64,000 nucleotides of DNA from Hydrogenophaga sp. (GTDB taxonomy: Bacteria > Pseudomonadota > Gammaproteobacteria > Burkholderiales > Burkholderiaceae_C): NCBI GenBank assembly GCA_011391595.1, contig JAABQG010000007.1, forward strand, positions 1-64,000, in the 5' to 3' direction. The position numbers were made by a program, and so were the translations under genes. Below the pieces are notes generated by a model. That model was not told where the DNA came from. It saw only the letters and a program-made list of their open reading frames with translations, and did not search any database. Of this stretch, positions 1 through 64,000 are shown piece after piece; within the stretch, counting starts at the first letter, position 1, and the number at the start of each line of letters is the position of its first letter.

Positions 1-418
1 CAGTTCCATACGGGCTGCGGAAACCACCATCGTTGCCACCCCCGTAGCCACCGCCACCACTTTCGCGCCGGCCACCGCTGCTGCCCTCACGCCGGCCGGC
101 TCCGCCACCACCGCCGTAACTGCCTCCACCACCATAGCCACCTCCACCTCCGCTGCGTGGCGGTCGGGGCTCCATCGGCCGTGCTTCATTGACAACCACG
201 TTGCGCCCGCCAAGGGACTGCCCGTTCATGCCATTGATCGCGGCTTGTGCTTCAGCATCGCTGCCCATTTCGACGAAACCAAATCCTTTGGAGCGGCCGG
301 TATCACGCTCCATCATGACTTTGGCGCTGGTCACGGCGCCGAATTCGCTGAATGCCTGTTCAAGATCACTGTCACGCACCGTGTAAGGCAGGTTGCCAAC
401 GTAGAGTTTGTTGCCCAT
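1..418 (-). CDS. Glycine-rich RRM RNA-binding protein (C-terminus off the window)
   Basis: The start codon is at 418, preceded on the minus strand by an AGGAG box; the 3' end runs off the left edge. The protein opens with one RNA recognition motif: RNP2 is LYVGNL at residues 5-10 and RNP1 is KGFGFVEM about 40 residues later. A long tail of Gly/Tyr/Arg/Ser repeats follows. Single-RRM glycine-rich proteins of this kind are common in proteobacteria and cyanobacteria and are thought to act as cytoplasmic RNA chaperones, often cold-induced; the target RNAs cannot be read from sequence. A close paralogue lies just upstream on the same strand (713-1117). Confidence 0.9.
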   Translation of the reverse strand, partial: MGNKLYVGNLPYTVRDSDLEQAFSEFGAVTSAKVMMERDTGRSKGFGFVEMGSDAEAQAAINGMNGQSLGGRNVVVNEARPMEPRPPRSGGGGGYGGGGSYGGGGGAGRREGSSGGRRESGGGGYGGGNDGGFRSPYGT

Positions 419-634
419 GAATGGGACTCCTAAAAACACATGGAAATAGCGATGAAATCCGGAGCCCCATTCAACAGCCCCGGCGGCCAAAGCAAAGGCG
501 TGAATGTGACTGAATCACCGCGGCGATTCGCCGGTATTTATTTATACCCGACGGGCTTAAATTATGCGGCAGGCAGGCCGGAAGCTAGCAAGAGTTTTTT
601 ACTTTTTGATCTCCGGCGGACTCCAGGCGCCCAT

Positions 635-660
635 GAAAAAAGGCCCTTTCGGGCCTTCTT
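635..660 (-). terminator. Rho-independent terminator of the second RRM gene
   Basis: On the minus strand a GGCCC/GGGCC stem with a GAAA tetraloop, flanked by extra A-T pairs, is followed directly by six T. It lies about 55 bp past the stop of the gene at 713-1117 and so separates the two RRM genes into different transcripts. Confidence 0.85.
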
Positions 661-712
661 ATTTGCTCAGAGACTGCTTCATCGAGAAGCAGTTCCGATG
701 CCTTTGGGGTGC

Positions 713-1117
713 TTAGTAGCCACCGCTACGGCCACCGCCGTAGCCGCCACCGCCACCGCCGCTACGGCCACCGCCGCCACCGCCGTAACCACCACCACCG
801 CCACCGCCGTAACCACCACCGCTTCCGCCGCCGCCGTAGCCGCCACCACCGCTACGCGGGGGACGCGCTTCCATCGGGCGGGCCTCGTTGACAACGAGGT
901 CACGGCCACCCATGTTCTGACCGTTCATGCCCTTGATGGCAGCCTGGGCTTCAGCATCGCTGCCCATTTCGACAAAGCCAAAACCTTTGGAACGGCCCGT
1001 GTCGCGCTCCATCATGACTTTGGCGCTGGAGACGTTACCGAACTGGCTGAAAGCCTGTTGCATGTCTTCGTCACGGAAAGAATAGGGCAGGTTGCCCACG
1101 TAAAGTTTGTTGCCCAT
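713..1117 (-). CDS. Glycine-rich RRM RNA-binding protein
   Basis: This is a 134-residue protein. The start at 1117 has an AGGAG box seven bases upstream on the minus strand; an in-frame start 19 codons earlier lacks one and is not preferred. Residues 1-80 are an RNA recognition motif with LYVGNL (RNP2) and KGFGFVEM (RNP1). Residues 85-134 are almost entirely Gly-Gly-Tyr-Gly and Arg-Ser-Gly repeats. The RRM is nearly identical to that of the gene at 1-418, differing mainly in the second helix, so the pair is a tandem duplication. The likely role is an RNA chaperone or post-transcriptional regulator in the cytoplasm; each copy has its own promoter region, and a terminator lies between them. Confidence 0.92.
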   Translation of the reverse strand: MGNKLYVGNLPYSFRDEDMQQAFSQFGNVSSAKVMMERDTGRSKGFGFVEMGSDAEAQAAIKGMNGQNMGGRDLVVNEARPMEARPPRSGGGGYGGGGSGGGYGGGGGGGYGGGGGGRSGGGGGGYGGGRSGGY

Positions 1118-1326
1118 GGAGGACTCCTCTAAATACTCAAAAAACGCGATGGAGTCCGCTAGCGCAATCAACAAACCAATGAAGAATTCTCAAGATGCGA
1201 AACTGACCAAAACACCGCAAACCTGCACAACCCAAAAGTTGCACCCCGTCATTATGCGCCACATCTGGAAAACATGCTACCCCTGGCGTTTTGCAGACGC
1301 AGCGCTCAGGGCGAAGCAACAAGCCA

Positions 1327-1353
1327 GGCAGGCGACATGCCTATGCGCCTGCC
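1327..1353 (-). terminator. Possible terminator hairpin after amt
   Basis: GGCAGGCG (1327-1334) and CGCCTGCC (1346-1353) form a perfect 8-bp stem around an 11-base loop, 20 bp beyond the stop of the ammonium transporter gene. There is no clean T-run on the minus side, so the call is tentative. Confidence 0.35.
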
Positions 1354-1373
1354 CGGCGCAGATCAGGGCACAC

Positions 1374-2576
1374 CTACCAGCTGACCTCCCGGTCGGGCGT
1401 GGCGCTGATCTTGTGGATGGTCATGTCGGCTCCGTCGTATTCCTCCTCCTGGCTCAGCCGAAGTCCCATCGTCGCCTTGAGTGCCCCATAGACCACCAGG
1501 CCACTCAGCACCGCCCAGCCAACGCCCATGGCGGTCCCGATCAGTTGGCCTGTGAAGCTGATGCCGCCCAGTCCACCCAGTGCCTTCGCGCCGAAAATAC
1601 CCGCCGCGATGCCGCCCCAGGCGCCGCACAAGCCATGCAGCGGCCATACACCGAGCACGTCGTCGATCTTCCACTTGTTCTGCGTCAGGGTGAACATCAC
1701 CACAAACAGGGTACCCGCCACCGCACCGACCACCAGAGCGCCCAAAGGGTGCATGAGGTCCGAGCCGGCGCAGACTGCCACCAGTCCGGCCAGCGGCCCG
1801 TTGTGCACGAAGCCGGGGTCATTCTTGCCGGCGACAAGCGCCGCCAGGGTCCCGCCTACCATGGCCATGAGCGAATTGACAGCGACCAGGCCGGAGATCT
1901 TGTCCAGCGTCTGCGCGCTCATGACGTTGAAGCCGAACCATCCGACCGTCAGCACCCATGCGCCCAGGGCCAGGAAGGGGATATTGGACGGCGGGTGCGC
2001 GGAAACGGCCCCATCCTTGCGGTAGCGATTGCTGCGCGCACCCAACAGCATGACCGCCGGCAAGGCGATCCATCCCCCGACGGCGTGCACCACGATCGAT
2101 CCGGCAAAATCGTGGAACTCCTCTCCGGTGGCTGATTTGATCCACGCCTGAACCCCAAAATGCTGGTTCCAGACGACGCCTTCGAAAAAGGGATAGACAA
2201 AGCCGACGATCACTGCGGTTGCCACCAGTTGCGGCCAGAACTTGGCGCGCTCGGCGATGCCGCCCGAGATGATCGCGGGGATGGCGGCCGCGAAAGTCAG
2301 CAGGAAAAAGAACTTGACCAGCTCGTAGCCATTTTTCGCGGCCAGTTGTTCCGCCCCGACAAAAAAGCTCGTGCCATAAGCGACCGCATAGCCCACCATG
2401 AAATACATGACCGTCGAGACAGAAAAATCGACGAGGATCTTGACCAGTGCATTGACCTGGTTCTTCTTGCGGACGGTGCCGAGTTCCAGAAATGCAAATC
2501 CGGCGTGCATGGCAAGAACCATGATGGCGCCGAGCAGTATGAACAAAGCGTCCGCGCCCTGTTTGAGTGCTTCCAT
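1374..2576 (-). CDS. amt: Ammonium transporter (Amt/MEP/Rh family)
   Basis: This is a 400-residue polytopic inner-membrane channel for ammonium. The start at 2576 has a GAGGAA box; the longer reading frame upstream has no ribosome site. The family signature is visible: DFAGS at 156-160 with the first pore histidine H164 (VVHAVGG), and the second pore histidine H314 in the HGLCG segment, plus SGGIAER near 104-110. About eleven membrane helices can be traced. There is no cleavable signal peptide, unlike E. coli AmtB, and no glnK next door, although AmtB is usually partnered by a GlnK PII protein. It is transcribed divergently from the manganese exporter, with a possible NtrC-type site in the shared region. 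Confidence 0.93.
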   Translation of the reverse strand: MEALKQGADALFILLGAIMVLAMHAGFAFLELGTVRKKNQVNALVKILVDFSVSTVMYFMVGYAVAYGTSFFVGAEQLAAKNGYELVKFFFLLTFAAAIPAIISGGIAERAKFWPQLVATAVIVGFVYPFFEGVVWNQHFGVQAWIKSATGEEFHDFAGSIVVHAVGGWIALPAVMLLGARSNRYRKDGAVSAHPPSNIPFLALGAWVLTVGWFGFNVMSAQTLDKISGLVAVNSLMAMVGGTLAALVAGKNDPGFVHNGPLAGLVAVCAGSDLMHPLGALVVGAVAGTLFVVMFTLTQNKWKIDDVLGVWPLHGLCGAWGGIAAGIFGAKALGGLGGISFTGQLIGTAMGVGWAVLSGLVVYGALKATMGLRLSQEEEYDGADMTIHKISATPDREVSW

Positions 2577-2656
2577 AATTTCCTCTTCGAATAAATGAAC
2601 TTTGTTGGTGCGTTTCTGGCCGCTTTCACAGACATGCACCAATCTAAAGCAATAAT

Positions 2657-2673
2657 CGCGCCAATATTGGGCA
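2657..2673 (-). promoter_or_regulatory. Possible NtrC-type operator upstream of amt
   Basis: The 17-base site CGCGCCAATATTGGGCA is a near-palindrome that matches the NtrC consensus (TGCACC-N5-GGTGCA) at roughly 12 positions. It lies 81-97 bp upstream of the amt start codon, a suitable place for nitrogen control. No convincing sigma-54 -24/-12 pair was found between it and the gene, so this is a weak inference. Confidence 0.25.
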
Positions 2674-2696
2674 GTAGATTCCCTTACAATGTCGAT

Positions 2697-2812
2697 TGTC
2701 ATTGGGGAGTAGCCGCCCTTCGATTCGAGAGGGGCTTGCGTCAACAGACTTGTCCTGCCAACGGCGGACATGGCGCAAGCGGTTCACAGACCTGGCGAGA
2801 CCTTTGACTGCA
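2697..2812 (+). ncRNA. yybP-ykoY-type manganese riboswitch
   Basis: The conserved blocks of the yybP-ykoY motif occur in order and spacing: GGGGAGTAG at 2704-2712, GTCAAC at 2740-2745, and GGCGAGACCTTTGAC at 2794-2808, with GTCA (2698-2701) able to pair with TGAC (2805-2808) to close the element. The family binds Mn(II) and controls manganese exporters and UPF0016 genes; the gene directly downstream encodes a UPF0016 protein, which is strong supporting context. Confidence 0.87.
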
Positions 2813-2832
2813 CAGCCTCCACGTCCCTGTCA

Positions 2833-2892
2833 CGGGGTCGGGCAGGAGATGCGGTGCGGTCAATGGTTCCTGCAACAGTCGGCCCGACCCCG
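2833..2892 (+). promoter_or_regulatory. Hairpin between Mn riboswitch and exporter start codon
   Basis: CGGGGTCGGGC (2833-2843) and GCCCGACCCCG (2882-2892) are exact reverse complements, giving an 11-bp stem that closes only seven bases before the start codon at 2900. There is no T-run, so it is more likely to control ribosome access than termination. It is a candidate expression platform for the riboswitch. Confidence 0.55.
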
Positions 2893-2899
2893 AAAATCC

Positions 2900-3466
2900 A
2901 TGGAAGCCTTTCTCGTCTCCACCGGCATCGTTGCCCTCGCCGAAATGGGCGACAAGACGCAATTGCTCGCCCTCGTGCTGGCCGCGCGCTTTCGCAAACC
3001 CTGGCCCATCGTGCTCGGAATCCTGGTCGCCACCGTGGCCAACCACGCGCTGGCTGGCGCCTTGGGGACATGGGTCACCACAGTGTTGGGCCCGGACGTG
3101 TTGCGCTGGGTGCTGGGCATTTCCTTCATTGCGATGGCCGCCTGGATGCTCATTCCCGATACGCTCGACGCGGGCGACGACGCCGGCAAGGCCCCGCGCC
3201 TGGGCGTGTTTGGCACCACGGTGCTGGCGTTTTTCCTGGCCGAAATGGGCGACAAGACACAAATCGCGACGGTCATGCTCGCCGCGCAGTACCAGGCCTG
3301 GTTCTGGGTGGTGGCCGGCACCACACTGGGCATGATGCTGGCCAACGCGCCGGTGGTCTGGTTTGGCGAACGAATCACCCGGCTCCTGCCAATCCGGGTG
3401 GTGCATCTGGTGTCGGCGGCCGTCTTCGCGGTGCTCGGCGCTCTGGCACTTCTGGGCTGGGGCTGA
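2900..3466 (+). CDS. UPF0016/GDT1 family manganese exporter
   Basis: This is a 188-residue membrane protein with six predicted helices in two homologous halves. Each half carries the family motif E-x-G-D-K-T: EMGDKT at residues 15-20 and again at 115-120. Members of this family (yeast Gdt1, human TMEM165, bacterial MntX/MneA) export Mn(II) or exchange Mn/Ca for protons; the acidic residues of the two motifs form the cation site. The Mn riboswitch just upstream makes Mn(II) export across the inner membrane the best-supported role. The start at 2900 follows the conserved first helix; an in-frame ATG at 2849 would add 17 residues and has a GGAG box too close to it. Confidence 0.9.
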   Translation: MEAFLVSTGIVALAEMGDKTQLLALVLAARFRKPWPIVLGILVATVANHALAGALGTWVTTVLGPDVLRWVLGISFIAMAAWMLIPDTLDAGDDAGKAPRLGVFGTTVLAFFLAEMGDKTQIATVMLAAQYQAWFWVVAGTTLGMMLANAPVVWFGERITRLLPIRVVHLVSAAVFAVLGALALLGWG

Positions 3467-3535
3467 CCCTGGCAGCCGTTCGTGGATCGAGACCGTCAAG
3501 CGACGGTTCGCCAGCCTTGGACTTATACTAACTTC

Positions 3536-3604
3536 AAGCGCCGATTTGCTCCAGCTTGCGGGCGCCGAAACTCCAGCGTTTCGAAATACGGCTAAAGAGG
3601 GAAT
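3536..3604 (+). ncRNA. SAM-II-like riboswitch upstream of metX
   Basis: The H-type pseudoknot layout of SAM-II can be followed: GCGCC (3538-3542) pairs with GGCGC (3561-3565), the first loop begins GATTT and ends TTGC, and the 3' strand has the conserved GCTAAA (3591-3596) followed by AGAGGGA. TCC in loop 1 can pair with GGA in the tail. An extra small stem CGAAAC/GTTTCG sits in the variable part of the third loop. SAM-II elements control metX/metA-type genes, and a terminator and metX follow immediately. Confidence 0.7.
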
Positions 3605-3608
3605 CCGC

Positions 3609-3647
3609 AACCCGGTTCCGCCTCCTTGGCGTTACCGGGTTTTTTTG
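3609..3647 (+). terminator. Intrinsic terminator in the metX leader (attenuator)
   Basis: AACCCGGT (3609-3616) pairs with ACCGGGTT (3634-3641), with an inner GCC/GGC stem, and is followed by a run of seven T. It starts five bases after the SAM-II-like element and ends about ten bases before the metX start codon, so it is placed to stop transcription of metXW when S-adenosylmethionine is abundant. Confidence 0.85.
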
Positions 3648-3655
3648 TTTTGACG

Positions 3656-4902
3656 ATGTTTGCCACGCCACAGTCGATGAAATTCGAGGCCGCCATGCCC
3701 TTGCAGAGCGGCGGGTCCATTCGCGACTATTCCCTGGCGTTCGAGACCTATGGCGCGCTCAACGCCGACCGGTCCAACGCGGTGCTGATCTGCCACGCCC
3801 TGAATGCCTCGCACCACGTGGCCGGGGTGTACGCCGGCCAGGACAAATCCGAGGGCTGGTGGGACAACATGATCGGTCCCGGCAAACCGGTCGATACCGA
3901 CCGCTTCTTCGTGATCGGCGTCAACAACCTCGGCTCCTGTTTCGGCTCGACCGGCCCGCGGGACATGAACCCGGATACCGGCCGCGTCTATGGTGCCGAC
4001 TTCCCCGTGGTCACGGTCGAGGACTGGGTCAGCGCGCAGGCGCGGCTGCTCGATGCGCTGGGGATCAATCAACTGGCCGCGGTCATGGGCGGCAGCCTCG
4101 GCGGGATGCAAGCCTTGTCGTGGACGCTGCAATTCCCGGACCGTGTGCGCCACGCCGTTGTGATCGCCAGCGCACCCAACCTCACCGCCGAAAACATTGC
4201 CTTCAACGAAGTGGCGCGCCGCGCCATCGTGACCGACCCCGATTTCCACGCTGGCCACTTCTACGAGCACGGCGTGCTGCCGAAGCGCGGCCTGCGTATC
4301 GCGCGCATGGTGGGCCACATCACTTACCTCAGCGACGACGTGATGAACGAGAAGTTCGGCCGCACGCTAAAGGCCCCCACGCTCCCCGCTTCGCGTGGTT
4401 CGCGCCCCCCGAGGGGGCTCACCCGCCTGGGGGCGGCCCGGCGGCGGGCGGCGCGATCCGCGACTACCTGTACACCACGCAGGACGTGGAATTCCAGATC
4501 GAGAGCTACCTGCGCTACCAGGGCGACAAGTTCAGCGAGTACTTCGACGCCAACACCTACCTGCTGATCACCCGCGCGCTGGACTATTTCGACCCGGCGC
4601 GCCGCTTTGGCGGCGACCTGAGCGCCGCACTGGCGAAGGCAACCAGCCAGTTCCTGGTGGTGAGTTTCACGACCGACTGGCGTTTCAGTCCCAAACGCAG
4701 CCGGGAGATCGTCCGGGCGCTGGTCGACAACCGGCGCGATGTGAGCTATGCGGAAATTGATGCGCCGCACGGGCATGACGCCTTCCTGCTTGACGACCCC
4801 CGTTACATCGGTGTTGTGCGCTCCTACTTCGAAGGCATTGCGGCCGAAAGGCCCAGCCCTGGCGTCCCGCCTGAAACGACTCGCGCGGGAGCGGCACCAT
4901 GA
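3656..4902 (+). pseudogene. metX: Homoserine O-acetyltransferase, frameshifted
   Basis: MetX makes O-acetylhomoserine from acetyl-CoA and homoserine, the first committed step of methionine synthesis. From the start at 3656 the first frame encodes the N-terminal two thirds, including the nucleophile S147 in GGSLGG. The rest of the alpha/beta-hydrolase, with the catalytic Asp (FTTDW) and His (APHGHD), continues in the -1 frame from about 4455 to 4902. The span is 1247 bases, not a multiple of three. The break coincides with a GC-rich palindromic insert at 4373-4454, absent from normal MetX proteins. The gene ends by an ATGA overlap with metW, as in intact metXW operons. A sequencing error in the C-run near 4404-4410 could also explain the shift. 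Confidence 0.8.
4373..4454. repeat. GC-rich palindromic (REP-like) insert in metX
   Basis: This segment is made of nested palindromes such as GCCCCCC-GA-GGGGGC (about 4404-4418) and encodes a Pro/Arg/Gly-rich stretch with no counterpart in MetX. Elements of this composition are common between genes in Comamonadaceae genomes; that statement is from general knowledge, not from a second copy here. It sits in the lid region of the enzyme, between the residues FGRTL and IRDYLY. Confidence 0.6.
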
Positions 4903-5483
4903 GCGATGCCCTGATCCAGCAATCCATTGCCCGGCTGGTGCCACAAGGCTCAAGGGTCCTGGACCTCGGCTGCGGCGACGGGGCGCTGCTGGACCTGCTG
5001 CAGCGCGAACGCGGCTGCAGCGGCTATGGCGTCGAGCTCGACGATGCCAATGTGCAGGCCTGTGTGCAGCGCGGCGTGAACGTGATCCAGCTCAACCTGG
5101 ACGAAGGCCTGACGATGTTTGGCGACCAGTCCTTCGACGTGGTGTTGCAGATCGACACCCTGCAACACCTGCGAAACGCTGAAGTGATGCTGCGCGAGAC
5201 CGCGCGCGTGGGCCGCCTGGGCATCGTCGCCTTCCCCAACTTTGCGCACTGGCCGAACCGCCTCAGCGTGTTGCTAGGCCGAATGCCCGTGACCCGGCGC
5301 CTGCCTTACCAGTGGTACGACACGCCCAACATCCGGGTCGGCACGCATGCCGATTTTGCCGATCTGGCCGGAAAGAATTCACTGCGCATTCTCGACGCCT
5401 TCGGCCTGCAGGAAGGCCGCGAAGTGCGCTGGTTGCCCAACCTTCGCGCCGGCACGGCGGTGTTCAAGTTCGAGCGCGGCTGA
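4899..5483 (+). CDS. metW: Methionine biosynthesis protein MetW
   Basis: This is a 194-residue class I SAM-dependent methyltransferase fold. Motif I is LDLGCGDG at residues 21-28, and the family-specific segment NFAHWPNRL lies near 113-121. MetW forms a complex with MetX and is needed for homoserine O-acetyltransferase activity in several bacteria; its own methyl acceptor is not settled. The start codon overlaps the metX stop (ATGA), so the two are translationally coupled and share the SAM-II-like leader. MetW itself is intact while metX is frame-shifted. Confidence 0.93.
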
Positions 5484-5496
5484 GCGCGGCGAGCGC

Positions 5497-6189
5497 TCAG
5501 ACTGGCCGCTTCCCGGCAGGCGCTTCACGTGCCACGTCGGCCAGGAAATCGCTGGCCTGCAGACCGTCAGTCCCGCTGTCAGAGCCCAGCGTTCCGCCAT
5601 AGACCTCACGGAAGCTGGCCAGGATCTGGTTCAGTGGCAGATCATCGAAGCTGCCTCGCTGGTTCACGTACTCCATGTGCCGGTGACCCGCCAGGTCGAA
5701 CGGGTGGTAAATGGAATCGTGCACGCCGTCAAATTCCAGCGGCAGCAAGCCGAAACGCTCACAGAGTTCGAAATTGAAGGCCGGCGTGGCCTTGCGCCAG
5801 GCGCCCTCGATCCAGATATCGGTGTAGCCATGCCAGACGAACAGGTCGGTCTTCATGGTCTGGCGCATGCGCTCGGTAGACAGGTGGTTGCGCACATCCG
5901 CGAACCCGAGGCGCGCCGGAATGCCGGCCGCGCGACAGGCGGCCGCCAGCAAGATCGCCTTCGGAACGCACCAGCCATAGCCGTTGGCCAGCACTGTGCT
6001 GGCCCGCATGCCCGCAGGTGAGAGATCAATGCGATACGGGTCGTAGCGAAAGCCGTCGCGCACCGCGTAAACCAGCGCTACGGCGCGCTCGCGGTCGCTG
6101 GCACCTCGGGCCTGTTCCGTGGCGAAGGCCTGCACGGCCGGGTGGTCGCTGTCGATGAAGGCCGTGGGGCCAAGGGTGTCGGGCTGCAT
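5497..6189 (-). CDS. Transglutaminase-like cysteine peptidase family protein
   Basis: This is a 230-residue protein with a transglutaminase-like core: the catalytic Cys C74 in GYGWCVPKA, followed by H120 and D124 in VWHGYTDIW, the usual Cys-His-Asp order. There is no signal peptide from the chosen start at 6189, which has a CAGGG box; a longer version from further upstream is possible but has no clear ribosome site. Bacterial members are thought to act as proteases or amidases rather than as cross-linkers. It stands alone, convergent with metW (14 bp apart) and divergent from the chromate transporter, and its substrate is unknown. Confidence 0.8.
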   Translation of the reverse strand: MQPDTLGPTAFIDSDHPAVQAFATEQARGASDRERAVALVYAVRDGFRYDPYRIDLSPAGMRASTVLANGYGWCVPKAILLAAACRAAGIPARLGFADVRNHLSTERMRQTMKTDLFVWHGYTDIWIEGAWRKATPAFNFELCERFGLLPLEFDGVHDSIYHPFDLAGHRHMEYVNQRGSFDDLPLNQILASFREVYGGTLGSDSGTDGLQASDFLADVAREAPAGKRPV

Positions 6190-6355
6190 CCCTGAATGAT
6201 CCCAGAATTCGCTTTTCACCTGGCCGCCTTGGCGACACGCGCAGCCCCCTGGGCCGGGCACTGATACCATCCGGTGCAGCGGGATTTCAGCCTCCCGGGT
6301 CTTCACAGTCAGGCGGTGTCCCGTCCAAGCGCTGGCAACCTGATGGACTCAATCC

Positions 6356-7732
<1,377 letters not shown>

Positions 7733-7739
7733 GCAAAAG

Positions 7740-7751
7740 TTGTACGATCAA
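7740..7751 (+). promoter_or_regulatory. Probable GntR operator, regulator side
   Basis: TTGTACGATCAA lies nine bases before the start codon of the GntR regulator. The same pattern, TTGTAYGATMA, recurs at 8615 in front of the receptor gene. Two occurrences in the two promoter regions of the cluster suggest autoregulation plus control of the catabolic genes. Confidence 0.5.
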
Positions 7752-7760
7752 TTTCCCGCC

Positions 7761-8537
7761 ATGGTCGCACGCTTCAAATCCATCTCCCCCGGCGCCCAGC
7801 TCTCCGACCAGGTCGCGCAGGTGCTGGCGGCGGAGATCCGCGCCGGGCGGCTGGTGGTGGGCGAGAAGCTGCCCACGGAGGCGGCGCTGGTGGCGCAGTT
7901 TTCGGTCAGCCGCACCGTCATCCGCGAAGCCGTCTCCCGGCTCAAGTCACTGGGCCTGGTCGACTCGCGCCAGGGCAGCGGAATGTACGTCAAGGCCGCC
8001 GGTTTTTCGCCGCTGAACTTTGACGCGAAGTTTGCCGTCTCGAAGCAGGCGGTGGTCCAGATGGTGGAAGTGCGCCGCGCGCTGGAGGCTGAAGTCGCCG
8101 CGCTGGCCGCGCAGCGCAGGACACCTGCCGACGTCCGGCGCATCCGTCAGTCGATTGCCGCGCTGGAGCAGGCGGTGCAGGCCGGCGGCGACGGCGTGGA
8201 CGAAGACGTGCAGTTTCACCGTGCCATCGCCGAGGCCGCGCGCAACCCGTTCCTGATCGGCACCCTGGAGTACCTGGGCCAGTTCCTGCGTGGCGCCACG
8301 CGGGTCACCCGCGCCAATGAAGCCCGACGCGCCGACTTTGCAGGCCAGGTCCAGGACGAACACGAAATGATCGCGCGCGCCATTGAAGCCGGCGATCCGG
8401 CAGTGGCGCGCCAGGCGGCATCGCGGCACATGGACAACGCCATCCAGCGCATCGAACAGGCCGACCCGGCGTTCTGGCAACAGGCGGGAGTCCAGCTGGC
8501 GCAGCCCCTGGTCTGCGGCCTGCCAGGCAAGACCTGA
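7761..8537 (+). CDS. GntR family (FadR/FCD) transcriptional regulator
   Basis: This is a 258-residue DNA-binding protein. Residues 12-77 are a GntR winged helix-turn-helix with the typical sequences GEKLPTEAAL and FSVSRTVIREAVSRL followed by the LVDSRQGSGMYV wing. Residues about 95-240 are the FCD ligand domain, with the histidines and acidic residues that bind a metal and an organic acid (DVQFHRA, DEHEMI, SRHM). FCD regulators usually sense the sugar acid or carboxylate their operon degrades, so a tetronate or an intermediate is the probable ligand here. An operator-like motif sits just before its start and again before the receptor gene 3' of it. The ATG at 7761 is chosen because the upstream TTG falls inside that motif. 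Confidence 0.92.
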   Translation: MVARFKSISPGAQLSDQVAQVLAAEIRAGRLVVGEKLPTEAALVAQFSVSRTVIREAVSRLKSLGLVDSRQGSGMYVKAAGFSPLNFDAKFAVSKQAVVQMVEVRRALEAEVAALAAQRRTPADVRRIRQSIAALEQAVQAGGDGVDEDVQFHRAIAEAARNPFLIGTLEYLGQFLRGATRVTRANEARRADFAGQVQDEHEMIARAIEAGDPAVARQAASRHMDNAIQRIEQADPAFWQQAGVQLAQPLVCGLPGKT

Positions 8538-8614
8538 GTCTTGCGCCACGTGCCGCCTGATCGGTCGAAAACGCTGACCTAGGGCAAACCCGATCCTGGA
8601 TTGCACGCCATAAT

Positions 8615-8626
8615 TTGTATGATAAC
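8615..8626 (+). promoter_or_regulatory. Probable GntR operator, receptor side
   Basis: TTGTATGATAAC at 8615-8626 matches the motif before the regulator gene at nine of twelve positions, including TTGTA and GAT. It lies 60 bp upstream of the receptor start codon. Confidence 0.5.
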
Positions 8627-8686
8627 CAGACCAATCAGGCAGCACTCCGGCAACATACCGCCCACCCCCTAACCCCGCTGAACACC

Positions 8687-9658
8687 ATGAACCTTCAACG
8701 TCGCCAGATTCTCAAGGGCAGTGGCGCAGCCCTGCTGGTCCTCCCCCTGATGGCGGGGGCCCAGACTTGGCCGGCCCGGCCGATCCGGCTGGTGGTGCCT
8801 TTTCCGCCCGGCGGGCTGATCGACACCATGGCCCGCCTGATCGGACCGCGGCTGGCGCTGGAGCTGGGCCAGCCGGTGGTGATCGAGAACAAGCCCGGCG
8901 CGGGCGGCAACCTCGGCGCGGCTGAAGTGGCCCGAGCCACACCCGACGGCTACACCCTGTTGATGGCCTCGCCGCCGTTGACCATCAGCCCCGCCCTGTA
9001 CGCCAACCTGCCTTACAAGCCCGAGCAGCTCGCGCCCGTCGGCCTGATCGGCCGCGTGCCCAATGTGTTGCTGGTCAACCCGAAAAGCGGCATCAACAGC
9101 GTGGCCGACCTCGTCGCGCGCGCCAAAAAGACGCCTGGGCAGCTGAACTACGCCTCCAACGGCAACGGCACCTCGCTGCACCTGAGCGCCGAGTTGTTCA
9201 AGACCACCACCGGCACCTTCATCACCCACATTCCCTACCGCGGCGCCGCACAGGCGGTGACCGGGTTGATCGCGGGTGAGGTGGACATGATGTTCGAAAA
9301 CCTGCCCTCGGTGCTGGGCCAGATCCAGGGCGGCAGCGTGAAAGCGCTGGCCGTGACCACGCGCCAGCGCAGCAAGGCGCTGCCGGGCGTGCCCACGCTG
9401 ATCGAAGCCGGACTGGCCGATTTCGACGTCAGCGCCTGGTACGGCGTCGCTGCACCCGCCGGCACGCCGGCTGCAGTGCTGGCCCGCATCGAACAGGCGC
9501 TGGACAGGCTCTCGCGTGACCCCGAGATCGCCCGGACCATGGAATCACGGGGCGCCGAAGTGGGCTTTCTGGGCTCGGCCCAGATGGGCGCCTTCATGGC
9601 CGCCGACGCGATCAAGTGGAAGCGTGTCGCCGAGTTCGCAAAAATCACCCTGGGCTGA
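8687..9658 (+). CDS. Bug/TctC family periplasmic substrate-binding protein
   Basis: This is a 323-residue receptor of the tripartite tricarboxylate transporter class. A twin-arginine-like start (QRRQILKGSGAALLVLPLMAGAQ) serves as the export signal. Family blocks follow: WPARPIRLVVPFPPGG, the VIENKPGAGGNLGA loop that holds the carboxylate, the YASNGNGTSLHLS segment and a C-terminal APAGTP. Bug proteins are greatly expanded in Bordetella and Comamonadaceae and bind organic acids. The following genes degrade four-carbon sugar acids, so threonate or erythronate is the likely ligand (inference). No TctA/TctB membrane proteins are present in the window. Confidence 0.9.
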   Translation: MNLQRRQILKGSGAALLVLPLMAGAQTWPARPIRLVVPFPPGGLIDTMARLIGPRLALELGQPVVIENKPGAGGNLGAAEVARATPDGYTLLMASPPLTISPALYANLPYKPEQLAPVGLIGRVPNVLLVNPKSGINSVADLVARAKKTPGQLNYASNGNGTSLHLSAELFKTTTGTFITHIPYRGAAQAVTGLIAGEVDMMFENLPSVLGQIQGGSVKALAVTTRQRSKALPGVPTLIEAGLADFDVSAWYGVAAPAGTPAAVLARIEQALDRLSRDPEIARTMESRGAEVGFLGSAQMGAFMAADAIKWKRVAEFAKITLG

Positions 9659-9670
9659 ACGGAGACCCGC

Positions 9671-10582
9671 ATGAACACAGTGACCCGTGTCGGCCTGATC
9701 GGCCTGGGAGCGATGGGCAAGGGCATGGCGCAATCGCTGCGCCGCGCCGGGTATCCGCCGCATGTCTTTGACGTGCGCAGCGAAGCCGCACAGGCGTTTG
9801 CGAAGGAAGGCGGAACCGCCTGCAGTTCCTTGTCCGAGCTGGGCGCCGCCTGCGACGTGGTGGTCTCGGTGGTGGTCAACGCCGCGCAGACCGAGGCCGT
9901 GCTGTTCGGCCCGGGCGGCGACGGCACGGGTTGCGCCAGCACCATGAAACCCGGCAGCGTCTTCGTGATGTGTTCCACGGTGGACCCGAACTGGTCCGTC
10001 ACCCTCGAAGCACGGCTGGCGCGCCTGGGCCTGCTCTACATCGACGCACCGATCTCCGGCGGCGCCGCCAAAGCCGCCAGCGGCGAGATGACCATGATGA
10101 CCGCCGGCCGGCCCGAGGCCTATGCCAAAGCAGAACCACTGCTTCACGCCATGGCGGCCAAGGTCTACAGGCTCGGCGACAGCGCGGGCGCGGGCAGCAA
10201 GGTCAAGATCATCAACCAGCTGCTCGCCGGCGTGCACATTGCCGCGGCAGCCGAAGCCATGGCGCTGGGCCTGCGCGAGGGCGTGGACCCGGCCGCACTG
10301 TACGAGGTGATCACGCACAGCGCCGGCAACAGCTGGATGTTTGAAAACCGAATGGCGCATGTGCTGGCCGCCGACTACACGCCGCTGTCGGCCGTGGACA
10401 TCTTCGTGAAAGACCTTGGCATCGTGCTCGACATGGCACGGGCCAGCAAGTTCCCGCTGCCGCTGTCGAGCACCGCGCACCAGATGTTCATGCAGGCATC
10501 CACGGCGGGTTTCGCCAAGGAGGACGACAGCGCGGTGATCAAGATCTTCCCAGGCATTGAACTACCAAGGAAAAAACCATGA
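9671..10582 (+). CDS. ltnD: L-threonate dehydrogenase-type beta-hydroxyacid dehydrogenase
   Basis: This 303-residue enzyme of the 3-hydroxyisobutyrate dehydrogenase family has the NAD-binding GLGAMG at 11-16, the substrate-binding DAPISGG at 125-131, and the catalytic K179 in the G-x-G-x3-K-x2-N pattern (GAGSKVKIINQ). In the described tetronate pathway LtnD oxidises L-threonate to 2-oxo-tetronate. The complete set OtnK, OtnC and OtnI follows on the same strand, which separates it from other members of the family such as tartronate semialdehyde reductase. Its stop overlaps the start of otnK by ATGA, and it starts 12 bp after the receptor gene, so all are probably one operon. Confidence 0.85.
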   Translation: MNTVTRVGLIGLGAMGKGMAQSLRRAGYPPHVFDVRSEAAQAFAKEGGTACSSLSELGAACDVVVSVVVNAAQTEAVLFGPGGDGTGCASTMKPGSVFVMCSTVDPNWSVTLEARLARLGLLYIDAPISGGAAKAASGEMTMMTAGRPEAYAKAEPLLHAMAAKVYRLGDSAGAGSKVKIINQLLAGVHIAAAAEAMALGLREGVDPAALYEVITHSAGNSWMFENRMAHVLAADYTPLSAVDIFVKDLGIVLDMARASKFPLPLSSTAHQMFMQASTAGFAKEDDSAVIKIFPGIELPRKKP

Positions 10583-11841
10583 AACCGATTCTCCTGGGTT
10601 GCATCGCTGACGACTTCACCGGCGCCACCGACTTGGCCAACAACCTGGTGCGCGCCGGCATGCGCGTGGCCCAGACCATCGGTGTGCCCGCCGGTCCGCT
10701 GGACACCGAAGTGGACGCCGTCGTCGTGGCGCTGAAATCCCGCACCATCGCGCCGGCAGAGGCCATCGCCCAGTCGCTCGCTGCGCTGGCATGGCTGCAG
10801 GCGCAGGGCGCGCGGCAGATCTACTTCAAGTACTGCTCTACTTTCGACAGCACGGCCCAGGGCAACATCGGCCCGGTGACCGAAGCGCTGATGGACGCGC
10901 TGAAGACCGACTTCTCGATCGCCACCCCCGCCTTCCCCGACAACGGGCGCACCGTGTTCAAGGGCCATCTGTTCGTCGGCGAGATCTTGCTGAACGAGTC
11001 CGGCATGCAGAACCATCCGCTCACGCCCATGACCGACGCCAACCTGGTGCGCGTGATGCGGGCACAAACGCGGCGCAAAGTCGGCCTGATTGACCACAAG
11101 GCGGTGGCCCGTGGCGAGGCGGCCATCCGTGCGCGCATCGACGAACTGCGCGCGCAGGGCGTCGGCGTGGCCATCGTCGATGCGGTGTCGAACGACGACC
11201 TGCTGCGCCTGGGGTCGGCGCTCAAGGGCATGGCGCTGGTGACGGGCGGCTCGGGTGTGGCGATCGGGCTGCCGGCGAATTTCGGGCTGTCGCCTTCCCT
11301 GCAGGCCAGCCAGCTGCCGTCCGCCACCGGGCTGCAGGCCGTGGTGTCGGGTAGCTGTTCGCTGGCCACCAACCGGCAGGTGAAGCACTTCATCGACAGT
11401 GGCCGCCCGGCGCTGGCGATTGATCCGCTGCGCATTGCCTCGGGTGCGGATGTGGCCGCCGAAGCGCTGGCCTGGGCTGCGCCCCGGCTCGCTGCGGGTC
11501 CGGTGCTGTTCTATTCCACCGCCGACCCGGCGGCCGTCAAGACGGTTCAGGGTCAGCTTGGCGTGGAGGACGCGGGCGCGATGGTGGAGCGCACGCTGGG
11601 CGAGATTTCGCGTGGGCTGGTCGGGCTGGGTGTGCGCCAGCTCGTGCTGGCGGGAGGCGAAACCTCGGGTGCCTGCGTGCAGGCGCTGGGCATCACGCAA
11701 ATGAAGATCGGTCCGCAAATCGATCCCGGCGTGCCCTGGTGTCATGCCCACACCGCAAGCGGCGATCTGCACCTCACGCTCAAGTCCGGTAACTTCGGCA
11801 CCGACGACTTCTTCACCAAAGCCTTTACAGTGCTCACATGA
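10579..11841 (+). CDS. otnK: 3-oxo-tetronate kinase (four-carbon acid sugar kinase)
   Basis: This 420-residue protein of the former DUF1537 family has the N-terminal substrate domain start LGCIADDFTGATDLANNL (residues 4-21) and the C-terminal nucleotide-binding segment LVLAGGETSGACV near 356-368. OtnK phosphorylates 3-oxo-tetronate on O4 with ATP. Its length is normal for the family. It overlaps both neighbours by four bases, ltnD before and otnC after. The pairing with a class II aldolase-type decarboxylase distinguishes it from D-threonate kinase (DtnK), which normally pairs with PdxA2. Confidence 0.88.
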   Translation: MKPILLGCIADDFTGATDLANNLVRAGMRVAQTIGVPAGPLDTEVDAVVVALKSRTIAPAEAIAQSLAALAWLQAQGARQIYFKYCSTFDSTAQGNIGPVTEALMDALKTDFSIATPAFPDNGRTVFKGHLFVGEILLNESGMQNHPLTPMTDANLVRVMRAQTRRKVGLIDHKAVARGEAAIRARIDELRAQGVGVAIVDAVSNDDLLRLGSALKGMALVTGGSGVAIGLPANFGLSPSLQASQLPSATGLQAVVSGSCSLATNRQVKHFIDSGRPALAIDPLRIASGADVAAEALAWAAPRLAAGPVLFYSTADPAAVKTVQGQLGVEDAGAMVERTLGEISRGLVGLGVRQLVLAGGETSGACVQALGITQMKIGPQIDPGVPWCHAHTASGDLHLTLKSGNFGTDDFFTKAFTVLT

Positions 11842-12512
11842 CCGAATCGCAAGCCCGCGAAGAAATCTGCCGCGTCGGCAAAAGCCTTTTCGATCGCGGC
11901 TACGTGCACGCCACGGCGGGCAACATCAGCATGCGGCTCGATGATGGATTCCTGATCACGCCGACCGACGCCTGCCTGGGTTTTCTTGACCCGGCGCGGC
12001 TGGCCCGACTCGATACGGCGGGTCAACAGCTCCGCGGCGATCGCGCCAGCAAGACCCTCGCCTTGCACCGCCAGATCTATGGGGCTGCCGCCGCTTTCGA
12101 CCCCGCCACACGCTGCGTGATCCACACCCACAGCACGCACTGCGTCGCGCTGACGCTGCGGCCGGGCGCGGACGATAGCGAGCGGGAGCTGCTGCCCGCG
12201 GCCACGCCCTACTTCGTGATGAAGGTCGGCCATGTGCCCCTCATCCCCTACCACCGCCCCGGCGACCCGCTGGCGGCCGACCTCGTGGCGCAGACCATCA
12301 CGCGCTACGGCCAGCAGGACACGCCGATCCGCGCGGTGATGCTCAGCCGCCTGGGGCCCAACGTCTGGCACGACTCCCCCGCCGCCGCCATGGCCACACT
12401 CGAAGAGCTGGAGGAAACGGCGAAGCTCCTGCTGCTGAGCACTGCCCCACCCGCGCCGCTGACGGAAAACCAGATCGACGAACTGCGCCGGACCTTTGGC
12501 GCCCGCTGGTAG
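11838..12512 (+). CDS. otnC: 3-oxo-tetronate 4-phosphate decarboxylase (class II aldolase family)
   Basis: This 224-residue enzyme of the class II aldolase/adducin fold has the phosphate-binding loop TAGNIS at 26-31 and the zinc-binding pair H96 and H98 in IHTHSTH, with a third histidine further on. OtnC decarboxylates 3-oxo-tetronate 4-phosphate to dihydroxyacetone phosphate. Where class II aldolases such as FucA have a catalytic Glu after the SK/SS dipeptide, this protein reads SKT (T73). That substitution may be normal for this branch or may matter for the chemistry. The start overlaps the otnK stop (ATGA). A dispersed repeat and about 100 bp separate it from otnI. Confidence 0.85.
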   Translation: MTESQAREEICRVGKSLFDRGYVHATAGNISMRLDDGFLITPTDACLGFLDPARLARLDTAGQQLRGDRASKTLALHRQIYGAAAAFDPATRCVIHTHSTHCVALTLRPGADDSERELLPAATPYFVMKVGHVPLIPYHRPGDPLAADLVAQTITRYGQQDTPIRAVMLSRLGPNVWHDSPAAAMATLEELEETAKLLLLSTAPPAPLTENQIDELRRTFGARW

Positions 12513-12555
12513 GCTCCAGGCGGCTGAAAACCGAGAGTTGACAAGAAAATCGCCG

Positions 12556-12597
12556 CTATTCCATCGTCGAATGGTCATAGTTCGCTATTTATTTATT
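12556..12597 (+). repeat. Dispersed repeat, copy between otnC and otnI
   Basis: Plus-strand copy: CCATCGTC, AATGGTCATAG and GCTATTTATTT in order. It occupies most of the 105-bp gap between otnC and otnI and ends about 20 bp before the otnI start. Confidence 0.7.
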
Positions 12598-12617
12598 AGT
12601 CCCCAGAAAGCCCCGCC

Positions 12618-13475
12618 ATGCCCCGTTTTGCCGCCAACCTGACCATGATGTACCCAGAGCTGCCCTTTCTCGACCGCTTCGAGGCGGCAGCGAAAGACGG
12701 CTTCAAGGCCGTGGAGTACCTGTTCCCCTATGCGTTCCCAAAGGCGGAACTCGCAGCCCGGCTCCGAGCGAACGGCCTGCAGCAGGTGCTGTTCAACGCG
12801 CCCCCCGGCGGCACCGACGCCGCCTCCATCGACCGCGCCTGGGCGGGCGGCGACAAGGGCACCGGCTGCATCCCCGGCCGTGAAGCCGAGTTTCGCGCCG
12901 GCGTGGCGCTTGCGCTGGACTACGCGCAGGCGCTGGATTGTCCGCGCATCCACCTCATGGCCGGCCTGCTTTCGCAGGGAATGACCCGCGAGGCGGTACA
13001 GCCGACCTACGTGGCCAACCTGCGATGGGCTGCCGCCGAAGCGGCAAAGCACGGCCGGGACGTGCTGATCGAACCGATCAACACCCGCGACATCCCCGGC
13101 TTCTTCCTGAACCGGCAGGACCAGGCCCATGCCATCGTCGCCGAGGTCGGCGCAGGCAATCTGAAGGTGCAGATGGACCTGTACCACTGCCAGATCGTCG
13201 AAGGCGACGTGGCCATGAAGATCCGCCAGTACCTGCCCACCGGCAAGGTTGGCCATTTCCAGATCGCCGGCGTCCCGGAGCGCCACGAGCCCGACATCGG
13301 CGAAGTGAACTACGCCTACCTGTTCGGCGTGATCGATGAAGTGGCAGGCCAGTGTGGCTGGGAGGGCTGGATCGGCTGCGAATACAAACCCAAACGCGGC
13401 GGCGAGTCGGGCGGGACTTCGGCGGGGCTGGGGTGGTTTGCTGCGGTGCTGAAGAGCACAAAACTGGCGGCGTGA
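12618..13475 (+). CDS. otnI: 2-oxo-tetronate isomerase (hydroxypyruvate isomerase family)
   Basis: This 285-residue TIM-barrel protein is of the xylose isomerase-like/Hyi family. The two metal-binding glutamates are E152 (LIEPIN) and E255 (GCEYKP), with D187 and H190 between them (QMDLYHC). Hyi interconverts hydroxypyruvate and tartronate semialdehyde, while OtnI moves the keto group of 2-oxo-tetronate to C3; the context with ltnD, otnK and otnC favours OtnI. The family's N-terminal segment [17 protein letters not shown] is complete. It is the last gene of the cluster on this strand. Confidence 0.85.
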
Positions 13476-14030
13476 GACGCACTTTATTCGGGCAGGCTTT
13501 CGGGTGAGGTGCGACCCACGGCCTGCAAGGCTAATGCCTGGCAGGTTCTGTCAAGAGACTTTCGTCCCACAAAGACCACCCCGACTCCCCGCAACTCTCA
13601 GTGACCTCGGGGAGGGGCATCGGCTCTGTGTCCAGCACCCGCACAAAGCTTGAACCTGTCGAGCTCCAGTCAGACCGTTTTGATTCGCGCCTCTGCCTCC
13701 CGTGAACGACGGCTGGCTTTTTAAAGAATTTGAACATGGCAAATTGCTCCGAACATTAAGAGGCCAAGAGGAACCAAGCGCCCTTTCTGGCATCGAGGAC
13801 CATGGATGCTTGACGGGTACTTTCAGGATATCCACTCTTTGGATCGATTGGAATCCTGGCGGTCTTCTCTCCGCCCAAAAACGGCAGGAAGTCACAGTTT
13901 GCGCTGCGGCATAGCGCACCGGCTCCGAGCTTGGCCCCTTGACGGCTTGCTTGAGGGTCTTCAGCGTGGCTGATTCTTCGGTTCACGCGCCAGGACCGGA
14001 AGCAAACTTCGCAGGCTGTCCACAAATGAT
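13476..14030. other. Non-coding stretch, no gene supported
   Basis: No reading frame here resembles a known protein. Frames are short, and base composition is more even than in the flanking genes. A 7-bp hairpin (13585-13591 with 13608-13614) is the only structure seen. It may be decayed coding DNA, since it leads directly into a duplicated gene fragment. Confidence 0.5.
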
Positions 14031-14139
14031 TGCAAAATACGACCTTCGAACCCAGTCACGAACGGATCGGATGGCTCGATTTCGAGCGTGCGGCGCTGGC
14101 CCGGATGGCCTGCGGTTCGAAGGCCAGCGTAATAGCCGC
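14031..14139 (+). pseudogene. Start fragment of a duplicated acyl-CoA synthetase gene
   Basis: About 73 bases from 14031 align without gaps to 20054-20126, which covers the leader and first codons of the acyl-CoA synthetase gene. Translated from 14049 it reads EPSHERIGWLDFERAAL, against EPSHDRIGLLDFGRAAL in the intact protein. The ATG is replaced by TTC, and after about 20 codons the similarity is lost; a stop follows at 14145. It is a truncated, untranslatable duplicate. Confidence 0.65.
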
Positions 14140-14229
14140 GCTGTAGTGTGATTTGAGACTGGCGAGACCGGGCGCCAAAGCAAGAGCGTCCGGGATACCG
14201 GTGCTACGACCCAAAGGGAGACGATTCAA

Positions 14230-15798
14230 ATGGCCATAAAGAGAGCCCTGAAGTGGGCGTTGATCGGGGTCGTCGTGGTCGGCGCCATCCTGCTTGCAGT
14301 CCGGTCCTATCGCGCGCTGGGCGGCCCCGAGCTTCAGCCCTGGCACACCTTTGTGCCCGTGGAGTTGCGCGCCCAGGAACTCGACGGCGCCGACTGGGCC
14401 CGCTACATGACGCAGGAAGAAACCATCTTCAAGAGCGTGCGCGCCGAGGTCAGCCAGAAACTGGAGCCGGACGCGAGGGTGCCGATCAACCGCTACTTCG
14501 AAGGCAGCCCGGTGTACCCGGCGGGCTTCAAGCGGGACTGGAACCGTTCGTATGTCATGGAGCCCGACGGCAAGCCCACCGGCGCGGTGCTGTTGTTGCA
14601 CGGGCTGACCGACTCGCCCTACAGCCTGCGCCACATCGCCAAGCTTTACCGGGAACGCGGCTTTGTCGTGATCGGAATGCGGATGCCGGGACATGGCACG
14701 GTGCCGGCCGGCCTGACCGACGTGCGCTGGGAAGACTGGATGGCGGCCACGCGGCTGGGCGTGCGCGAGGCGCGCCGGCGGGTGCCAGCGCCGGCGCCAT
14801 TGCATCTGGTGGGCTTTTCGAACGGTGGCGCGCTGGCGATGAAGTATTCGCTGGACGTCATCGAAGACCCCCTGCTGCCCCGGGCTGACCGCCTGGTGCT
14901 GTTCACGCCGATGATCGGGATCACGCGTTTTGCGCGCTTTGCCGGTCTGGCCGGCCTGCCGGCGGTGCTGCCGCCGTTTGCCAATGCGGCCTGGTTGAGC
15001 GTCACGCCGGAGTTCAATCCGTTCAAGTACAACTCGTTCCCGGTCAATGGCGCGCGGCAGTCGTACCGGCTGACCGACGCGCTGCAGGCACAGATCGACC
15101 GTCTCTCGCGCGCCGGCCGGCTGGGCACCCTGCCGCCGGTGCTGACCTTCCAGTCCGTGATCGATTTCACCGTCAGCACGCCGGCCATCCTGACGGCGCT
15201 GTACCAGCGTCTGCCCGACAACGGCAGCGAAATCGTGCTCTTCGACGTCAACCGGACCGTGAAGTTCGAGCCGCTGCTTCGGCCCGCGGCCTATGTCGCG
15301 CTGGAGCAGCTGACGCCAAGCACGCCCCAGGCGTACCGCTTTACGTCCATCGTCAACGCCAGCGCCGAAAGCCATGCCACGGCGGAACGCAGCATCGCGC
15401 CGGGCCAGTTGCAGGCCAAGGATCGCGCGCTGACCCTGCCCTATCCGCCGGGCATCTTCTCGCTGTCGCACCTGGCCATTCCGATTCCGATGGACGATTC
15501 GCTGTACGGCATGCAACCCGACACGAAGGAGCCGCCCGAATTCGGCTACCACCTGGGTGCGATGGATGCGCGCGGCGAGCGCGGCGCGCTGATCGTCGAC
15601 CAGGACTTCCTGACGCGCCTGTCGTCGAATCCGTTTTTCCCTTATCTGCTGGAGCGGGTCGATGAAGGCATCCAGCGACCGTCCGGCCCGACGGGCCGAA
15701 ACTTCACCGCCGTTGCAACCCCTGGCATCCCGGTGCGCCTGGAGGCAATCCTGTCCACCTTCGTGTCTGACGATACGCAGCCCTTCTCGGGTCCCTGA
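14230..15798 (+). CDS. Membrane-anchored alpha/beta hydrolase
   Basis: This is a 522-residue protein. Residues 8-24 are one N-terminal membrane helix or uncleaved signal. The alpha/beta-hydrolase core starts near 115 with the oxyanion segment LLLHGLTDSP and has the nucleophile S197 in GFSNGG (G-x-S-x-G); a histidine near the C-terminal part of the fold completes the triad but cannot be placed with certainty. The long C-terminal half contains IPIPMDDSLYG and is less conserved. It is probably a carboxylesterase or lipase facing the periplasm. A GGGAG box precedes the start. Its neighbours, a giant AsmA protein and an acyl-CoA synthetase, suggest a role in lipids, but the substrate is unknown. 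Confidence 0.8.
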   Translation: MAIKRALKWALIGVVVVGAILLAVRSYRALGGPELQPWHTFVPVELRAQELDGADWARYMTQEETIFKSVRAEVSQKLEPDARVPINRYFEGSPVYPAGFKRDWNRSYVMEPDGKPTGAVLLLHGLTDSPYSLRHIAKLYRERGFVVIGMRMPGHGTVPAGLTDVRWEDWMAATRLGVREARRRVPAPAPLHLVGFSNGGALAMKYSLDVIEDPLLPRADRLVLFTPMIGITRFARFAGLAGLPAVLPPFANAAWLSVTPEFNPFKYNSFPVNGARQSYRLTDALQAQIDRLSRAGRLGTLPPVLTFQSVIDFTVSTPAILTALYQRLPDNGSEIVLFDVNRTVKFEPLLRPAAYVALEQLTPSTPQAYRFTSIVNASAESHATAERSIAPGQLQAKDRALTLPYPPGIFSLSHLAIPIPMDDSLYGMQPDTKEPPEFGYHLGAMDARGERGALIVDQDFLTRLSSNPFFPYLLERVDEGIQRPSGPTGRNFTAVATPGIPVRLEAILSTFVSDDTQPFSGP

Positions 15799-15819
15799 TC
15801 GAAAGAGCGCCCGCGGCCG

Positions 15820-18800
15820 TCAATGCGGGCTCGCGTTGCCGCCTTGCGGGTAGGCGCATACGTCGGCGCCGTCGCGGGGCAGCGGACCCAAAGTCAGACG
15901 CTGGATCGGGAGCAGGATGGGCGACAGAATCATGCGCAGGATCGCTTCGGGCAAGTCGCGCCGATCAACGCCGATGTGAAAGTCGGAGAACGAGCCTGTC
16001 ACGTGCAGGGGTGGCTTGAGGCGAAACAGCGAAACGCCCTTGGCGCGCGGGTGAAAAACGAACGCGAGTTCCTCGGTCGCCAGGTTCGCGGTGCCCGCGC
16101 CGCGAACCCGCACGCCGGTCGTATCAATCATGATCCTGTCATCGGTCAGCTTGCCCTCCCTCAGGTCAAACCTGCCCACAACACAGTTCACCTGGGCTTG
16201 CCCGCCCGGATCAATCGCCGGGAGCAGGGCCAGAATGACATTCGACGCCCAAAGCTTGACAAGGCCGCCGCGCAGCTCCGACGGCCAGACGCTGTAGGCA
16301 ATTTTTCCACTGGCATGGTCCATGAATCCTTCCATCGACGGCGCCCGGCCGGCAAGCGCCAGATCAAGGCTGACGAGGCCGCTGAGGTCGTTTGCCCGCC
16401 CCAGGCGGCGGGCGATGACGCTGTAGTCGAACCGTTCGAGGTTGGCACGGGCGATGAGCGCGACGCCTTCGCCGGTCGGATCGTAGCGGCCGCTGAGACG
16501 CAACGCGCCCCCCTGGGTGTTGACGTGGGCAGGACCAAAGTCCAGGCGACCCTCGATGACGGCCAGGTGCATGGCCCCATCGGCAAGCCTGTCGGTGCCC
16601 GATAGAACCTGCTGCACTTCCACATCAAGGACCGCATCGAGCCGGCGCAAGACTCCCGCGCTCAGCAGCCGCTCGGTCTGCCCGGCCAGATTTCTCCCCG
16701 TTGCCCGCAGGCCTGCGCTGGCGAGATAGCCCGACGGCGTGTCGGTCAGGCGCTCCGGCATGGGGAAATCGTCGAGCTGGATGCGCGGCGCCCCGACCTT
16801 AACCTCAAGGCGCGGCCTCGGCCCGGTCACGTCGAGGCGGCCGCTGCCCTGAAGTCGGCTCTCACCAACTCGAACCTGCATCTCCGGCATCTGGTAGCCA
16901 TCCGGCGTCATCCGGATCGGACCGCGAAACGACCACGGACCCCACGGAGGCAGCTCAACCCGCGCAAGCCCGCTCAGCGTGTCCAGCCGCTCGCCACTTG
17001 CCTCCAGCACGAGATGGCCGTCGCTGCCCAGGGGCAACGCCACCTCGCCCTCCAGCGCGAGGCGCGCACCCGCGCCGGTCGCGGCCAGGGTCAACGGCAG
17101 GCGAGCCGGGTCGCGGGCGACCTCGGTGAGTGTTCCGCCGGTCACCTCGATGGCGACTGGCGTCTGGTCCAGCATGCCGTCCAGCCGGGCCCGCACGGGC
17201 GCGCCCGCTGCCGCGCCAATGGTCGCCTCGCTGACACGGATGCTGGCGAGCGGGCGCTCCGCCGCCCCGCGCAACGTGATGCCGCCGCCGCTCAGGCGCA
17301 CCCCGAATTCGGAGTGCCCGGCAAGTTCGCGCAACGTGTTGCCGCGCCCGAGCAGCGTGAAGTGCAACGCATCCGCAACACCGTCAATGTCCTGCGCCAT
17401 GCCAAGTTCACGCATCAGCGCGCCGACATCGATCTCGCGCGCGAAGAGGTCAAGACTCACATCGACCGCCTTGCCGCGTGGGTCGAGCGCGACCATGCCC
17501 TTGAAAGGCGCGCCCGCGACCTTGCCAGTGACCGGTGACGGCAGCAGACACCCGTCACGGAAGCGGGCGGTGAATCCGACATCCATGGCGTCGATGTTGC
17601 CGAAGGCGACCTTCGCCAGCGCCAGGTCGACATCGGCGTCGGAGAGATCGAGGGTCGACGCAAGAATGGGCCGGTCAAGGGGTGATCCGGGCATCTCGCC
17701 TGCTTGGGTGTGCGCACGCAGCGTTGCGAGTTCCGGCAGGTCGATCATCGGGCTGCTCGCCGCCACCACGGTGACCGGCCTCGCGCCATAACGGCTGCGA
17801 TGCATATCCAGGGTCAGCGCGCTGCGGCCGATCCTGAGCGTTGTCTCATGGAGGGACCATGCGTCACCCGCAAGCCGAGCCCGGCCGCGCAGGTCCAGCG
17901 GCAAGCCGGACTCTGGCGCCACGCCCAGCCACCTTGCGAGATCGCCCGAGCGAGGCGCCTGAAATTCGAAGCTCAGGTCCGTGTCGCCGGTCGACCCGCG
18001 CGGTGCGAGCATGCCCTCGATGCGCAATCTGGCATGCGGTGTGGCGAGGTCGAGCTCGACCGGTGTCGCGAGCGCCCCCAGCATGTCCTCCAGGGTGCCC
18101 CCGCGGATCGCCAGCTTCGCGCGTTCGCCCATCAGCGTCCCACGCCCGGTGGCGCGCAGACGTTCACCGCGACGCACCGCAACGTCCAGCGCGTCGAGGG
18201 TGAAGCCAAGCGCGCGTTCGCCGACGACGTTGCGAAAATTCGCCTGCGCGCCGGCCACGGTCAGCCCGAGCTCGATGTCACGCGCCAGTGTTCCCAGCGT
18301 TTCGCCGCTGCCATCCATGCGCACCCCAACCCGGCCAAGCGTGCCCTCGACCTGCGTGCTGGCGGTACCCGTCAGGGGCTGCGCAAGATCGCCAAGCGCA
18401 ATGCCCCGCGCGTCCAGACGGACCGCGAGCGTCGGCGTCGGCGCAGCCGTGTCAAGCTTCAGCTGCCCGGAGACCGGCGCCCGGGACACTATCGCGGTGA
18501 CCGGCACCTGCACGCCGCGGGCATCAGCACGCAGTGCGAATTTCGCGTCGCGAATGTCAATCGGAGTCCCGAGCCAGCGCCCCACGTGCAGCCCGATGTC
18601 AAGGTCGACCGGCATGAGATCACGCAGGGGCAAATTCCGGCGAACCAGGTCGTCGCCGCCGGCCCGCCTGTCGCCAGGCGCCGGATCGCTCGCGAAGAAC
18701 TCGCGCAGATCGATCGAGTCAAGGCCCAGCTTGCCACTCAGGCGAGGACGGTCAGCGTCGAGGGCCAGCGCGAGGTGACCGGAAACGCCGGAAGTCCCCA

Positions 18801-19695
18801 ACGCGCCCTGCAAGTCGGTGAGCTCAACCAGGTCAGCCGTCGCGCGGCCGGCCCCGTCAAGTGTGAAGGCACCGCCGCGCGGCAGACTGATATCCAGTAG
18901 CCGCCCGACCTGCGCGACGTCCTTGGCGCTGCCATTGAACTCGAACCGGGCTTCGCCTCGACCCGCATCGAACCCGCCGCGCGCCTGAAGGCGTGTTCCC
19001 AAAGATTCAAAGTCGAGCGAGAACGGCCACGACGCGGAGGCCTCCCGAAGGAGCCCCAGCGGTCCGCCTTCAAGCGTGACGGCGTAGGCATGGTCCTTTT
19101 TGGCACGGCCCCGCACGGCCATCCGCGTCGGTTCGCCCGGCCGTGCACTCGCGGACACTTCGTCCAGTGCGAAGACATGGCGCCTAGTCGCGACCGCATC
19201 GTTGAAATTGATGGCGATGCGGCGCAGCGTGATCTGTCCGACGTTGATCGCTACCCCGGGGGGCGCCGAACCTTCGCGTGGCGCCAGTGCCCAATTCGTG
19301 CGACCGTCGGCAGCCCGCTCAAGCGACAGCCAGACATCTTCAGCCTCGATGTTGCTGATGCGCGGCTGCCCGCGCAGTGCTTCGAGAAGCCGGAACCGCG
19401 CACGCGTTTCACCGAGTGAAAGAAACTCCCGCCCCGTGAACCCGGACGCGTTCAGGACGCGCGCACCTCCGATACGCAGCGCCACCTCGCGGCCCAGCGT
19501 CAGCTCGAAAGCACCCTCCAGAATGACCAGTCGTTCAAGCGCGACGGAAGCCCGCCGCGCGAAGGCGTCTCGCCAGGGTGAAGCGTCGAACGTCACACCG
19601 AACACCGCCGCCGCGACCAGAACGACCAATGCCGTTGCGAGCGGCAGACCGATCAACGCCGCGGCCGCGACCAGACGCCGACGCCGGCAGTTCAT
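15820..19695 (-). CDS. Large AsmA family protein
   Basis: This is a 1291-residue protein with one N-terminal membrane helix (about residues 8-33) and a very long periplasmic part built of repeated beta-rich segments. The start FDASPWRDAF and the C-terminal block, where WPSELRGGLVKLWASN leads into LLPAIDPGGQAQVNCVVGRFDLREGKL, are typical of the AsmA family. AsmA-like proteins (AsmA, TamB, YhdP, YdbH, YicH) are now viewed as bridges that carry phospholipids to the outer membrane. The length is in the range of YhdP. It faces away from the acyl-CoA synthetase gene and is convergent with the hydrolase, whose stop is 22 bp away. Several long antisense frames over it are coding shadows. Confidence 0.85.
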   Translation of the reverse strand: MNCRRRRLVAAAALIGLPLATALVVLVAAAVFGVTFDASPWRDAFARRASVALERLVILEGAFELTLGREVALRIGGARVLNASGFTGREFLSLGETRARFRLLEALRGQPRISNIEAEDVWLSLERAADGRTNWALAPREGSAPPGVAINVGQITLRRIAINFNDAVATRRHVFALDEVSASARPGEPTRMAVRGRAKKDHAYAVTLEGGPLGLLREASASWPFSLDFESLGTRLQARGGFDAGRGEARFEFNGSAKDVAQVGRLLDISLPRGGAFTLDGAGRATADLVELTDLQGALGTSGVSGHLALALDADRPRLSGKLGLDSIDLREFFASDPAPGDRRAGGDDLVRRNLPLRDLMPVDLDIGLHVGRWLGTPIDIRDAKFALRADARGVQVPVTAIVSRAPVSGQLKLDTAAPTPTLAVRLDARGIALGDLAQPLTGTASTQVEGTLGRVGVRMDGSGETLGTLARDIELGLTVAGAQANFRNVVGERALGFTLDALDVAVRRGERLRATGRGTLMGERAKLAIRGGTLEDMLGALATPVELDLATPHARLRIEGMLAPRGSTGDTDLSFEFQAPRSGDLARWLGVAPESGLPLDLRGRARLAGDAWSLHETTLRIGRSALTLDMHRSRYGARPVTVVAASSPMIDLPELATLRAHTQAGEMPGSPLDRPILASTLDLSDADVDLALAKVAFGNIDAMDVGFTARFRDGCLLPSPVTGKVAGAPFKGMVALDPRGKAVDVSLDLFAREIDVGALMRELGMAQDIDGVADALHFTLLGRGNTLRELAGHSEFGVRLSGGGITLRGAAERPLASIRVSEATIGAAAGAPVRARLDGMLDQTPVAIEVTGGTLTEVARDPARLPLTLAATGAGARLALEGEVALPLGSDGHLVLEASGERLDTLSGLARVELPPWGPWSFRGPIRMTPDGYQMPEMQVRVGESRLQGSGRLDVTGPRPRLEVKVGAPRIQLDDFPMPERLTDTPSGYLASAGLRATGRNLAGQTERLLSAGVLRRLDAVLDVEVQQVLSGTDRLADGAMHLAVIEGRLDFGPAHVNTQGGALRLSGRYDPTGEGVALIARANLERFDYSVIARRLGRANDLSGLVSLDLALAGRAPSMEGFMDHASGKIAYSVWPSELRGGLVKLWASNVILALLPAIDPGGQAQVNCVVGRFDLREGKLTDDRIMIDTTGVRVRGAGTANLATEELAFVFHPRAKGVSLFRLKPPLHVTGSFSDFHIGVDRRDLPEAILRMILSPILLPIQRLTLGPLPRDGADVCAYPQGGNASPH

Positions 19696-20053
19696 CGGAA
19701 CCGGCAGGCCGCCGGCCCGGGCAAGGCGCGCTCAGAAAAGGACTGGCGTTTCAATCCGAAAATCCAAAAGGGGCACAAGCTTTCCTTGCTCTGAGGCTTC
19801 CGGTCGATGCCAGAGCCTCGGCTGGAGAACCCGGAAAATCTGTATTCTGCCCTTTCCGTCACGGTGGGCCGCAATGCGTTCGTAAAGATCAGGCATGCGA
19901 TGCCTCGACGATACGGCAGGACATCCCGCCGGAAAGCAGCCGCGCCAGCGCGATGGACTTGATTAGGAAAAGACACTGTGCCGACAATGGCGCGAAAGTA
20001 GGTCTCGCGCGAAGGCCCTGGGCGAATACCGCCGACACCTGTGAACCACGGCG
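19696..20053. other. Divergent intergenic region, no gene supported
   Basis: This is the region between the AsmA-type gene (minus) and the acyl-CoA synthetase gene (plus). It should hold both promoters, but no clear -35/-10 pair or operator could be assigned. A minus-strand frame of 125 codons crosses it without similarity to anything recognised. Confidence 0.45.
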
Positions 20054-20126
20054 TGCAAAATCCGGCCATGGAACCAAGTCACGACCGGATCGGTTTGCTG
20101 GATTTCGGCCGCGCCGCGCTGGGGCT
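20054..20126 (+). repeat. Source copy of the 73-bp duplication
   Basis: The leader and first 19 codons of the acyl-CoA synthetase gene; it aligns without gaps to 14031-14103. TGCAAAAT and GTCACGA are identical in both copies. Confidence 0.65.
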
Positions 20127-21873
20127 GCTGCCCTCGGCCATGAGCTCGTTGTGGGCGACGCTGAAGGTCTACGCGCTGACGCCGGACAGCCATCAGTCGA
20201 TCGGTTCGATCCTCGAGCACCAGGCAGAGAACATCCCCGACAAGGACTGCCTGCTGTTTGAAGGCCAGCGCTGGAACTACCGGGATTTCAATGCCTGGGC
20301 CAACCGCATTGCGCATGTGCTGCAACAACAGGGCGTGCAACAGGGGGATACGGTGGGCCTGCTGTTCGAGAACTGTCCCGCTCTGCTGGCTTGCGTGGCG
20401 GCCATGGCCAAGCTCGGCGCGGTCGCCGGCATGTTCAATCCCAGGCAGCACGGCGCGGTGCTGAGGCACAGCATCGACATCATCAAGCCCCGGTTGGTGG
20501 TCATCGGCGACGGCTGCGCCTCAGCGCTTCACTCGGCGAGCCCGAAGCAGCCTGCCGGCGTGCCCTGGCTGTGGGCCGGGATGGGTGCGGTGCCCAGGGG
20601 GCTCGTCAGCCTGCCCGCCGCCTGCGCAGGCGCCCGCACGGAAAATCCGGCCTCCACCGCCAGCATCCCTGCGAGCGCTCCGTGCTATTTCATCTTTACC
20701 TCGGGCACCACGGGCCTGCCCAAGGCTTCGGTGATGACGCACCTGCGCTGGCTGCGCAGCGGCTACGGCATGGGACAGGCCGCGATGCGGCTGGGGGCCG
20801 ACGACGTCTTCTACTGCCCGCTGCCTTTCCATCACAACAACGCCCTGACGCTGTGCTGGAGCGCGGTGCTCACCAGCGGCGCAACGCTGGCCATGGCGCG
20901 CAAGTTCAGCGCCTCGGGCTTCTGGCGCGACATCCGCTCGACCCGCGCAACCGCCTTTGTCTACATCGGCGAGCTGTGCCGCTACCTGCTCGAACGGCCC
21001 GCAGACAAACACGATCGCGATCACCAGGTGCGGGTGGTGATCGGCAATGGTCTGCGACCCGAGATCTGGGGCGAATTCCAGCAGCGCTTCGGCATCCCGC
21101 ACATCTGCGAGTTCTATGGCTCCAGCGAAGGCAACCTGGTCTTCATCAACGCCTTCGGGCTACCGCGCACGGCCGGGTTCACGCCCATGCCCTACGCCAT
21201 CGTCGCCTTCGACACCGAGAACGAGCGCCCCCAACGCGATGCCCAGGGCTTCATGCACCGCGTGGCGGTCGGCGAGACCGGCCTGCTGATCACCGAGGTC
21301 AGCGCGGCCTATCCCTTTGACGGCTACACCGATGCCCAGGCCACCGAGGCCAAGCTGCTGCATGACGTGTTCCGAAAGGGCGACGTCTGGATCAACAGCG
21401 GGGACCTGGTGCGCTCCCAGGGCCTGCGGCACATTGCCTTCGTCGACCGGGTCGGCGACACATTCCGCTGGAAGGGCGAGAACGTCGCCACCACCGAGGT
21501 CGAGCGCGCCATCGGCGCCGTGCATGGCGTTGCTCAGGCCAGCGTCTATGGTGTCGCGGTGGCGCACGCGGACGGCCGCGCCGGCATGGCGGCCATCGTG
21601 ATGCAGCACGGCAGTGCCTTCGACGGCCGGTCCATGGCGCAGCAGCTTGGCCAGGCCCTGCCCGCCTACGCCATGCCGCTCTTCGTGCGCATCTTGAAGA
21701 CGCAGGAAACCACCGGCACGTTCAAGCTCCGCAAGGTCGAGCTGAAGCAGCAGGGCTTCGACCCGGCCGGCATCAGCGAGCCGCTCTTCGTCTTGCTTGA
21801 CCGGAGCAAAGGCTACGAAGCTTTGACGGCTGGAATCCACCGCCGGATTCTGGCTGGCAAGGTGAAGCTCTGA
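20068..21873 (+). CDS. Long-chain acyl-CoA synthetase, FATP type
   Basis: This 601-residue member of the AMP-forming ligase superfamily activates a fatty acid with ATP and CoA. The P-loop is TSGTTGLPK at 211-219. The segments GNGLRPEIW, EFYGSSEGN and VSAAYPFDGYTD are characteristic of the FATP/very-long-chain branch (FadD6-like) rather than of E. coli FadD. The catalytic lysine lies in FKLRKVELK near the C-terminus. ATG at 20068 is preferred over GTG at 20041 because the duplicated leader aligns up to this point. An SDR gene follows 56 bp downstream, so the two probably work on the same lipid. Confidence 0.88.
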   Translation: MEPSHDRIGLLDFGRAALGLLPSAMSSLWATLKVYALTPDSHQSIGSILEHQAENIPDKDCLLFEGQRWNYRDFNAWANRIAHVLQQQGVQQGDTVGLLFENCPALLACVAAMAKLGAVAGMFNPRQHGAVLRHSIDIIKPRLVVIGDGCASALHSASPKQPAGVPWLWAGMGAVPRGLVSLPAACAGARTENPASTASIPASAPCYFIFTSGTTGLPKASVMTHLRWLRSGYGMGQAAMRLGADDVFYCPLPFHHNNALTLCWSAVLTSGATLAMARKFSASGFWRDIRSTRATAFVYIGELCRYLLERPADKHDRDHQVRVVIGNGLRPEIWGEFQQRFGIPHICEFYGSSEGNLVFINAFGLPRTAGFTPMPYAIVAFDTENERPQRDAQGFMHRVAVGETGLLITEVSAAYPFDGYTDAQATEAKLLHDVFRKGDVWINSGDLVRSQGLRHIAFVDRVGDTFRWKGENVATTEVERAIGAVHGVAQASVYGVAVAHADGRAGMAAIVMQHGSAFDGRSMAQQLGQALPAYAMPLFVRILKTQETTGTFKLRKVELKQQGFDPAGISEPLFVLLDRSKGYEALTAGIHRRILAGKVKL

Positions 21874-21929
21874 CCCGCGCGGGGCAAAGCCTTTACGATC
21901 CATCCCCTGTCTGAAGTTCAAGGAACCCC

Positions 21930-23078
21930 ATGGTCACGACAATCAAAGCAAAGGTCGAACCGGCCCCGACCAAGCGCAGCAGGGCAAGCGCCAAAGCGCC
22001 GGTGAAGCCGGTGCGCAAGCCTGCGGCGGCAAGTGCCACAAGCGCCCCGCCAAAGCGAGCCAGACCGGCCGCCGTCAGGACTGTGAAACAGGTCACCCGA
22101 CTGATGCAGGACAGCCCGGTGGGCAAGGCCGGCGCCGCGGCCCAGGCGATGGTTCGTGCCGGCAAGTCCAGTCGCCTGAGCCAGGAAGTGCGCAACAAGG
22201 TGGTGGTGGTGACGGGTGCCAGCTCCGGGATCGGTGAAGACTGCGCCCTCAAGCTTGCCGCCGCGGGCGCGGTGGTCGTCCTGGCGGCGCGCACGCCCCA
22301 GAAGCTGGCGGAGACGGTGACGAAAATCGAGCAGCAGGGCGGGCGCGCCTTTGCCTATGCCTGCGACATCTCCGACCTGGCGGACTGCGACCGGTTCTGC
22401 AAGACCGTGCTGGACAAGCATGGGCATGTGGACATCCTGATCAACAACGCGGGGCGCTCGATCCGGCGCTCGGTGAAGCATTCGTTTGACCGTTTTCATG
22501 ACTTCGAGCGCACCATGCAGCTCAATTTCTTTGGTGCCTTGCGCCTGATCTTCGGCTTTGCGCCGACCATGCTGGCGCGCAAGCAGGGCCACATCATCAA
22601 CATCTCCTCGATCGGTGTGCTGGCCAGCCCGCCGCGCTTTTCGGCCTATGTGGCGTCCAAGGCGGCGCTAGATGCTTTCTCCTGGTGTGCCGCCTCCGAA
22701 TTTGCCGACAGCAACGTGCGCTTCACCACCATCAACATGCCGCTGGTGCGCACGCCGATGATCGCGCCCACCAGGCTCTACGACGCCTTCCCGGCACTAT
22801 CGCCGGACGCGGCGGCGGAACTGGTGATGAAAGCCGTGATCGAGAAACCCAAGCGCGTGGCCACCGGCCTGGGCCTGGTGGGCGCGCTGGCGCAGGCGCT
22901 GACGCCGGGCATCAGCGAGTTCGTACTGAACCAGGCCTTTCGCCTGTTCCCCGACTCGCTGGCCGCGCAGGGCAAGAACGGTGAAACCGGCGAAACCGCT
23001 GCGCAGGACCTGGCCGGCAATCCGGTGGCGCTGGCGCGCAAGCTGTTCTCGCAGGTGTTCAGCGGCGTGCACTGGTAG
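21930..23078 (+). CDS. SDR oxidoreductase with an Ala/Lys/Pro-rich N-terminal tail
   Basis: This 382-residue protein has a classical short-chain dehydrogenase core at residues 88-340: TGASSGIG at 95-102, NNAG at 172-175, catalytic S227, Y240 and K244 (YVASK). The core resembles the reductase part of bacterial fatty acyl-CoA reductases (Acr1-like), which fits the acyl-CoA synthetase upstream. Residues 1-85 are a basic extension rich in Ala, Lys, Pro and Arg, like histone H1-type or phasin PhaF tails; it has no signal peptide and could bind DNA, polyphosphate or a granule surface. A GGAA-type box lies before the start. The substrate is inferred, not known. Confidence 0.85.
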   Translation: MVTTIKAKVEPAPTKRSRASAKAPVKPVRKPAAASATSAPPKRARPAAVRTVKQVTRLMQDSPVGKAGAAAQAMVRAGKSSRLSQEVRNKVVVVTGASSGIGEDCALKLAAAGAVVVLAARTPQKLAETVTKIEQQGGRAFAYACDISDLADCDRFCKTVLDKHGHVDILINNAGRSIRRSVKHSFDRFHDFERTMQLNFFGALRLIFGFAPTMLARKQGHIINISSIGVLASPPRFSAYVASKAALDAFSWCAASEFADSNVRFTTINMPLVRTPMIAPTRLYDAFPALSPDAAAELVMKAVIEKPKRVATGLGLVGALAQALTPGISEFVLNQAFRLFPDSLAAQGKNGETGETAAQDLAGNPVALARKLFSQVFSGVHW

Positions 23079-23383
23079 CCGATCGTCGGGTTCCGTAGGC
23101 AAAAATCGCCCCGAACGCCCCCCGTGGCAGCCCAAGGACCGGCGGAAAGCACAATTTCAGAACCAGATTGGCACTTTCCCATCGTCAGACGGTCTTGGGC
23201 AGCTATCTATTTTGAAGTAATTGTGCTTCGAATACTTGACCCTTGATGCGCCCAGACGAGACCTCTGCGCTGGTTGCCTGTTGAACTCCGTTACATCTGA
23301 GATGCCTGCTGCGTCACCTTCCCGTTGAATCGCGCATTATAAACCCGCAGGCCATCAGTCAGGCTTGTCAATCGGAGTATCCA
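23079..23383. other. Intergenic region with a dispersed repeat copy
   Basis: This 305-bp gap follows the SDR gene. Apart from the repeat at 23168-23214 it should hold the promoter of the next gene, whose ribosome site (CGGAG) is clear. No small gene is supported. Confidence 0.5.
23168..23214 (+). repeat. Dispersed repeat, copy after the SDR gene
   Basis: Plus-strand copy: TTGGCACTTTCCCATCGTC at its left end, then GGTCTTGGGCAGCTAT and CTATTTTG. It shares the left part (GGCACTT) with the copy at 52421. Confidence 0.7.
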
Positions 23384-23953
23384 ATGGAAATGAATCAAAC
23401 CTCGAACCGCATCCACCCCTTGATGGCGGGCGCAGCCGTATCTGTCATCCTCGTGAGCCTGGCGGGCATCGCCGCCATCACTGGCGTTTTGCCGAATTCC
23501 CATACCACCGCGGCGCCAACCACAGAAGCGCAAACGGCGCAGGTGACCGCACAGGTTCCCGCTGCCGCACCGATAGCTGCGCCCGCGCAGCCCGTCGTGA
23601 ATCCAGTTGCGGCGGCTCCGGCCGTCCGCGATGAACGCGCAACGCACAAAACTGCCGTGCAGCGGCCTCCGGTCCAGCACGCTCAGGCCCAGTCTGGCCA
23701 GCAAGTTTCCCAGGCACCTGCGTACCAGCAGCCAGCACCAGAAGACCAGCCATCAGCGCGCGTCTACGAACAGTCAGCGCCCGCACCCGCACCTGTTGCG
23801 CAAAACAGTCCGATTGGCATCGGCGTAGGCGCGGTGGTAGGGGGATTGCTGGGCAATCAGGTCGGTGGCGGCAAGGGCAAGACCCTGGCGACCATCGCCG
23901 GGGCGGTGGGTGGTGGCTATCTTGGCAATGAAATTGCCAAGCGAACTCCATAG
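23384..23953 (+). CDS. Glycine-zipper 2TM domain envelope protein
   Basis: This 189-residue protein has an N-terminal membrane helix (residues about 13-35), then about 100 residues of Ala/Pro/Gln-rich linker, and a C-terminal glycine-zipper 2TM domain with IGIGVGAVVGGLLGNQVGGGKG and AGAVGGGYLGNEI, as in the Rickettsia 17-kDa antigen family. Such proteins sit in the cell envelope; the linker probably spans the periplasm. A GGAG box precedes the start by seven bases. It is a single gene convergent with the secreted protein at 24215, and has no clear partner. Confidence 0.82.
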   Translation: MEMNQTSNRIHPLMAGAAVSVILVSLAGIAAITGVLPNSHTTAAPTTEAQTAQVTAQVPAAAPIAAPAQPVVNPVAAAPAVRDERATHKTAVQRPPVQHAQAQSGQQVSQAPAYQQPAPEDQPSARVYEQSAPAPAPVAQNSPIGIGVGAVVGGLLGNQVGGGKGKTLATIAGAVGGGYLGNEIAKRTP

Positions 23954-24042
23954 GTCCTGGGTCCAGTTGTCAGGCAGCCTGGCCCGCTGGCAAAAGGTGG
24001 CGACCCACAGGCCACGTCCGGTCCGATGCGCCAGTAATGAGA

Positions 24043-24064
24043 AACCCGGCTCTCTGGCCGGGTT
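24043..24064. terminator. Hairpin between convergent genes
   Basis: AACCCGGC (24043-24050) and GCCGGGTT (24057-24064) form a perfect 8-bp stem with a six-base loop between two convergent genes. The T-runs on both sides are poor, so it is a possible bidirectional terminator. Confidence 0.4.
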
Positions 24065-24214
24065 AGTCCCTGAATGCAGGGCACGCATTGCGTGAGGCAA
24101 TCGCCCAAGCCAAATATGCGCTTTCTTCAGACGGACGACTTGTGCCAGATCAAAGAACAGCCAGACTGCGGCGATGGCACCAGATTCAGAGACCGCCTCT
24201 CGTTGCCCGAATTG

Positions 24215-24637
24215 TCACTGGTTCCCCTTGCCGTGGCCTTTGCCATGACCTTTGCCGTTATCTTTGCCGTTACCGTTGCCGTTGCCACGGTAACCATTGT
24301 CCTGATGGCCGCGACGCTCTTCGTACCGCTCTCGCACCCAGTCTTCCTGTACAAAATAGACCGGCTGACCACAGGCGTTGTAGCGTCCGCAATTCTTCGC
24401 CCAGTGCTTCTGGTGCCCCGGCGGCACATAAAGATACACTGGCCGCTGATAGACCGCCACGGGGGACTGGACGATGACGACCGGCTGCGGATAGACGACG
24501 CGGGGCTGCGGGAAGTTGCCAATATCGATGCGGCCGTAGACCCCCGGCTGGTTGATGCCGACGGACACACCCACGCTGGTTTGTGCAAAAGCAGGCGCCA
24601 AGGCGAGAGCACCCAGCAGAAGTACGATTTTTTTCAT
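24215..24637 (-). CDS. Small secreted protein with a His/Gly/Lys tail
   Basis: This 140-residue protein has a clear signal peptide (MKKIVLLLGALALAPAFAQ, cleavage after AFA). A GGAG box precedes the start at 24637. The mature part has a Pro/Val/Tyr-rich region (PQPVVIVQSPVAVYQRP), two cysteines (C83 and C89 in the NCGRYNACGQ segment), and a repetitive tail of NGNGNGK and GKGHGKGHGK that might bind metal ions. Similar YxPPGH/KHWxKxCxxY periplasmic proteins are common in Burkholderiales but have no assigned function. It stands alone. Confidence 0.75.
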   Translation of the reverse strand: MKKIVLLLGALALAPAFAQTSVGVSVGINQPGVYGRIDIGNFPQPRVVYPQPVVIVQSPVAVYQRPVYLYVPPGHQKHWAKNCGRYNACGQPVYFVQEDWVRERYEERRGHQDNGYRGNGNGNGKDNGKGHGKGHGKGNQ

Positions 24638-25113
24638 CAGGGTTCTCCAAAAATAGTGACTGAATCCAACACCGGAAGCCAAACGGCAGGCATCCCCGGC
24701 GGGCATCACGAGCGCCGCGACCGACGCTTCGAAAAGTTGCATGTTGCGCTTTCAACGCGCGAATCGTCTGTTGGCTGACACACACATGGTGCGACTTCCA
24801 CTGTAACGGCTGTCACAAATGGTGTGCTGTCAGTCTTACGGAAACGGCGAGGGTGCGCTGGAGCTGCGGTGACTCCGCCCGCAGCCTGAGAACACATTTC
24901 ATGAAGAGAAGAGCCATCAACCCAGCTTCGAATGGTCTTAGTAGGCTATTTATTTTGCATTGTCCGCAAGGCTTGAATCGTCGTCGCCCGCAAGAATGCA
25001 GCCTTGCCGTTGGCCCCATCAAAAACTACACTCCACCGGACAGACGGCTAGTCCGCTTCCATCGGCCATGATGGACGCCAGCCATCCGATCCCGACGCCC
25101 TCAGGGTCGCCGC
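24638..25113. other. Intergenic region with a dispersed repeat copy
   Basis: This 476-bp divergent gap separates the secreted-protein gene from ccmG. It holds one repeat copy (24924-24956). Several short frames cross it; none has both a ribosome site and a recognisable product. Confidence 0.5.
24924..24956 (+). repeat. Dispersed repeat, partial copy before ccmG
   Basis: Plus-strand copy with TTCGAATGGTCTTAGTAGG followed by CTATTTATTTTG; the left part (CCCATCG) is degenerate. Confidence 0.6.
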
Positions 25114-25641
25114 ATGAACAAATTCACCCTTCCCCTTGTCGCTTTCACCGCACTGGTTGCGGTGCTCGCGGTCGGCCTGACCCTCAACCCGCGCGCGGTC
25201 CCCTCCCCGCTCATCGGCAAGCCGGCGCCGGATTTCAAGGTCGCGCGACTCGATGATCCGAACCTGGAATTTTCACCCGGGGACATGGCTGGCAAGGTCT
25301 GGCTGCTCAACGTCTGGGCCTCATGGTGCGTTGCCTGCCGCGAGGAACATCCGGTTCTGGTCGCCTATGCCAAGAACGAATCGGCCGTGCCCATCATCGG
25401 ACTGAATTACAAGGACAAGCGCGACGATGGCCTGCTCTGGCTGGCGCGTTATGGCAATCCCTACCAGTTGTCCGCCTTCGACGCTGATGGCCGCGTTGGC
25501 ATCGACTACGGCGTCTATGGTGTCCCCGAGACCTACCTGATCGACAAGGCCGGCAGGATCCGCTTCAAGCAGACCGGCCCCATCACGGCCGCCGCGCTGG
25601 AGAAGAACATCCTGCCGCTCATCAAGGAGCTGAACCGATGA
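25114..25641 (+). CDS. ccmG: Thiol:disulfide interchange protein CcmG/DsbE
   Basis: This 175-residue protein is membrane-anchored by residues 5-23, with a periplasmic thioredoxin fold. The redox motif is WCVAC at 71-75 and the cis-proline loop is GVPETYLID. The acidic insert and GLNYKD are typical of CcmG, which keeps apocytochrome CXXCH cysteines, via CcmH, reduced for heme attachment. The gene overlaps ccmH by ATGA. Most betaproteobacteria of this group mature cytochromes c by System II (ResBC/CcsBA), so a System I protein here, without ccmABCDE in the window, points to a special job: see the octaheme cytochrome at 30236-32008. Confidence 0.92.
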   Translation: MNKFTLPLVAFTALVAVLAVGLTLNPRAVPSPLIGKPAPDFKVARLDDPNLEFSPGDMAGKVWLLNVWASWCVACREEHPVLVAYAKNESAVPIIGLNYKDKRDDGLLWLARYGNPYQLSAFDADGRVGIDYGVYGVPETYLIDKAGRIRFKQTGPITAAALEKNILPLIKELNR

Positions 25642-26081
25642 AATGGCTGCTTGCCGCCTTGACCGCGCTTTGCTTCATCCAGCCGGCGCTGCCCAGCCCA
25701 GCCGCGCCGCTGGCTGAAGACCCCGTGATCGAGCAACGCTTCAACCACATCGCCGAGGAACTGCGCTGCCTGGTCTGCCAGAACGAATCGCTCGCCGGTT
25801 CGCGCGCCGAGCTCGCGATGGATCTCAAGCGCGAAGTGCGCGACCTGATCAAGGCAGGCAAGACCGATGCGCAGGTCAAGGAGTTCCTGGTCACCCGCTA
25901 TGGCGACTTCGTCCTGTACCGTCCCCCCTTAAAGCCCACCACCTATTTGCTGTGGGCGGGGCCTTTTGCGTTGCAACTCGTCGGTATCGCACTGCTCGTC
26001 CGCTATCTGCGCCGACGCAACAGGAAAGACGGTAGAAAAGCGCTCAGCGAAGCGGAAAAGGAGCGCGTCGACGCGCTTTAG
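25638..26081 (+). CDS. ccmH: Cytochrome c-type biogenesis protein CcmH/NrfF
   Basis: This 147-residue protein has a signal or anchor (residues 1-20), the redox-active LRCLVCQN motif with C44 and C47, the three-helix domain with LAMDLKREVRDLI and FLVTRYGDFVLYRPP, and a C-terminal membrane helix near 104-124. CcmH reduces the apocytochrome together with CcmG and presents it to the CcmF heme lyase; NrfF is the paralogue used for CXXCK sites. Sequence alone does not separate the two, but the nearby CXXCK cytochrome makes the NrfF-type role plausible. It is the N-terminal form only; the TPR part is a separate gene (ccmI) on the other strand. Confidence 0.9.
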   Translation: MKWLLAALTALCFIQPALPSPAAPLAEDPVIEQRFNHIAEELRCLVCQNESLAGSRAELAMDLKREVRDLIKAGKTDAQVKEFLVTRYGDFVLYRPPLKPTTYLLWAGPFALQLVGIALLVRYLRRRNRKDGRKALSEAEKERVDAL

Positions 26082-26233
26082 CGTGCACCTCGGCGCGGCA
26101 TCACCGACTCAATCAAGACAAGGCCTCCGCAGGACACGCCGACGCTGAATCCGGCCTAGCCTGGCAGCCTCAATTGGCGCACAATTCACAATTTGGCAGG
26201 CCCCAAAGTGTTCTTTTCACCCCCGTTTTTTCG

Positions 26234-26827
26234 ATGCCTGGTTTGCGCGTCCTGACCCCTTTTCTGTTGTCGCTGGCGTTGCTGCTGCCCGCATCCCTTC
26301 GTGCCGCCGATGCCCAGGAAATGGTCAAGACGGTCTGCGCCGCCTGCCATGGTGTCGATGGCAACAGCACCGACCCCGTCAATCCGAAGCTCGCCGGCAT
26401 GGACCAGGAATACCTGATGCGCCAGCTCAAAGCTTTTGCGGCGGGCACGCGCCGCGATGACGCCATGTCGGGCATCATTGCCACGGTCGATACCAGTGAT
26501 TTCGCCAAACTGGCCGCCTACTACGGTCCCCAGAAACCGGCGCCGGGCAAGGTGCTGGATGCGCAACTGGCCACCAAGGGTCGAACACTTTATGAAGACG
26601 GCAACACCGACAGCGGCGTGCCGGCCTGCGCTGGGTGCCATCAATCCGATGGCAAGGGGAATGCGCGATTTCCCCGTCTGGCAGGACAGCATCAGGCTTA
26701 CACGCTGAAACAGCTGGCCGACTACAAGAGCGGGCGCCGCGCCACCGACCCGCTGATGACCACCGTCGGCAAACGCCTGACGACAGATGAAAGCAAGGCG
26801 CTGGCCGAATATATCGCCGGGCTTTAA
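26234..26827 (+). CDS. Diheme cytochrome c (c4-like)
   Basis: This 197-residue periplasmic protein has a signal peptide ending LRA-AD near residue 25. Two heme c sites, CAACH at 35-39 and CAGCH at 132-136, lie in two homologous domains, each followed by a P-x-L-A-G motif (PKLAGMDQEYL, PRLAGQHQAYT), the layout of cytochrome c4. Such cytochromes carry electrons between membrane complexes and terminal enzymes. It sits between ccmH and a second diheme cytochrome, 10 bp from the latter. No Shine-Dalgarno is evident at 26234. It is a candidate electron donor to the octaheme enzyme. Confidence 0.88.
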   Translation: MPGLRVLTPFLLSLALLLPASLRAADAQEMVKTVCAACHGVDGNSTDPVNPKLAGMDQEYLMRQLKAFAAGTRRDDAMSGIIATVDTSDFAKLAAYYGPQKPAPGKVLDAQLATKGRTLYEDGNTDSGVPACAGCHQSDGKGNARFPRLAGQHQAYTLKQLADYKSGRRATDPLMTTVGKRLTTDESKALAEYIAGL

Positions 26828-26837
26828 GAGGAAAAAC

Positions 26838-27503
26838 ATGTTGTCTCGATGCTTGCCTGGATTACTGCTCGCCAGCCTTGGCTGCTCGCTGGCGCTGGCC
26901 AGCCCGCCGCAAGAGCGTTGGAACACGCCATACGCGGAGAAAACGGCAGCGCTCGAATTGAAGGGCGACATCGTACGTGGCGAATCTGCCTTCGTGATTT
27001 GCCAGGGCTGCCATCGCGTCGGCGCTCTGGGGCGGTCCGATGGCAGCTATCCGCGCCTCGCCGGACAGCACGCCACAGTGCTGATCAAGCAACTGTCTGA
27101 CGTGCGCTCCGGACGGCGCAGCAATCTGAAAATGCTGCCGTTTGCCGACCATCAGGCGCTCTCCATGCAAGACGTTGCCGATATTGCCGCCTACCTGCGG
27201 TCGCTGCCCGTGCCGGCCAGCCAGGGACAGGGTCCGGGCAACGATCTGGCGCGAGGCCGGCAACTCTACGAACGCGATTGCCAGGTCTGCCACGGCCGGC
27301 AAGGCGAGGGCAAGGCCGACAAATTTTTCCCCAGGGTATCCGGCCAGCATTACCAGTACCTGCTTCGCGAAGGTGGCCTGATTCGCGACGGCAAACGACG
27401 CAATGCCCATCCGGACATGGTCCAGGCCATCAGCACGTATTCCGACGATGACAACGCCGCCGTCTCGGATTACATGTCGCGGCTGCCCATGGACGGCCGT
27501 TAG
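26838..27503 (+). CDS. Diheme cytochrome c (c4-like)
   Basis: This 221-residue periplasmic protein has a signal peptide (about residues 1-22) and heme c sites CQGCH at 55-59 and CQVCH at 148-152. PRLAGQHATVL and PRVSGQHYQYL follow the hemes as in cytochrome c4. An AGAGGA box lies seven bases before the start. It is homologous to the preceding gene but only distantly, so the pair is not a recent duplication. It converges with ccmI, whose stop is 22 bp away. Probable role: electron transfer in the periplasm, perhaps to the octaheme cytochrome. Confidence 0.88.
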   Translation: MLSRCLPGLLLASLGCSLALASPPQERWNTPYAEKTAALELKGDIVRGESAFVICQGCHRVGALGRSDGSYPRLAGQHATVLIKQLSDVRSGRRSNLKMLPFADHQALSMQDVADIAAYLRSLPVPASQGQGPGNDLARGRQLYERDCQVCHGRQGEGKADKFFPRVSGQHYQYLLREGGLIRDGKRRNAHPDMVQAISTYSDDDNAAVSDYMSRLPMDGR

Positions 27504-27525
27504 TCAAACCCGCCTGCGGCGAGGT

Positions 27526-28233
27526 TCAATGGGGCGTTTGCTGCTTTTCCGGCGGCGCCAGCTTGGCACGCTCGCCGAGACCCGAAGCTTCCACCACCTT
27601 GCCTTCGGCGATCTTCACGGCCCGCTCGATTTCTTCGTAAAACTCGCTGTTCTTCGGCAGTTTCTTCATGAGCCGACGCCAGAAATGCAGCGACTCCGCC
27701 CACTTTTGCTGCTGATAGGCCGCCAGACCGGCCAGTTCAAGCGCCTTCTCGTCCTCGTAATCCAGGTCCAGCGCCTGCATGACGAGTTCCATCGGACGCC
27801 CCTCCAGACTGCCAGCCTTGAGCGCGATCGCTTCGGCGTACTGGGACAGCATCCTGGCCTCCTTGGGCGCCAGTTTGGCGGCCCTGGCCAGCGCCTGCTC
27901 GGCATCGTCCAGGCGTTGCAGGGCGATGTAGGCACGTCCCAGCGCATACCAGCCCTCGGCGTCGTCGGGCATTGCCTTCAGTTTGTCTTCCAGCGCCTTG
28001 ACCATGGCGTCGGTATCGTAGGCCGAATGCGCCTGCGTCAACGCCTGCTCCTGAAGAATCGTCGGTGCGCCCAGATGCAGATAGAGCGCGACCGTCACTG
28101 CCGGCAGGGCCCCTAGCAATCCCACGGTCAACCAGCGCCGTCCCGACAGCACTGACTTATCGCGCCCGAGGGGAATCAGAAGGAAAAGCAAAGCGACGAC
28201 GACCAACGCGCCCACGACCAGCCACAGACTCAT
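27526..28233 (-). CDS. ccmI: TPR cytochrome c biogenesis protein CcmI/NrfG
   Basis: This 235-residue protein has two membrane helices at the N-terminus (about residues 2-22 and 33-53), then tetratricopeptide repeats in the periplasm, with DAEGWYALGRAYIALQRLDDAEQALARAAKLAP as the clearest repeat. CcmI (NrfG for CXXCK sites) binds the C-terminal part of apocytochrome and delivers it to CcmF/CcmH. The start at 28233 overlaps the ccmF stop by ATGA, so it is translationally coupled to ccmF. The name CcmI is used because two helices are present; NrfG usually has one or none. Confidence 0.85.
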   Translation of the reverse strand: MSLWLVVGALVVVALLFLLIPLGRDKSVLSGRRWLTVGLLGALPAVTVALYLHLGAPTILQEQALTQAHSAYDTDAMVKALEDKLKAMPDDAEGWYALGRAYIALQRLDDAEQALARAAKLAPKEARMLSQYAEAIALKAGSLEGRPMELVMQALDLDYEDEKALELAGLAAYQQQKWAESLHFWRRLMKKLPKNSEFYEEIERAVKIAEGKVVEASGLGERAKLAPPEKQQTPH

Positions 28234-30164
28234 GCTTTCGTCTCCGTTTGTTTGCGCGCGCCGAGGGCGGCCAGCAAACCACCGCAGACCATCAGCAGCG
28301 CGCCAGCCCAGAGCCAGCTGACGAAGGGCTTGATGTACAACTGCAAGCTCCAAGCGCCGCCCGGCAAGGGCTCCCCGAGGGCCACGTAGACGTCGCCGAA
28401 GAAACCATAGCGGATGGCGGCTTCGGTCAGGGTCGTCCTGGAGGCCACGTAAATGCGCTTTTCAGGCAGCAACAGGGCGATGGCCTTGCCGTCACGACCG
28501 AGTTCAAGCATGCCGCGCATGGCAGAGTAATTCGGGCCTGGAACCTCGGCCGCGCCCTGGAAGACAAATTCGTAGCCGCCCAGTGTCGCCTTGTCGCCTT
28601 TGCGCATCGAAACGGTGCTTTCGCTCTGATAGGCTGAAACCAGTCCGATGCCAATGATGCCGATGGCGAGGCCGACATGGGCAAAGCCCATGCCAACCGT
28701 GCCGAGAGACAAGAAACCCGCCTCCCGCCGGCGATCAATCAGGCCGCCCAGTGTGGCAAGAATCATCCAGGCGGCAAGACCCACACCCAATGCGGCCTGC
28801 CACCTGAATTCGCCGAAGGCAAAGGGCACGGCGACCGCGAGCACCAGCGCAGCCAGTGCATGCCAGCGTACACCGCGCAGGACCGCGCCAATATTCGACT
28901 CCCGCCAGCGCAAGCGCGGCGCAATGCCCAGCAACAACAGAACCGGAACCATCATGGGCACGAAAACAGCGTTGAAGTATGGCGCGCCCACCGAGACCTT
29001 GCCGAGATCGAAGGCGTCGAGGACCAGCGGATACAGGGTGCCCAGCAGCACCGTGGCAAGTGCTGACAAAAGCAGGACGTTGCCAGTCAGGATCGCTGTT
29101 TCGCGCGAGGTCGGCTTGAAGTCACCGGTGGTCCTGGCGAGATCGCCTGCGATCTTCACAGCGTTCGCACGCTTGGCGAACAACACCAGCGAGCCCCCGA
29201 TGACGATCGCCAGGAAAATCAGTATGAACAAGCCGCGTAGTGGATCCTGGGCAAAGGAATGCACCGAGGACAGAACGCCCGATCTCACCAGAAAAGTGCC
29301 CAGCAAAGACAGCGAGAACGCGCCGAGCGAGAGGAAAACGGTCCACACCCGCAAAGCACCGCGTCGCTCGGTGACTACCAGCGAATGCAAGAGCGCCGTG
29401 CCCGCGAGCCAAGGCATCAGCGAAGCGTTTTCGGCCGGATCCCAAAACCACCAGCCGCCCCAGCCCAGTTCGTAGTAGGCCCACAACGAACCGACCATGA
29501 CACCCAAGGTCAGAAAGGACCACGCCACCAGCGTCCAGGGGCGCACCCAACGCGCCCAGACGGCATCGAGCCGACCGGAGATCAAAGCAGCGATGGCGAA
29601 AGCGAACGCCACCGAAAAGCCGACATAGCCCATGTAAAGCAGTGGCGGGTGGAAGATCATTCCCGGGTCCTGCAAGAGCGGGTTCAGATCGCGCCCGTTG
29701 GCCGGCGGCGGCTGCAGGCGCATGAATGGGTTGGAGGTGAACAGGATAAAGGCGAGGAAACAGGAACTGAGCAGGCCCATGACGCCGATGACGCGCGCCA
29801 CCAGGTCGGCAGGCAGGCCGCGGCTGAACAACACGACGGCCAGGGTCCAGCCGCCCATCAGCGTGGTCCACAGCAGGAAAGAGCCCTCATGCGAACCCCA
29901 GGCTGCGGTGAAGCGGTACTCGATCGGCAGGTGCCGCGAAGAATGATCAGCCACATTCATCACGGAGAAATCATTGACCAGAAAGGACCAGATCAGCGCC
30001 AGGAACCCCAGCACGACAAACAGCAGTTGCCCGGCGACGGCTCCGCGCGCCATGGCCATCCAGCCCGCCTTGGCACGGGATGCGCCTGCCAGCCCGAGGA
30101 TGCCCTGGAGCAGTGCCAGTTGCAGGGCAATGATCAGTGCCACATGGCCGAGTTCTGGAATCAT
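28230..30164 (-). CDS. ccmF: Cytochrome c heme lyase CcmF/NrfE
   Basis: This 644-residue membrane protein has about 14-15 helices. The tryptophan-rich heme-handling loop WGGWWFWDPAENAS (WWD domain) is intact near residue 235, and conserved histidines flank it (AWGSHEGS, IFHPPLLYMGY, FVRSGVLSSVHSFA). CcmF joins heme to reduced CXXCH cysteines; NrfE is the paralogue for CXXCK. It lies 71 bp downstream of the octaheme CXXCK cytochrome gene on the same strand, with a terminator between, and couples to ccmI. The CcmABCDE heme-delivery proteins are not in the window. Confidence 0.93.
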   Translation of the reverse strand: MIPELGHVALIIALQLALLQGILGLAGASRAKAGWMAMARGAVAGQLLFVVLGFLALIWSFLVNDFSVMNVADHSSRHLPIEYRFTAAWGSHEGSFLLWTTLMGGWTLAVVLFSRGLPADLVARVIGVMGLLSSCFLAFILFTSNPFMRLQPPPANGRDLNPLLQDPGMIFHPPLLYMGYVGFSVAFAFAIAALISGRLDAVWARWVRPWTLVAWSFLTLGVMVGSLWAYYELGWGGWWFWDPAENASLMPWLAGTALLHSLVVTERRGALRVWTVFLSLGAFSLSLLGTFLVRSGVLSSVHSFAQDPLRGLFILIFLAIVIGGSLVLFAKRANAVKIAGDLARTTGDFKPTSRETAILTGNVLLLSALATVLLGTLYPLVLDAFDLGKVSVGAPYFNAVFVPMMVPVLLLLGIAPRLRWRESNIGAVLRGVRWHALAALVLAVAVPFAFGEFRWQAALGVGLAAWMILATLGGLIDRRREAGFLSLGTVGMGFAHVGLAIGIIGIGLVSAYQSESTVSMRKGDKATLGGYEFVFQGAAEVPGPNYSAMRGMLELGRDGKAIALLLPEKRIYVASRTTLTEAAIRYGFFGDVYVALGEPLPGGAWSLQLYIKPFVSWLWAGALLMVCGGLLAALGARKQTETKA

Positions 30165-30182
30165 GGTGTCAAACCGATGGAC

Positions 30183-30210
30183 AAAAAAGGGGCGCGGAAT
30201 TCCGCGCCCC
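30183..30210 (-). terminator. Strong terminator between the octaheme gene and ccmF
   Basis: Positions 30189-30210 are a perfect 22-base palindrome (GGGGCGCGGAA and its complement) followed on the minus strand by six T. It lies 26 bp past the stop of the octaheme gene; ccmF therefore depends on read-through or on its own promoter. Confidence 0.9.
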
Positions 30211-30235
30211 GGGGATCGTACTACTGGCTAAAGGA

Positions 30236-32008
30236 CTACTTCGCCGCAGGTGCCGCCGCCGCTACCGGCACTGCCATCTTCGCGGCAATCGCGTCGTTGA
30301 GAACCTTGATGCCGGCCTGCGACTCGTTCACCGACTGCGTCAAGGACTTGCGGGCGTTCTCCGGATTATGGAAACCGACAGAGTTCTCGGCCGTCCACCA
30401 TTCCCACTGGGTTTGAGCGTCGTCATGGTGCTTCTGCGCTGCCTTGATCGCCTCTGCTGGAACACCGGCCGCCCGGGCTCGCGGGAAGGCATCAATCAAC
30501 TGGGCAAGCCAGAATTCGGCTTTGGCGATCCTGCCGCGGGTGTAGTTCTGGATCGCGTCGATCTGGTACTTCGCCTCCTGCTCGGTCATCTCTCCGTGGC
30601 ACTTCACGCAGGTGTCCTTGAGGTTCTGGCGTGGCGATATCTGCTGGTGCGAGGTGAATGTCTTGCCGCTCTTCTCGACCTTGGCCATGTGGCAGTTCTT
30701 GCACTCGACCCCTGCACGCTCGTGCTTGGACATCCAGAAAGTTTCGGTCTCCGGATGCTGGATCTTGGACAGCGCCGCGCCCGTCACCGCGTGCCTGAAG
30801 TCCTTGAAGTTGCCGAACTTGTCGACCATTTTCTTGTTGTAGTCGAAGACGTTGGACCACTGGAACAGGTTGGTGCGCTGGTCGGCCATGGTCACCGGCT
30901 TGTCCTTGCCATCGGGTCCGGCGTTCGGCTCAAAGCCCGGGTTGCAGTTGTATTCCACATGGCACTGGGCGCACATCATGGTCGAGTCCGCTTTGGAAAG
31001 CAGGCCGATGGCACGGAAACCGTCGCGGAAAGTCACCTTCTTCATCGGGTTTTTGTCGCTCTTGACTTTGTCGTAGGGGTAGGTCCCCTCGCCGCGATCC
31101 ACCACGGCCTGAATCAAGGCATCACGCACGACACGGGGCGCCGACGAATGCGGGTCGTGGCACATGTAGCAGTTGAGCGCGTGATTGACATCGCGGGCAA
31201 ACTCGACCGGCTTGGAAACGCGGCTCCACTTGGCCTTCGGGTCCGGATCGCCCATGTACTTCCACTTGAGGATGTTGTCGAAGGACTTGCAGTTCATGCA
31301 CACCGGGTTGGCTGCCGTCGCGGTTCCCGGCTTGAAAGCCTTCTGGTCGCTGTTGGCGGGATCGGCATCCTTCAGCACGACATCCCACATATTGGTCAAT
31401 GCGCTCTTGGCGTCAGTGATGTAGGTCCAGTCCTTGAGCTGGAAGCGGCCGCCGTAGGCACGGTCGACGATCAGGTGATCCAGATTCATGAAGACATGGC
31501 TGCGCGGTTCGTTGTGCTCCCGGGTGAAACCGTGTGGCGCCATCAGCTTGTCGAACAGAGGCGAAACACCCCTGGCAGTAGCCTTTTCGATCTTGGCGCC
31601 GGAATCGTAGTTCACCGTCGCGAACGAGTTGAACTGCTCCTGGTGGCAGGTGGCGCAGGCGGCGTGGTCGGTGCGCGTGCCGATAGATTGGTTAAGGCCA
31701 TCGGCCTTGCCATTCTTGGCAAGGTGATTCTCTGCGCCGGTATGGCAGTAGGCGCAGTTCACACTGGAGTGCTTGCTGCTGACGTGGAATTCCTTGATGT
31801 CTTTGTGGCAGCTGTAACAGTTGTTGACATCGACGTACTTGATCTTCGACTCCGCCGACTTCGCCAGATTGCCCTTCGTCTGGCCGATAGTCGCCTCCTG
31901 CTGCTTGGCATAGGCCGGATCAGGCCCCTTGGTTTGTGCCATGGAAACGCCAAGGACGGCGGCCACACACAGTGCAACGAACCCTCTCAGCCACTTGCTT
32001 TGACCCAT
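30236..32008 (-). CDS. Octaheme cytochrome c, probable nitrite reductase (ONR type)
   Basis: This 590-residue periplasmic protein has a signal peptide ending VSMAQ near residue 24. Eight heme-binding sites occur in the order CYSCH, CAYCH, CATCH, CMNCK, CYMCH, CAQCH, CKNCH, CVKCH. The fourth, C237-K241, is a CXXCK, the lysine-ligated catalytic heme of ammonia-forming nitrite reductases; in Thioalkalivibrio octaheme reductase it is also number four. NrfA-like motifs support this: CHDPHSS, QCHVEY with the active-site Tyr, QHPETETFWMS and FTSHQ. It should reduce nitrite to ammonium with six electrons. Start 32008 is preferred over 32014 because GGGAG is then seven bases away. The C-terminal 20 residues are Ala-rich. 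A distant alternative is octaheme tetrathionate reductase. Confidence 0.88.
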   Translation of the reverse strand: MGQSKWLRGFVALCVAAVLGVSMAQTKGPDPAYAKQQEATIGQTKGNLAKSAESKIKYVDVNNCYSCHKDIKEFHVSSKHSSVNCAYCHTGAENHLAKNGKADGLNQSIGTRTDHAACATCHQEQFNSFATVNYDSGAKIEKATARGVSPLFDKLMAPHGFTREHNEPRSHVFMNLDHLIVDRAYGGRFQLKDWTYITDAKSALTNMWDVVLKDADPANSDQKAFKPGTATAANPVCMNCKSFDNILKWKYMGDPDPKAKWSRVSKPVEFARDVNHALNCYMCHDPHSSAPRVVRDALIQAVVDRGEGTYPYDKVKSDKNPMKKVTFRDGFRAIGLLSKADSTMMCAQCHVEYNCNPGFEPNAGPDGKDKPVTMADQRTNLFQWSNVFDYNKKMVDKFGNFKDFRHAVTGAALSKIQHPETETFWMSKHERAGVECKNCHMAKVEKSGKTFTSHQQISPRQNLKDTCVKCHGEMTEQEAKYQIDAIQNYTRGRIAKAEFWLAQLIDAFPRARAAGVPAEAIKAAQKHHDDAQTQWEWWTAENSVGFHNPENARKSLTQSVNESQAGIKVLNDAIAAKMAVPVAAAAPAAK

Positions 32009-32128
32009 TTCCATTCTCCCGGTACGTCATGGGGAAATCCACGCCTGCGAGTTTATGACGCAACCAGATGCACCAGAAGGGGGGGAAGTCTGGCCCGGAA
32101 TCGACTTTGGACGGAAATTCAATAAACC

Positions 32129-32142
32129 TTGATCTGGCGCAA
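32129..32142 (-). promoter_or_regulatory. Weak FNR/ANR-like site
   Basis: TTGATCTGGCGCAA matches TTGAT-N4-ATCAA with one perfect half (TTGAT) and a three-of-five second half. It is 121 bp upstream of the octaheme start codon, a plausible place for anaerobic control, but the match is partial. Confidence 0.25.
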
Positions 32143-32246
32143 CCCTGTGAAGCGACCGGTGCGCGCCGGAACGGGCTTGCCGGACCCACCGGATGGCCCG
32201 TGAATGACGCCGTCCGGTCGGCACAAGCAGGCCTGTAATAGCTATA

Positions 32247-32290
32247 TAAATAATAGCTTAATGCGACCTGTCGACGCTGGAATAGTGAGA
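32247..32290 (-). repeat. Dispersed repeat, degenerate copy
   Basis: On the minus strand: TTCCAGCGTC, GGTCGCATTAAGCTAT, TTAT. It keeps the spacing of the CGTC, GGTC and GCTAT blocks of the other copies. Confidence 0.5.
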
Positions 32291-32351
32291 TATTCTTCAT
32301 AAATTCGCACCGAAAGGCCGCCCGCCGGCCTTGGACGGCAAGTCGGCGCAC

Positions 32352-32957
32352 TCAAGCCGCGAGCACGGCCTCGTAGGCATGGCGCGTCGACGGTGCCACC
32401 GCCGCCAGCACCTGGCTGTAGGAGGTCTGGTGCCGGGCCAGCAAGCGCGCCGAAGCGACAGCCCGTGACCGGCAAAACCAGTGGCAACTGTGTTGCATCA
32501 GGAACAGTTCGGCCGACAGGGCAAAGGCCTTGTCCCGGGTCGACTGGCCCTGGCGGTTGTTCGCCGCATCCGCGATGCCGTGCGCGTGAACGGCCAGCAG
32601 CTTGCGCATGTCGAACGTGGCTTTCGGAAAAAGCCGGACCGCGTAGGGAATCGGCCACGCCAGCCGGCTCACGCGCGCCTGCGCCTCGTCGACCCGGGCA
32701 AATTCGGTCACAAACCGGCCGAACTGCGCAGACAGCTCGGTCTCCGAAGCGCCCAACAGGTTCATGACCTGCCCTTGGCGCTCGGGGTCCGCCTCGCCCA
32801 GCGCACGCAGGTAGCCGTCGGTCAGGGTTTCCATCAACTTCTCGATCTGGAAGCGCCCGAGATGACGGCCGAGCAGGGCAATGCGCCGCGCCCGATCCCG
32901 TGCATTGACGGCATAGGCGCCAAGGACAATCACCATCACCAGCGTTACGATTTCCAT
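32352..32957 (-). CDS. Hypothetical membrane-anchored protein
   Basis: This 201-residue protein opens with a short membrane helix (residues 1-17, EIVTLVMVIVLGAYAV), then is helical and soluble. No catalytic or binding motif is recognised; cysteines and histidines in QHSCHWFCRS (near residue 155) might bind a metal. Similar single-helix proteins appear in Comamonadaceae genomes without assigned function. It is divergent from the glycogen operon, 140 bp away, and separated by the leader region from the octaheme gene. Codon use is like the neighbours, and the frame is long and GC-biased, so it is probably a real gene. Confidence 0.65.
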   Translation of the reverse strand: MEIVTLVMVIVLGAYAVNARDRARRIALLGRHLGRFQIEKLMETLTDGYLRALGEADPERQGQVMNLLGASETELSAQFGRFVTEFARVDEAQARVSRLAWPIPYAVRLFPKATFDMRKLLAVHAHGIADAANNRQGQSTRDKAFALSAELFLMQHSCHWFCRSRAVASARLLARHQTSYSQVLAAVAPSTRHAYEAVLAA

Positions 32958-33097
32958 GGGCGCTTGCAGGTCGTTTGAACGGGCTACGAGTGTAGTTGTC
33001 GGCTCCAGACCCTGAAACCTCGGCGCGCAGCGAAAAAACAGGCTTCAAGAGTGCCAAAATGTGCCTGACACCACTTCTCATTCCTCTTCCCGCCCCT

Positions 33098-35299
33098 ATG
33101 TCCCCTGTCGATCCGGAAACCGCACTGGCCCTGTCTTTGCAACAGGGCCGTTGCCGCGACCCATTCAGTCACCTCGGACCGCACACGGACACGGTTTCGG
33201 GCCTGACCACGCTACGGGTGTACCTGCCGGGTGCTACTGCGGTTGTTGCACGTGCCCGCCAAAGCGGAGAACCCCTGGTTGAACTGGCGAACTGCGGCGG
33301 CGAAGGCCTGTTCGTTGGCCGGCTTCCCGGGGCCGCAGGGGCGGACTACAAGCTCGACGTTGGCTACGGTGGCCATCGGGAAACACTGGAAGACCCCTAC
33401 CGCTTCGGTCCCTGGCTGGGCGACATTGATGTCTGGCTGCTGGCCGAAGGGCGACACCATCGCCCCTGGCAGAAGCTGGGCGCGCATCTGGTCTTGGTGG
33501 CCGGCGTGGCCGGCGCGGCGTTTGCCGTCTGGGCTCCCCATGCGCAACGGGTTTCCGTGGTGGGGGACTTCAACGGCTGGGACGGCCGGCGCCACCCCAT
33601 GCGCTGGCGTGTCGAGTGTGGCGTGTGGGAGATTTTCCTGCCCGGCGTGGGCGCGGGGGCGCTGTACAAGTTCGAGATTGTGGACGCCCAAGGGCAGTGC
33701 AGCGTCAAGGCCGACCCCTATGCGCGCCGCAGCGAAGGTCCACCCGGCAACGCGGCCTGGGTTTGCGAGGGCGCTCTTGCCCCCGACGGCTCGACGCCGG
33801 GCGACTCGCCCCAGCGGCCCGCGCCCGACCACGGCACTGCGCCCATCGCCATCTATGAGGTGCACGCGGGTTCCTGGCGCCGGCCGGGCGGCCAGATGCC
33901 GGACTGGGACTATCTGGCGGCGACCCTGGTGCCCTACGCCGCCGACCTCGGTTTCACGCACATCGAGCTGCTGCCGGTCAGCGAGCACCCGTTCTACGGC
34001 TCCTGGGGCTACCAGCCCACCGGCCTGTACGCGCCCACCGCGCGCTACGGCTCGCCGGAGGCATTGCGCCGATTCATCGCCACGGCTCACGCAGCCGGCC
34101 TGAAGATCATCCTGGACTGGGTGCCCGGTCATTTCCCGGCGGATGCGCACGCGCTGGCCCGCTTTGACGGTACCGCGCTGTACGAGCATGCCGACCCGAA
34201 AGAGGGCTTTCACCGCGACTGGAACACGCTGATCTACAACTTCGGCCGCAACGAGGTGCGCAACTTCCTGGTCGGCAATGCGCTGTTCTGGGTCGAACAG
34301 TACGGGGTGGACGGGCTGCGCGTGGACGCCGTGGCCTCGATGCTCTACCGCGACTACAGCCGACCGGCCGGGGAGTGGGTGCCGAACCGCGACGGCGGCC
34401 GCGAGAACTACGAGGCCATCAATTTCCTGCGCGAGACCAACGACATCCTGCATCGCGAGGCCGCTGGCGTGGTGACGCTGGCCGAGGAGTCGACCGCCTT
34501 TCCGCGCGTCACCGGACCCACAGCGCACGGTGGCCTGGGCTTCGACTACAAGTGGAACATGGGCTGGATGAACGACACGCTGGCGTATTTCGCGCTGGAC
34601 CCGATGTACCGCCGCTGGCATCACGAGCGCATCACGTTCGCCATGATGTATGCGTACAGCGAGCATTTCGTGCTGCCGCTGTCGCATGACGAAGTGGTGC
34701 ACGGCAAGGGCTCGCTGCTGGGCAAGATGGCCGGCGACCCCTGGCAAAAGCGCGCCAACCTGCGCGCGCTTTATGGGCTGATGTGGGCATTCCCTGGCAA
34801 GAAACTGATGTTCATGGGCTGCGAGCTGGCCTCGCCGACTGAATGGAACCACGACGCCGAGCTGGACTGGGGCCTGCTGCAGGACCCCGCCCACGCTGGC
34901 GTGCAACGCCTGGTGCGCGACCTCAACCACGCTTATCGCACCCACCCGGGCCTGCATGCGCGCGATTCAGACCCTGGCGGTTTTGGCTGGATCCACGCCG
35001 ATGACCGCGACAACTCGGTGTTCAGCTTCATGCGCTATGGTCACGCCGAGCACGAGCATCTGGCCGTGGTCTGCAACCTGACGCCGGTGCCGCGCGACGC
35101 CTACCGCATTGGCGTGGCCCACGGCGGCGCCTGGCGCGAATGCATGAATACCGATTCCGCCCACTATGGCGGAACCAATGCCGGCAACCATGGCCGCGTC
35201 GAGGCCGAGCCTGTCCCGATGCACGGGCAACCGTGGTCGCTGAGTCTGCATCTACCCCCGTTGGCTGTGATCTGGCTGGCGCCGGAGTCCGCCGCATGA
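33098..35299 (+). CDS. glgB: 1,4-alpha-glucan branching enzyme
   Basis: This 733-residue enzyme, the normal GlgB length, has an N1 carbohydrate-binding domain (about 1-115), a CBM48 domain with FAVWAPHAQRVSVVGDFNGWD, a GH13 catalytic barrel with the nucleophile D410 (DGLRVDAVASM), the acid/base E463 (TLAEEST) and the transition-state Asp in LSHDEVVHGKGSL, and a C-terminal beta domain. GlgB makes alpha-1,6 branches in glycogen. The start at 33098 is followed by residues MSPVDPETALAL; an upstream ATG at 33059 is possible. It opens a six-gene operon and overlaps glgX by ATGA. Confidence 0.95.
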   Translation: MSPVDPETALALSLQQGRCRDPFSHLGPHTDTVSGLTTLRVYLPGATAVVARARQSGEPLVELANCGGEGLFVGRLPGAAGADYKLDVGYGGHRETLEDPYRFGPWLGDIDVWLLAEGRHHRPWQKLGAHLVLVAGVAGAAFAVWAPHAQRVSVVGDFNGWDGRRHPMRWRVECGVWEIFLPGVGAGALYKFEIVDAQGQCSVKADPYARRSEGPPGNAAWVCEGALAPDGSTPGDSPQRPAPDHGTAPIAIYEVHAGSWRRPGGQMPDWDYLAATLVPYAADLGFTHIELLPVSEHPFYGSWGYQPTGLYAPTARYGSPEALRRFIATAHAAGLKIILDWVPGHFPADAHALARFDGTALYEHADPKEGFHRDWNTLIYNFGRNEVRNFLVGNALFWVEQYGVDGLRVDAVASMLYRDYSRPAGEWVPNRDGGRENYEAINFLRETNDILHREAAGVVTLAEESTAFPRVTGPTAHGGLGFDYKWNMGWMNDTLAYFALDPMYRRWHHERITFAMMYAYSEHFVLPLSHDEVVHGKGSLLGKMAGDPWQKRANLRALYGLMWAFPGKKLMFMGCELASPTEWNHDAELDWGLLQDPAHAGVQRLVRDLNHAYRTHPGLHARDSDPGGFGWIHADDRDNSVFSFMRYGHAEHEHLAVVCNLTPVPRDAYRIGVAHGGAWRECMNTDSAHYGGTNAGNHGRVEAEPVPMHGQPWSLSLHLPPLAVIWLAPESAA

Positions 35300-37476
35300 A
35301 TGCAGTCGCCAGCCCCGTCTGCGAGCCCGGGCGCGCTTGGCCGATGGGCGTGGTGCCGGCCGTGATGGGTGGGCGTGCCGGGTTGAATGTGGCGGTGTAC
35401 TCGCGCCATGCGACGGCTGTCGAGCTGTGCCTTTACGACGACGAGGGCAAGGCCGAGACAGCGCGAATCCGCTTGCCGGCCTGCACCGGAGGCGTCTGGC
35501 ACGGTTTCGTGCCGGGACCGGGCGCTGGACAACGCTATGGCTTGCGCGCCCAAGGACCCTGGAATCCAGCGGCCGGCCACCGCTTCAATCCCGAGCGGCT
35601 GCTGATCGACCCCTGGGCCCGTTCGCTGTCCGGCCCGCTGGCCGAGCTGGCGCTGGAGATCGGGCACCGGGCCAGCGCCCCCGATCAGCCTTGCGGCTCC
35701 GACAACGCGGAGCGCATGCCCAAGGCCCGCGTGGTCGATATGGCCGCCGAGCTGCACGCTGGCGCGGCGATCATGCCGGGCCCCGACACGCCGATGGCCC
35801 GGACCATCCTGTACGAAGTGCACGTCAAGGCACTGACGGCGCTGCACCCGGGCGTTGCGCCCGCACAGCGAGGCACCTACGCCGGGCTGGCCAGCCCGGC
35901 CATGCTGGCGCACTACAAGCGCCTGGGACTGACCGCGCTGTGCCTGCTGCCTGTGCAACTGCACGTGGACGAACACCATCTGGTCGAGCGCGGCATGACC
36001 AACCACTGGGGTTACAACACGCTGGCCTTCTTTGTGCCGGAGCCACGCTATGCAACGCCTGCCGCCCGCGGGCGGGACCGGGACGACGCCAGTGTGCGGG
36101 CCGAGTTCCGCCAGATGGTGGACACGCTGCACCGCAACGGAATCGAAGTCATCCTCGACGTGGTCTATAACCACACGGCGGAGGGCAACTCACTTGGCCC
36201 GACGCTGTCCTGGCGTGGCCTGGACAACGCCAGCTGGTACGCCCTGGACGCTCACGGCCACCACCTCAACCCCAGCGGTTGCGGCAACACCTTCAACATG
36301 GGCGAGGCGCGCGTGGTGCAGATGACCATGGACAGCTTGCGCTGGTGGGTGCAGGCCTACGGAGTGGACGGTTTCCGCTTCGACCTGGCCGTGGCGCTGG
36401 GACGCGACCCGGCGCTGGACCGGCGCTTCAATCCCTTTGGCACCCTGTTCTCGGCCATGGCGCAGGACCCGGTACTGGCCCGCGCCAAGTTCATTGCCGA
36501 GCCCTGGGACATCGGGCCCGAGGGCTACCAGACCGGCGGTTTCGGGCCGCGCTGGCACGAATGGAACGACCAGTTTCGTGACACGGTTCGCGCCTGGTGG
36601 CTCGGGCACGCGTGCACGCGCGGGCAGATCGCACGGCGCCTGGCGGGCTCGAACGACCTGTTCCAGGGCAGTGGGCGTAGCCCGCTGGCCAGCATCAACA
36701 TGATCACCGCCCACGATGGCTTCACGCTGGCCGACCTGACCTCGTACGTTCACAAGCACAACGAATCCAATGGCGAGGACAACCGCGACGGGCACGGGCA
36801 CAACCTGAGCGCCAACGCCGGCCAGGAGGGACCGAGCGACGATCCGGCCATCCTGCAAAGGCGCTCGCGATGGCGCCGCGCCTTGCTGGCCACCTTGTTG
36901 TGCGCCCAGGGCACCCCTCAATTGCTGGCCGGTGACGAACTGGGGCACAGCCAGCAAGGCAATAACAACGCCTACTGTCAGGACAATGCCGTGACCTGGC
37001 TGGACTGGGCCACGGCAGACGAGGCTCAGATGGATTTCGTGGCCGGGCTGGTACATCTGCGCCAGCGCTACCCGGGCCTGCGGCACCCGCACTGGTTCCA
37101 TGGCGCCCCGGTCAAAGGCGAACCTTTGCCCGACATCGCCTGGCGAACGGTCGATGGCGAGCCACCCGGCACCGAAGCCTGGGAGCTCCCCGACGGCCGA
37201 CTGCTGTCCTGCGTCATCACGGTCGGCGACGGCGGGGAGCCCCCGCGCGAACGTCTCATGCTGATCCTGCTTGCCGGCGAAGTACCGGCCAACCTGCGCT
37301 TGCCCGAAGGGCCGTGGGAGGTTGTGCTCGACAGCGCCAGTGGCTGGGTTGCCAGGCCGGGCGGCCCGCCTGCGGCCACAGTGTCATCGTCACTGCAGGT
37401 GGCACCCTCCAGCTTTGTGGTTCTGGCCCAGCCCCTGCCCACTTTCGACAAGCAAACCAGTGAGAACCCGGAATGA
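35296..37476 (+). CDS. glgX: Glycogen debranching enzyme GlgX
   Basis: This 726-residue GH13 isoamylase-type enzyme has the CBM48 start (PMGVVPAVMGGRAGLNVAVYSRHATAVELCLYD), barrel region I VILDVVYNHTAEG, the nucleophile Asp in DGFRFDLAVALG, the acid Glu in FIAEPWDIG and the third acid in TAHDGFTLADL. GlgX removes short branches left by glycogen phosphorylase. It overlaps glgB and malQ by four bases at each end, so the three are translationally coupled. The oligosaccharides it releases are the substrate of MalQ, the next gene. Confidence 0.95.
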   Translation: MNAVASPVCEPGRAWPMGVVPAVMGGRAGLNVAVYSRHATAVELCLYDDEGKAETARIRLPACTGGVWHGFVPGPGAGQRYGLRAQGPWNPAAGHRFNPERLLIDPWARSLSGPLAELALEIGHRASAPDQPCGSDNAERMPKARVVDMAAELHAGAAIMPGPDTPMARTILYEVHVKALTALHPGVAPAQRGTYAGLASPAMLAHYKRLGLTALCLLPVQLHVDEHHLVERGMTNHWGYNTLAFFVPEPRYATPAARGRDRDDASVRAEFRQMVDTLHRNGIEVILDVVYNHTAEGNSLGPTLSWRGLDNASWYALDAHGHHLNPSGCGNTFNMGEARVVQMTMDSLRWWVQAYGVDGFRFDLAVALGRDPALDRRFNPFGTLFSAMAQDPVLARAKFIAEPWDIGPEGYQTGGFGPRWHEWNDQFRDTVRAWWLGHACTRGQIARRLAGSNDLFQGSGRSPLASINMITAHDGFTLADLTSYVHKHNESNGEDNRDGHGHNLSANAGQEGPSDDPAILQRRSRWRRALLATLLCAQGTPQLLAGDELGHSQQGNNNAYCQDNAVTWLDWATADEAQMDFVAGLVHLRQRYPGLRHPHWFHGAPVKGEPLPDIAWRTVDGEPPGTEAWELPDGRLLSCVITVGDGGEPPRERLMLILLAGEVPANLRLPEGPWEVVLDSASGWVARPGGPPAATVSSSLQVAPSSFVVLAQPLPTFDKQTSENPE

Positions 37477-38987
37477 GGGACCGCGCCACCGCCCACGCCC
37501 ACCCCCTGCTGTCGCGCCGTAGCAGCGGCGTGCTGCTGCACCTGACCAGCCTGCCCGGGCGCCACGGCTCCGGCGACCTGGGCACGCCCGCGCGGCATTT
37601 CCTGGACTGGCTTGCATCGGCCGGCCAGTCGCTGTGGCAAATTCTGCCGCTGACGCCGCCCGGGGCAGGCCATTCGCCTTACCAGAGCCCGTCGGCCTTT
37701 GCCGGCAGTCCCTGGCTCGTGGACCTGGACGATCTCGTGGCTTGCGGCTGGCTGGCGCCCCCCGCAGACGCGGGTTTCGATCCCCGTCACTGCGACTTCG
37801 CCCAGGTGATTCCCTACCGGCTGGCGGCACTGAATGCGGCTTGGAAGGGCTTTGTCGAGCGGGCTACCGACGCCGAGCGGGCTGCGCTGGCCGAATTCAC
37901 CCGGCGCCAGGCCGCCTGGCTGGACGACTACGCCCTGTTCATGGTGCTTGAAGTGCAGCATGGCCCGGCGTGGACCCAATGGCCTGCGCCGCTCGCCCGC
38001 CACGATCCGAGCGCACTGCGCGTGGTGCGGGAGGAGGCGGGATTCGAGCTGGGCTTCTGGTGCTTCGTCCAGTGGCGTTTTCACGTGCAGTGGCAACGCT
38101 TGCGGCACGACGCCCACGCGCGCGGCGTTCACATTGCAGGCGATGCACCGATCTTCGTGGCCCACCAGAGTGCCGATGTCTGGGCGCACACCGACCAGTT
38201 CCTGCTGGACGAACGCGGCGAGCCACGCGTCGTGGCGGGCGTCCCACCCGACTATTTCAGTGCGACCGGCCAGCGCTGGGGCAACCCGCTGTACCGCTGG
38301 GACGCCATGGCGCACGACGGCTACCGCTGGTGGAAACAGCGCATGGCGCACCTTTTGTCCCAAGTGGATCTGGCGCGGCTTGACCACTTTCGTGGCTTCG
38401 AGGCGTACTGGAAAATCCCGGCCAGCGAGCCGACTGCCCAGGGCGGCCAGTGGTGCGCCGGACCCGGCAAGGCGTTCTTCCACGCCCTCAAGGAAGAGCT
38501 CGGTCCGTTGCCGATCATTGCCGAGGATCTGGGCATCATCACCGATGCGGTGACCCGACTGCGCCACGAATGCGCCTTCCCCGGAATGCGCGTGATGCAG
38601 TTCGCCTTTGGCGACACGGCCCGCAACCCTTATCTGCCGCACAACTTCGAGCCCTGCACGGTGGCCTATACCGGGACCCATGACAACGACACCACGGTGG
38701 GCTGGTGGGCAACCGCCAGCGACCTCGAGCGCGAGGCAGCCCGCCGGTATCTCGGCCCGATGGCCGACCAGGAAATCAACTGGGCGATGATCCAGTCGCT
38801 CTCTCAATCGGTCGCCCACACGCTGGTGATTCCTTTCCAGGACGTGCTGGGCCTGGACGGCCGCCACCGCATGAACACGCCAGGACAGGCCGAAGGCTGC
38901 TGGGCCTGGCGGTTCACTTGGGCCGACGTGGGCGACGCGCCCGCCAGGCGGCTGGCCTCGATGGCCCGAGCCCACGGACGCACATGA
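37473..38987 (+). CDS. malQ: 4-alpha-glucanotransferase (amylomaltase)
   Basis: This 504-residue GH77 enzyme has SSGVLLHLTSLPGRHGSGDLG near the N-terminus, the IAGDAPIFVAHQSADVW block, the nucleophile Asp in ARLDHFRGFEAYW, the acid Glu in IIAEDLGIIT and the Asp in YTGTHDNDTTVGWW. It transfers glucan segments between maltodextrins and so recycles the short chains made by GlgX. The length is that of the short (Thermus-type) MalQ. Its start overlaps the glgX stop by ATGA. Confidence 0.95.
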   Translation: MRDRATAHAHPLLSRRSSGVLLHLTSLPGRHGSGDLGTPARHFLDWLASAGQSLWQILPLTPPGAGHSPYQSPSAFAGSPWLVDLDDLVACGWLAPPADAGFDPRHCDFAQVIPYRLAALNAAWKGFVERATDAERAALAEFTRRQAAWLDDYALFMVLEVQHGPAWTQWPAPLARHDPSALRVVREEAGFELGFWCFVQWRFHVQWQRLRHDAHARGVHIAGDAPIFVAHQSADVWAHTDQFLLDERGEPRVVAGVPPDYFSATGQRWGNPLYRWDAMAHDGYRWWKQRMAHLLSQVDLARLDHFRGFEAYWKIPASEPTAQGGQWCAGPGKAFFHALKEELGPLPIIAEDLGIITDAVTRLRHECAFPGMRVMQFAFGDTARNPYLPHNFEPCTVAYTGTHDNDTTVGWWATASDLEREAARRYLGPMADQEINWAMIQSLSQSVAHTLVIPFQDVLGLDGRHRMNTPGQAEGCWAWRFTWADVGDAPARRLASMARAHGRT

Positions 38988-39027
38988 CCCGACCCTTTCG
39001 ACAACACGCTGATCAAGGAGGCCTCCC

Positions 39028-40317
39028 ATGGAACTGAACGCACCCCACCAACTCGCCCGCCGCACCATCGCCTTGGTGCTGGCCGGTGGCCGCGGCTCGC
39101 GCCTGCACGCGCTGACCGACCGGCGCGCCAAGCCGGCCGTGTATTTCGGCGGCAAGTTCCGCATCGTCGACTTCGCGCTGTCCAATTGCTTGAACTCCGG
39201 CGTGCGCCGTATCAGCGTCGTCACACAGTACAAGTCGCACAGTCTGCTGCGCCACCTGCAGCGAGGCTGGTCATTCCTGCGCAGCGAGTTCAACGAGTAC
39301 ATCGATCTGCTGCCCGCGCAGCAGCGCATCGACGAGACCTCGTGGTACCGGGGCACCGCCGACGCAGTGTTCCAGAACCTGGACATCCTGAGCGCGGAGC
39401 GCCCCGACTACATCCTGGTGCTGGCCGGCGATCACATCTACAAGATGGACTACGCCAGACTCATCGCCGACCACGTGGCGCAGGGCGCGCCCTGCACCGT
39501 GGCCTGCATCGAAGTGCCGCTGGCCGAGGCGAGCGCCTTTGGCGTCATGGCCGTCGACGCGCAGCGGCGGGTGATCCGCTTTGATGAAAAGCCGACCCAT
39601 CCAGCGCCGATGCCCGGGCGGCCCGGCCAGGCATTGGCCAGCATGGGCGTCTACGTCTTCAACGCCGACTACCTGTACGCAACCCTGAAGGCCGACGCGC
39701 TGGTGCAAAGTTCGAGCCGCGACTTCGGCAAGGACCTGATCCCGGCGATTGTGGCCCGAGGCGAGGCGGTGGCCCATCCGTTCGGAATGTCCTGCGTCAA
39801 GAGCGCGCCCGACGCGCCCGCGTACTGGCGAGACGTGGGCACCATCGATGCCTACTGGGCCGCAAACATTGACTTGACTGGAATCACGCCCGATCTGGAC
39901 ATGTACGACCGGCAATGGCCGATCTGGACGCATCAGGAGCAGTTGCCGCCGGCCAAGTTCGTATTCGACGACGAAGGCCGGCGCGGCATGGTGGTCGACT
40001 CGCTGGTGTCCGGCGGGTGCATCATCTCGGGCGCGCACGCCCGCCGATCGGTGCTGTACTCCAAAGTCAGGCTGCATTCGTACAGCACAGTCGAGGAAGC
40101 GATTCTGCTACCGGAAGTCGATGTCGGCCGGCACTGCCGGTTGCGCAAGGTGGTCATCGACAAGGGCTGCCAGATTCCCGACGGCATGTCGATCGGATTC
40201 GACGCGACCGAGGATGCACGCCGTTTCTTCCGCACGGAACAGGGAGTGGTGCTCGTGACCCGAGAGATGCTGGAAAAACTGGCGGCTGCAGAGGCCCCTG
40301 GCGAGGCTGGCGCGTGA
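39028..40317 (+). CDS. glgC: Glucose-1-phosphate adenylyltransferase
   Basis: This 429-residue enzyme makes ADP-glucose, the committed and usually allosteric step of glycogen synthesis. The nucleotide loop is [33 protein letters not shown] (positions 17-49), the substrate region has GTADAVFQN and [11 protein letters not shown], and a left-handed beta-helix with [20 protein letters not shown] forms the C-terminal domain. The ribosome site AAGGAGG, seven bases before ATG, is the strongest in the operon, 40 bp after malQ, so glgC has independent initiation. It overlaps glgA by GTGA. Confidence 0.95.
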
Positions 40318-41831
40318 GGGTTCTCTACGTCTGCACCGAACTCTTCCCCCTGCTCAAGACCGGCGGGCTGGCCGATGTGAGCGCTGCTTTGCCTGCGGCG
40401 CTGGCGATGGCCGGTTGCGAGGTACGGGTCTTGTTGCCCGCCTTTCCGTCGATTTCCGCTGGCGTGGAACTCCAGGGGCAAGCCATCGCCCTGCCCGCCA
40501 CGGGTGGGCCCGATGTCGCGCGAACGGCGCATCCCGTGCCGCGGATCGTGCCGGGCCGCGTGCGAGCGACCGGCCAGGCGGTGTACCTGCTGGACGCCCC
40601 GGCACAGTACGAACGTCCGGGCGGACCCTACCTCGACGCCAGCGGCCATGACTGGCCCGACAACGCGGCGCGCTTCGCCCTCCTGAGCTGGGTGGCCGCC
40701 TGGCTGGGCTGCGGCGGCGACCCTCACTGGCAGCCCGATGTGGTACATGCGCACGACTGGCACGCCGGACTGGCCCCGGTGTACATGCAACTGCTGGCGG
40801 GTGGCGGCGCCAGGCCGGCGAGCATCTTCACGATTCACAACCTCGCCTACCAGGGCGTTTTCCCACGAGACATGCTGGAGACGCTGGGCCTGCCTGAATC
40901 GCTGTTCACGATCGACGGGTATGAGTACCACGGCCATCTGTCGTTCATGAAAGCGGGGCTGCAGTTTTCCGACGCCCTGACCACGGTCAGCCCGCGCTAC
41001 GCCCGCGAGATCACGACGCCCGAGCAGGGCTGCGGCCTGGATGGCGTGCTGCGCCACCGGTCTGGCCAGCTCAGCGGTATCCTGAATGGTGTGGATTACA
41101 GCGTATGGAATCCGGCCAGCGACCCGCTGCTCGAGACGCCCTACGAATTCAACCAGATGGCGGGTAAAGCCGGCGCCAAGCGCGCGCTGCAACGCCTGCT
41201 GGGCCTGGCGCTGCGTCCTGAGGCCTTGCTGTTCGGCGCCGTCAGCCGGCTGAGCGACCAGAAAGGATTCCATCTGGTGCCCTCGGTGCTGGACGATCTG
41301 GTGGCCGGTGGCGGCCAGTTGGTGGTGCTGGGCAGTGGCGACGCGGGCATCGAGGCGGCCCTGCGCGACGCCGCGGCGCGCCACCCCGGGCAGTCCGTGT
41401 TGCGCGTCGGGTACGACGAAGCCCTGGCGCACGGCATCATGGCCGCCGCGGACGTGCTTCTTGTCCCCTCGCGTTTCGAGCCCTGCGGATTGACCCAGAT
41501 GTATGCCCTGCGTTATGGCGCCCTGCCGCTGGTGCATGGCGTGGGCGGCCTGGCCGACACCGTGACCGACAGCACGCCCCAGGCACTGAAGGACGGCACC
41601 GCCAGCGGCTTCGTCTTTCATGAATTCAGCGCCCATGGTCTGCGCCAGGCCATGGACCGCGCGTTCACGCTGCATCGCCATCCGGCGGACTGGGCCCGGG
41701 TACAGCGCCATGCCATGCAATTGCGGTTTGACTGGAAAGTCGCCGCACAGGCCTACCGCACCCTGTACGAACAGACCGCCGCGGCCACGCCTGGCACAGC
41801 TTATGCGTCCAGCCTGAACGGCTCCCGATAG
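40314..41831 (+). CDS. glgA: Glycogen synthase (ADP-glucose)
   Basis: This 505-residue GT5 enzyme elongates glycogen from ADP-glucose. The start is GTG, overlapping the glgC stop (GTGA), and gives the conserved opening [22 protein letters not shown] with the ADP-binding KTGGL motif. The middle has [21 protein letters not shown] and the second KTGGL-like domain; the C-terminal part has RLSDQKG and the catalytic E in [33 protein letters not shown]. It is coupled to glgC and precedes glgP by 32 bp. Confidence 0.95.
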
Positions 41832-41863
41832 CCGTTTACCCCCGCTTCCTCCGGAGAGTTCCC

Positions 41864-44329
41864 ATGTCCAGCGTCCAGCCCTTCAGTTTTGACCAGCCCA
41901 CGAACTCGATCGAAGCGCTGCGGCGCTCCATCTCCAACCGCCTGGTGTACCAGGTCGGCAAGGATGTGCGCTCTGCCACCCAGCGCGACTGGCTGTTCGC
42001 GATCCTTTATGCCGTGCGCGACCGCGTGATGGACAGCTGGCGCGAAGCGCTCGACGCGGCGCAGGACCGTGAACTCAAGCGCGTCTACTACCTCTCCATG
42101 GAGTTCCTCACGGGACGCATGCTGACCAACGCGCTGATGGCGGTCGGCATCTACGACGACACAAAGACCGCCTGTGCCCAGCTTGGCGCCGACTTCGACG
42201 CGCTGCTGGACCTGGAAGCCGACCCGGGCCTGGGCAATGGCGGCCTGGGTCGCCTGGCGGCCTGTTTCCTGGACTCCATCGCCACGGTCGGCCTGCCAGG
42301 CATGGGCTATGGCATCCGCTACGACTACGGCATGTTCGCGCAACGCATCGTGAACGGGCAGCAGGTGGAGGAGCCCGATGGATGGCTGGTCAACGGCAAT
42401 CCCTGGGAATTCATGCGGCCCGAGTTCAGCTACGCCGTGCGCTTCGGCGGCCGGCTCGCCACCGAGAATGGACGCGTCAAATGGATCGATACCGACGATG
42501 TCATCGCCACCGCCTACGACAACGCCGTGCCGGGCTATGAGCTGACTTCAGTGGCAACGCTGCGGCTGTGGTCGGCGCGCGCCAGCAGCGCCATCAACCT
42601 GGACGCCTTCAACAAGGGCGATTACATGCGCGCGATGGAGGCCAAGAACGAGTCAGAGAACGTCTCGCGCGTGCTCTACCCCGACGACAGCACCGACCAC
42701 GGCCGTGAACTGCGCCTGCGTCAGGAATTTTTCTTTGTCAGCGCCTCGCTGCAGGACCTGTTGCGCAGGTTCCTGAAGGACCACGGCAGCCTTGAGCAAC
42801 TGGCCGACAAGGTGGCCATCCACCTCAACGACACCCACCCCGCGCTGGCCGTTCCCGAGCTCATGCGACTCCTGGTTGACGAGCACCGGATGGACTGGAA
42901 TGCCGCGTGGTCGTTGTGCAGCCGCATTTTCAGCTACACCAACCACACGCTGATGCAGGAGGCGCTGGAAACCTGGCCGGTGGATTTGATCGGGCGACTG
43001 CTGCCGCGCCATCTGCGCATCATCTACGACCTCAACACCCGTTTTCTGGCCGCCCTGCATGAGCGTTTCCCGGCCGAGCAGGAGCTCCTGCGCCGCGTCT
43101 CGCTGATCGATGAAACTGGCAACCGGCGCGTGCGCATGGCCTACCTGTGCGTGCTCGCCAGCCACAAGGTCAATGGCGTCTCGGCGCTGCACAGCGAGCT
43201 GATGGTCCAGACCATCTTTGCCGATTTTGCGCGGGTGTATCCCGAACGCTTCTGCAACAAGACCAATGGGATCACGCCCCGGCGCTGGCTGGCGCAGGCC
43301 AACCAGCCGCTGGCAAACCTGATCGACGGCAGGATCGGCCGCGGCTGGCGCCGCCATCTGGACGAGCTCGCCGGCCTGCGCGACCTCGCCACCGAGCCGG
43401 CCTTCAACAATGCAGTGCGTCTGGCCAAGCAGCAGAACAAGCGCCGGCTGGCCGACTTCATTGGCCGCGAGCTCGACATCAGGATCGACCCCGAGAGCCT
43501 GTTTGACGTGCAGGTCAAGCGAATGCATGAATACAAGCGGCAACTCCTCAACGTGCTGCACGTGATCACCCGCTACCACCAGATCCTGGCCAACCCCCAA
43601 GCCAACTGGGTGCCTCGCACGGTGATCTTCGGGGGCAAGGCCGCTTCGGCCTATCGCATGGCGAAGCAGGTGATCCGGCTGATTAACGACGTCGCAAGTG
43701 TCGTCAATGCAGACTCGCACGTCGGCAATCTGCTCAAGGTCGTCTTCATTCCGAACTACCGGGTCACCCTGGCCGAGATGATCATTCCGGCGGCCGATCT
43801 GTCCGAGCAGATCTCAACGGCCGGCACTGAAGCCTCCGGAACCGGCAACATGAAGTTCGCGCTCAACGGTGCCCTGACCATCGGCACCTGGGATGGTGCC
43901 AACATCGAGATCGCCGAGCACGTCGGGCTGGACAACATCTTCATCTTCGGCAACCGCACCGATCAGGTGGCCGATTTGCGTGCCCATGGTTACCAACCGC
44001 GCCGCTACTACGACAACAACTACGAGCTCAAGACCGCGATCGACCGCATCGCCGATGGCGCCTTCTCGCCGGAAGAACCCCACCGCTACCAGGATGTCAC
44101 ACACGCGCTGCTGGAGTCGGACTACTACCAGCTTCTGGCTGATTACGGCGACTACGTCGCCACGCAGCAGCGGGTGGACGACCTTTACCGGCGCCCCTCG
44201 GAGTGGACGCGCCAGGCGATCCTGAACATCGCGGCCATGGGACCATTTTCTTCGGACCGAACCATCCGCGAGTACGCCAGCGAGATCTGGGACGTGCAAC
44301 CCATGTCCGGCGACGCACCTTCCGCCTGA
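41864..44329 (+). CDS. glgP: Glycogen/starch/alpha-glucan phosphorylase
   Basis: This 821-residue enzyme releases glucose-1-phosphate from glycogen with phosphate. The PLP lysine lies in the family signature EASGTGNMKFALNGALTIGT near the C-terminal third, and LADKVAIHLNDTHPALAVPELMR and VFIPNYRVTLAEMIIPAADLSEQ are conserved blocks. The length equals that of other GT35 enzymes. A CGGAG box is located eight bases before the start. It closes the glycogen operon (glgB-X-malQ-C-A-P), so synthesis and breakdown are in one unit and flux must be set by allostery of GlgC and GlgP. Confidence 0.95.
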   Translation: MSSVQPFSFDQPTNSIEALRRSISNRLVYQVGKDVRSATQRDWLFAILYAVRDRVMDSWREALDAAQDRELKRVYYLSMEFLTGRMLTNALMAVGIYDDTKTACAQLGADFDALLDLEADPGLGNGGLGRLAACFLDSIATVGLPGMGYGIRYDYGMFAQRIVNGQQVEEPDGWLVNGNPWEFMRPEFSYAVRFGGRLATENGRVKWIDTDDVIATAYDNAVPGYELTSVATLRLWSARASSAINLDAFNKGDYMRAMEAKNESENVSRVLYPDDSTDHGRELRLRQEFFFVSASLQDLLRRFLKDHGSLEQLADKVAIHLNDTHPALAVPELMRLLVDEHRMDWNAAWSLCSRIFSYTNHTLMQEALETWPVDLIGRLLPRHLRIIYDLNTRFLAALHERFPAEQELLRRVSLIDETGNRRVRMAYLCVLASHKVNGVSALHSELMVQTIFADFARVYPERFCNKTNGITPRRWLAQANQPLANLIDGRIGRGWRRHLDELAGLRDLATEPAFNNAVRLAKQQNKRRLADFIGRELDIRIDPESLFDVQVKRMHEYKRQLLNVLHVITRYHQILANPQANWVPRTVIFGGKAASAYRMAKQVIRLINDVASVVNADSHVGNLLKVVFIPNYRVTLAEMIIPAADLSEQISTAGTEASGTGNMKFALNGALTIGTWDGANIEIAEHVGLDNIFIFGNRTDQVADLRAHGYQPRRYYDNNYELKTAIDRIADGAFSPEEPHRYQDVTHALLESDYYQLLADYGDYVATQQRVDDLYRRPSEWTRQAILNIAAMGPFSSDRTIREYASEIWDVQPMSGDAPSA

Positions 44330-44373
44330 TCGCACAGGGTGCTGGGGCAGGTGCACTACGATAGGCACCCGCC

Positions 44374-47300
44374 ATGCCGCACAACGACTTCTCGACCCTC
44401 TTTGACTGGCTGCCGATCGGCGCCTATCGCAGCAGCCTGAGCGGGCGTCAGCTGCGTGCCAACCCCGCCCTGGTGCGCATCAACGGATATGACACCGAGG
44501 CCGAGATGCTGGCCGCCGTAGATGACATTGGCGCGCAGTGGTACGTCCAGACCGGGCGGCGTGAAAATTTCAAGATGCGTCTCGACACGCATGGTGAAGT
44601 GCGCGACTTTGTCTCGGAGGTTCACCGCTACAAGACGCGCGAGCGCATCTGGGTGTCCGAGCATGCGCGTCTGGTGCATGACGCCGAGGGGCGCCCCCTG
44701 TTTTACGAAGGCACGGTCGAGGACATCACCGCGCGAAAGCAGGCCGAGGAGTCGCTGTCCATCACGCTGAAGCATATCGAGCAGGGGATCATGCGGTTCG
44801 ACCGGCGCGGGCGCATCGTCTTCTACAACGAACGGGCGATGGCGCTGCTGGATCTGCCCGAAGCACTGTTGGCGAGCCAGCCAACGGCCCACGAACTCGT
44901 CATCTGGCAGCAGGCGCGAGGCGATTTCGGTGCGGACTTCGAATTCCTTGCCTCCGACGAGGCACGCTCGTTCATTTCCCGGCTGGTGGATGCCAATGAC
45001 CCGCTGACTGCCAATCACGCGCCGACGACGAATTACCTGCGCCGGACACGGCACGGCCGCATGCTGGAGATTCAAAGTCGTGCGCTGCCCGATGGCGGAG
45101 CGGTGCGCACATATGCCGACGTGACAGCCTATTTCCAAGCGCAGCAGGATCTGGCGGAGAAGGGCCGCATGCTCGAGATCACCCTGGACAGCATGAACCA
45201 GGGCATCGCCACGATCGACGCCCGGGGACATATCGTCGTCTCGAACCGCCGTCACCAGGAACTGCTGGGATTCAGCGCGGCTTTGATGGCCAGTCGGCCC
45301 ACCATGGAACAACTGGTGCAGATTCAGCTGGAACGGGACGACTTTGGCAGTCATTTCAACATTGCCGAAGCCATGGCCCGCGGGTATGGCACCTTTGGCG
45401 GCGCCAACTCCCCTTTTGGGGGCCCTGAGACTTACTTGCGAAAAGGGCGTGACGGCAAGACGCTTGAAGTCCGTACCCGCGGGCTTCCCGATGGTGGCGC
45501 GGTGCGCACCTACACGGACATGACCGACTATGTGACGGCGCAGGAGGCCCTGGGCCAGAAGCAGGCCTTGCTCAGCGCGCTCATCAACAATATCCCCGAC
45601 CGGGTTTGGCTCAAGGACACGCAAGGCGTGTACCTGCTGTCCAACCCCGCACACCAGCGCCAGCATGGCCTGAGTGATCCGGAGATCATTGGTCGCACGG
45701 CACAGGATCTGTTTGGCGACACGTACAGCAACAGTTATCGCCAGAGCGACCTGGAGACCATGGCGTCGCGCGAGCCGATCGTCTATGAAGACCGCCTGGT
45801 GAACCGGGAGACCGGACACATCCAGTATTTTGAGCTGGTCAAGGTGGCCCTTCGTGACGACGCCGGGCACTGCACCGGCGTGCTGGGCATCGCACGTGAC
45901 ATCACCGCGCGCAAGCAGACCGAAGCGGCGCTGATTGCCGCGCGCGACGCCGCAGACGCAGGCAACCGGGCCAAGGCCGAATTCCTGGCCAACATGAGCC
46001 ATGAGATCCGCACGCCAATGAATGCGGTGATCGGCATGAGCGAGCTCTTGCTGGACATGCCACTGGCAGAGCCGCAGCGGGAGTTTGCCCAGACCATCCA
46101 CGCCAGCGGCGAAGCGCTGATGGCGCTGATCAATGACATCCTTGATTTCTCCAAGATTGAATCAGGTCAGATGGACCTTGAACAGGCACCCGTCAACCTG
46201 TGCGAATGCCTGGAAGGTGCGCTGGAGCTGACCTGCGGGCCAGCCCGCGACAAAGGCCTGGAACTCCTTTCCTGGATTGAGGACGGGGTTCCGCAAGCGA
46301 TCGTCGGGGACATGACCCGCCTGCGCCAGATCTTTGTCAATCTCATTCACAACGCGGTCAAGTTCACTCCGCGCGGCGAAGTGGTCGTGACGCTGGGGTG
46401 GCGTCACGCGCAGGATGGCACGCCGATGCTGAAAGCCTCGGTGCGGGACACGGGCATTGGAATTGCCGCCGACCAGGTGGGCCGCCTGTTTCATTCCTTC
46501 AGCCAGGTGGATGCATCCACCACCCGCAGGTTCGGCGGGACCGGCCTCGGCCTGGCGATCTGCAGGCGCCTGGTCGACATGATGGGCGGGCAGATATGGG
46601 TCGAATCAAAGCCTGGAGAAGGCTCCGTTTTCCAGTTCGAGTTCCCCTGCCTGATCGCCTCGCCCGCCCGCCTCCCGGCACGGGAAGACCCGACGGGGCG
46701 GCTGGCGGCGCGGCGCTTGTTGCTGGTTCAAGGCAATGCGAGCAGCCGGACGATCCTCGTCGCACAGACACGGCGCTGGGGCATGGAAGCACGCGCCACG
46801 GCGACGGCGTCCCAGGCGCTCGCCTGGCTTGACGCAGGCGAACGCTTCGATGCCGCCATTGTTGACCTGCAAATGCCGGCCCCCGCGGGTCTCGACCTGG
46901 TGCGCGAACTGCGCAAGCGGGTCGACACAGCGCAGTTGCCGGTCCTGGCGCTGACGTCGCAGCCGGATGACAGTGCGCGCGTTGGCGGTCTGCAGCTGAT
47001 GCAGACGCTGCTCAAGCCGATCAAGCTCCGGGTCTTGTCGGAGGCCCTGTCCACTGCTCTGGATGCCACCAGGGCAGCCGCCATTCCAGCGTCCCGCACG
47101 CCCACGCCCCGACTCGCGCAACAGATTCCGCTTCGAGTTTTGCTGGCGGAAGACAACGTTGTCAACCTGCGTGTGGCCTCGCTGATCCTGGGCGGGTTGG
47201 GCTATGACATCGAGGTCGCAGGCGACGGCCGACAGGTTCTGGATGCGGTCACCGCGGCACAGGACAATTCGCCGTTCGACGTGGTGTTGATGGACGTGCA

Positions 47301-47535
47301 GATGCCTGTGCTGGACGGGCTGGAGGCCGCCCGACGCCTTTGTGCGTTGCGGCCGGACAAGCATCGCCCCTGGATCATCGCCATGACAGCCAGCGCCATG
47401 GATGGCGACCGTGAAGACTGCCTGGCTGCCGGCATGGACGACTATCTCAGCAAGCCCGTGCGTGCGGCAGCTCTTGGCGATGCGTTGCGGCGGGCCAGCG
47501 AAGGCCTCGCCAGGCGCCGCCAGTCCTCGTCCTGA
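44374..47535 (+). CDS. Hybrid sensor histidine kinase with PAS domains and two receivers
   Basis: This 1053-residue protein has no membrane helix, so it is cytoplasmic. Four PAS-type domains span about residues 1-510; two contain the sequence-repeat [28 protein letters not shown]. The HisKA domain has the phosphorylated H543 ([11 protein letters not shown]), followed by the ATPase with [16 protein letters not shown] and GGTGLGLAI. The first receiver (about 785-900) keeps D831 and LKP but has lost the N-terminal acidic pair (VQGN). The second (about 925-1045) is complete, with AEDN, D974 and SKP. It starts 45 bp after glgP on the same strand, so it may be co-expressed with glycogen genes; its output is unknown. 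Confidence 0.9.
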
Positions 47536-47658
47536 AGTCCTCGCGGTGCCCGGGGTCCGCGCGTCGTTGGCTCCGGTGCCATGGCGTGGCAGGCGCGGAG
47601 CGCGTAAAGTGTCGTCCTGAGTCCTTGCGTCCTCCATCCTGAAACTTCGATTCCGACC

Positions 47659-49161
47659 ATGAACGCCCCCCTTCACCGCGAAATACCTCCATCCGCCCTG
47701 CTCGACACCGATCAGGCACTGGCGCAAGTCAGCGCGCAGTGGGACAACGATATCGTGCGCCAACTGACCGACTACATCACCATTCCCGCCAAGTCGCCCG
47801 CGTTCGACGCGGATTGGGCGGCCCACGGTTATATCGAGACGGTGGTCCGCAACGCCGCCGACTGGGTTCTGGCGCAGAACGTGCCGGGGTTGACACTGGA
47901 GATCGTCAGGCTGCAGCGCCCAGACGGTACGCCACGCACGCCAGTGCTGTTTTTCGAGATTTCCCCCACCAAGGTCGACACCGGCCAGACCGTCCTGATG
48001 TACGGCCACCTCGACAAGCAACCCGAGTTCAATGGCTGGCGCAACGACCTCGGGCCCTGGACGCCCAAGTACGAGGACGGCAAGCTCTATGGCCGCGGCG
48101 GCGCGGACGACGGCTATGCGGTGTATGCGGCCATCGCGGCGGTGCAGGCGCTCAAGACCCAGAACGTCCCCCATCCGCGCATCGTCGGCCTGATCGAAAC
48201 CTGCGAGGAGTCCGGCTCCTATGACCTGTTGCCCTACATCGACGCGCTGCGCGCGCCGGACAACAACCGGCTGGGCGACGTCGGGCTGGTGGTGTGCCTG
48301 GATTCGGGCGCGGGCAACTACGACCAGTTGTGGCTGACGACCTCGCTGCGCGGCATGGCCAGCGGCACGCTGAAGGTGGAGATCCTGACGGAGGGCATTC
48401 ACTCGGGGGACGCCTCAGGCCTGGTGCCTTCGAGCTTTCGCATCCTGCGCCACGTGCTGGACCGACTCGAAGACAGCGCCACAGGGCGCCTGTTGCCGGC
48501 CAGCTTCCACTGCGAGGTGCCCCCCGACCGCCTGGCGCAGGCGCGGGCCACAGCTGCCATCCTCGGCCCTGAGCTTTTCAAGCGCTTCCCCTGGGCGCAT
48601 TACGACTGCGGCGGCTCCACCACTTTTGCGCTGCCCACCACCACCGACCCGCTGCAGGCGCTGCTGAATCGCACCTGGATTCCGACTCTGAGCGTGACCG
48701 GCGCCGACGGCTTTCCCGCGATGAAGGACGCCGGCAACGTGTTGCGCCCCTGGACGGCGTTCAAGCTCAGCCTGCGGCTGCCACCCCTGGTGAACGCGGC
48801 GGCTGCGGTGCAGGAACTGAAAGCCTTGCTGGAGGACAACGCGCCGTATCAGGCAAAGGTCACGTTCGAAAGCGCGGGTGGCGCGACGGGCTGGAACGCC
48901 CCGACGTCCACGCCGTGGTTCGAGCAGGCACTGAATGCCGCCAGCCAGGCGCATTTCGGGGCCTCGTGCGGCCACATCGGCCAGGGCGGCACGATTCCCC
49001 TGATGAACATGCTGAGTGAGGGTTTCCCGAAGGCCCAGATGATGGTCTGCGGCGTGCTGGGCCCCAGGAGCAACGCGCACGGTCCCAACGAGTTTCTGCA
49101 TGTGCCCTATGCCCGCAAGCTGACAGCCGCAGTGGCCCAGGTCATCGCGCAGATGCCTTGA
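47659..49161 (+). CDS. M20 family metallopeptidase (dipeptidase-like)
   Basis: This 500-residue zinc peptidase has GHLDKQP with the first metal histidine, GADDGYA with the bridging Asp, and ETCEESGS with the general-base Glu and next zinc ligand. D307-type acid CLDSGAGNYD and the final ligand H in SNAHGPNEFL complete the di-zinc site. Members near this branch (M20/M25/M40) cleave dipeptides or N-acyl amino acids. There is no signal peptide, so it is cytoplasmic. The gene ends 17 bp before the hydrolase at 49179; a common transcript is likely. The substrate is not predictable from sequence. Confidence 0.88.
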   Translation: MNAPLHREIPPSALLDTDQALAQVSAQWDNDIVRQLTDYITIPAKSPAFDADWAAHGYIETVVRNAADWVLAQNVPGLTLEIVRLQRPDGTPRTPVLFFEISPTKVDTGQTVLMYGHLDKQPEFNGWRNDLGPWTPKYEDGKLYGRGGADDGYAVYAAIAAVQALKTQNVPHPRIVGLIETCEESGSYDLLPYIDALRAPDNNRLGDVGLVVCLDSGAGNYDQLWLTTSLRGMASGTLKVEILTEGIHSGDASGLVPSSFRILRHVLDRLEDSATGRLLPASFHCEVPPDRLAQARATAAILGPELFKRFPWAHYDCGGSTTFALPTTTDPLQALLNRTWIPTLSVTGADGFPAMKDAGNVLRPWTAFKLSLRLPPLVNAAAAVQELKALLEDNAPYQAKVTFESAGGATGWNAPTSTPWFEQALNAASQAHFGASCGHIGQGGTIPLMNMLSEGFPKAQMMVCGVLGPRSNAHGPNEFLHVPYARKLTAAVAQVIAQMP

Positions 49162-49178
49162 CCGGCAGGGCAATAACC

Positions 49179-50027
49179 ATGGCGGATTCTGCGCTGTATT
49201 CCTTCACCGCCCATGACGGAAACAACCTGGCCGTGATGGAATGGCCGCTGCCCGAGGGCATCAAGCGCCGGGGCGTCATCATCATCGTGCACGGGCTGGG
49301 TGAACACGCAGGGCGCTACGACCATGTGGCCGAACGCCTCAACGGCTGGGGTTTCGCGGTGCGCGGCTACGACCAGCACGGACACGGCGAGTCGGACGGC
49401 AAGCCGGGCGCCTTGCCGTCCGACAGCTATCTTCTCGACAATCTGGCCGACATTGTGGAAAGCACGCGCCTTCGCATGGATGCCAGCATGCCGTTGATTT
49501 TGCTGGGACACAGTCTGGGCGGCCTGGTCGCCGCGCGGCTGGTTTCACTCAACCGGATCAAGGTGGACGGTCTGGTGCTGTCCTCACCCGCACTGGACGC
49601 CGGAATGAGCCGTTTCCAGAAATTCCTGATCGGCGTGCTGCCGCGGTTTGCCCCAAACCTTCGCGTGGGCAACGGACTCGATCCCAGTTTCCTTTCACAC
49701 GAATCCACCGTGGTGCAGGCTTACCTTGACGACCCCAAAGTGCATGACCGCATCAGCGCGCGGCTGGCGCGATTCATTGCCGATGCGGGGCCGGCCACCC
49801 TGGCCTGTGCTTCGCAGTGGAGCGTTCCCACACTGTTGATCTACGCAGGCGCAGACAAGCTGGTGGACCCGGCCGGCAGTCGGGCGTTTGCCAAGGCCGC
49901 GCCCCGAAACGTCGTCGCCTCGCAGTGCTTCGATTCGATGTACCACGAGATATTCAACGAAGTCGAGCGCGAGAAAGTCTTCAGCCGCCTTCGCGCGTGG
50001 CTGGATGCCAATTTCCACGGGCAGTAA
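49179..50027 (+). CDS. Alpha/beta hydrolase, monoacylglycerol lipase-like
   Basis: This 282-residue serine hydrolase of the Hydrolase_4 group has the oxyanion loop VHGLGEHAGRYDH, the GYDQHGHGESDG strand-loop, the nucleophile in GHSLGG, the Asp in YAGADKLVDP and the His in MYHEIFNE. It resembles bacterial monoacylglycerol lipases and lysophospholipases. The ATG at 49179 is used; a TTG 21 bases earlier overlaps the stop of the peptidase gene. Its 3' end overlaps a truncated YidB gene on the other strand, so the two converge. Confidence 0.85.
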   Translation: MADSALYSFTAHDGNNLAVMEWPLPEGIKRRGVIIIVHGLGEHAGRYDHVAERLNGWGFAVRGYDQHGHGESDGKPGALPSDSYLLDNLADIVESTRLRMDASMPLILLGHSLGGLVAARLVSLNRIKVDGLVLSSPALDAGMSRFQKFLIGVLPRFAPNLRVGNGLDPSFLSHESTVVQAYLDDPKVHDRISARLARFIADAGPATLACASQWSVPTLLIYAGADKLVDPAGSRAFAKAAPRNVVASQCFDSMYHEIFNEVEREKVFSRLRAWLDANFHGQ

Positions 50028-50208
50028 AGACCGCAACGAGGTCCGCGCCGCTGATCGGCGCATTCTGGCCGGATCCAATCCACGATCCGAGCACGTCACC
50101 CATGCCTGCCTGATTGAATTTTTCCATCAGTCCCCCCGGGCCGCCGCCCTGCCCGCCTTCCTGTTGAGAGTTCAGCACCGATCCCAACATTGAATCCAGC
50201 AATCCCAT
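49981..50208 (-). pseudogene. Truncated YidB family (DUF937-type) protein
   Basis: The first 56 residues are convincing for YidB: MGLLDSMLGSVLN, then a Gln/Gly-rich spacer, LMEKFNQAGMGDVLGSWIG and NAPISGADL. Full-length members go on for some 50-70 residues with a helical SALD-type C-terminus. Here the frame runs into the antisense strand of the hydrolase gene and ends after 75 residues, so the C-terminal part is missing. The 47-bp overlap with the hydrolase suggests a deletion that joined the two genes. Confidence 0.6.
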
Positions 50209-50235
50209 GGCAGCTTCTTTGAAGTAAAGACGAAC

Positions 50236-51408
50236 TCAGGCATTTTGGGCGGCGCGCTGCTTGAGCGCAAGCCACGCCAGCGCAGCGCCGGTGAATGCCA
50301 CAGGCACCAGGGAGCCCATGTTCAGCAGCGCCCAGCCCTGCGTCGTGACCAGCGCGCCCGAGGCAAACGAGGTGAAGGCCATGGTCGCGAACACACAAAA
50401 ATTGATGGCGGCCTGTGCACGGTCCTTTTCCTCAGGCCTGTAGGCACGTAGCGAGAGCGTGGTGCTGCCCGTGAACAGGAAGTTCCAGCCCACGCCGAGC
50501 AGAAACAGGGCGATGATGAACTGATGCAAATCCACGCCCGACAGCGCCACGGCAATACAGGCAAAGTTCAGCACCACACCGACGCCCATCACGGGCAAGG
50601 TTCCGAAGCGATTGATCAGATGCCCGGTGAAGAACCCCGGCGCGAACATGCCGATCACATGCCACTCCAGCACCAGTGCCGCGTCTGAGAACGGAAAACC
50701 ACACACCTGCATCGCCAGCGGGGTGGCTGCCATCAGCAGGTTCATCACGCCATAGCTCAGGGCCGCGCTGGCGGCGGCCACGATGAACACCGGCTGGCGC
50801 ATGATCTCGGACATCTTGCGCCCGGCCGGACTGCCTGCCACCTTGGGCGGCACCGGCGGGAACTGAACGAAGGCCATCAGCAGCATGGACAGCACGGCCA
50901 CCACGGCGAGGCTGAGGTAAGCGCCTGCAAAAGGCACCTCGAAAAGCCCCTTGGTGCGCGCCGCCAGGTTCGGTCCGATCACCGCGCCGATCAACCCACC
51001 CGCCATCACCAGCGACACGGCCTTTTCGCGAAATGCCGGCGGTGACAGCTCGGCCGCGGCAAAGCGGTAGAGCTGGCCGTTGGCGCTGTAATAGCCGGCC
51101 ACCAGCGTTGCCGTGACCAGCAACCAGAAGTTGCCGCTCCAGACCGCGTAGGCGCACAGCAAGGCCGACAGCAAGGCCACCCCCAGCCCGATCTGGAACG
51201 AGGCCCGGCGGCCGTAGCGCGACTGCGTCTTCGCGACCAGGCTGGTGGAGAGCGCCCCGCCGACGACGTAGCCCATCACCGGCAGCGTCGCCATCCAGCC
51301 CAGTGGCGCCAGGCTCAGGCCCACCAGGCCGTTGATGGCGATAAAGACCACGTTGTTGGTAAGGAACAGTCCCTGGCAGAACGCCAGAAGGGTAAGGTTG
51401 CGCTTCAT
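50236..51408 (-). CDS. MFS transporter
   Basis: This 390-residue protein has twelve predicted membrane helices. The start at 51408 (MKRNLTLLAFCQGLFLTNNVVFIAINGLVG) is the first plausible one; the upstream extension lacks hydrophobicity. Major-facilitator features are seen: the loop 2-3 motif as KTQSRYGRR after GALSTSL, and FFTGHLINRFGTLPVMGVG in the second half. The family is large, and the substrate cannot be inferred; single-copy proteins of this type in Burkholderiales are annotated only as MFS. It lies 27 bp from the truncated YidB gene on the same strand. Confidence 0.85.
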   Translation of the reverse strand: MKRNLTLLAFCQGLFLTNNVVFIAINGLVGLSLAPLGWMATLPVMGYVVGGALSTSLVAKTQSRYGRRASFQIGLGVALLSALLCAYAVWSGNFWLLVTATLVAGYYSANGQLYRFAAAELSPPAFREKAVSLVMAGGLIGAVIGPNLAARTKGLFEVPFAGAYLSLAVVAVLSMLLMAFVQFPPVPPKVAGSPAGRKMSEIMRQPVFIVAAASAALSYGVMNLLMAATPLAMQVCGFPFSDAALVLEWHVIGMFAPGFFTGHLINRFGTLPVMGVGVVLNFACIAVALSGVDLHQFIIALFLLGVGWNFLFTGSTTLSLRAYRPEEKDRAQAAINFCVFATMAFTSFASGALVTTQGWALLNMGSLVPVAFTGAALAWLALKQRAAQNA

Positions 51409-51655
51409 CAGCCGCAGTTTATAGAAGTGTAGAAGTGGCCCGGATGCGCTGGCGCAAGGAGGGGCCGGCACGCCGCCCGGCGAAACCAAGCACGCATCGG
51501 ACTGCCCCCCCTGGACAGGCGACCTGCGGCGCCGATCCGGGCCTTGCAAGGACTGTCAGCGGGCCCGGGCAGCAGCGCAGGTTTTTGTTTCCAGCCGGCC
51601 CCGAACGCTCGATGAGAGGTCCACCGGGCGCGACCTTGGCGCGCTCCTGCCTTGA

Positions 51656-52402
51656 TCAGACCAAGGTCAGCGCCGCCAGTGGCGCCGTCTCGGCGCGCAG
51701 CACGCGCGGACCTAGCGTCACCGAAACAAAACCGGCGGCCAGTGCAGCGGCTTCCTCGGACGGCGTCAAGCCGCCTTCGGGACCGGACAGCAGCGTGACC
51801 GCTCCGCTGGAGGGCACGGCCTCGCGCAATGGGCGAGCGTCGGGGTGCAGGGACAGCACCAGGCGCGTCACCGGTTCCAGCCCATCCTGCATCAACAAAG
51901 GATGGTCCGCCAGCCATTCGGCCAAACTCACCGCCTCATGAAGCACCGGCACCCGGTTTCGCCCGCACTGCTCGCAGGCGGCCACGGCCACGGCCTGCCA
52001 GTGGGCGCGCTTCTTGTCACCGCGCTCGCCCTTGAGCTTGAGCACGCTGCGCTCGGCCAGCAACGGCGTGAGGCTGGCGGCGCCAAGTTCCGTCGCCTTT
52101 TCCACCAGCCAGTCCATGCGTTCGTTGGCCGTGATACCGGCCAGCAGGTGCACGGCGCGCGGCGCCTCGCGCTCGATGGCATGGTGCGCGCCGACCAGCA
52201 CCTGCACGTCCGAGCGCCCCATGCGGGTGACGGTGGCGTCGAATTCACCGCCGGTCGCCCCGGCGTCGTCCGCGCCGCCGCTGAACAGCGTGATGACCGC
52301 GCCGGGCTGCAGGCGCAGCACCTGCACATGGCGCGCGGCACCGGCAGGCAGGTCGATCACCTCACCGCTGGCGAGCGGCACGGGGCAATGAAAGCGCGGC
52401 AT
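51656..52402 (-). CDS. rsmE: 16S rRNA (uracil-1498-N3)-methyltransferase
   Basis: This 248-residue SPOUT methyltransferase methylates U1498 of 16S rRNA in the decoding centre. The N-terminal PUA-like domain opens MPRFHCPVPL and has HVQVLRLQPGAVITLFSGG. The trefoil-knot SAM-binding region near the C-terminus has LLSGPEGGLTPSEE and LGPRVLRAETAPLAAL, both family signatures. The ATG at 52402 follows a dispersed repeat copy that fills the gap to amgK. It may be co-transcribed with amgK. Confidence 0.93.
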   Translation of the reverse strand: MPRFHCPVPLASGEVIDLPAGAARHVQVLRLQPGAVITLFSGGADDAGATGGEFDATVTRMGRSDVQVLVGAHHAIEREAPRAVHLLAGITANERMDWLVEKATELGAASLTPLLAERSVLKLKGERGDKKRAHWQAVAVAACEQCGRNRVPVLHEAVSLAEWLADHPLLMQDGLEPVTRLVLSLHPDARPLREAVPSSGAVTLLSGPEGGLTPSEEAAALAAGFVSVTLGPRVLRAETAPLAALTLV

Positions 52403-52420
52403 TGAATCCAATCAATCACA

Positions 52421-52470
52421 AATAAATAGCTAACTATGACCATTAGACGATGGGGAAGTGCCATTTTTGG
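52421..52470 (-). repeat. Dispersed repeat, most complete copy
   Basis: On the minus strand: AAAATGGCACTTCCCCATCG, then TCTAATGGTCATAGTTAGC and TATTTATT. It fills nearly all of the 69-bp gap between amgK (stop at 52472) and rsmE (start at 52402). Confidence 0.75.
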
Positions 52471-52471
52471 C

Positions 52472-53599
52472 CTAAACACGACCAAAAGCATAGCCTGAGA
52501 CCGTTTCAATGCCTTCCACCTCGTCGATCAGGCGCAGCAACGGGCCGAGTTCGCGGTAGCGGCTGGCCGTGGCACGGATGTAGCCGATGAAGCGCGGCGC
52601 ATCGGCCAGGTAGCGCGGCTTGCCGTCGCGCAATGTCAGTCGGGCAAAGATGCCAGCCACCTTCAGATGGCGCTGCAGGCCCATCCATTCCACCGCGCGG
52701 TAGAACGCGCCGAAATCGCTGTGCCAGTCCTCGTAGTCCATCAGACCGGCCTTGCGCGCCTTTTCCCAGTAGCGGACGGTCACGTCGAGCACGAAATCCT
52801 CGTCCCAGCTCAGGAAGGCGTCACGCATCAGGCTGGCGATGTCGTAGGTGACCGGCCCGTACACCGCGTCCTGGAAGTCCAGCACACCGAGCTGGGTCGA
52901 TGGCGTGGCGCCAGGCACCGTCGGGATCATCAGGTTGCGCGGCATGTAGTCGCGGTGCACATAGACCTGCGGGGCCGCGAGGTTGCGCGAAACGATCAGG
53001 TCGAAGGTCTTGTCCAGCGTGGCGCGGATCGGGCCTTCGACCGCCACGCCCCTGTGCTTCGCGAGGTACCAGTCGGGAAACAGTGCCAGCTCCCGGCGCA
53101 GCAGCGCATCGTCATACGGCGGCAACACGCCGGGCCTGGACGCGAGTTGCCAGGCGATCAGCGCGTCCACCGCCTGACCGTACAAAGGTGTGCTGGCCTC
53201 GGGGTGGTCGCGGTCGATCACCTCCATCATGGTTTTCGACCCCAGGTCACTGAGCAGCATGAAGCCCTGCGGCTCGTCCCAGGCCAGAACCTCGGGGACG
53301 TTCAGCCCGGACGCCTGCATCAGACGCGCCACATTGACGAAGGGCGCGCAGTTTTCAAGCGCGGGCGGTGCGTCCATGATGATGCAGCTGCCCGTACCAT
53401 TTTCTCGGTCCACCCGGAAATAACGCCGGAAACTGGCGTCGGCGGAAGCCGGCCGCACGCTGGCAGCAACCAGGCGGTGGATCGCGGATTGATGGCCCAG
53501 CCACGCCTGAAAAGTCGCCTCGCGGGCGGGATCAGTCCAGACAGGGGCGTCGACCCGCGCTGGCACGCTGGAATCCGGGGGGGAAAGATTTGAGCTCAT
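52472..53599 (-). CDS. amgK: Aminoglycoside phosphotransferase family kinase, AmgK-like
   Basis: This 375-residue protein has the APH-type kinase fold: the catalytic loop VHRDYMPRNLM and the metal site LDFQDAVYGP. These match AmgK, the anomeric kinase that phosphorylates N-acetylmuramate and N-acetylglucosamine at C1 in peptidoglycan recycling. The position next to lptD, divergent, is also as in Pseudomonas. The usual partner murU (uridylyltransferase) is not beside it here; rsmE follows instead. Start 53599 gives MSSNLSPPDSS; no better one is apparent. Confidence 0.82.
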   Translation of the reverse strand: MSSNLSPPDSSVPARVDAPVWTDPAREATFQAWLGHQSAIHRLVAASVRPASADASFRRYFRVDRENGTGSCIIMDAPPALENCAPFVNVARLMQASGLNVPEVLAWDEPQGFMLLSDLGSKTMMEVIDRDHPEASTPLYGQAVDALIAWQLASRPGVLPPYDDALLRRELALFPDWYLAKHRGVAVEGPIRATLDKTFDLIVSRNLAAPQVYVHRDYMPRNLMIPTVPGATPSTQLGVLDFQDAVYGPVTYDIASLMRDAFLSWDEDFVLDVTVRYWEKARKAGLMDYEDWHSDFGAFYRAVEWMGLQRHLKVAGIFARLTLRDGKPRYLADAPRFIGYIRATASRYRELGPLLRLIDEVEGIETVSGYAFGRV

Positions 53600-53706
53600 G
53601 GATAATCCATTCTACAAATCCAGTCTCGTCAGGCTGGCCAGACCTGCCTCCTGCCTTCGCACCGGCCGGACTTTTCGACTGATGATTGCACCCCTTGTTG
53701 CCTTTG

Positions 53707-56049
53707 ATGAAGCCTGAGCCGCCGTTCCTGCACTGCCGCCTGACGCCCGTGGCCTGCGTGGTCGCCAGCTTGCTGCACGGCCTCGCGTGGGGACAGGAAC
53801 TGCCGGACGGCGACGCGCTGAAGCTCAAAAGCAGCCGCCAGCTGGAAGAAAGGATTCCCGGGTCCGTGCGCAAGGACCTGCCCACTTTCTTGTCGGGTCA
53901 GCGCCTTTCGGGGCGCGTGGACGTGGAAACAACGATTAAGGGCGCTGCGGAAGTACGACGGGGCGACACTGTGATCCGCGCCGACCAGCTGCAATATACC
54001 TCTCCCGACGACATGGCCCGGGGCAATGGTCATGTCCGCATCAATCGCGAAGGCAACATCTACGAAGGGCCCGCCGTGGAGCTCGAGGTCGATGCGTTCA
54101 AGGGTTTCTTCACCGAGCCCAAGTTTGATCTGCTGAAAAACGGCGCCCAGGGTGACGCTGAACGGATGGACTTTCTCGACGACAAGCATTCCGTTCTCCA
54201 CCAGGCCCGGTACAGCACCTGCCGACGCGACGGCGGGCCGGAGTGGCTGCCCGACTGGGTATTGCGAGCCACCCGCATCGATATTGACAATGAGGAAGAC
54301 GTCGCGGTTGCCGAAGGCGCGACCTTGAGTTTCATGAACGTCCCCATCCTGCCGATTCCCGCGGTCAGTTTTCCACTCAGCGACAAACGCAAGTCCGGTT
54401 TTCTGGCGCCTTATTTCGGCATTGGCAACGTCAACGGAGTGGAGTACTCACAGCCCTACTACCTGAACCTGGCGCCGAACCGCGACGCCACCCTGACGGG
54501 CACGCTGCTCTCAAATAGAGGCATTGATCTGGGCGGCGAATACCGCTATCTCAATCCCACCTACAGGGGGCTGTTGTATGGCAATTACATGCCTTGGGAC
54601 AGGCTGCGCGACGAGAGCCGATGGGGGGCTGGCGCACTGCACAGCCAGACGCTCCCAAGCGGCCTTGGCCTGAACCTCAACGTCAATCGGGTCAGCGACG
54701 ACAATTACTGGAAGGATTTCCCCCGCGCGCAAACGGCTCTGACCGCGCGCCTGCTGCCCAGCGACGCCAACCTGACGTGGAACCAGGGCAGCTTTTCCGC
54801 AGCCGCCAGGACGCTTTACTGGCAGACCCTGCAGGACGTGACGGCCCCCATTACGCCACCGTACAACCGCACACTGCAGCTGACCGGGCGCTATGCCGGC
54901 AGCCCGGGCGCCGGGATGGATCTTTCCGTGGACATGGACTACACGCGGTTCGAATCCAATCCCACGCTCACGGGGCAGCCCAACGGACAACGCACCTACA
55001 CGCTGGCCCAGCTGAGCCGGCCCTGGGCACTGCCCGGCGCCTTTGTGACGCCAAAGGTGCAGGTGCACGCCGCCCACTACCTTTTTGACGGCACGCTGTC
55101 CGCCGGTGCCACCTCCGCCAATCCGGTGGTACCCACCTTCAGCGTGGACAGTGGCCTGATCTTCGAGCGTGACACCAACTATTTCGGACGCGACGTGCGC
55201 CAGACGCTTGAGCCCCGCGCGTTTTACGTTTACACGCCCTTTCGAAGCCAGAACGCCTTGCCGAACTACGATACGGCTTCCTTCGACTTCAACTTCACCA
55301 CCATCTACACCGAAAACGCGTACGTGGGCAACGACCGGATTGCCGACAACAACCTGCTGACGCTGGGCCTGTCGACCCGACTGGTCGATGCCGTCACGGG
55401 CGCACAGCTGGCGCAGGTAGGCATCGCGCAGCGCCCGCGCTTCAGCACGCAGCTGGTCACGTTGCCGGGCCAGGCGCCGATTCCACCGGGCTGGAGCGAC
55501 ATGCTGGTGGGTGGCACGATCAACTGGTCCCCAAAATGGAACGCCGCTGCAGCCGTCCAGTTTGACGCCAGAGACGGCAGCTCCGTCCGCACGACCGTTG
55601 GCGGAACCTACAACCCGGGTAACTACCGGGTCTTCAATGCCGCCTACCGCCTGCAGGCCGGGGTCAGCGAGTCGCTGGATGTAGGCTGGCAATGGCCGCT
55701 CAACGACCTGTGGGGCGACCTCGGCCTGGACCTTGGCAGGGGCAAGGGCCAGGGCGCGGGCCGCTGGTATAGCGTTGGCCGGCTGAACTACAGCCTCAAA
55801 GGGCGCGAACTCGTTGACGCGCTTGCCGGCTTTGAGTACGACGCAGGCTGCTGGATTGCCCGACTGGTCCTGACCCGGCTTCAAACCAGCACATCCACTG
55901 CCAATACAAGCATCTCGATGCAGATGGAGTTCGTAGGGTTCACGCGACTGGGCCCAAGCCCGTTGAAAGCCCTGCGGGACAACATATCGCGCTATCAGTA
56001 CCTGCGTGAACAGACCCACCCCCCCAGCCGCTTTAGCAACTATGACTAA
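53707..56049 (+). CDS. lptD: LPS-assembly protein LptD
   Basis: This 780-residue outer-membrane protein inserts lipopolysaccharide in the outer leaflet with LptE. A signal peptide (residues about 8-29) is followed by the N-terminal OstA/LptA-like beta-jellyroll (VIRADQLQYTSPDDMARGNGHVRINREGNIYEGP) and the C-terminal beta-barrel (from about 230), with NYDTASFDFNF and a terminal KALRDNI-type segment. Cysteines are few: one in STCRRDGG and one in DAGCW, where E. coli has an adjacent pair, so the disulfide pattern must differ. The start is ATG 53707. It overlaps surA by eight bases. Confidence 0.93.
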   Translation: MKPEPPFLHCRLTPVACVVASLLHGLAWGQELPDGDALKLKSSRQLEERIPGSVRKDLPTFLSGQRLSGRVDVETTIKGAAEVRRGDTVIRADQLQYTSPDDMARGNGHVRINREGNIYEGPAVELEVDAFKGFFTEPKFDLLKNGAQGDAERMDFLDDKHSVLHQARYSTCRRDGGPEWLPDWVLRATRIDIDNEEDVAVAEGATLSFMNVPILPIPAVSFPLSDKRKSGFLAPYFGIGNVNGVEYSQPYYLNLAPNRDATLTGTLLSNRGIDLGGEYRYLNPTYRGLLYGNYMPWDRLRDESRWGAGALHSQTLPSGLGLNLNVNRVSDDNYWKDFPRAQTALTARLLPSDANLTWNQGSFSAAARTLYWQTLQDVTAPITPPYNRTLQLTGRYAGSPGAGMDLSVDMDYTRFESNPTLTGQPNGQRTYTLAQLSRPWALPGAFVTPKVQVHAAHYLFDGTLSAGATSANPVVPTFSVDSGLIFERDTNYFGRDVRQTLEPRAFYVYTPFRSQNALPNYDTASFDFNFTTIYTENAYVGNDRIADNNLLTLGLSTRLVDAVTGAQLAQVGIAQRPRFSTQLVTLPGQAPIPPGWSDMLVGGTINWSPKWNAAAAVQFDARDGSSVRTTVGGTYNPGNYRVFNAAYRLQAGVSESLDVGWQWPLNDLWGDLGLDLGRGKGQGAGRWYSVGRLNYSLKGRELVDALAGFEYDAGCWIARLVLTRLQTSTSTANTSISMQMEFVGFTRLGPSPLKALRDNISRYQYLREQTHPPSRFSNYD

Positions 56050-57457
56050 CTTCAATCCTCGCCATGATGCCTGTGCCGTTCCTCGCCCGGCGTTGCGGCG
56101 AAACTGTCTGGCCGTCCTGATGCTGGCCGCAGCGTTGCCCCTGGCGGCACCCGCGCAAGGGCTGCGCCCGTCCGCCGGAACAGGGCTCGGCAGTCCTGCG
56201 GCCCGTCCGCTCAGCACGGCACAGCGTCCGGCCGATTTCATCGTGGTCGTGGTCAACAGTGAGCCCATCACCAACAACGAGGTCCTGGCCAGACTGGTTC
56301 GAACGGAGCAGCAATTGGCGCAGCAGGGCGGGGCCAGGCCTTCGCGCGAGATCCTGGCGCGTCAGGTTCTGGAGAGCCTGATCAATGAGAAGGCCCAGCT
56401 CCAGCTCGCCCGGGAAGCCGGCCTGAAGGTGGACGATGCCGCGGTGGCGCAGGCTGAACTCACCATTGCGACCCAGAACCAGGTAAGCGTCGCCGAGCTG
56501 GAACGCCGCATCCGGCAGGACGGCATGGACGTGCGGAAGTTCCGCGAAGACCTGCGCAACCAGTTGCTGCTGACACAACTGCGCGAGCGGGAAATGGCGT
56601 CGAAAGGCCGGGTGACCGAGTTTGACATCGACCAGTACATCCAGGAGAAGCAGGGTGGCAGCGATGCCAGCAGCACGGAGATCAATATCGCCCACGTCCT
56701 GATTGCGGTTCCGGAAAATGCGACACCCAACCAGATCGCCGCCCTGCAGGCCCGTGCCGAACTCGTCGCCACGCGGGCCCGCGCTGGCGAGGATTTTGCC
56801 GCGCTGGTGCGCGAGTTTTCAGATGCCCCCGACAAGGAAAAATCTGGCGGTCAGGTCGGCCTTCGCCGGGTCGACCGCTACCCGCCCCTGTTCATCGAGG
56901 CGACAAAATCACTGGCTGCAGGCGGCATCGGCGGCCCGGCCCGTTCGGCAGCCGGATTTCATGTCCTGAAGGTGGTGGAAAGGCGTCAGGGTACGCTGCC
57001 GGCAATGACCGTCACGCAGAGTCGTTCGCGCCACATCCTGCTGCGCCCGGACACCCAGCTGACCGAGTCTGCAGCCATCGCGCGCCTGTCCGATTTCCGG
57101 CGCCGCATCGTCGCGGGTCAGGCCGATTTCGCCACACTGGCGCGAGAAAACTCCCAGGATGGCAGCGCCAACGAAGGCGGTGATCTGGGCTGGACCAACC
57201 CTGGGCAGTTCGTCCCAGAATTCGAGGAAGCATTGAACAGGCTCTCCCCCGGGCAGATCAGCCAGCCGGTCGTCTCGCGATTTGGCGTGCACCTGATCCA
57301 GTTGCAGGAGCGGCGCGAAGGCACGCTGAGTCAGCGCGAGCAACGCGAGATCGTGCGCAACCTGATACGCGAGAAAAAGGTGGAAGAAGCAGCCGTCCTT
57401 TGGGCCCAGGACGTTCGCGGCCGCGCCTATATCGAGTATCGCGAGCCACCACAGTGA
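56042..57457 (+). CDS. surA: Periplasmic peptidyl-prolyl isomerase SurA
   Basis: This 471-residue chaperone helps outer-membrane proteins, LptD among them, to fold. A signal peptide ([18 protein letters not shown]) is followed by a basic/Pro-rich stretch, the N-terminal chaperone domain ([15 protein letters not shown] onward), and two parvulin domains at about 205-320 ([11 protein letters not shown] to [11 protein letters not shown]) and 325-430 ([10 protein letters not shown] to [12 protein letters not shown]). The start lies eight bases inside lptD. The stop overlaps the rsmA start (GTGA). pdxA, often between surA and rsmA, is absent. Confidence 0.93.
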
Positions 57458-58218
57458 AGCACATCGCCCGCAAGCGCTTTGGCCAGCACTTCCTGGCTGA
57501 TCGCGGGATCATTGACGCGATCGTTCAGGCGATTGATCCCCGGGCTGGTCAGGCGATGGTGGAGATCGGTCCGGGCCTGGCGGCCCTGACGCAGCCTCTG
57601 GTCGAGCATCTGGGCCACCTGACCGTGATCGAGCTGGACCGGGACCTTGCCGTTCGGCTGCGCGCCCATCCGCAACTGACGGTCATCGAGTCCGATGTAC
57701 TGAAGGTCGATTTTTCCCTGATCGAGAAGCCTGCCGGAGCGACTGGCCTGCGGGTCGTTGGCAATCTGCCCTACAACATCTCGACGCCGATCCTGTTTCA
57801 TCTCCTGCAGTATGTCGAACTGATCGAAGACCAGCACTTCATGCTGCAAAAGGAAGTGATCGACCGGATGGTCGCGCAACCGGCCACCAGCGACTACGGC
57901 CGGCTCTCGGTGATGCTTCAATGGCGTTACGCCATGGCGAATGTGCTAGCGGTCCCGCCAGAGAGCTTCGAGCCGCCACCCCGGGTGGATAGCGCCGTGG
58001 TTCGCATGGTGCCGCATCCGCAACCGGCCGCCGTCGAGCCCGCCGTGTTGTCGACCATCGTCCGCGTGGCCTTCAGTCAAAGGCGCAAGCTGATCCGCCA
58101 CACGCTGGGCCGCTGGCTCGAAGAAAAGGCCTTTTCAGGGCATTTCAACGTTCAGCGCCGCGCCGAGGAAGTGCCTGTCGATGAGTACGTGGCACTGGCG
58201 CAGCGGCTGGCCGATTGA
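57454..58218 (+). CDS. rsmA: 16S rRNA dimethyladenosine transferase RsmA/KsgA
   Basis: This 254-residue enzyme dimethylates A1518 and A1519 in helix 45 of 16S rRNA. It has the RKRFGQHFL start (residues 5-13), the SAM motif [21 protein letters not shown], and the catalytic NLPYNIS. The GTG start overlaps the surA stop, so it is translationally coupled. A strong terminator follows. The lptD-surA-rsmA order is conserved in proteobacteria. Confidence 0.95.
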
Positions 58219-58534
58219 GCCCGGCGGCCGCGATGGTGCATACCGGCATTCGCCGGAAACGAAAAAGCCCGTTCATTGAACGGGCTTTTTCTTGTGCCGG
58301 TCAGTCAGCGCCTGAAGCGCCTCAGGTGCCCCGGTGATCAGGCGGCCGTGAGCCAGTAGCCCGCATTGAAAGGGCTGCTCATGCGCAGCGCCAGCGGAGA
58401 GATGTCCACCAACAGGTCCGTGGGCATTTTCTCGCCATTCTCGGTGCTCGTCTCAGCAACGGCAACTGCGCCGGCGTTGACTTCCCCTTTTGCCTCGTTA
58501 GCCCGTTCTGCTTGGCTGGTGTGTGCAGAACGGG
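58219..58534. other. Intergenic region after rsmA
   Basis: This 316-bp region contains the rsmA terminator, a 13-bp inverted repeat and a weak minus-strand frame (58338-58556) that is not called as a gene. No promoter was identified. Confidence 0.45.
58262..58292 (+). terminator. Terminator of the lptD-surA-rsmA operon
   Basis: AAAAAGCCCGTTCA and TGAACGGGCTTTTT form a 14-bp stem with a very short loop, followed by T-rich sequence. It lies about 45 bp past the rsmA stop. The A-run on the other side means it could also work on the minus strand. Confidence 0.92.
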
Positions 58535-58537
58535 CTA
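58499..58537 (-). repeat. 13-bp inverted repeat overlapping the barstar stop codon
   Basis: TAGCCCGTTCTGC (58499-58511) and GCAGAACGGGCTA (58525-58537) are exact reverse complements around a 13-base loop. The TAG stop of the barstar gene is part of the stem. It lacks a T-run. The core GCCCGTTC also occurs in the rsmA terminator 240 bp away. Confidence 0.6.
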
Positions 58538-58936
58538 CAGAAAAGAATAGAAGCACCTGAACGGTATCTTCCGGTCTCCCCAGTAGTCCGCGGCATCGCG
58601 GAAGATATCCAGGAGTTGCTCACGCGCCTCCTTGTCGAATTTCCCGTTGGCCGGAATCTGCTCCAGAACCACGATGAAACCAGGTTGCGGGCCCGACTTG
58701 TGCAGCGGATCCGTCATGGAATCGTACAAGGCATCAAAATTCTTGCCGAAATGCGCGGGAAAGGTGAATTGCTGGGCAATCAAGTCCAGCACATCCTGCT
58801 TGCTTTGCGCAGACGCCAGGTTGGCATATAAAAAGTGATGACCAAGCCCCTGGGCGGCCTCCTGCAGGTCGTTCACGCGGAAAGCGCGGATCGACTGCAC
58901 GATATTGGTTCTCACATTACGAAGTGGCGTATCCAT
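58535..58936 (-). CDS. Barstar family ribonuclease inhibitor
   Basis: This 133-residue cytoplasmic protein of the barstar fold has the family segments IRAFRVNDLQEAAQ, FPAHFGKNFDALYDSMTDPL (helix that blocks the RNase active site) and GFIVVLEQIP. It lies downstream of a secreted guanyl-specific RNase gene on the same strand, 72 bp apart, and most probably protects the cell from that enzyme before export. It ends inside an inverted repeat. It is longer than Bacillus barstar (about 90 residues), as is usual in proteobacterial members. Confidence 0.85.
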   Translation of the reverse strand: MDTPLRNVRTNIVQSIRAFRVNDLQEAAQGLGHHFLYANLASAQSKQDVLDLIAQQFTFPAHFGKNFDALYDSMTDPLHKSGPQPGFIVVLEQIPANGKFDKEAREQLLDIFRDAADYWGDRKIPFRCFYSFL

Positions 58937-59008
58937 CTCCGCTGCTCTTTCTTAATAGTCAAAAAACTGGTTGCGACCTTGAGGGCCGGACAAATCGGGG
59001 CTGGACCG

Positions 59009-59413
59009 CTATTCGGCAATCCGGCTGAAACTGGCGTAATGGTCACCTGTGTAATAACAGGTGTCCGGTGTTCTGGGTTGACCACCGCAAACAATGCGGC
59101 GAGCGCCTCGATCACGGGAACCCGGGGTCTTCACGGTGTATTCAAGGTAGTAGCCTCGCTGACTTGAGGGCAGCAAGCGCTCACGGTTGCCGAAAACCGA
59201 ACCATCCTTGCGGTACGGAAACGGTCCGCCTTCACGGATCAGCTGGAGGGTTTGACGCCCCTGAGGTGGCAACTCCGCCACCGCCATCGTCGCCAAACTG
59301 TCTGCCGGCACTGACTTCCGGGCTTGCACCAAACTGGGGCTTGCCAGACTGGCCAATACCAGGACACCTGCGAGCAAAGACTTACTTCTTCCGACCCATG
59401 CAGCTCGCGACAT
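59009..59413 (-). CDS. Secreted guanyl-specific ribonuclease (barnase/RNase Sa family)
   Basis: This 134-residue protein has a signal peptide (SLLAGVLVLASLASPSLVQA, residues 12-31). The mature enzyme carries the microbial ribonuclease motif: catalytic Glu in YYLEYTV, the Arg cluster RDRGARRIVCGG, and the catalytic His in YYTGDHYASF near the C-terminus. Two cysteines (VCGG and DTCYY) can form one disulfide. It cleaves single-stranded RNA after G, outside the cell or in the periplasm. The inhibitor gene follows directly, so this is a barnase-barstar type pair. Confidence 0.88.
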   Translation of the reverse strand: MSRAAWVGRSKSLLAGVLVLASLASPSLVQARKSVPADSLATMAVAELPPQGRQTLQLIREGGPFPYRKDGSVFGNRERLLPSSQRGYYLEYTVKTPGSRDRGARRIVCGGQPRTPDTCYYTGDHYASFSRIAE

Positions 59414-59492
59414 TCGAATACGTCCTATGAAAACCTCGGGTTAACCCCGAAATTTCAGGCCATAGTGTGACCGAACTGCGCTGAAAATGCAA

Positions 59493-59519
59493 GCGGCTGC
59501 CCAAAACTTGGGCAACCGC
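59493..59519. terminator. Hairpin between maeB and the RNase gene
   Basis: GCGGCTGCCCAA (59493-59504) pairs with TTGGGCAACCGC (59508-59519) with one mismatch and a 3-base loop, 50 bp beyond the maeB stop. T-runs are weak on both sides; it could end maeB transcripts or lie in the RNase leader. Confidence 0.4.
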
Positions 59520-59568
59520 AAAGGGGTTTACCCCGAAGGTAAGTTAGTGCCAGCTCTCTATTTTCAAC

Positions 59569-61875
59569 TCAGCGCGCCGCGTTGGCGTCGGCCACGGTCA
59601 AGGCGGTCATATTGACAATCCGGCGCACGGTGGTGCTGGCCGTGAGGATGTGCAACGGCTTGGCTGCCCCGAGCAGGACCGGCCCGATGGCGATATTACC
59701 GCCCGCTGCGGTTTTCAGCAGGTTGTACGAGATGTTCGCCGCATCGATGTTGGGCAGCACCAGCAGATTCGCGTCACCCGCCAGCGAACTGTTGGGCATC
59801 AGCGCCCGGCGTGCCGCGCCGTCCAGCGCCACATCGCCATGCATTTCGCCGTCCACCTCCAGCCAGGGCGCCTGGGCTTTCAGCAATTCCAGCACCCGGC
59901 GCATCTTCACCGCGCTGGGCTGGCCGGACGAGCCAAAGTTCGAATGCGACAGCAGCGCCGCCTTGGGCCGCAGGCCGAAGCGCATCATCTCCTCGGCGGC
60001 CATCATGGTGATCTCGGCCAATTGCTCTGCGCTCGGGTCGTAGTTGATATGGGTGTCTACCAGAAACACCTGGCGCCCCGGCAGCATCAGTCCGTTCATG
60101 CAGGCGAAAGTGTTAACGCCTGCGCGCTTGCCGATGACCTGGTCCACGTATTCCAGGTGTGTCTGCGTGGTACCCCAGGTTCCGCAGATCATGCCGTCCA
60201 CTTCCCCCTTGTGCAGCAGCATGGCGCCAATCAGCGACAGGCGCCGGCGCATCTCGATCTTGGCGAGCTGCGCGGTAACGCCCCGGCGCTCGGTCATGCG
60301 GTGGTAGGTTTGCCAGAAGTCACGGTAGCGCGGGTCCAGTTCGACGTTGACCACGTCGTAGTCCAGCTCTTCCCTCAGGCGCAGCCCGAATTTTTCAATA
60401 CGCTTTGCAATCACTGCAGGGCGGCCGATCAGTGTCGGGCGGGCCAGCCCTTCGTCGACCACGATCTGCGCGGCACGCAGCACGCGCTCCTCCTCGCCCT
60501 CAGCGTAGGCCACGCGCTTCTTCGGCGCGCGCTTGGCCGCCAGAAAGATCGGCTTCATCATCGTGCCCGACGCGTAGACGAAGCTCTGCAGCCGCTCGCG
60601 GTAGGCGTCCATGTCGGCAATCGGGCGCAGCGCTACGCCGCTGTCAGCCGCCGCCTGGGCCACGGCCGGCGCGATCTTCATCATCAGGCGCGGGTCGAAC
60701 GGCTTGGGAATCAGGTACTCGGGGCCGAAGGCCAGCTGCTCGCCGGCATAGGCCACCGCCACCACCTCGCTCTGCTCGGCCTGCGCCAGCTCGGCAATCG
60801 CGTGCACGGCCGCCAGTTCCATTTCCAGCGTGATGGTGGACGCGCCGGCATCCAGCGCCCCCCGGAAAATGTAGGGAAAACACAGGACGTTGTTGACCTG
60901 GTTCGGATAGTCGGTGCGACCGGTCGCCATGATGGCGTCATCCCGCACGGCCTTGACAAGCTCGGGCATGATTTCAGGCGTGGGATTGGCCAGCGCGAAG
61001 ATCAGCGGTCGCGCAGCCATGGTTAGCACCATGTCCTGCTTGAGCACACCCCCGGCTGAAAGGCCGAGAAACACGTCGGCACCGACCATCACCTCGGCCA
61101 GTGTGCGCGCGTCGGTTTTCTGCGCGAACTGGATCTTGTCCTCGTCCATCAATTCGGTGCGGCCCTCAAAAACCACACCGGCCAGGTCCGTCACCCAGAT
61201 GGCTTCGCGCGGAATGCCCAGCTTGACCAGCAGGCCCAGGCAGGCCAGCGCGGCAGCGCCTGCGCCCGAGGTCACCAGCTTGATCTGCTTCGGGTCCTTG
61301 CCCGCGACCTTCAGGCCGTTGAGGATGGCCGCGCCCACGGTGATGGCGGTGCCGTGCTGGTCGTCATGGAAGACCGGGATCTTCATGCGTTCGCGCAGCT
61401 TGCGCTCTACATAGAAGCAGTCCGGCGCCTTGATGTCTTCGAGGTTGATGCCGCCGAAGGTGGGCTCCAGCGCGGCGATGATCTCGACCAGCTTGTCCGG
61501 GTCTTTCTCGTTGATCTCGATGTCGAACACGTCGATGCCCGAGAACTTCTTGAACAAGACCGCCTTGCCCTCCATCACCGGCTTGCTGGCCAGCGGACCG
61601 ATGTCGCCCAGCCCCAGCACGGCCGTGCCGTTGGTCACCACGCCGACCAGGTTACCGCGGCTGGTGTACTTGAACGCGGCCGCCGGGTCCTTGACGATTT
61701 CCTCGCAGGGCGCGGCCACGCCGGGCGAGTAGGCCAGCGCCAGGTCGTGCTGGTTGACCAGTTGCTTGGTCGCGGCGATCGAGACTTTTCCGGGCGTCGG
61801 GAACTCGTGGTATTCGAGGGCAGCTCGGCGCAACTGGGCGCGTTTTTCTTCCGTCTGGGCGGTTTCGGCGGGCAT
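59569..61875 (-). CDS. maeB: NADP-dependent malic enzyme (two-domain MaeB)
   Basis: This 768-residue enzyme oxidatively decarboxylates malate to pyruvate with NADP. The malic domain (about 1-430) has [31 protein letters not shown] and the nucleotide loop [12 protein letters not shown]. Residues about 440-765 are a phosphotransacetylase-like domain that has lost its original activity in this family and serves regulation by acetyl-CoA. An AGGAG box precedes the start by seven bases. It is on the same strand as, but 219 bp downstream of, the CoA-transferase gene; both act around acetyl-CoA and C4 acids. Confidence 0.94.
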
Positions 61876-62094
61876 TCATGTCTCCTGCTGTGGCGGCGGT
61901 CGGAGAAGTCCGGCACGTCAACTCTTTTGAAGCTGGCCGATTCTAGACCTCGCCCCAGGGCAATTCAGGTAAGTGAATCTGCGTAAAAGGGTGGGCCGCT
62001 TTTGACTTTTCCGCACAAATGCAGGTGGCGTCGCCCAGGCCGACTGCACAGGAGCATGGCGCCGCTGCTTGTTTGTTCTTCCTCTGCGCAGCCC

Positions 62095-63615
62095 TCAGGC
62101 CGCCATCATGCTGCCGGTCTTCAGGTAGCCCGAATGCCAGCCCAGCGCGTCGTCCAGCAGGTGTGGCGTGTGCTGGCCCGCGGATTCGCGCTGGGCGCGG
62201 TCCATGTAGTCGAGCAGCGCCGGTCGGTAGTCCGGGTGCGCGCAACGCTCCACGATGAGCCGCGCGCGCTGCGTGGGCGACAGGCCGCGCAGGTCGGCCA
62301 GGCCCTGCTCGGTCACGATCACCTGCACGTCGTGCTCGGTGTGGTCCACGTGCGAGACCATCGGCACGATGCACGAGATCGATCCGCCCTTGGCCACCGA
62401 GGGCGTCATGAAGATCGACAGGTAGGCGTTGCGCGCGAAGTCGCCCGAGCCACCGATCCCGTTCATCATGCTCGAGCCCATCACGTGGGTGGAATTGACG
62501 TTGCCGTAGATGTCGGCCTCGATCATCGCGTTCATCGCGATCAGGCCCAGGCGGCGGATCAGCTCGGGGTGGTTGCTCATCTCCTGCGAGCGCAGCACGA
62601 TACGTTCGCGGTAGAAGTCGATGTTCGCGTTGAACTCGTCCATCGCATCGTCGCTGAGCGACAGCGCCGTGGCCGACGCCATCGACAGCGTGCCGGAGCG
62701 CAGCATGTCCAGCATGCCATCCTGCAGCACCTCGGTGAAGGCGGTCAGGTTTCTGAACGGCCCGTCGTTGAGCCCTTCCAGCACCGCATTGGCGATGTTG
62801 CCCACGCCCGACTGCAGCGGCAGCAGGTCGGCCGGCAGACGGCCGGCCTTCACCTCCTGCTGCAGGAATTCAATGATGTGGCCGGCGATGCGCTGGGAGG
62901 TCTCGTCCGGCGGCGTGAAATGGTTGCTGCGATCGGGCAGATCGGTCTGGACCACGGCGATCACCTTGTCCGGGTCGCAGCGCAGGTAGGGCTCGCCGAT
63001 GCGATCCCCTGGGTTCAGCAGCGGGATCGGGATGCGGTAAGGCGGCAGTTCAGTGCCGTAATAGATGTCGTGCATGCCTTCGAGCGCCGGATTCTGGCTG
63101 GTGTTGACCTCCAGAATGATGCGGTCGGCCTGGTCAAGCCAGGTCTTGTTGTTGCCCACCGAGGACGAGGGGATCAGCCGGCCGTCGGGCAGGATGCCCG
63201 CCACCTCGATCACCGCCACATCCAGGTGGCCCAGGAAGCCGAACCAGACGAACTGCGCCACGTGCGACAGGTGGATGTCGGTGTACTGCATCTGGCCGCT
63301 GTTGATCTGCTTGCGCACGGCCGGGTCGGACTGGTAGGGCAGACGCATCTCGACGCCATGCACCCGGGCCAGCGCACCGTCGAGCTCGGGCGCGGTGGAT
63401 GCGCCGGTCCACAGGCCGATCTGGAAATCCTCGCCCGCCGCGTGCAGCAGCTCGATCCGCCGCGCCAGCGCCTTGGGCACCAGTTTCGGGTAACCCGCGC
63501 CCGTAAAACCGCTCATGCCGACATTGGCGCCGGCCGGAATCAACGCGGCGGCCTCGGCAGCGGACATGATCTTCTGGCGCAGGCCAGGGTGACGTACGCG
63601 ATCGGACAGGGGCAT
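62095..63615 (-). CDS. Acetyl-CoA hydrolase/transferase family protein (succinyl-CoA:acetate type)
   Basis: This 506-residue CoA-transferase has the SAAEAAALIPAGANVGMSGFTGAGYPK start, SSSVGNNKTWLD, SGVGNIANAVL and the catalytic Glu in AFTEVLQDGMLDML, then the GGSGDFARNAYLSIFMT and TEQGLADLRGLSPTQRA blocks. These match the AarC/SucCoA:acetate CoA-transferase branch, which moves CoA between succinyl-CoA and acetate; acetyl-CoA hydrolysis or propionyl-CoA as substrate is also possible. The start at 63615 has an AAAGG-type box; the 20-codon extension upstream is not needed. Confidence 0.87.
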   Translation of the reverse strand: MPLSDRVRHPGLRQKIMSAAEAAALIPAGANVGMSGFTGAGYPKLVPKALARRIELLHAAGEDFQIGLWTGASTAPELDGALARVHGVEMRLPYQSDPAVRKQINSGQMQYTDIHLSHVAQFVWFGFLGHLDVAVIEVAGILPDGRLIPSSSVGNNKTWLDQADRIILEVNTSQNPALEGMHDIYYGTELPPYRIPIPLLNPGDRIGEPYLRCDPDKVIAVVQTDLPDRSNHFTPPDETSQRIAGHIIEFLQQEVKAGRLPADLLPLQSGVGNIANAVLEGLNDGPFRNLTAFTEVLQDGMLDMLRSGTLSMASATALSLSDDAMDEFNANIDFYRERIVLRSQEMSNHPELIRRLGLIAMNAMIEADIYGNVNSTHVMGSSMMNGIGGSGDFARNAYLSIFMTPSVAKGGSISCIVPMVSHVDHTEHDVQVIVTEQGLADLRGLSPTQRARLIVERCAHPDYRPALLDYMDRAQRESAGQHTPHLLDDALGWHSGYLKTGSMMAA

Positions 63616-63755
63616 GAAAAACCTTTGATGAGACACCTGCCGCGCTACAACGCGCACGCGGCAATAAGGAGGCATCCTAGCATGACATGCATCAAAACTT
63701 AGGGTTTACCCTCGAATCTGGGTTGCGAGATCACTCCATCCCGAATTTCAGGCTT

Positions 63756-63971
63756 TTATTGGCTTTCCCCCCGCTTGGATTGGTCTTTTTCAGCTATCAC
63801 TATAAGAGTGACTTCAGGCGGCCGGACGAGGTGCCGGGCTTGACCAAGGTGTCGTGTGAGGGTGATGTTGCGATGCAACATCTGGCGGCTTGTGGCTGCA
63901 TCAGACTGAAAACCGACTTTCCCGCTGTTGAAAATCAGCTTGAGCGAGGGTTTAGACGCCACCGGTTTCAC
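63756..63971 (-). CDS. Hypothetical small protein (doubtful)
   Basis: This is a 71-codon frame starting with GTG, with no Shine-Dalgarno in the available sequence. The product is basic (SKPSLKLIFNSGKVGFQSDAA) and ends EKDQSKRGESQ; no domain is recognised. Codon use is less GC-biased than in the flanking genes. The rest of the 385-bp stretch 63616-64000 shows only a GCGCTC-ATGC-GAGCGC hairpin near the right edge. Confidence 0.25.
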   Translation of the reverse strand: MKPVASKPSLKLIFNSGKVGFQSDAATSRQMLHRNITLTRHLGQARHLVRPPEVTLIVIAEKDQSKRGESQ

Positions 63972-64000
63972 GCGCTCATGCGAGCGCGTCTTCCATCCTG

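Follow-up and report, generated by a model that had tools for sequence, protein, structure and literature searches.

What controls the methionine genes near the start of this contig? In the 64,000-nt stretch of Hydrogenophaga sp. DNA analysed here (the window), a short leader in front of metX and metW carries the motifs of the SAM-II aptamer together with an additional hairpin. Judging by sequence comparison, it most likely functions as a SAM-II-type switch of methionine synthesis and is one instance of a recurring, poorly annotated variant marked by that hairpin, P3. The features on which this reading is built are as follows.

3524-3529, + strand: probable -10 element TATACT, 8 nt upstream of P1, matching TATAAT at five of six positions
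3538-3600, + strand: SAM-II-type aptamer, upstream of metX and followed by an intrinsic terminator
3538-3542, + strand: P1 5' strand GCGCC, partner of 3561-3565
3543-3559, + strand: loop 1, with the GATTT third strand (presumed SAM pocket) followed by CTTGC as 5' strand of the putative P2 pseudoknot; within it GATTTG at 3543-3548 and TTGC at 3556-3559
3561-3565, + strand: P1 3' strand GGCGC, partner of 3538-3542
3566-3583, + strand: P3, inserted hairpin, CGAAAC (3566-3571) with GTTTCG (3578-3583)
3584-3587, + strand: AAAT joint, from P3 to P2
3591-3600, + strand: P2 pseudoknot 3' strand GCTAAA (3591-3596) and short tail GAGG
3591-3606, + strand: proposed antiterminator 5' arm, GCTAAAGAGGGAATCC
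3609-3646, + strand: intrinsic terminator, stem AACCCGGT / ACCGGGTT with arms at about 3609-3616 and 3634-3641, inner CGCC/GGCG stem, T7 at 3640-3646; -22.2 kcal/mol
3614-3630, + strand: proposed antiterminator 3' arm, GGTTCCGCCTCCTTGGC, inside the terminator
3656-4887, + strand: metX (homoserine O-acyltransferase), in two frames, about 3656-4378 and 4441-4887, first ATG at 3656
4899-5483, + strand: metW (TIGR02081, 239.9 bits, cut-off 189.5)

The aptamer, its inserted hairpin and their detection

Across 24 sequences near that of the window, P1 is formed throughout (five pairs, 100% paired), one of its pairs being changed on both sides and four invariant, and GATTTG, TTGC and GCTAAA are invariant and stand in SAM-II order. 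The pairing of TTGC with GCTAAA in P2 is possible in all 24 and never varies, so that covariation is uninformative on P2. In P3 all six pairs have both-side changes and 91.7% of cells are paired, which bears out the extra CGAAAC/GTTTCG stem of the first-pass annotation. The structure as a whole is 96.7% paired and reaches at most 46.1% when the partners are slid; its covariation score was attained by none of 500 shuffles and its number of both-side-changed pairs by 6 of 500. The number of further pair types over the whole structure was no higher than in shuffles, 251 of 500 reaching it. Upstream, a -10 element matching at five or more positions lies within 20 nt of P1 at 90 of 209 loci and in 11 of 418 control windows; a two-hexamer scan of the leader returned no promoter and no clear -35.

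Is the inserted hairpin a peculiarity of this genome? Comparison of sequences indicates that it is not, as the extra stem recurs in related bacteria. The distance between TTGC and GCTAAA in 213 parsed loci has two modes, one at 18 nt (76 loci) and one at 28 nt or more (119 loci); a further 15 loci fall at 19-27 nt and 3 under 18 nt. The set is biased, 105 of the 119 inserted loci having come from a pattern that requires a long insert. A search with the long-insert-tolerant pattern gave at least 116 stretches, 104 of them with a distance of 28 nt or more, the other 12 of the 116 being either not inserted to that length or uncounted (short forms, repeats and one unparsed). This pattern fixes part of P1, and its stretches are therefore uninformative on P1 variation. 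Where selection was independent of the insert, P3 was present in 25 of 150 family matches, among the matches listed. In 115 of the 119 inserted loci the insert hairpin begins 0-3 nt past the fourth pair of P1, and it folds better than dinucleotide shuffles at p 0.015 in the window and at p <= 0.05 in 76 of the 119, window included. An AAAT joint at the same spacing before GCTAAA is shared by 95 of the 119 inserted loci and 78 of the 94 standard ones; L040 and L135, inserted loci without the joint, may be something else. Loci with repeated sequence were merged, and L018 and L044 are dropped or unparsed rows.

How visible is such an RNA to covariance models? A model built from 22 P3-bearing sequences, with the window and its genus held out, scores the element at 83.7 bits (E 3.1e-23), the next match in the 64 kb being 8.9 bits (E 0.69), and the SAM-II layout of P1, GATTT, TTGC and GCTAAA is indeed present where the first-pass annotation had placed it. 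The same model has its only strong match in this genome at the window element (next best E 0.44) and at E <= 0.001 matches 157 of 321 genomes of the class, own included; most of the listed class matches are 52-57 nt long and so are probably forms without P3. Rfam RF00521 (SAM-II) gives a partial match in the window, to P1 and loop 1 only, of 13.1 bits (E 1.4, cut-off 36), and SAM_V (RF01826) gives none up to E 10. The element is missed by RF00521 because the P3 hairpin stands between P1 and the AAAU joint. The outcome of the Rfam check suggested earlier is therefore divided: neither of the two Rfam models recovers the element, and a model that includes P3 does. Likewise, the lack of a covariance-model hit, which had been named as grounds for abandoning the SAM-II reading, is real for the Rfam model and disappears once P3 is included. 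A simple fold statistic on the 124-nt leader, slightly better than shuffles (z -1.86), is uninformative on a pseudoknot.

The only window matches at Rfam gathering score are a manganese riboswitch and a chrB-b RNA. The former (RF00080, 2692-2871, 83.2 bits) lies just upstream of the SAM-II leader and precedes an ORF with two EMGDKTQ repeats that matches no NCBIfam family; RF00080 is a neighbour of the SAM-II leader at three other loci too, scoring over cut-off in L002 and L013 and under it in L006. The chrB-b RNA (RF03086, 6279-6335, 40.4 bits) comes directly before an ORF that by appearance resembles a chromate transporter. By E-value the top window match was tfoR (20.4 bits, cut-off 70); its alignment finishes on the terminator hairpin, and it was disregarded.

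Beyond the window, a DNA search found the leader in 20 of 40 genomes, own included, one of them (L018) by a chance match; the best-kept block was GCGCCGATTTG..CAGCTTGCGGGCGC. Among the 20 loci scanned (19 other genomes and the own genome), three exceed the RF00521 cut-off (L010, L019 and L020, 38.4-39.8 bits), all without P3, and other loci fall under it at 24.4-35 bits. At E <= 0.01, RF00521 matches 141 of 300 genomes of the order and none of 14 control genomes, and it is over cut-off in 51 of the 300. None of 18 P3-bearing loci reaches any SAM cut-off in Rfam, and ten P3-bearing loci have no RF00521 or SAM_V match up to E 10. A 21-base core pattern is present in 187 of 250 family genomes, own included, and in 158 of 300 of the order; its backwards control gave none in either scan among the matches listed.

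Downstream genes and the state of the locus

The placement upstream of metX holds: the ORF from 3656 matches the MetX profile NF047916 of NCBIfam, whose positions 5-241 are covered by 3656-4375 and 247-369 by the second piece of the gene. The gene itself is interrupted at 4373-4447, where a 65-nt net insertion relative to the same-genus gene changes the frame. The insertion is GC-rich and holds the palindrome CGCCCCCCGAGGGGGC. A search for a second metX in the own assembly of 126 contigs returned none but two short weak matches. The break could be real or an assembly error.

Could the locus be a decaying remnant, with metX broken and the switch no longer under selection? The insertion and frame change do fall in the only metX found in the assembly, and a mismatch makes the antiterminator weaker than its same-genus counterpart. 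The aptamer has kept its motifs, however, the two metX pieces retain 92% and 85% protein identity to a same-genus relative, and in an assembly of so many contigs the break may be an error; we consider decay unlikely.

The ORFs behind these aptamers often belong to methionine or SAM metabolism. Scanned ORFs behind inserted forms (101) gave 61 Abhydrolase_1 (MetX family), 21 Cys_Met_Meta_PP, 9 ABC_tran, 8 NIL, 5 MetW, 4 S-methyl_trans and 2 Pterin_bind; those behind other forms (84) gave 50 Abhydrolase_1, 12 Cys_Met_Meta_PP, 11 MetW, 3 S-methyl_trans, 3 Pterin_bind, 3 SAM synthetase and single others, and in both counts one protein may match several families. Left out of these scans by length, or as further ORFs of a locus, were 14 of the 115 ORFs behind inserted forms and 5 of the 89 behind other forms. 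Several downstream ORFs were picked in the wrong frame, among them that of the window (L001), which matches no family. Ten downstream proteins compared with named models comprise two MetX, five O-succinylhomoserine sulfhydrylases and three from Legionellaceae loci whose best match, MetN, is under the model cut-off. In Legionellaceae, the inserted SAM-II cores L023, L041 and L059 lie upstream of a MetN-like methionine ABC transporter gene; at eight such loci a lax finder reported two terminators, so control there may be translational.

Terminator, candidate antiterminator and probable mode of control

What would the aptamer act upon in the window? The intrinsic terminator that had been coupled to it is there, with its stem beginning 12 nt after GCTAAA and not five bases after it as first described. 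Within 120 nt of GCTAAA, terminators were found at 166 of 213 loci, whereas random windows drawn from these loci gave 32 of 391; this count comes from a stricter finder with random windows, since the first one was too lax (86 of 213 reversed controls). Behind the remaining 47 of the 213 aptamers no terminator was found. A separate terminator scan gave one site, with a stem unlike the folded one and hardly above shuffles (mean 0.6).

The candidate antiterminator draws on the pseudoknot. In the genus of the window, GCUAAAGAGGGAAUCC, which is the P2 3' strand with its tail, is complementary to GGUUCCGxCUCUUUGGC inside the terminator. The duplex of 3591-3606 with 3614-3630 is predicted at -16.1 kcal/mol in the window, where it has one A-C mismatch, and at -20.3 in the stronger same-genus version. 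An unconstrained fold of the same-genus leader L002 contains P1, P3 and the antiterminator (-42.8 kcal/mol); a second fold, made to mimic the SAM-bound pseudoknot by forcing P1 and keeping loop 1 and GCUAAA single-stranded, contains the terminator and lacks P3. The unconstrained fold of the window has the terminator and a competing pairing of GAUUUGCUC with GAGGGAAUC, the antiterminator being absent, and that of L134 has the terminator. With P1 forced and the P2 strands blocked, P3 is kept in L134 and lost in the window and L002. In a window segment starting 7 nt before GCTAAA, the antiterminator is the best fold (-15.2) as long as the terminator 3' arm is incomplete and is overtaken by the terminator (-23.1) when that arm is complete.

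How general is this pairing? When partners were swapped between loci, the native one ranked in the best 5% at 39 of 164 loci, against 13 with scrambled queries, and the native energy fell in the worse half of swaps at 63 of 164, so the pairing is not general. Earlier swap tests were weak (17 and 23 of 167 in the best 5%), and all of them, the 164-locus test included, use terminator sites from the lax finder. The partners change together between lineages, as in GGGAA/UUCCG and GGCAA/UUGCG. The antiterminator platform is supported near the window and not as a general property. Loop 1 tested against the terminator is a weaker candidate than the GCUAAA strand, with the native partner in the best 5% at 25 of 164 loci (control 12). 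The loop 1 complement AAGCTG occurs in 32 of 167 terminators, where shuffles average 1.1, an excess suggesting that some lineages may use the loop 1 strand in a second antiterminator design.

It is highly probable, in our view, that the metX-metW leader is a cis-acting OFF switch that terminates transcription and is composed of a SAM-II-type pseudoknot aptamer with P3. P1, the pocket motifs, P3, the terminator and the complementarity of the P2 3' strand to the terminator are all recognised by sequence comparison; that SAM is the ligand we infer from the invariant pocket and the downstream genes. When SAM is scarce, GCUAAAGAGGGAAUCC would pair with the emerging GGUUCCGCCUCCUUGGC, the antiterminator-side bases with matching bases in the terminator being GCUAAAGAGG, and this antiterminator would let RNA polymerase enter metX. 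When SAM is bound, the pseudoknot would be stabilised and GCUAAA locked in P2, which would block the antiterminator; the terminator would then form and metX transcription would stop.

Might SAM instead be bound for translational or mixed control, with the GAGG after GCUAAA acting as an occluded ribosome site? In the accessible text of PMC9373788, the GAGG that follows the aptamer of Sinorhizobium metA is a Shine-Dalgarno sequence at a distance, and by eye no Shine-Dalgarno sequence lies between the T tract and the metX ATG in the window. Against this, a terminator separates GAGG from the start codon here, and terminators follow the majority of aptamers by the count given above; such control is quite improbable.

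Relation to SAM-II, SAM-V and orphan elements

Where does a terminating switch with P3 stand among the named classes? With SAM-II (RF00521 SAM_alpha, the metA element) the window RNA has in common P1, the GATTT third strand, a predicted TTGC/GCTAAA pseudoknot and the AAAU joint, as well as a terminator and methionine genes downstream. It differs in adding P3 between P1 and the joint, a hairpin that SAM-II lacks according to the available text of PMC6061858, and in scoring far under the cut-off. It is a SAM-II-type variant by fold and pocket motifs, and not an RF00521 member by score. The crystal work on SAM-V, in the same portion of PMC6061858, describes a stem-loop P3 after P1, followed by adenines that face the P1 minor groove. 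The window RNA likewise has a stem-loop directly after P1 and before an A-rich joint, and it shares the pocket core with SAM-V (RF01826); its P3 would set the AAAU joint against P1 as the P3 of SAM-V does. SAM-V is described there as translational, with a P2a of 2 bp, whereas a terminator follows the aptamer in the window RNA. The SAM-V trait of a Shine-Dalgarno sequence occluded in a short P2a is absent here, the terminator standing between aptamer and start codon.

Could the SAM-II fold have been kept while its ligand changed, for instance to SAH, with P3 marking the change? Riboswitch folds of other classes are known to have changed ligand, and the tested P3 loci stand apart from Rfam SAM-II by score. 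We give this possibility very little credence, however: GATTT, TTGC and GCTAAA are invariant and, in our mapping onto the structures as described in the consulted text of PMC6061858, hold the SAM contacts; the genes most often found downstream are of the MetX and Cys_Met_Meta_PP families, whether or not the aptamer has P3; and the OFF-type arrangement lies upstream of methionine synthesis.

The first-pass annotation expected an example from a Burkholderiales-like genome, with the extra stem, to enlarge the known set; that membership of the order alone would do so is not supported. Corbino et al. 2005 (PMC1273637), in the text available, report SAM-II mostly from alpha-proteobacteria with few elsewhere, and the legend of their alignment names Bordetella bronchiseptica. 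The accessible part of Barrick and Breaker 2007 (PMC2258182) describes terminators with SAM-II in beta-proteobacteria, and a figure there may mark an insertion site at the position of P3; the RF00521 matches across the order, counted above, point the same way. SAM-II in Burkholderiales is thus already known.

Two orphan elements appear to belong here. The first is the metXZ element of Leyn et al. 2014 (PMC4239095), presented in the text at hand as a novel element before metXW or metZ in beta-proteobacteria, its ligand left open. As described in that text, it shares with the window RNA its place, its taxa (Comamonadaceae included), a two-part pseudoknot and a terminator, and from this published description we infer that it is the same RNA. 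Its authors offered the speculation that the terminator is contacted by GC-rich regions 3 and 4; in the window RNA the P2 3' strand is the better candidate. That metXZ forms a class of its own, with a different ligand and a different antiterminator, as the 2014 text proposes in calling it novel and confining SAM_alpha to Rhizobiales and Rhodobacterales, is most improbable, because the 2014 scan, by its available description, used Rfam models, which miss the tested P3-bearing forms, because the described two-part pseudoknot and terminator before metXW or metZ fit P1 and P2 here, and because RF00521 has matches in 141 of the 300 genomes of the order.

The second is Bp2_287 (RF02424), typed as a Burkholderia sRNA and lying on the opposite strand, whereas the window RNA is a cis leader. 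Khoo et al. 2012 (PMC3521395), in the text accessible, list Bp2_Cand287 among the candidates detected by RT-PCR and suggest a cis-acting element of methionine metabolism. The reverse complement of the RF02424 consensus reads P1-GATTTG-CAGCTTGC-P1-P3-GAAACAGCTAA...terminator, in letters GCGTCGATTTGATTTCAGCTTGCGGACGCGGG[6]TCCCGAAACAGCTAA...terminator, which is a P3-bearing SAM-II leader. RF02424 matches 90 of 300 genomes of the order, over cut-off in three, and at E <= 0.01 one of 14 control genomes, under cut-off. Of its 20 best loci (L240-L259), 17 of them under the family cut-off, 19 carry a SAM-II core on the opposite strand and none carries one on the same strand; the twentieth, in G288, overlaps an RF00521 match on the other strand. 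The window scores 14.5 bits against RF02424, on the minus strand (cut-off 70). By sequence, then, RF02424 seems to describe the strand antisense to P3-bearing SAM-II leaders. A 2024 review (PMC10987360, available text) groups RIT77 with BTH_s31 and Bp2_287 as an expressed sRNA, and RIT77 could accordingly be a terminated SAM-II leader; a 2018 paper (PMC6337395), in the portion available, gives Bp2_287 by name only. A literature search over titles and abstract openings, with subscription papers mostly uncovered, showed no link of metXZ or Bp2_287 to SAM-II.

Three points are new as far as the literature searched extends: a P3-bearing SAM-II subtype that Rfam misses at all 18 loci tested, a likely antiterminator formed from the pseudoknot 3' strand, and the merging into SAM-II of the orphan elements metXZ (by our reading of its description) and Bp2_287/RF02424. 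A broader view joins these points: P3-bearing aptamers would form a large unannotated subclass linking SAM-II and SAM-V, which would also take in metXZ, the wrong-strand Bp2_287 and, probably, RIT77/BTH_s31 as terminated leaders, and whose antiterminator would use the SAM-contacting GCUAAA, so that ligand pocket and expression platform would share bases. We regard this combined view as evenly poised between right and wrong. If it is true, the Rfam SAM-II model needs a P3-bearing companion, the Rfam sRNA family RF02424 needs correction of strand and type, and annotations would change in many Burkholderiales and some Legionellaceae. The P3 forms make the relation between SAM-II and SAM-V directly testable. 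For the biology of the group, the control of metX and metZ in beta-proteobacteria, for which the 2014 description left the ligand open, would then be SAM feedback exerted by one riboswitch class.
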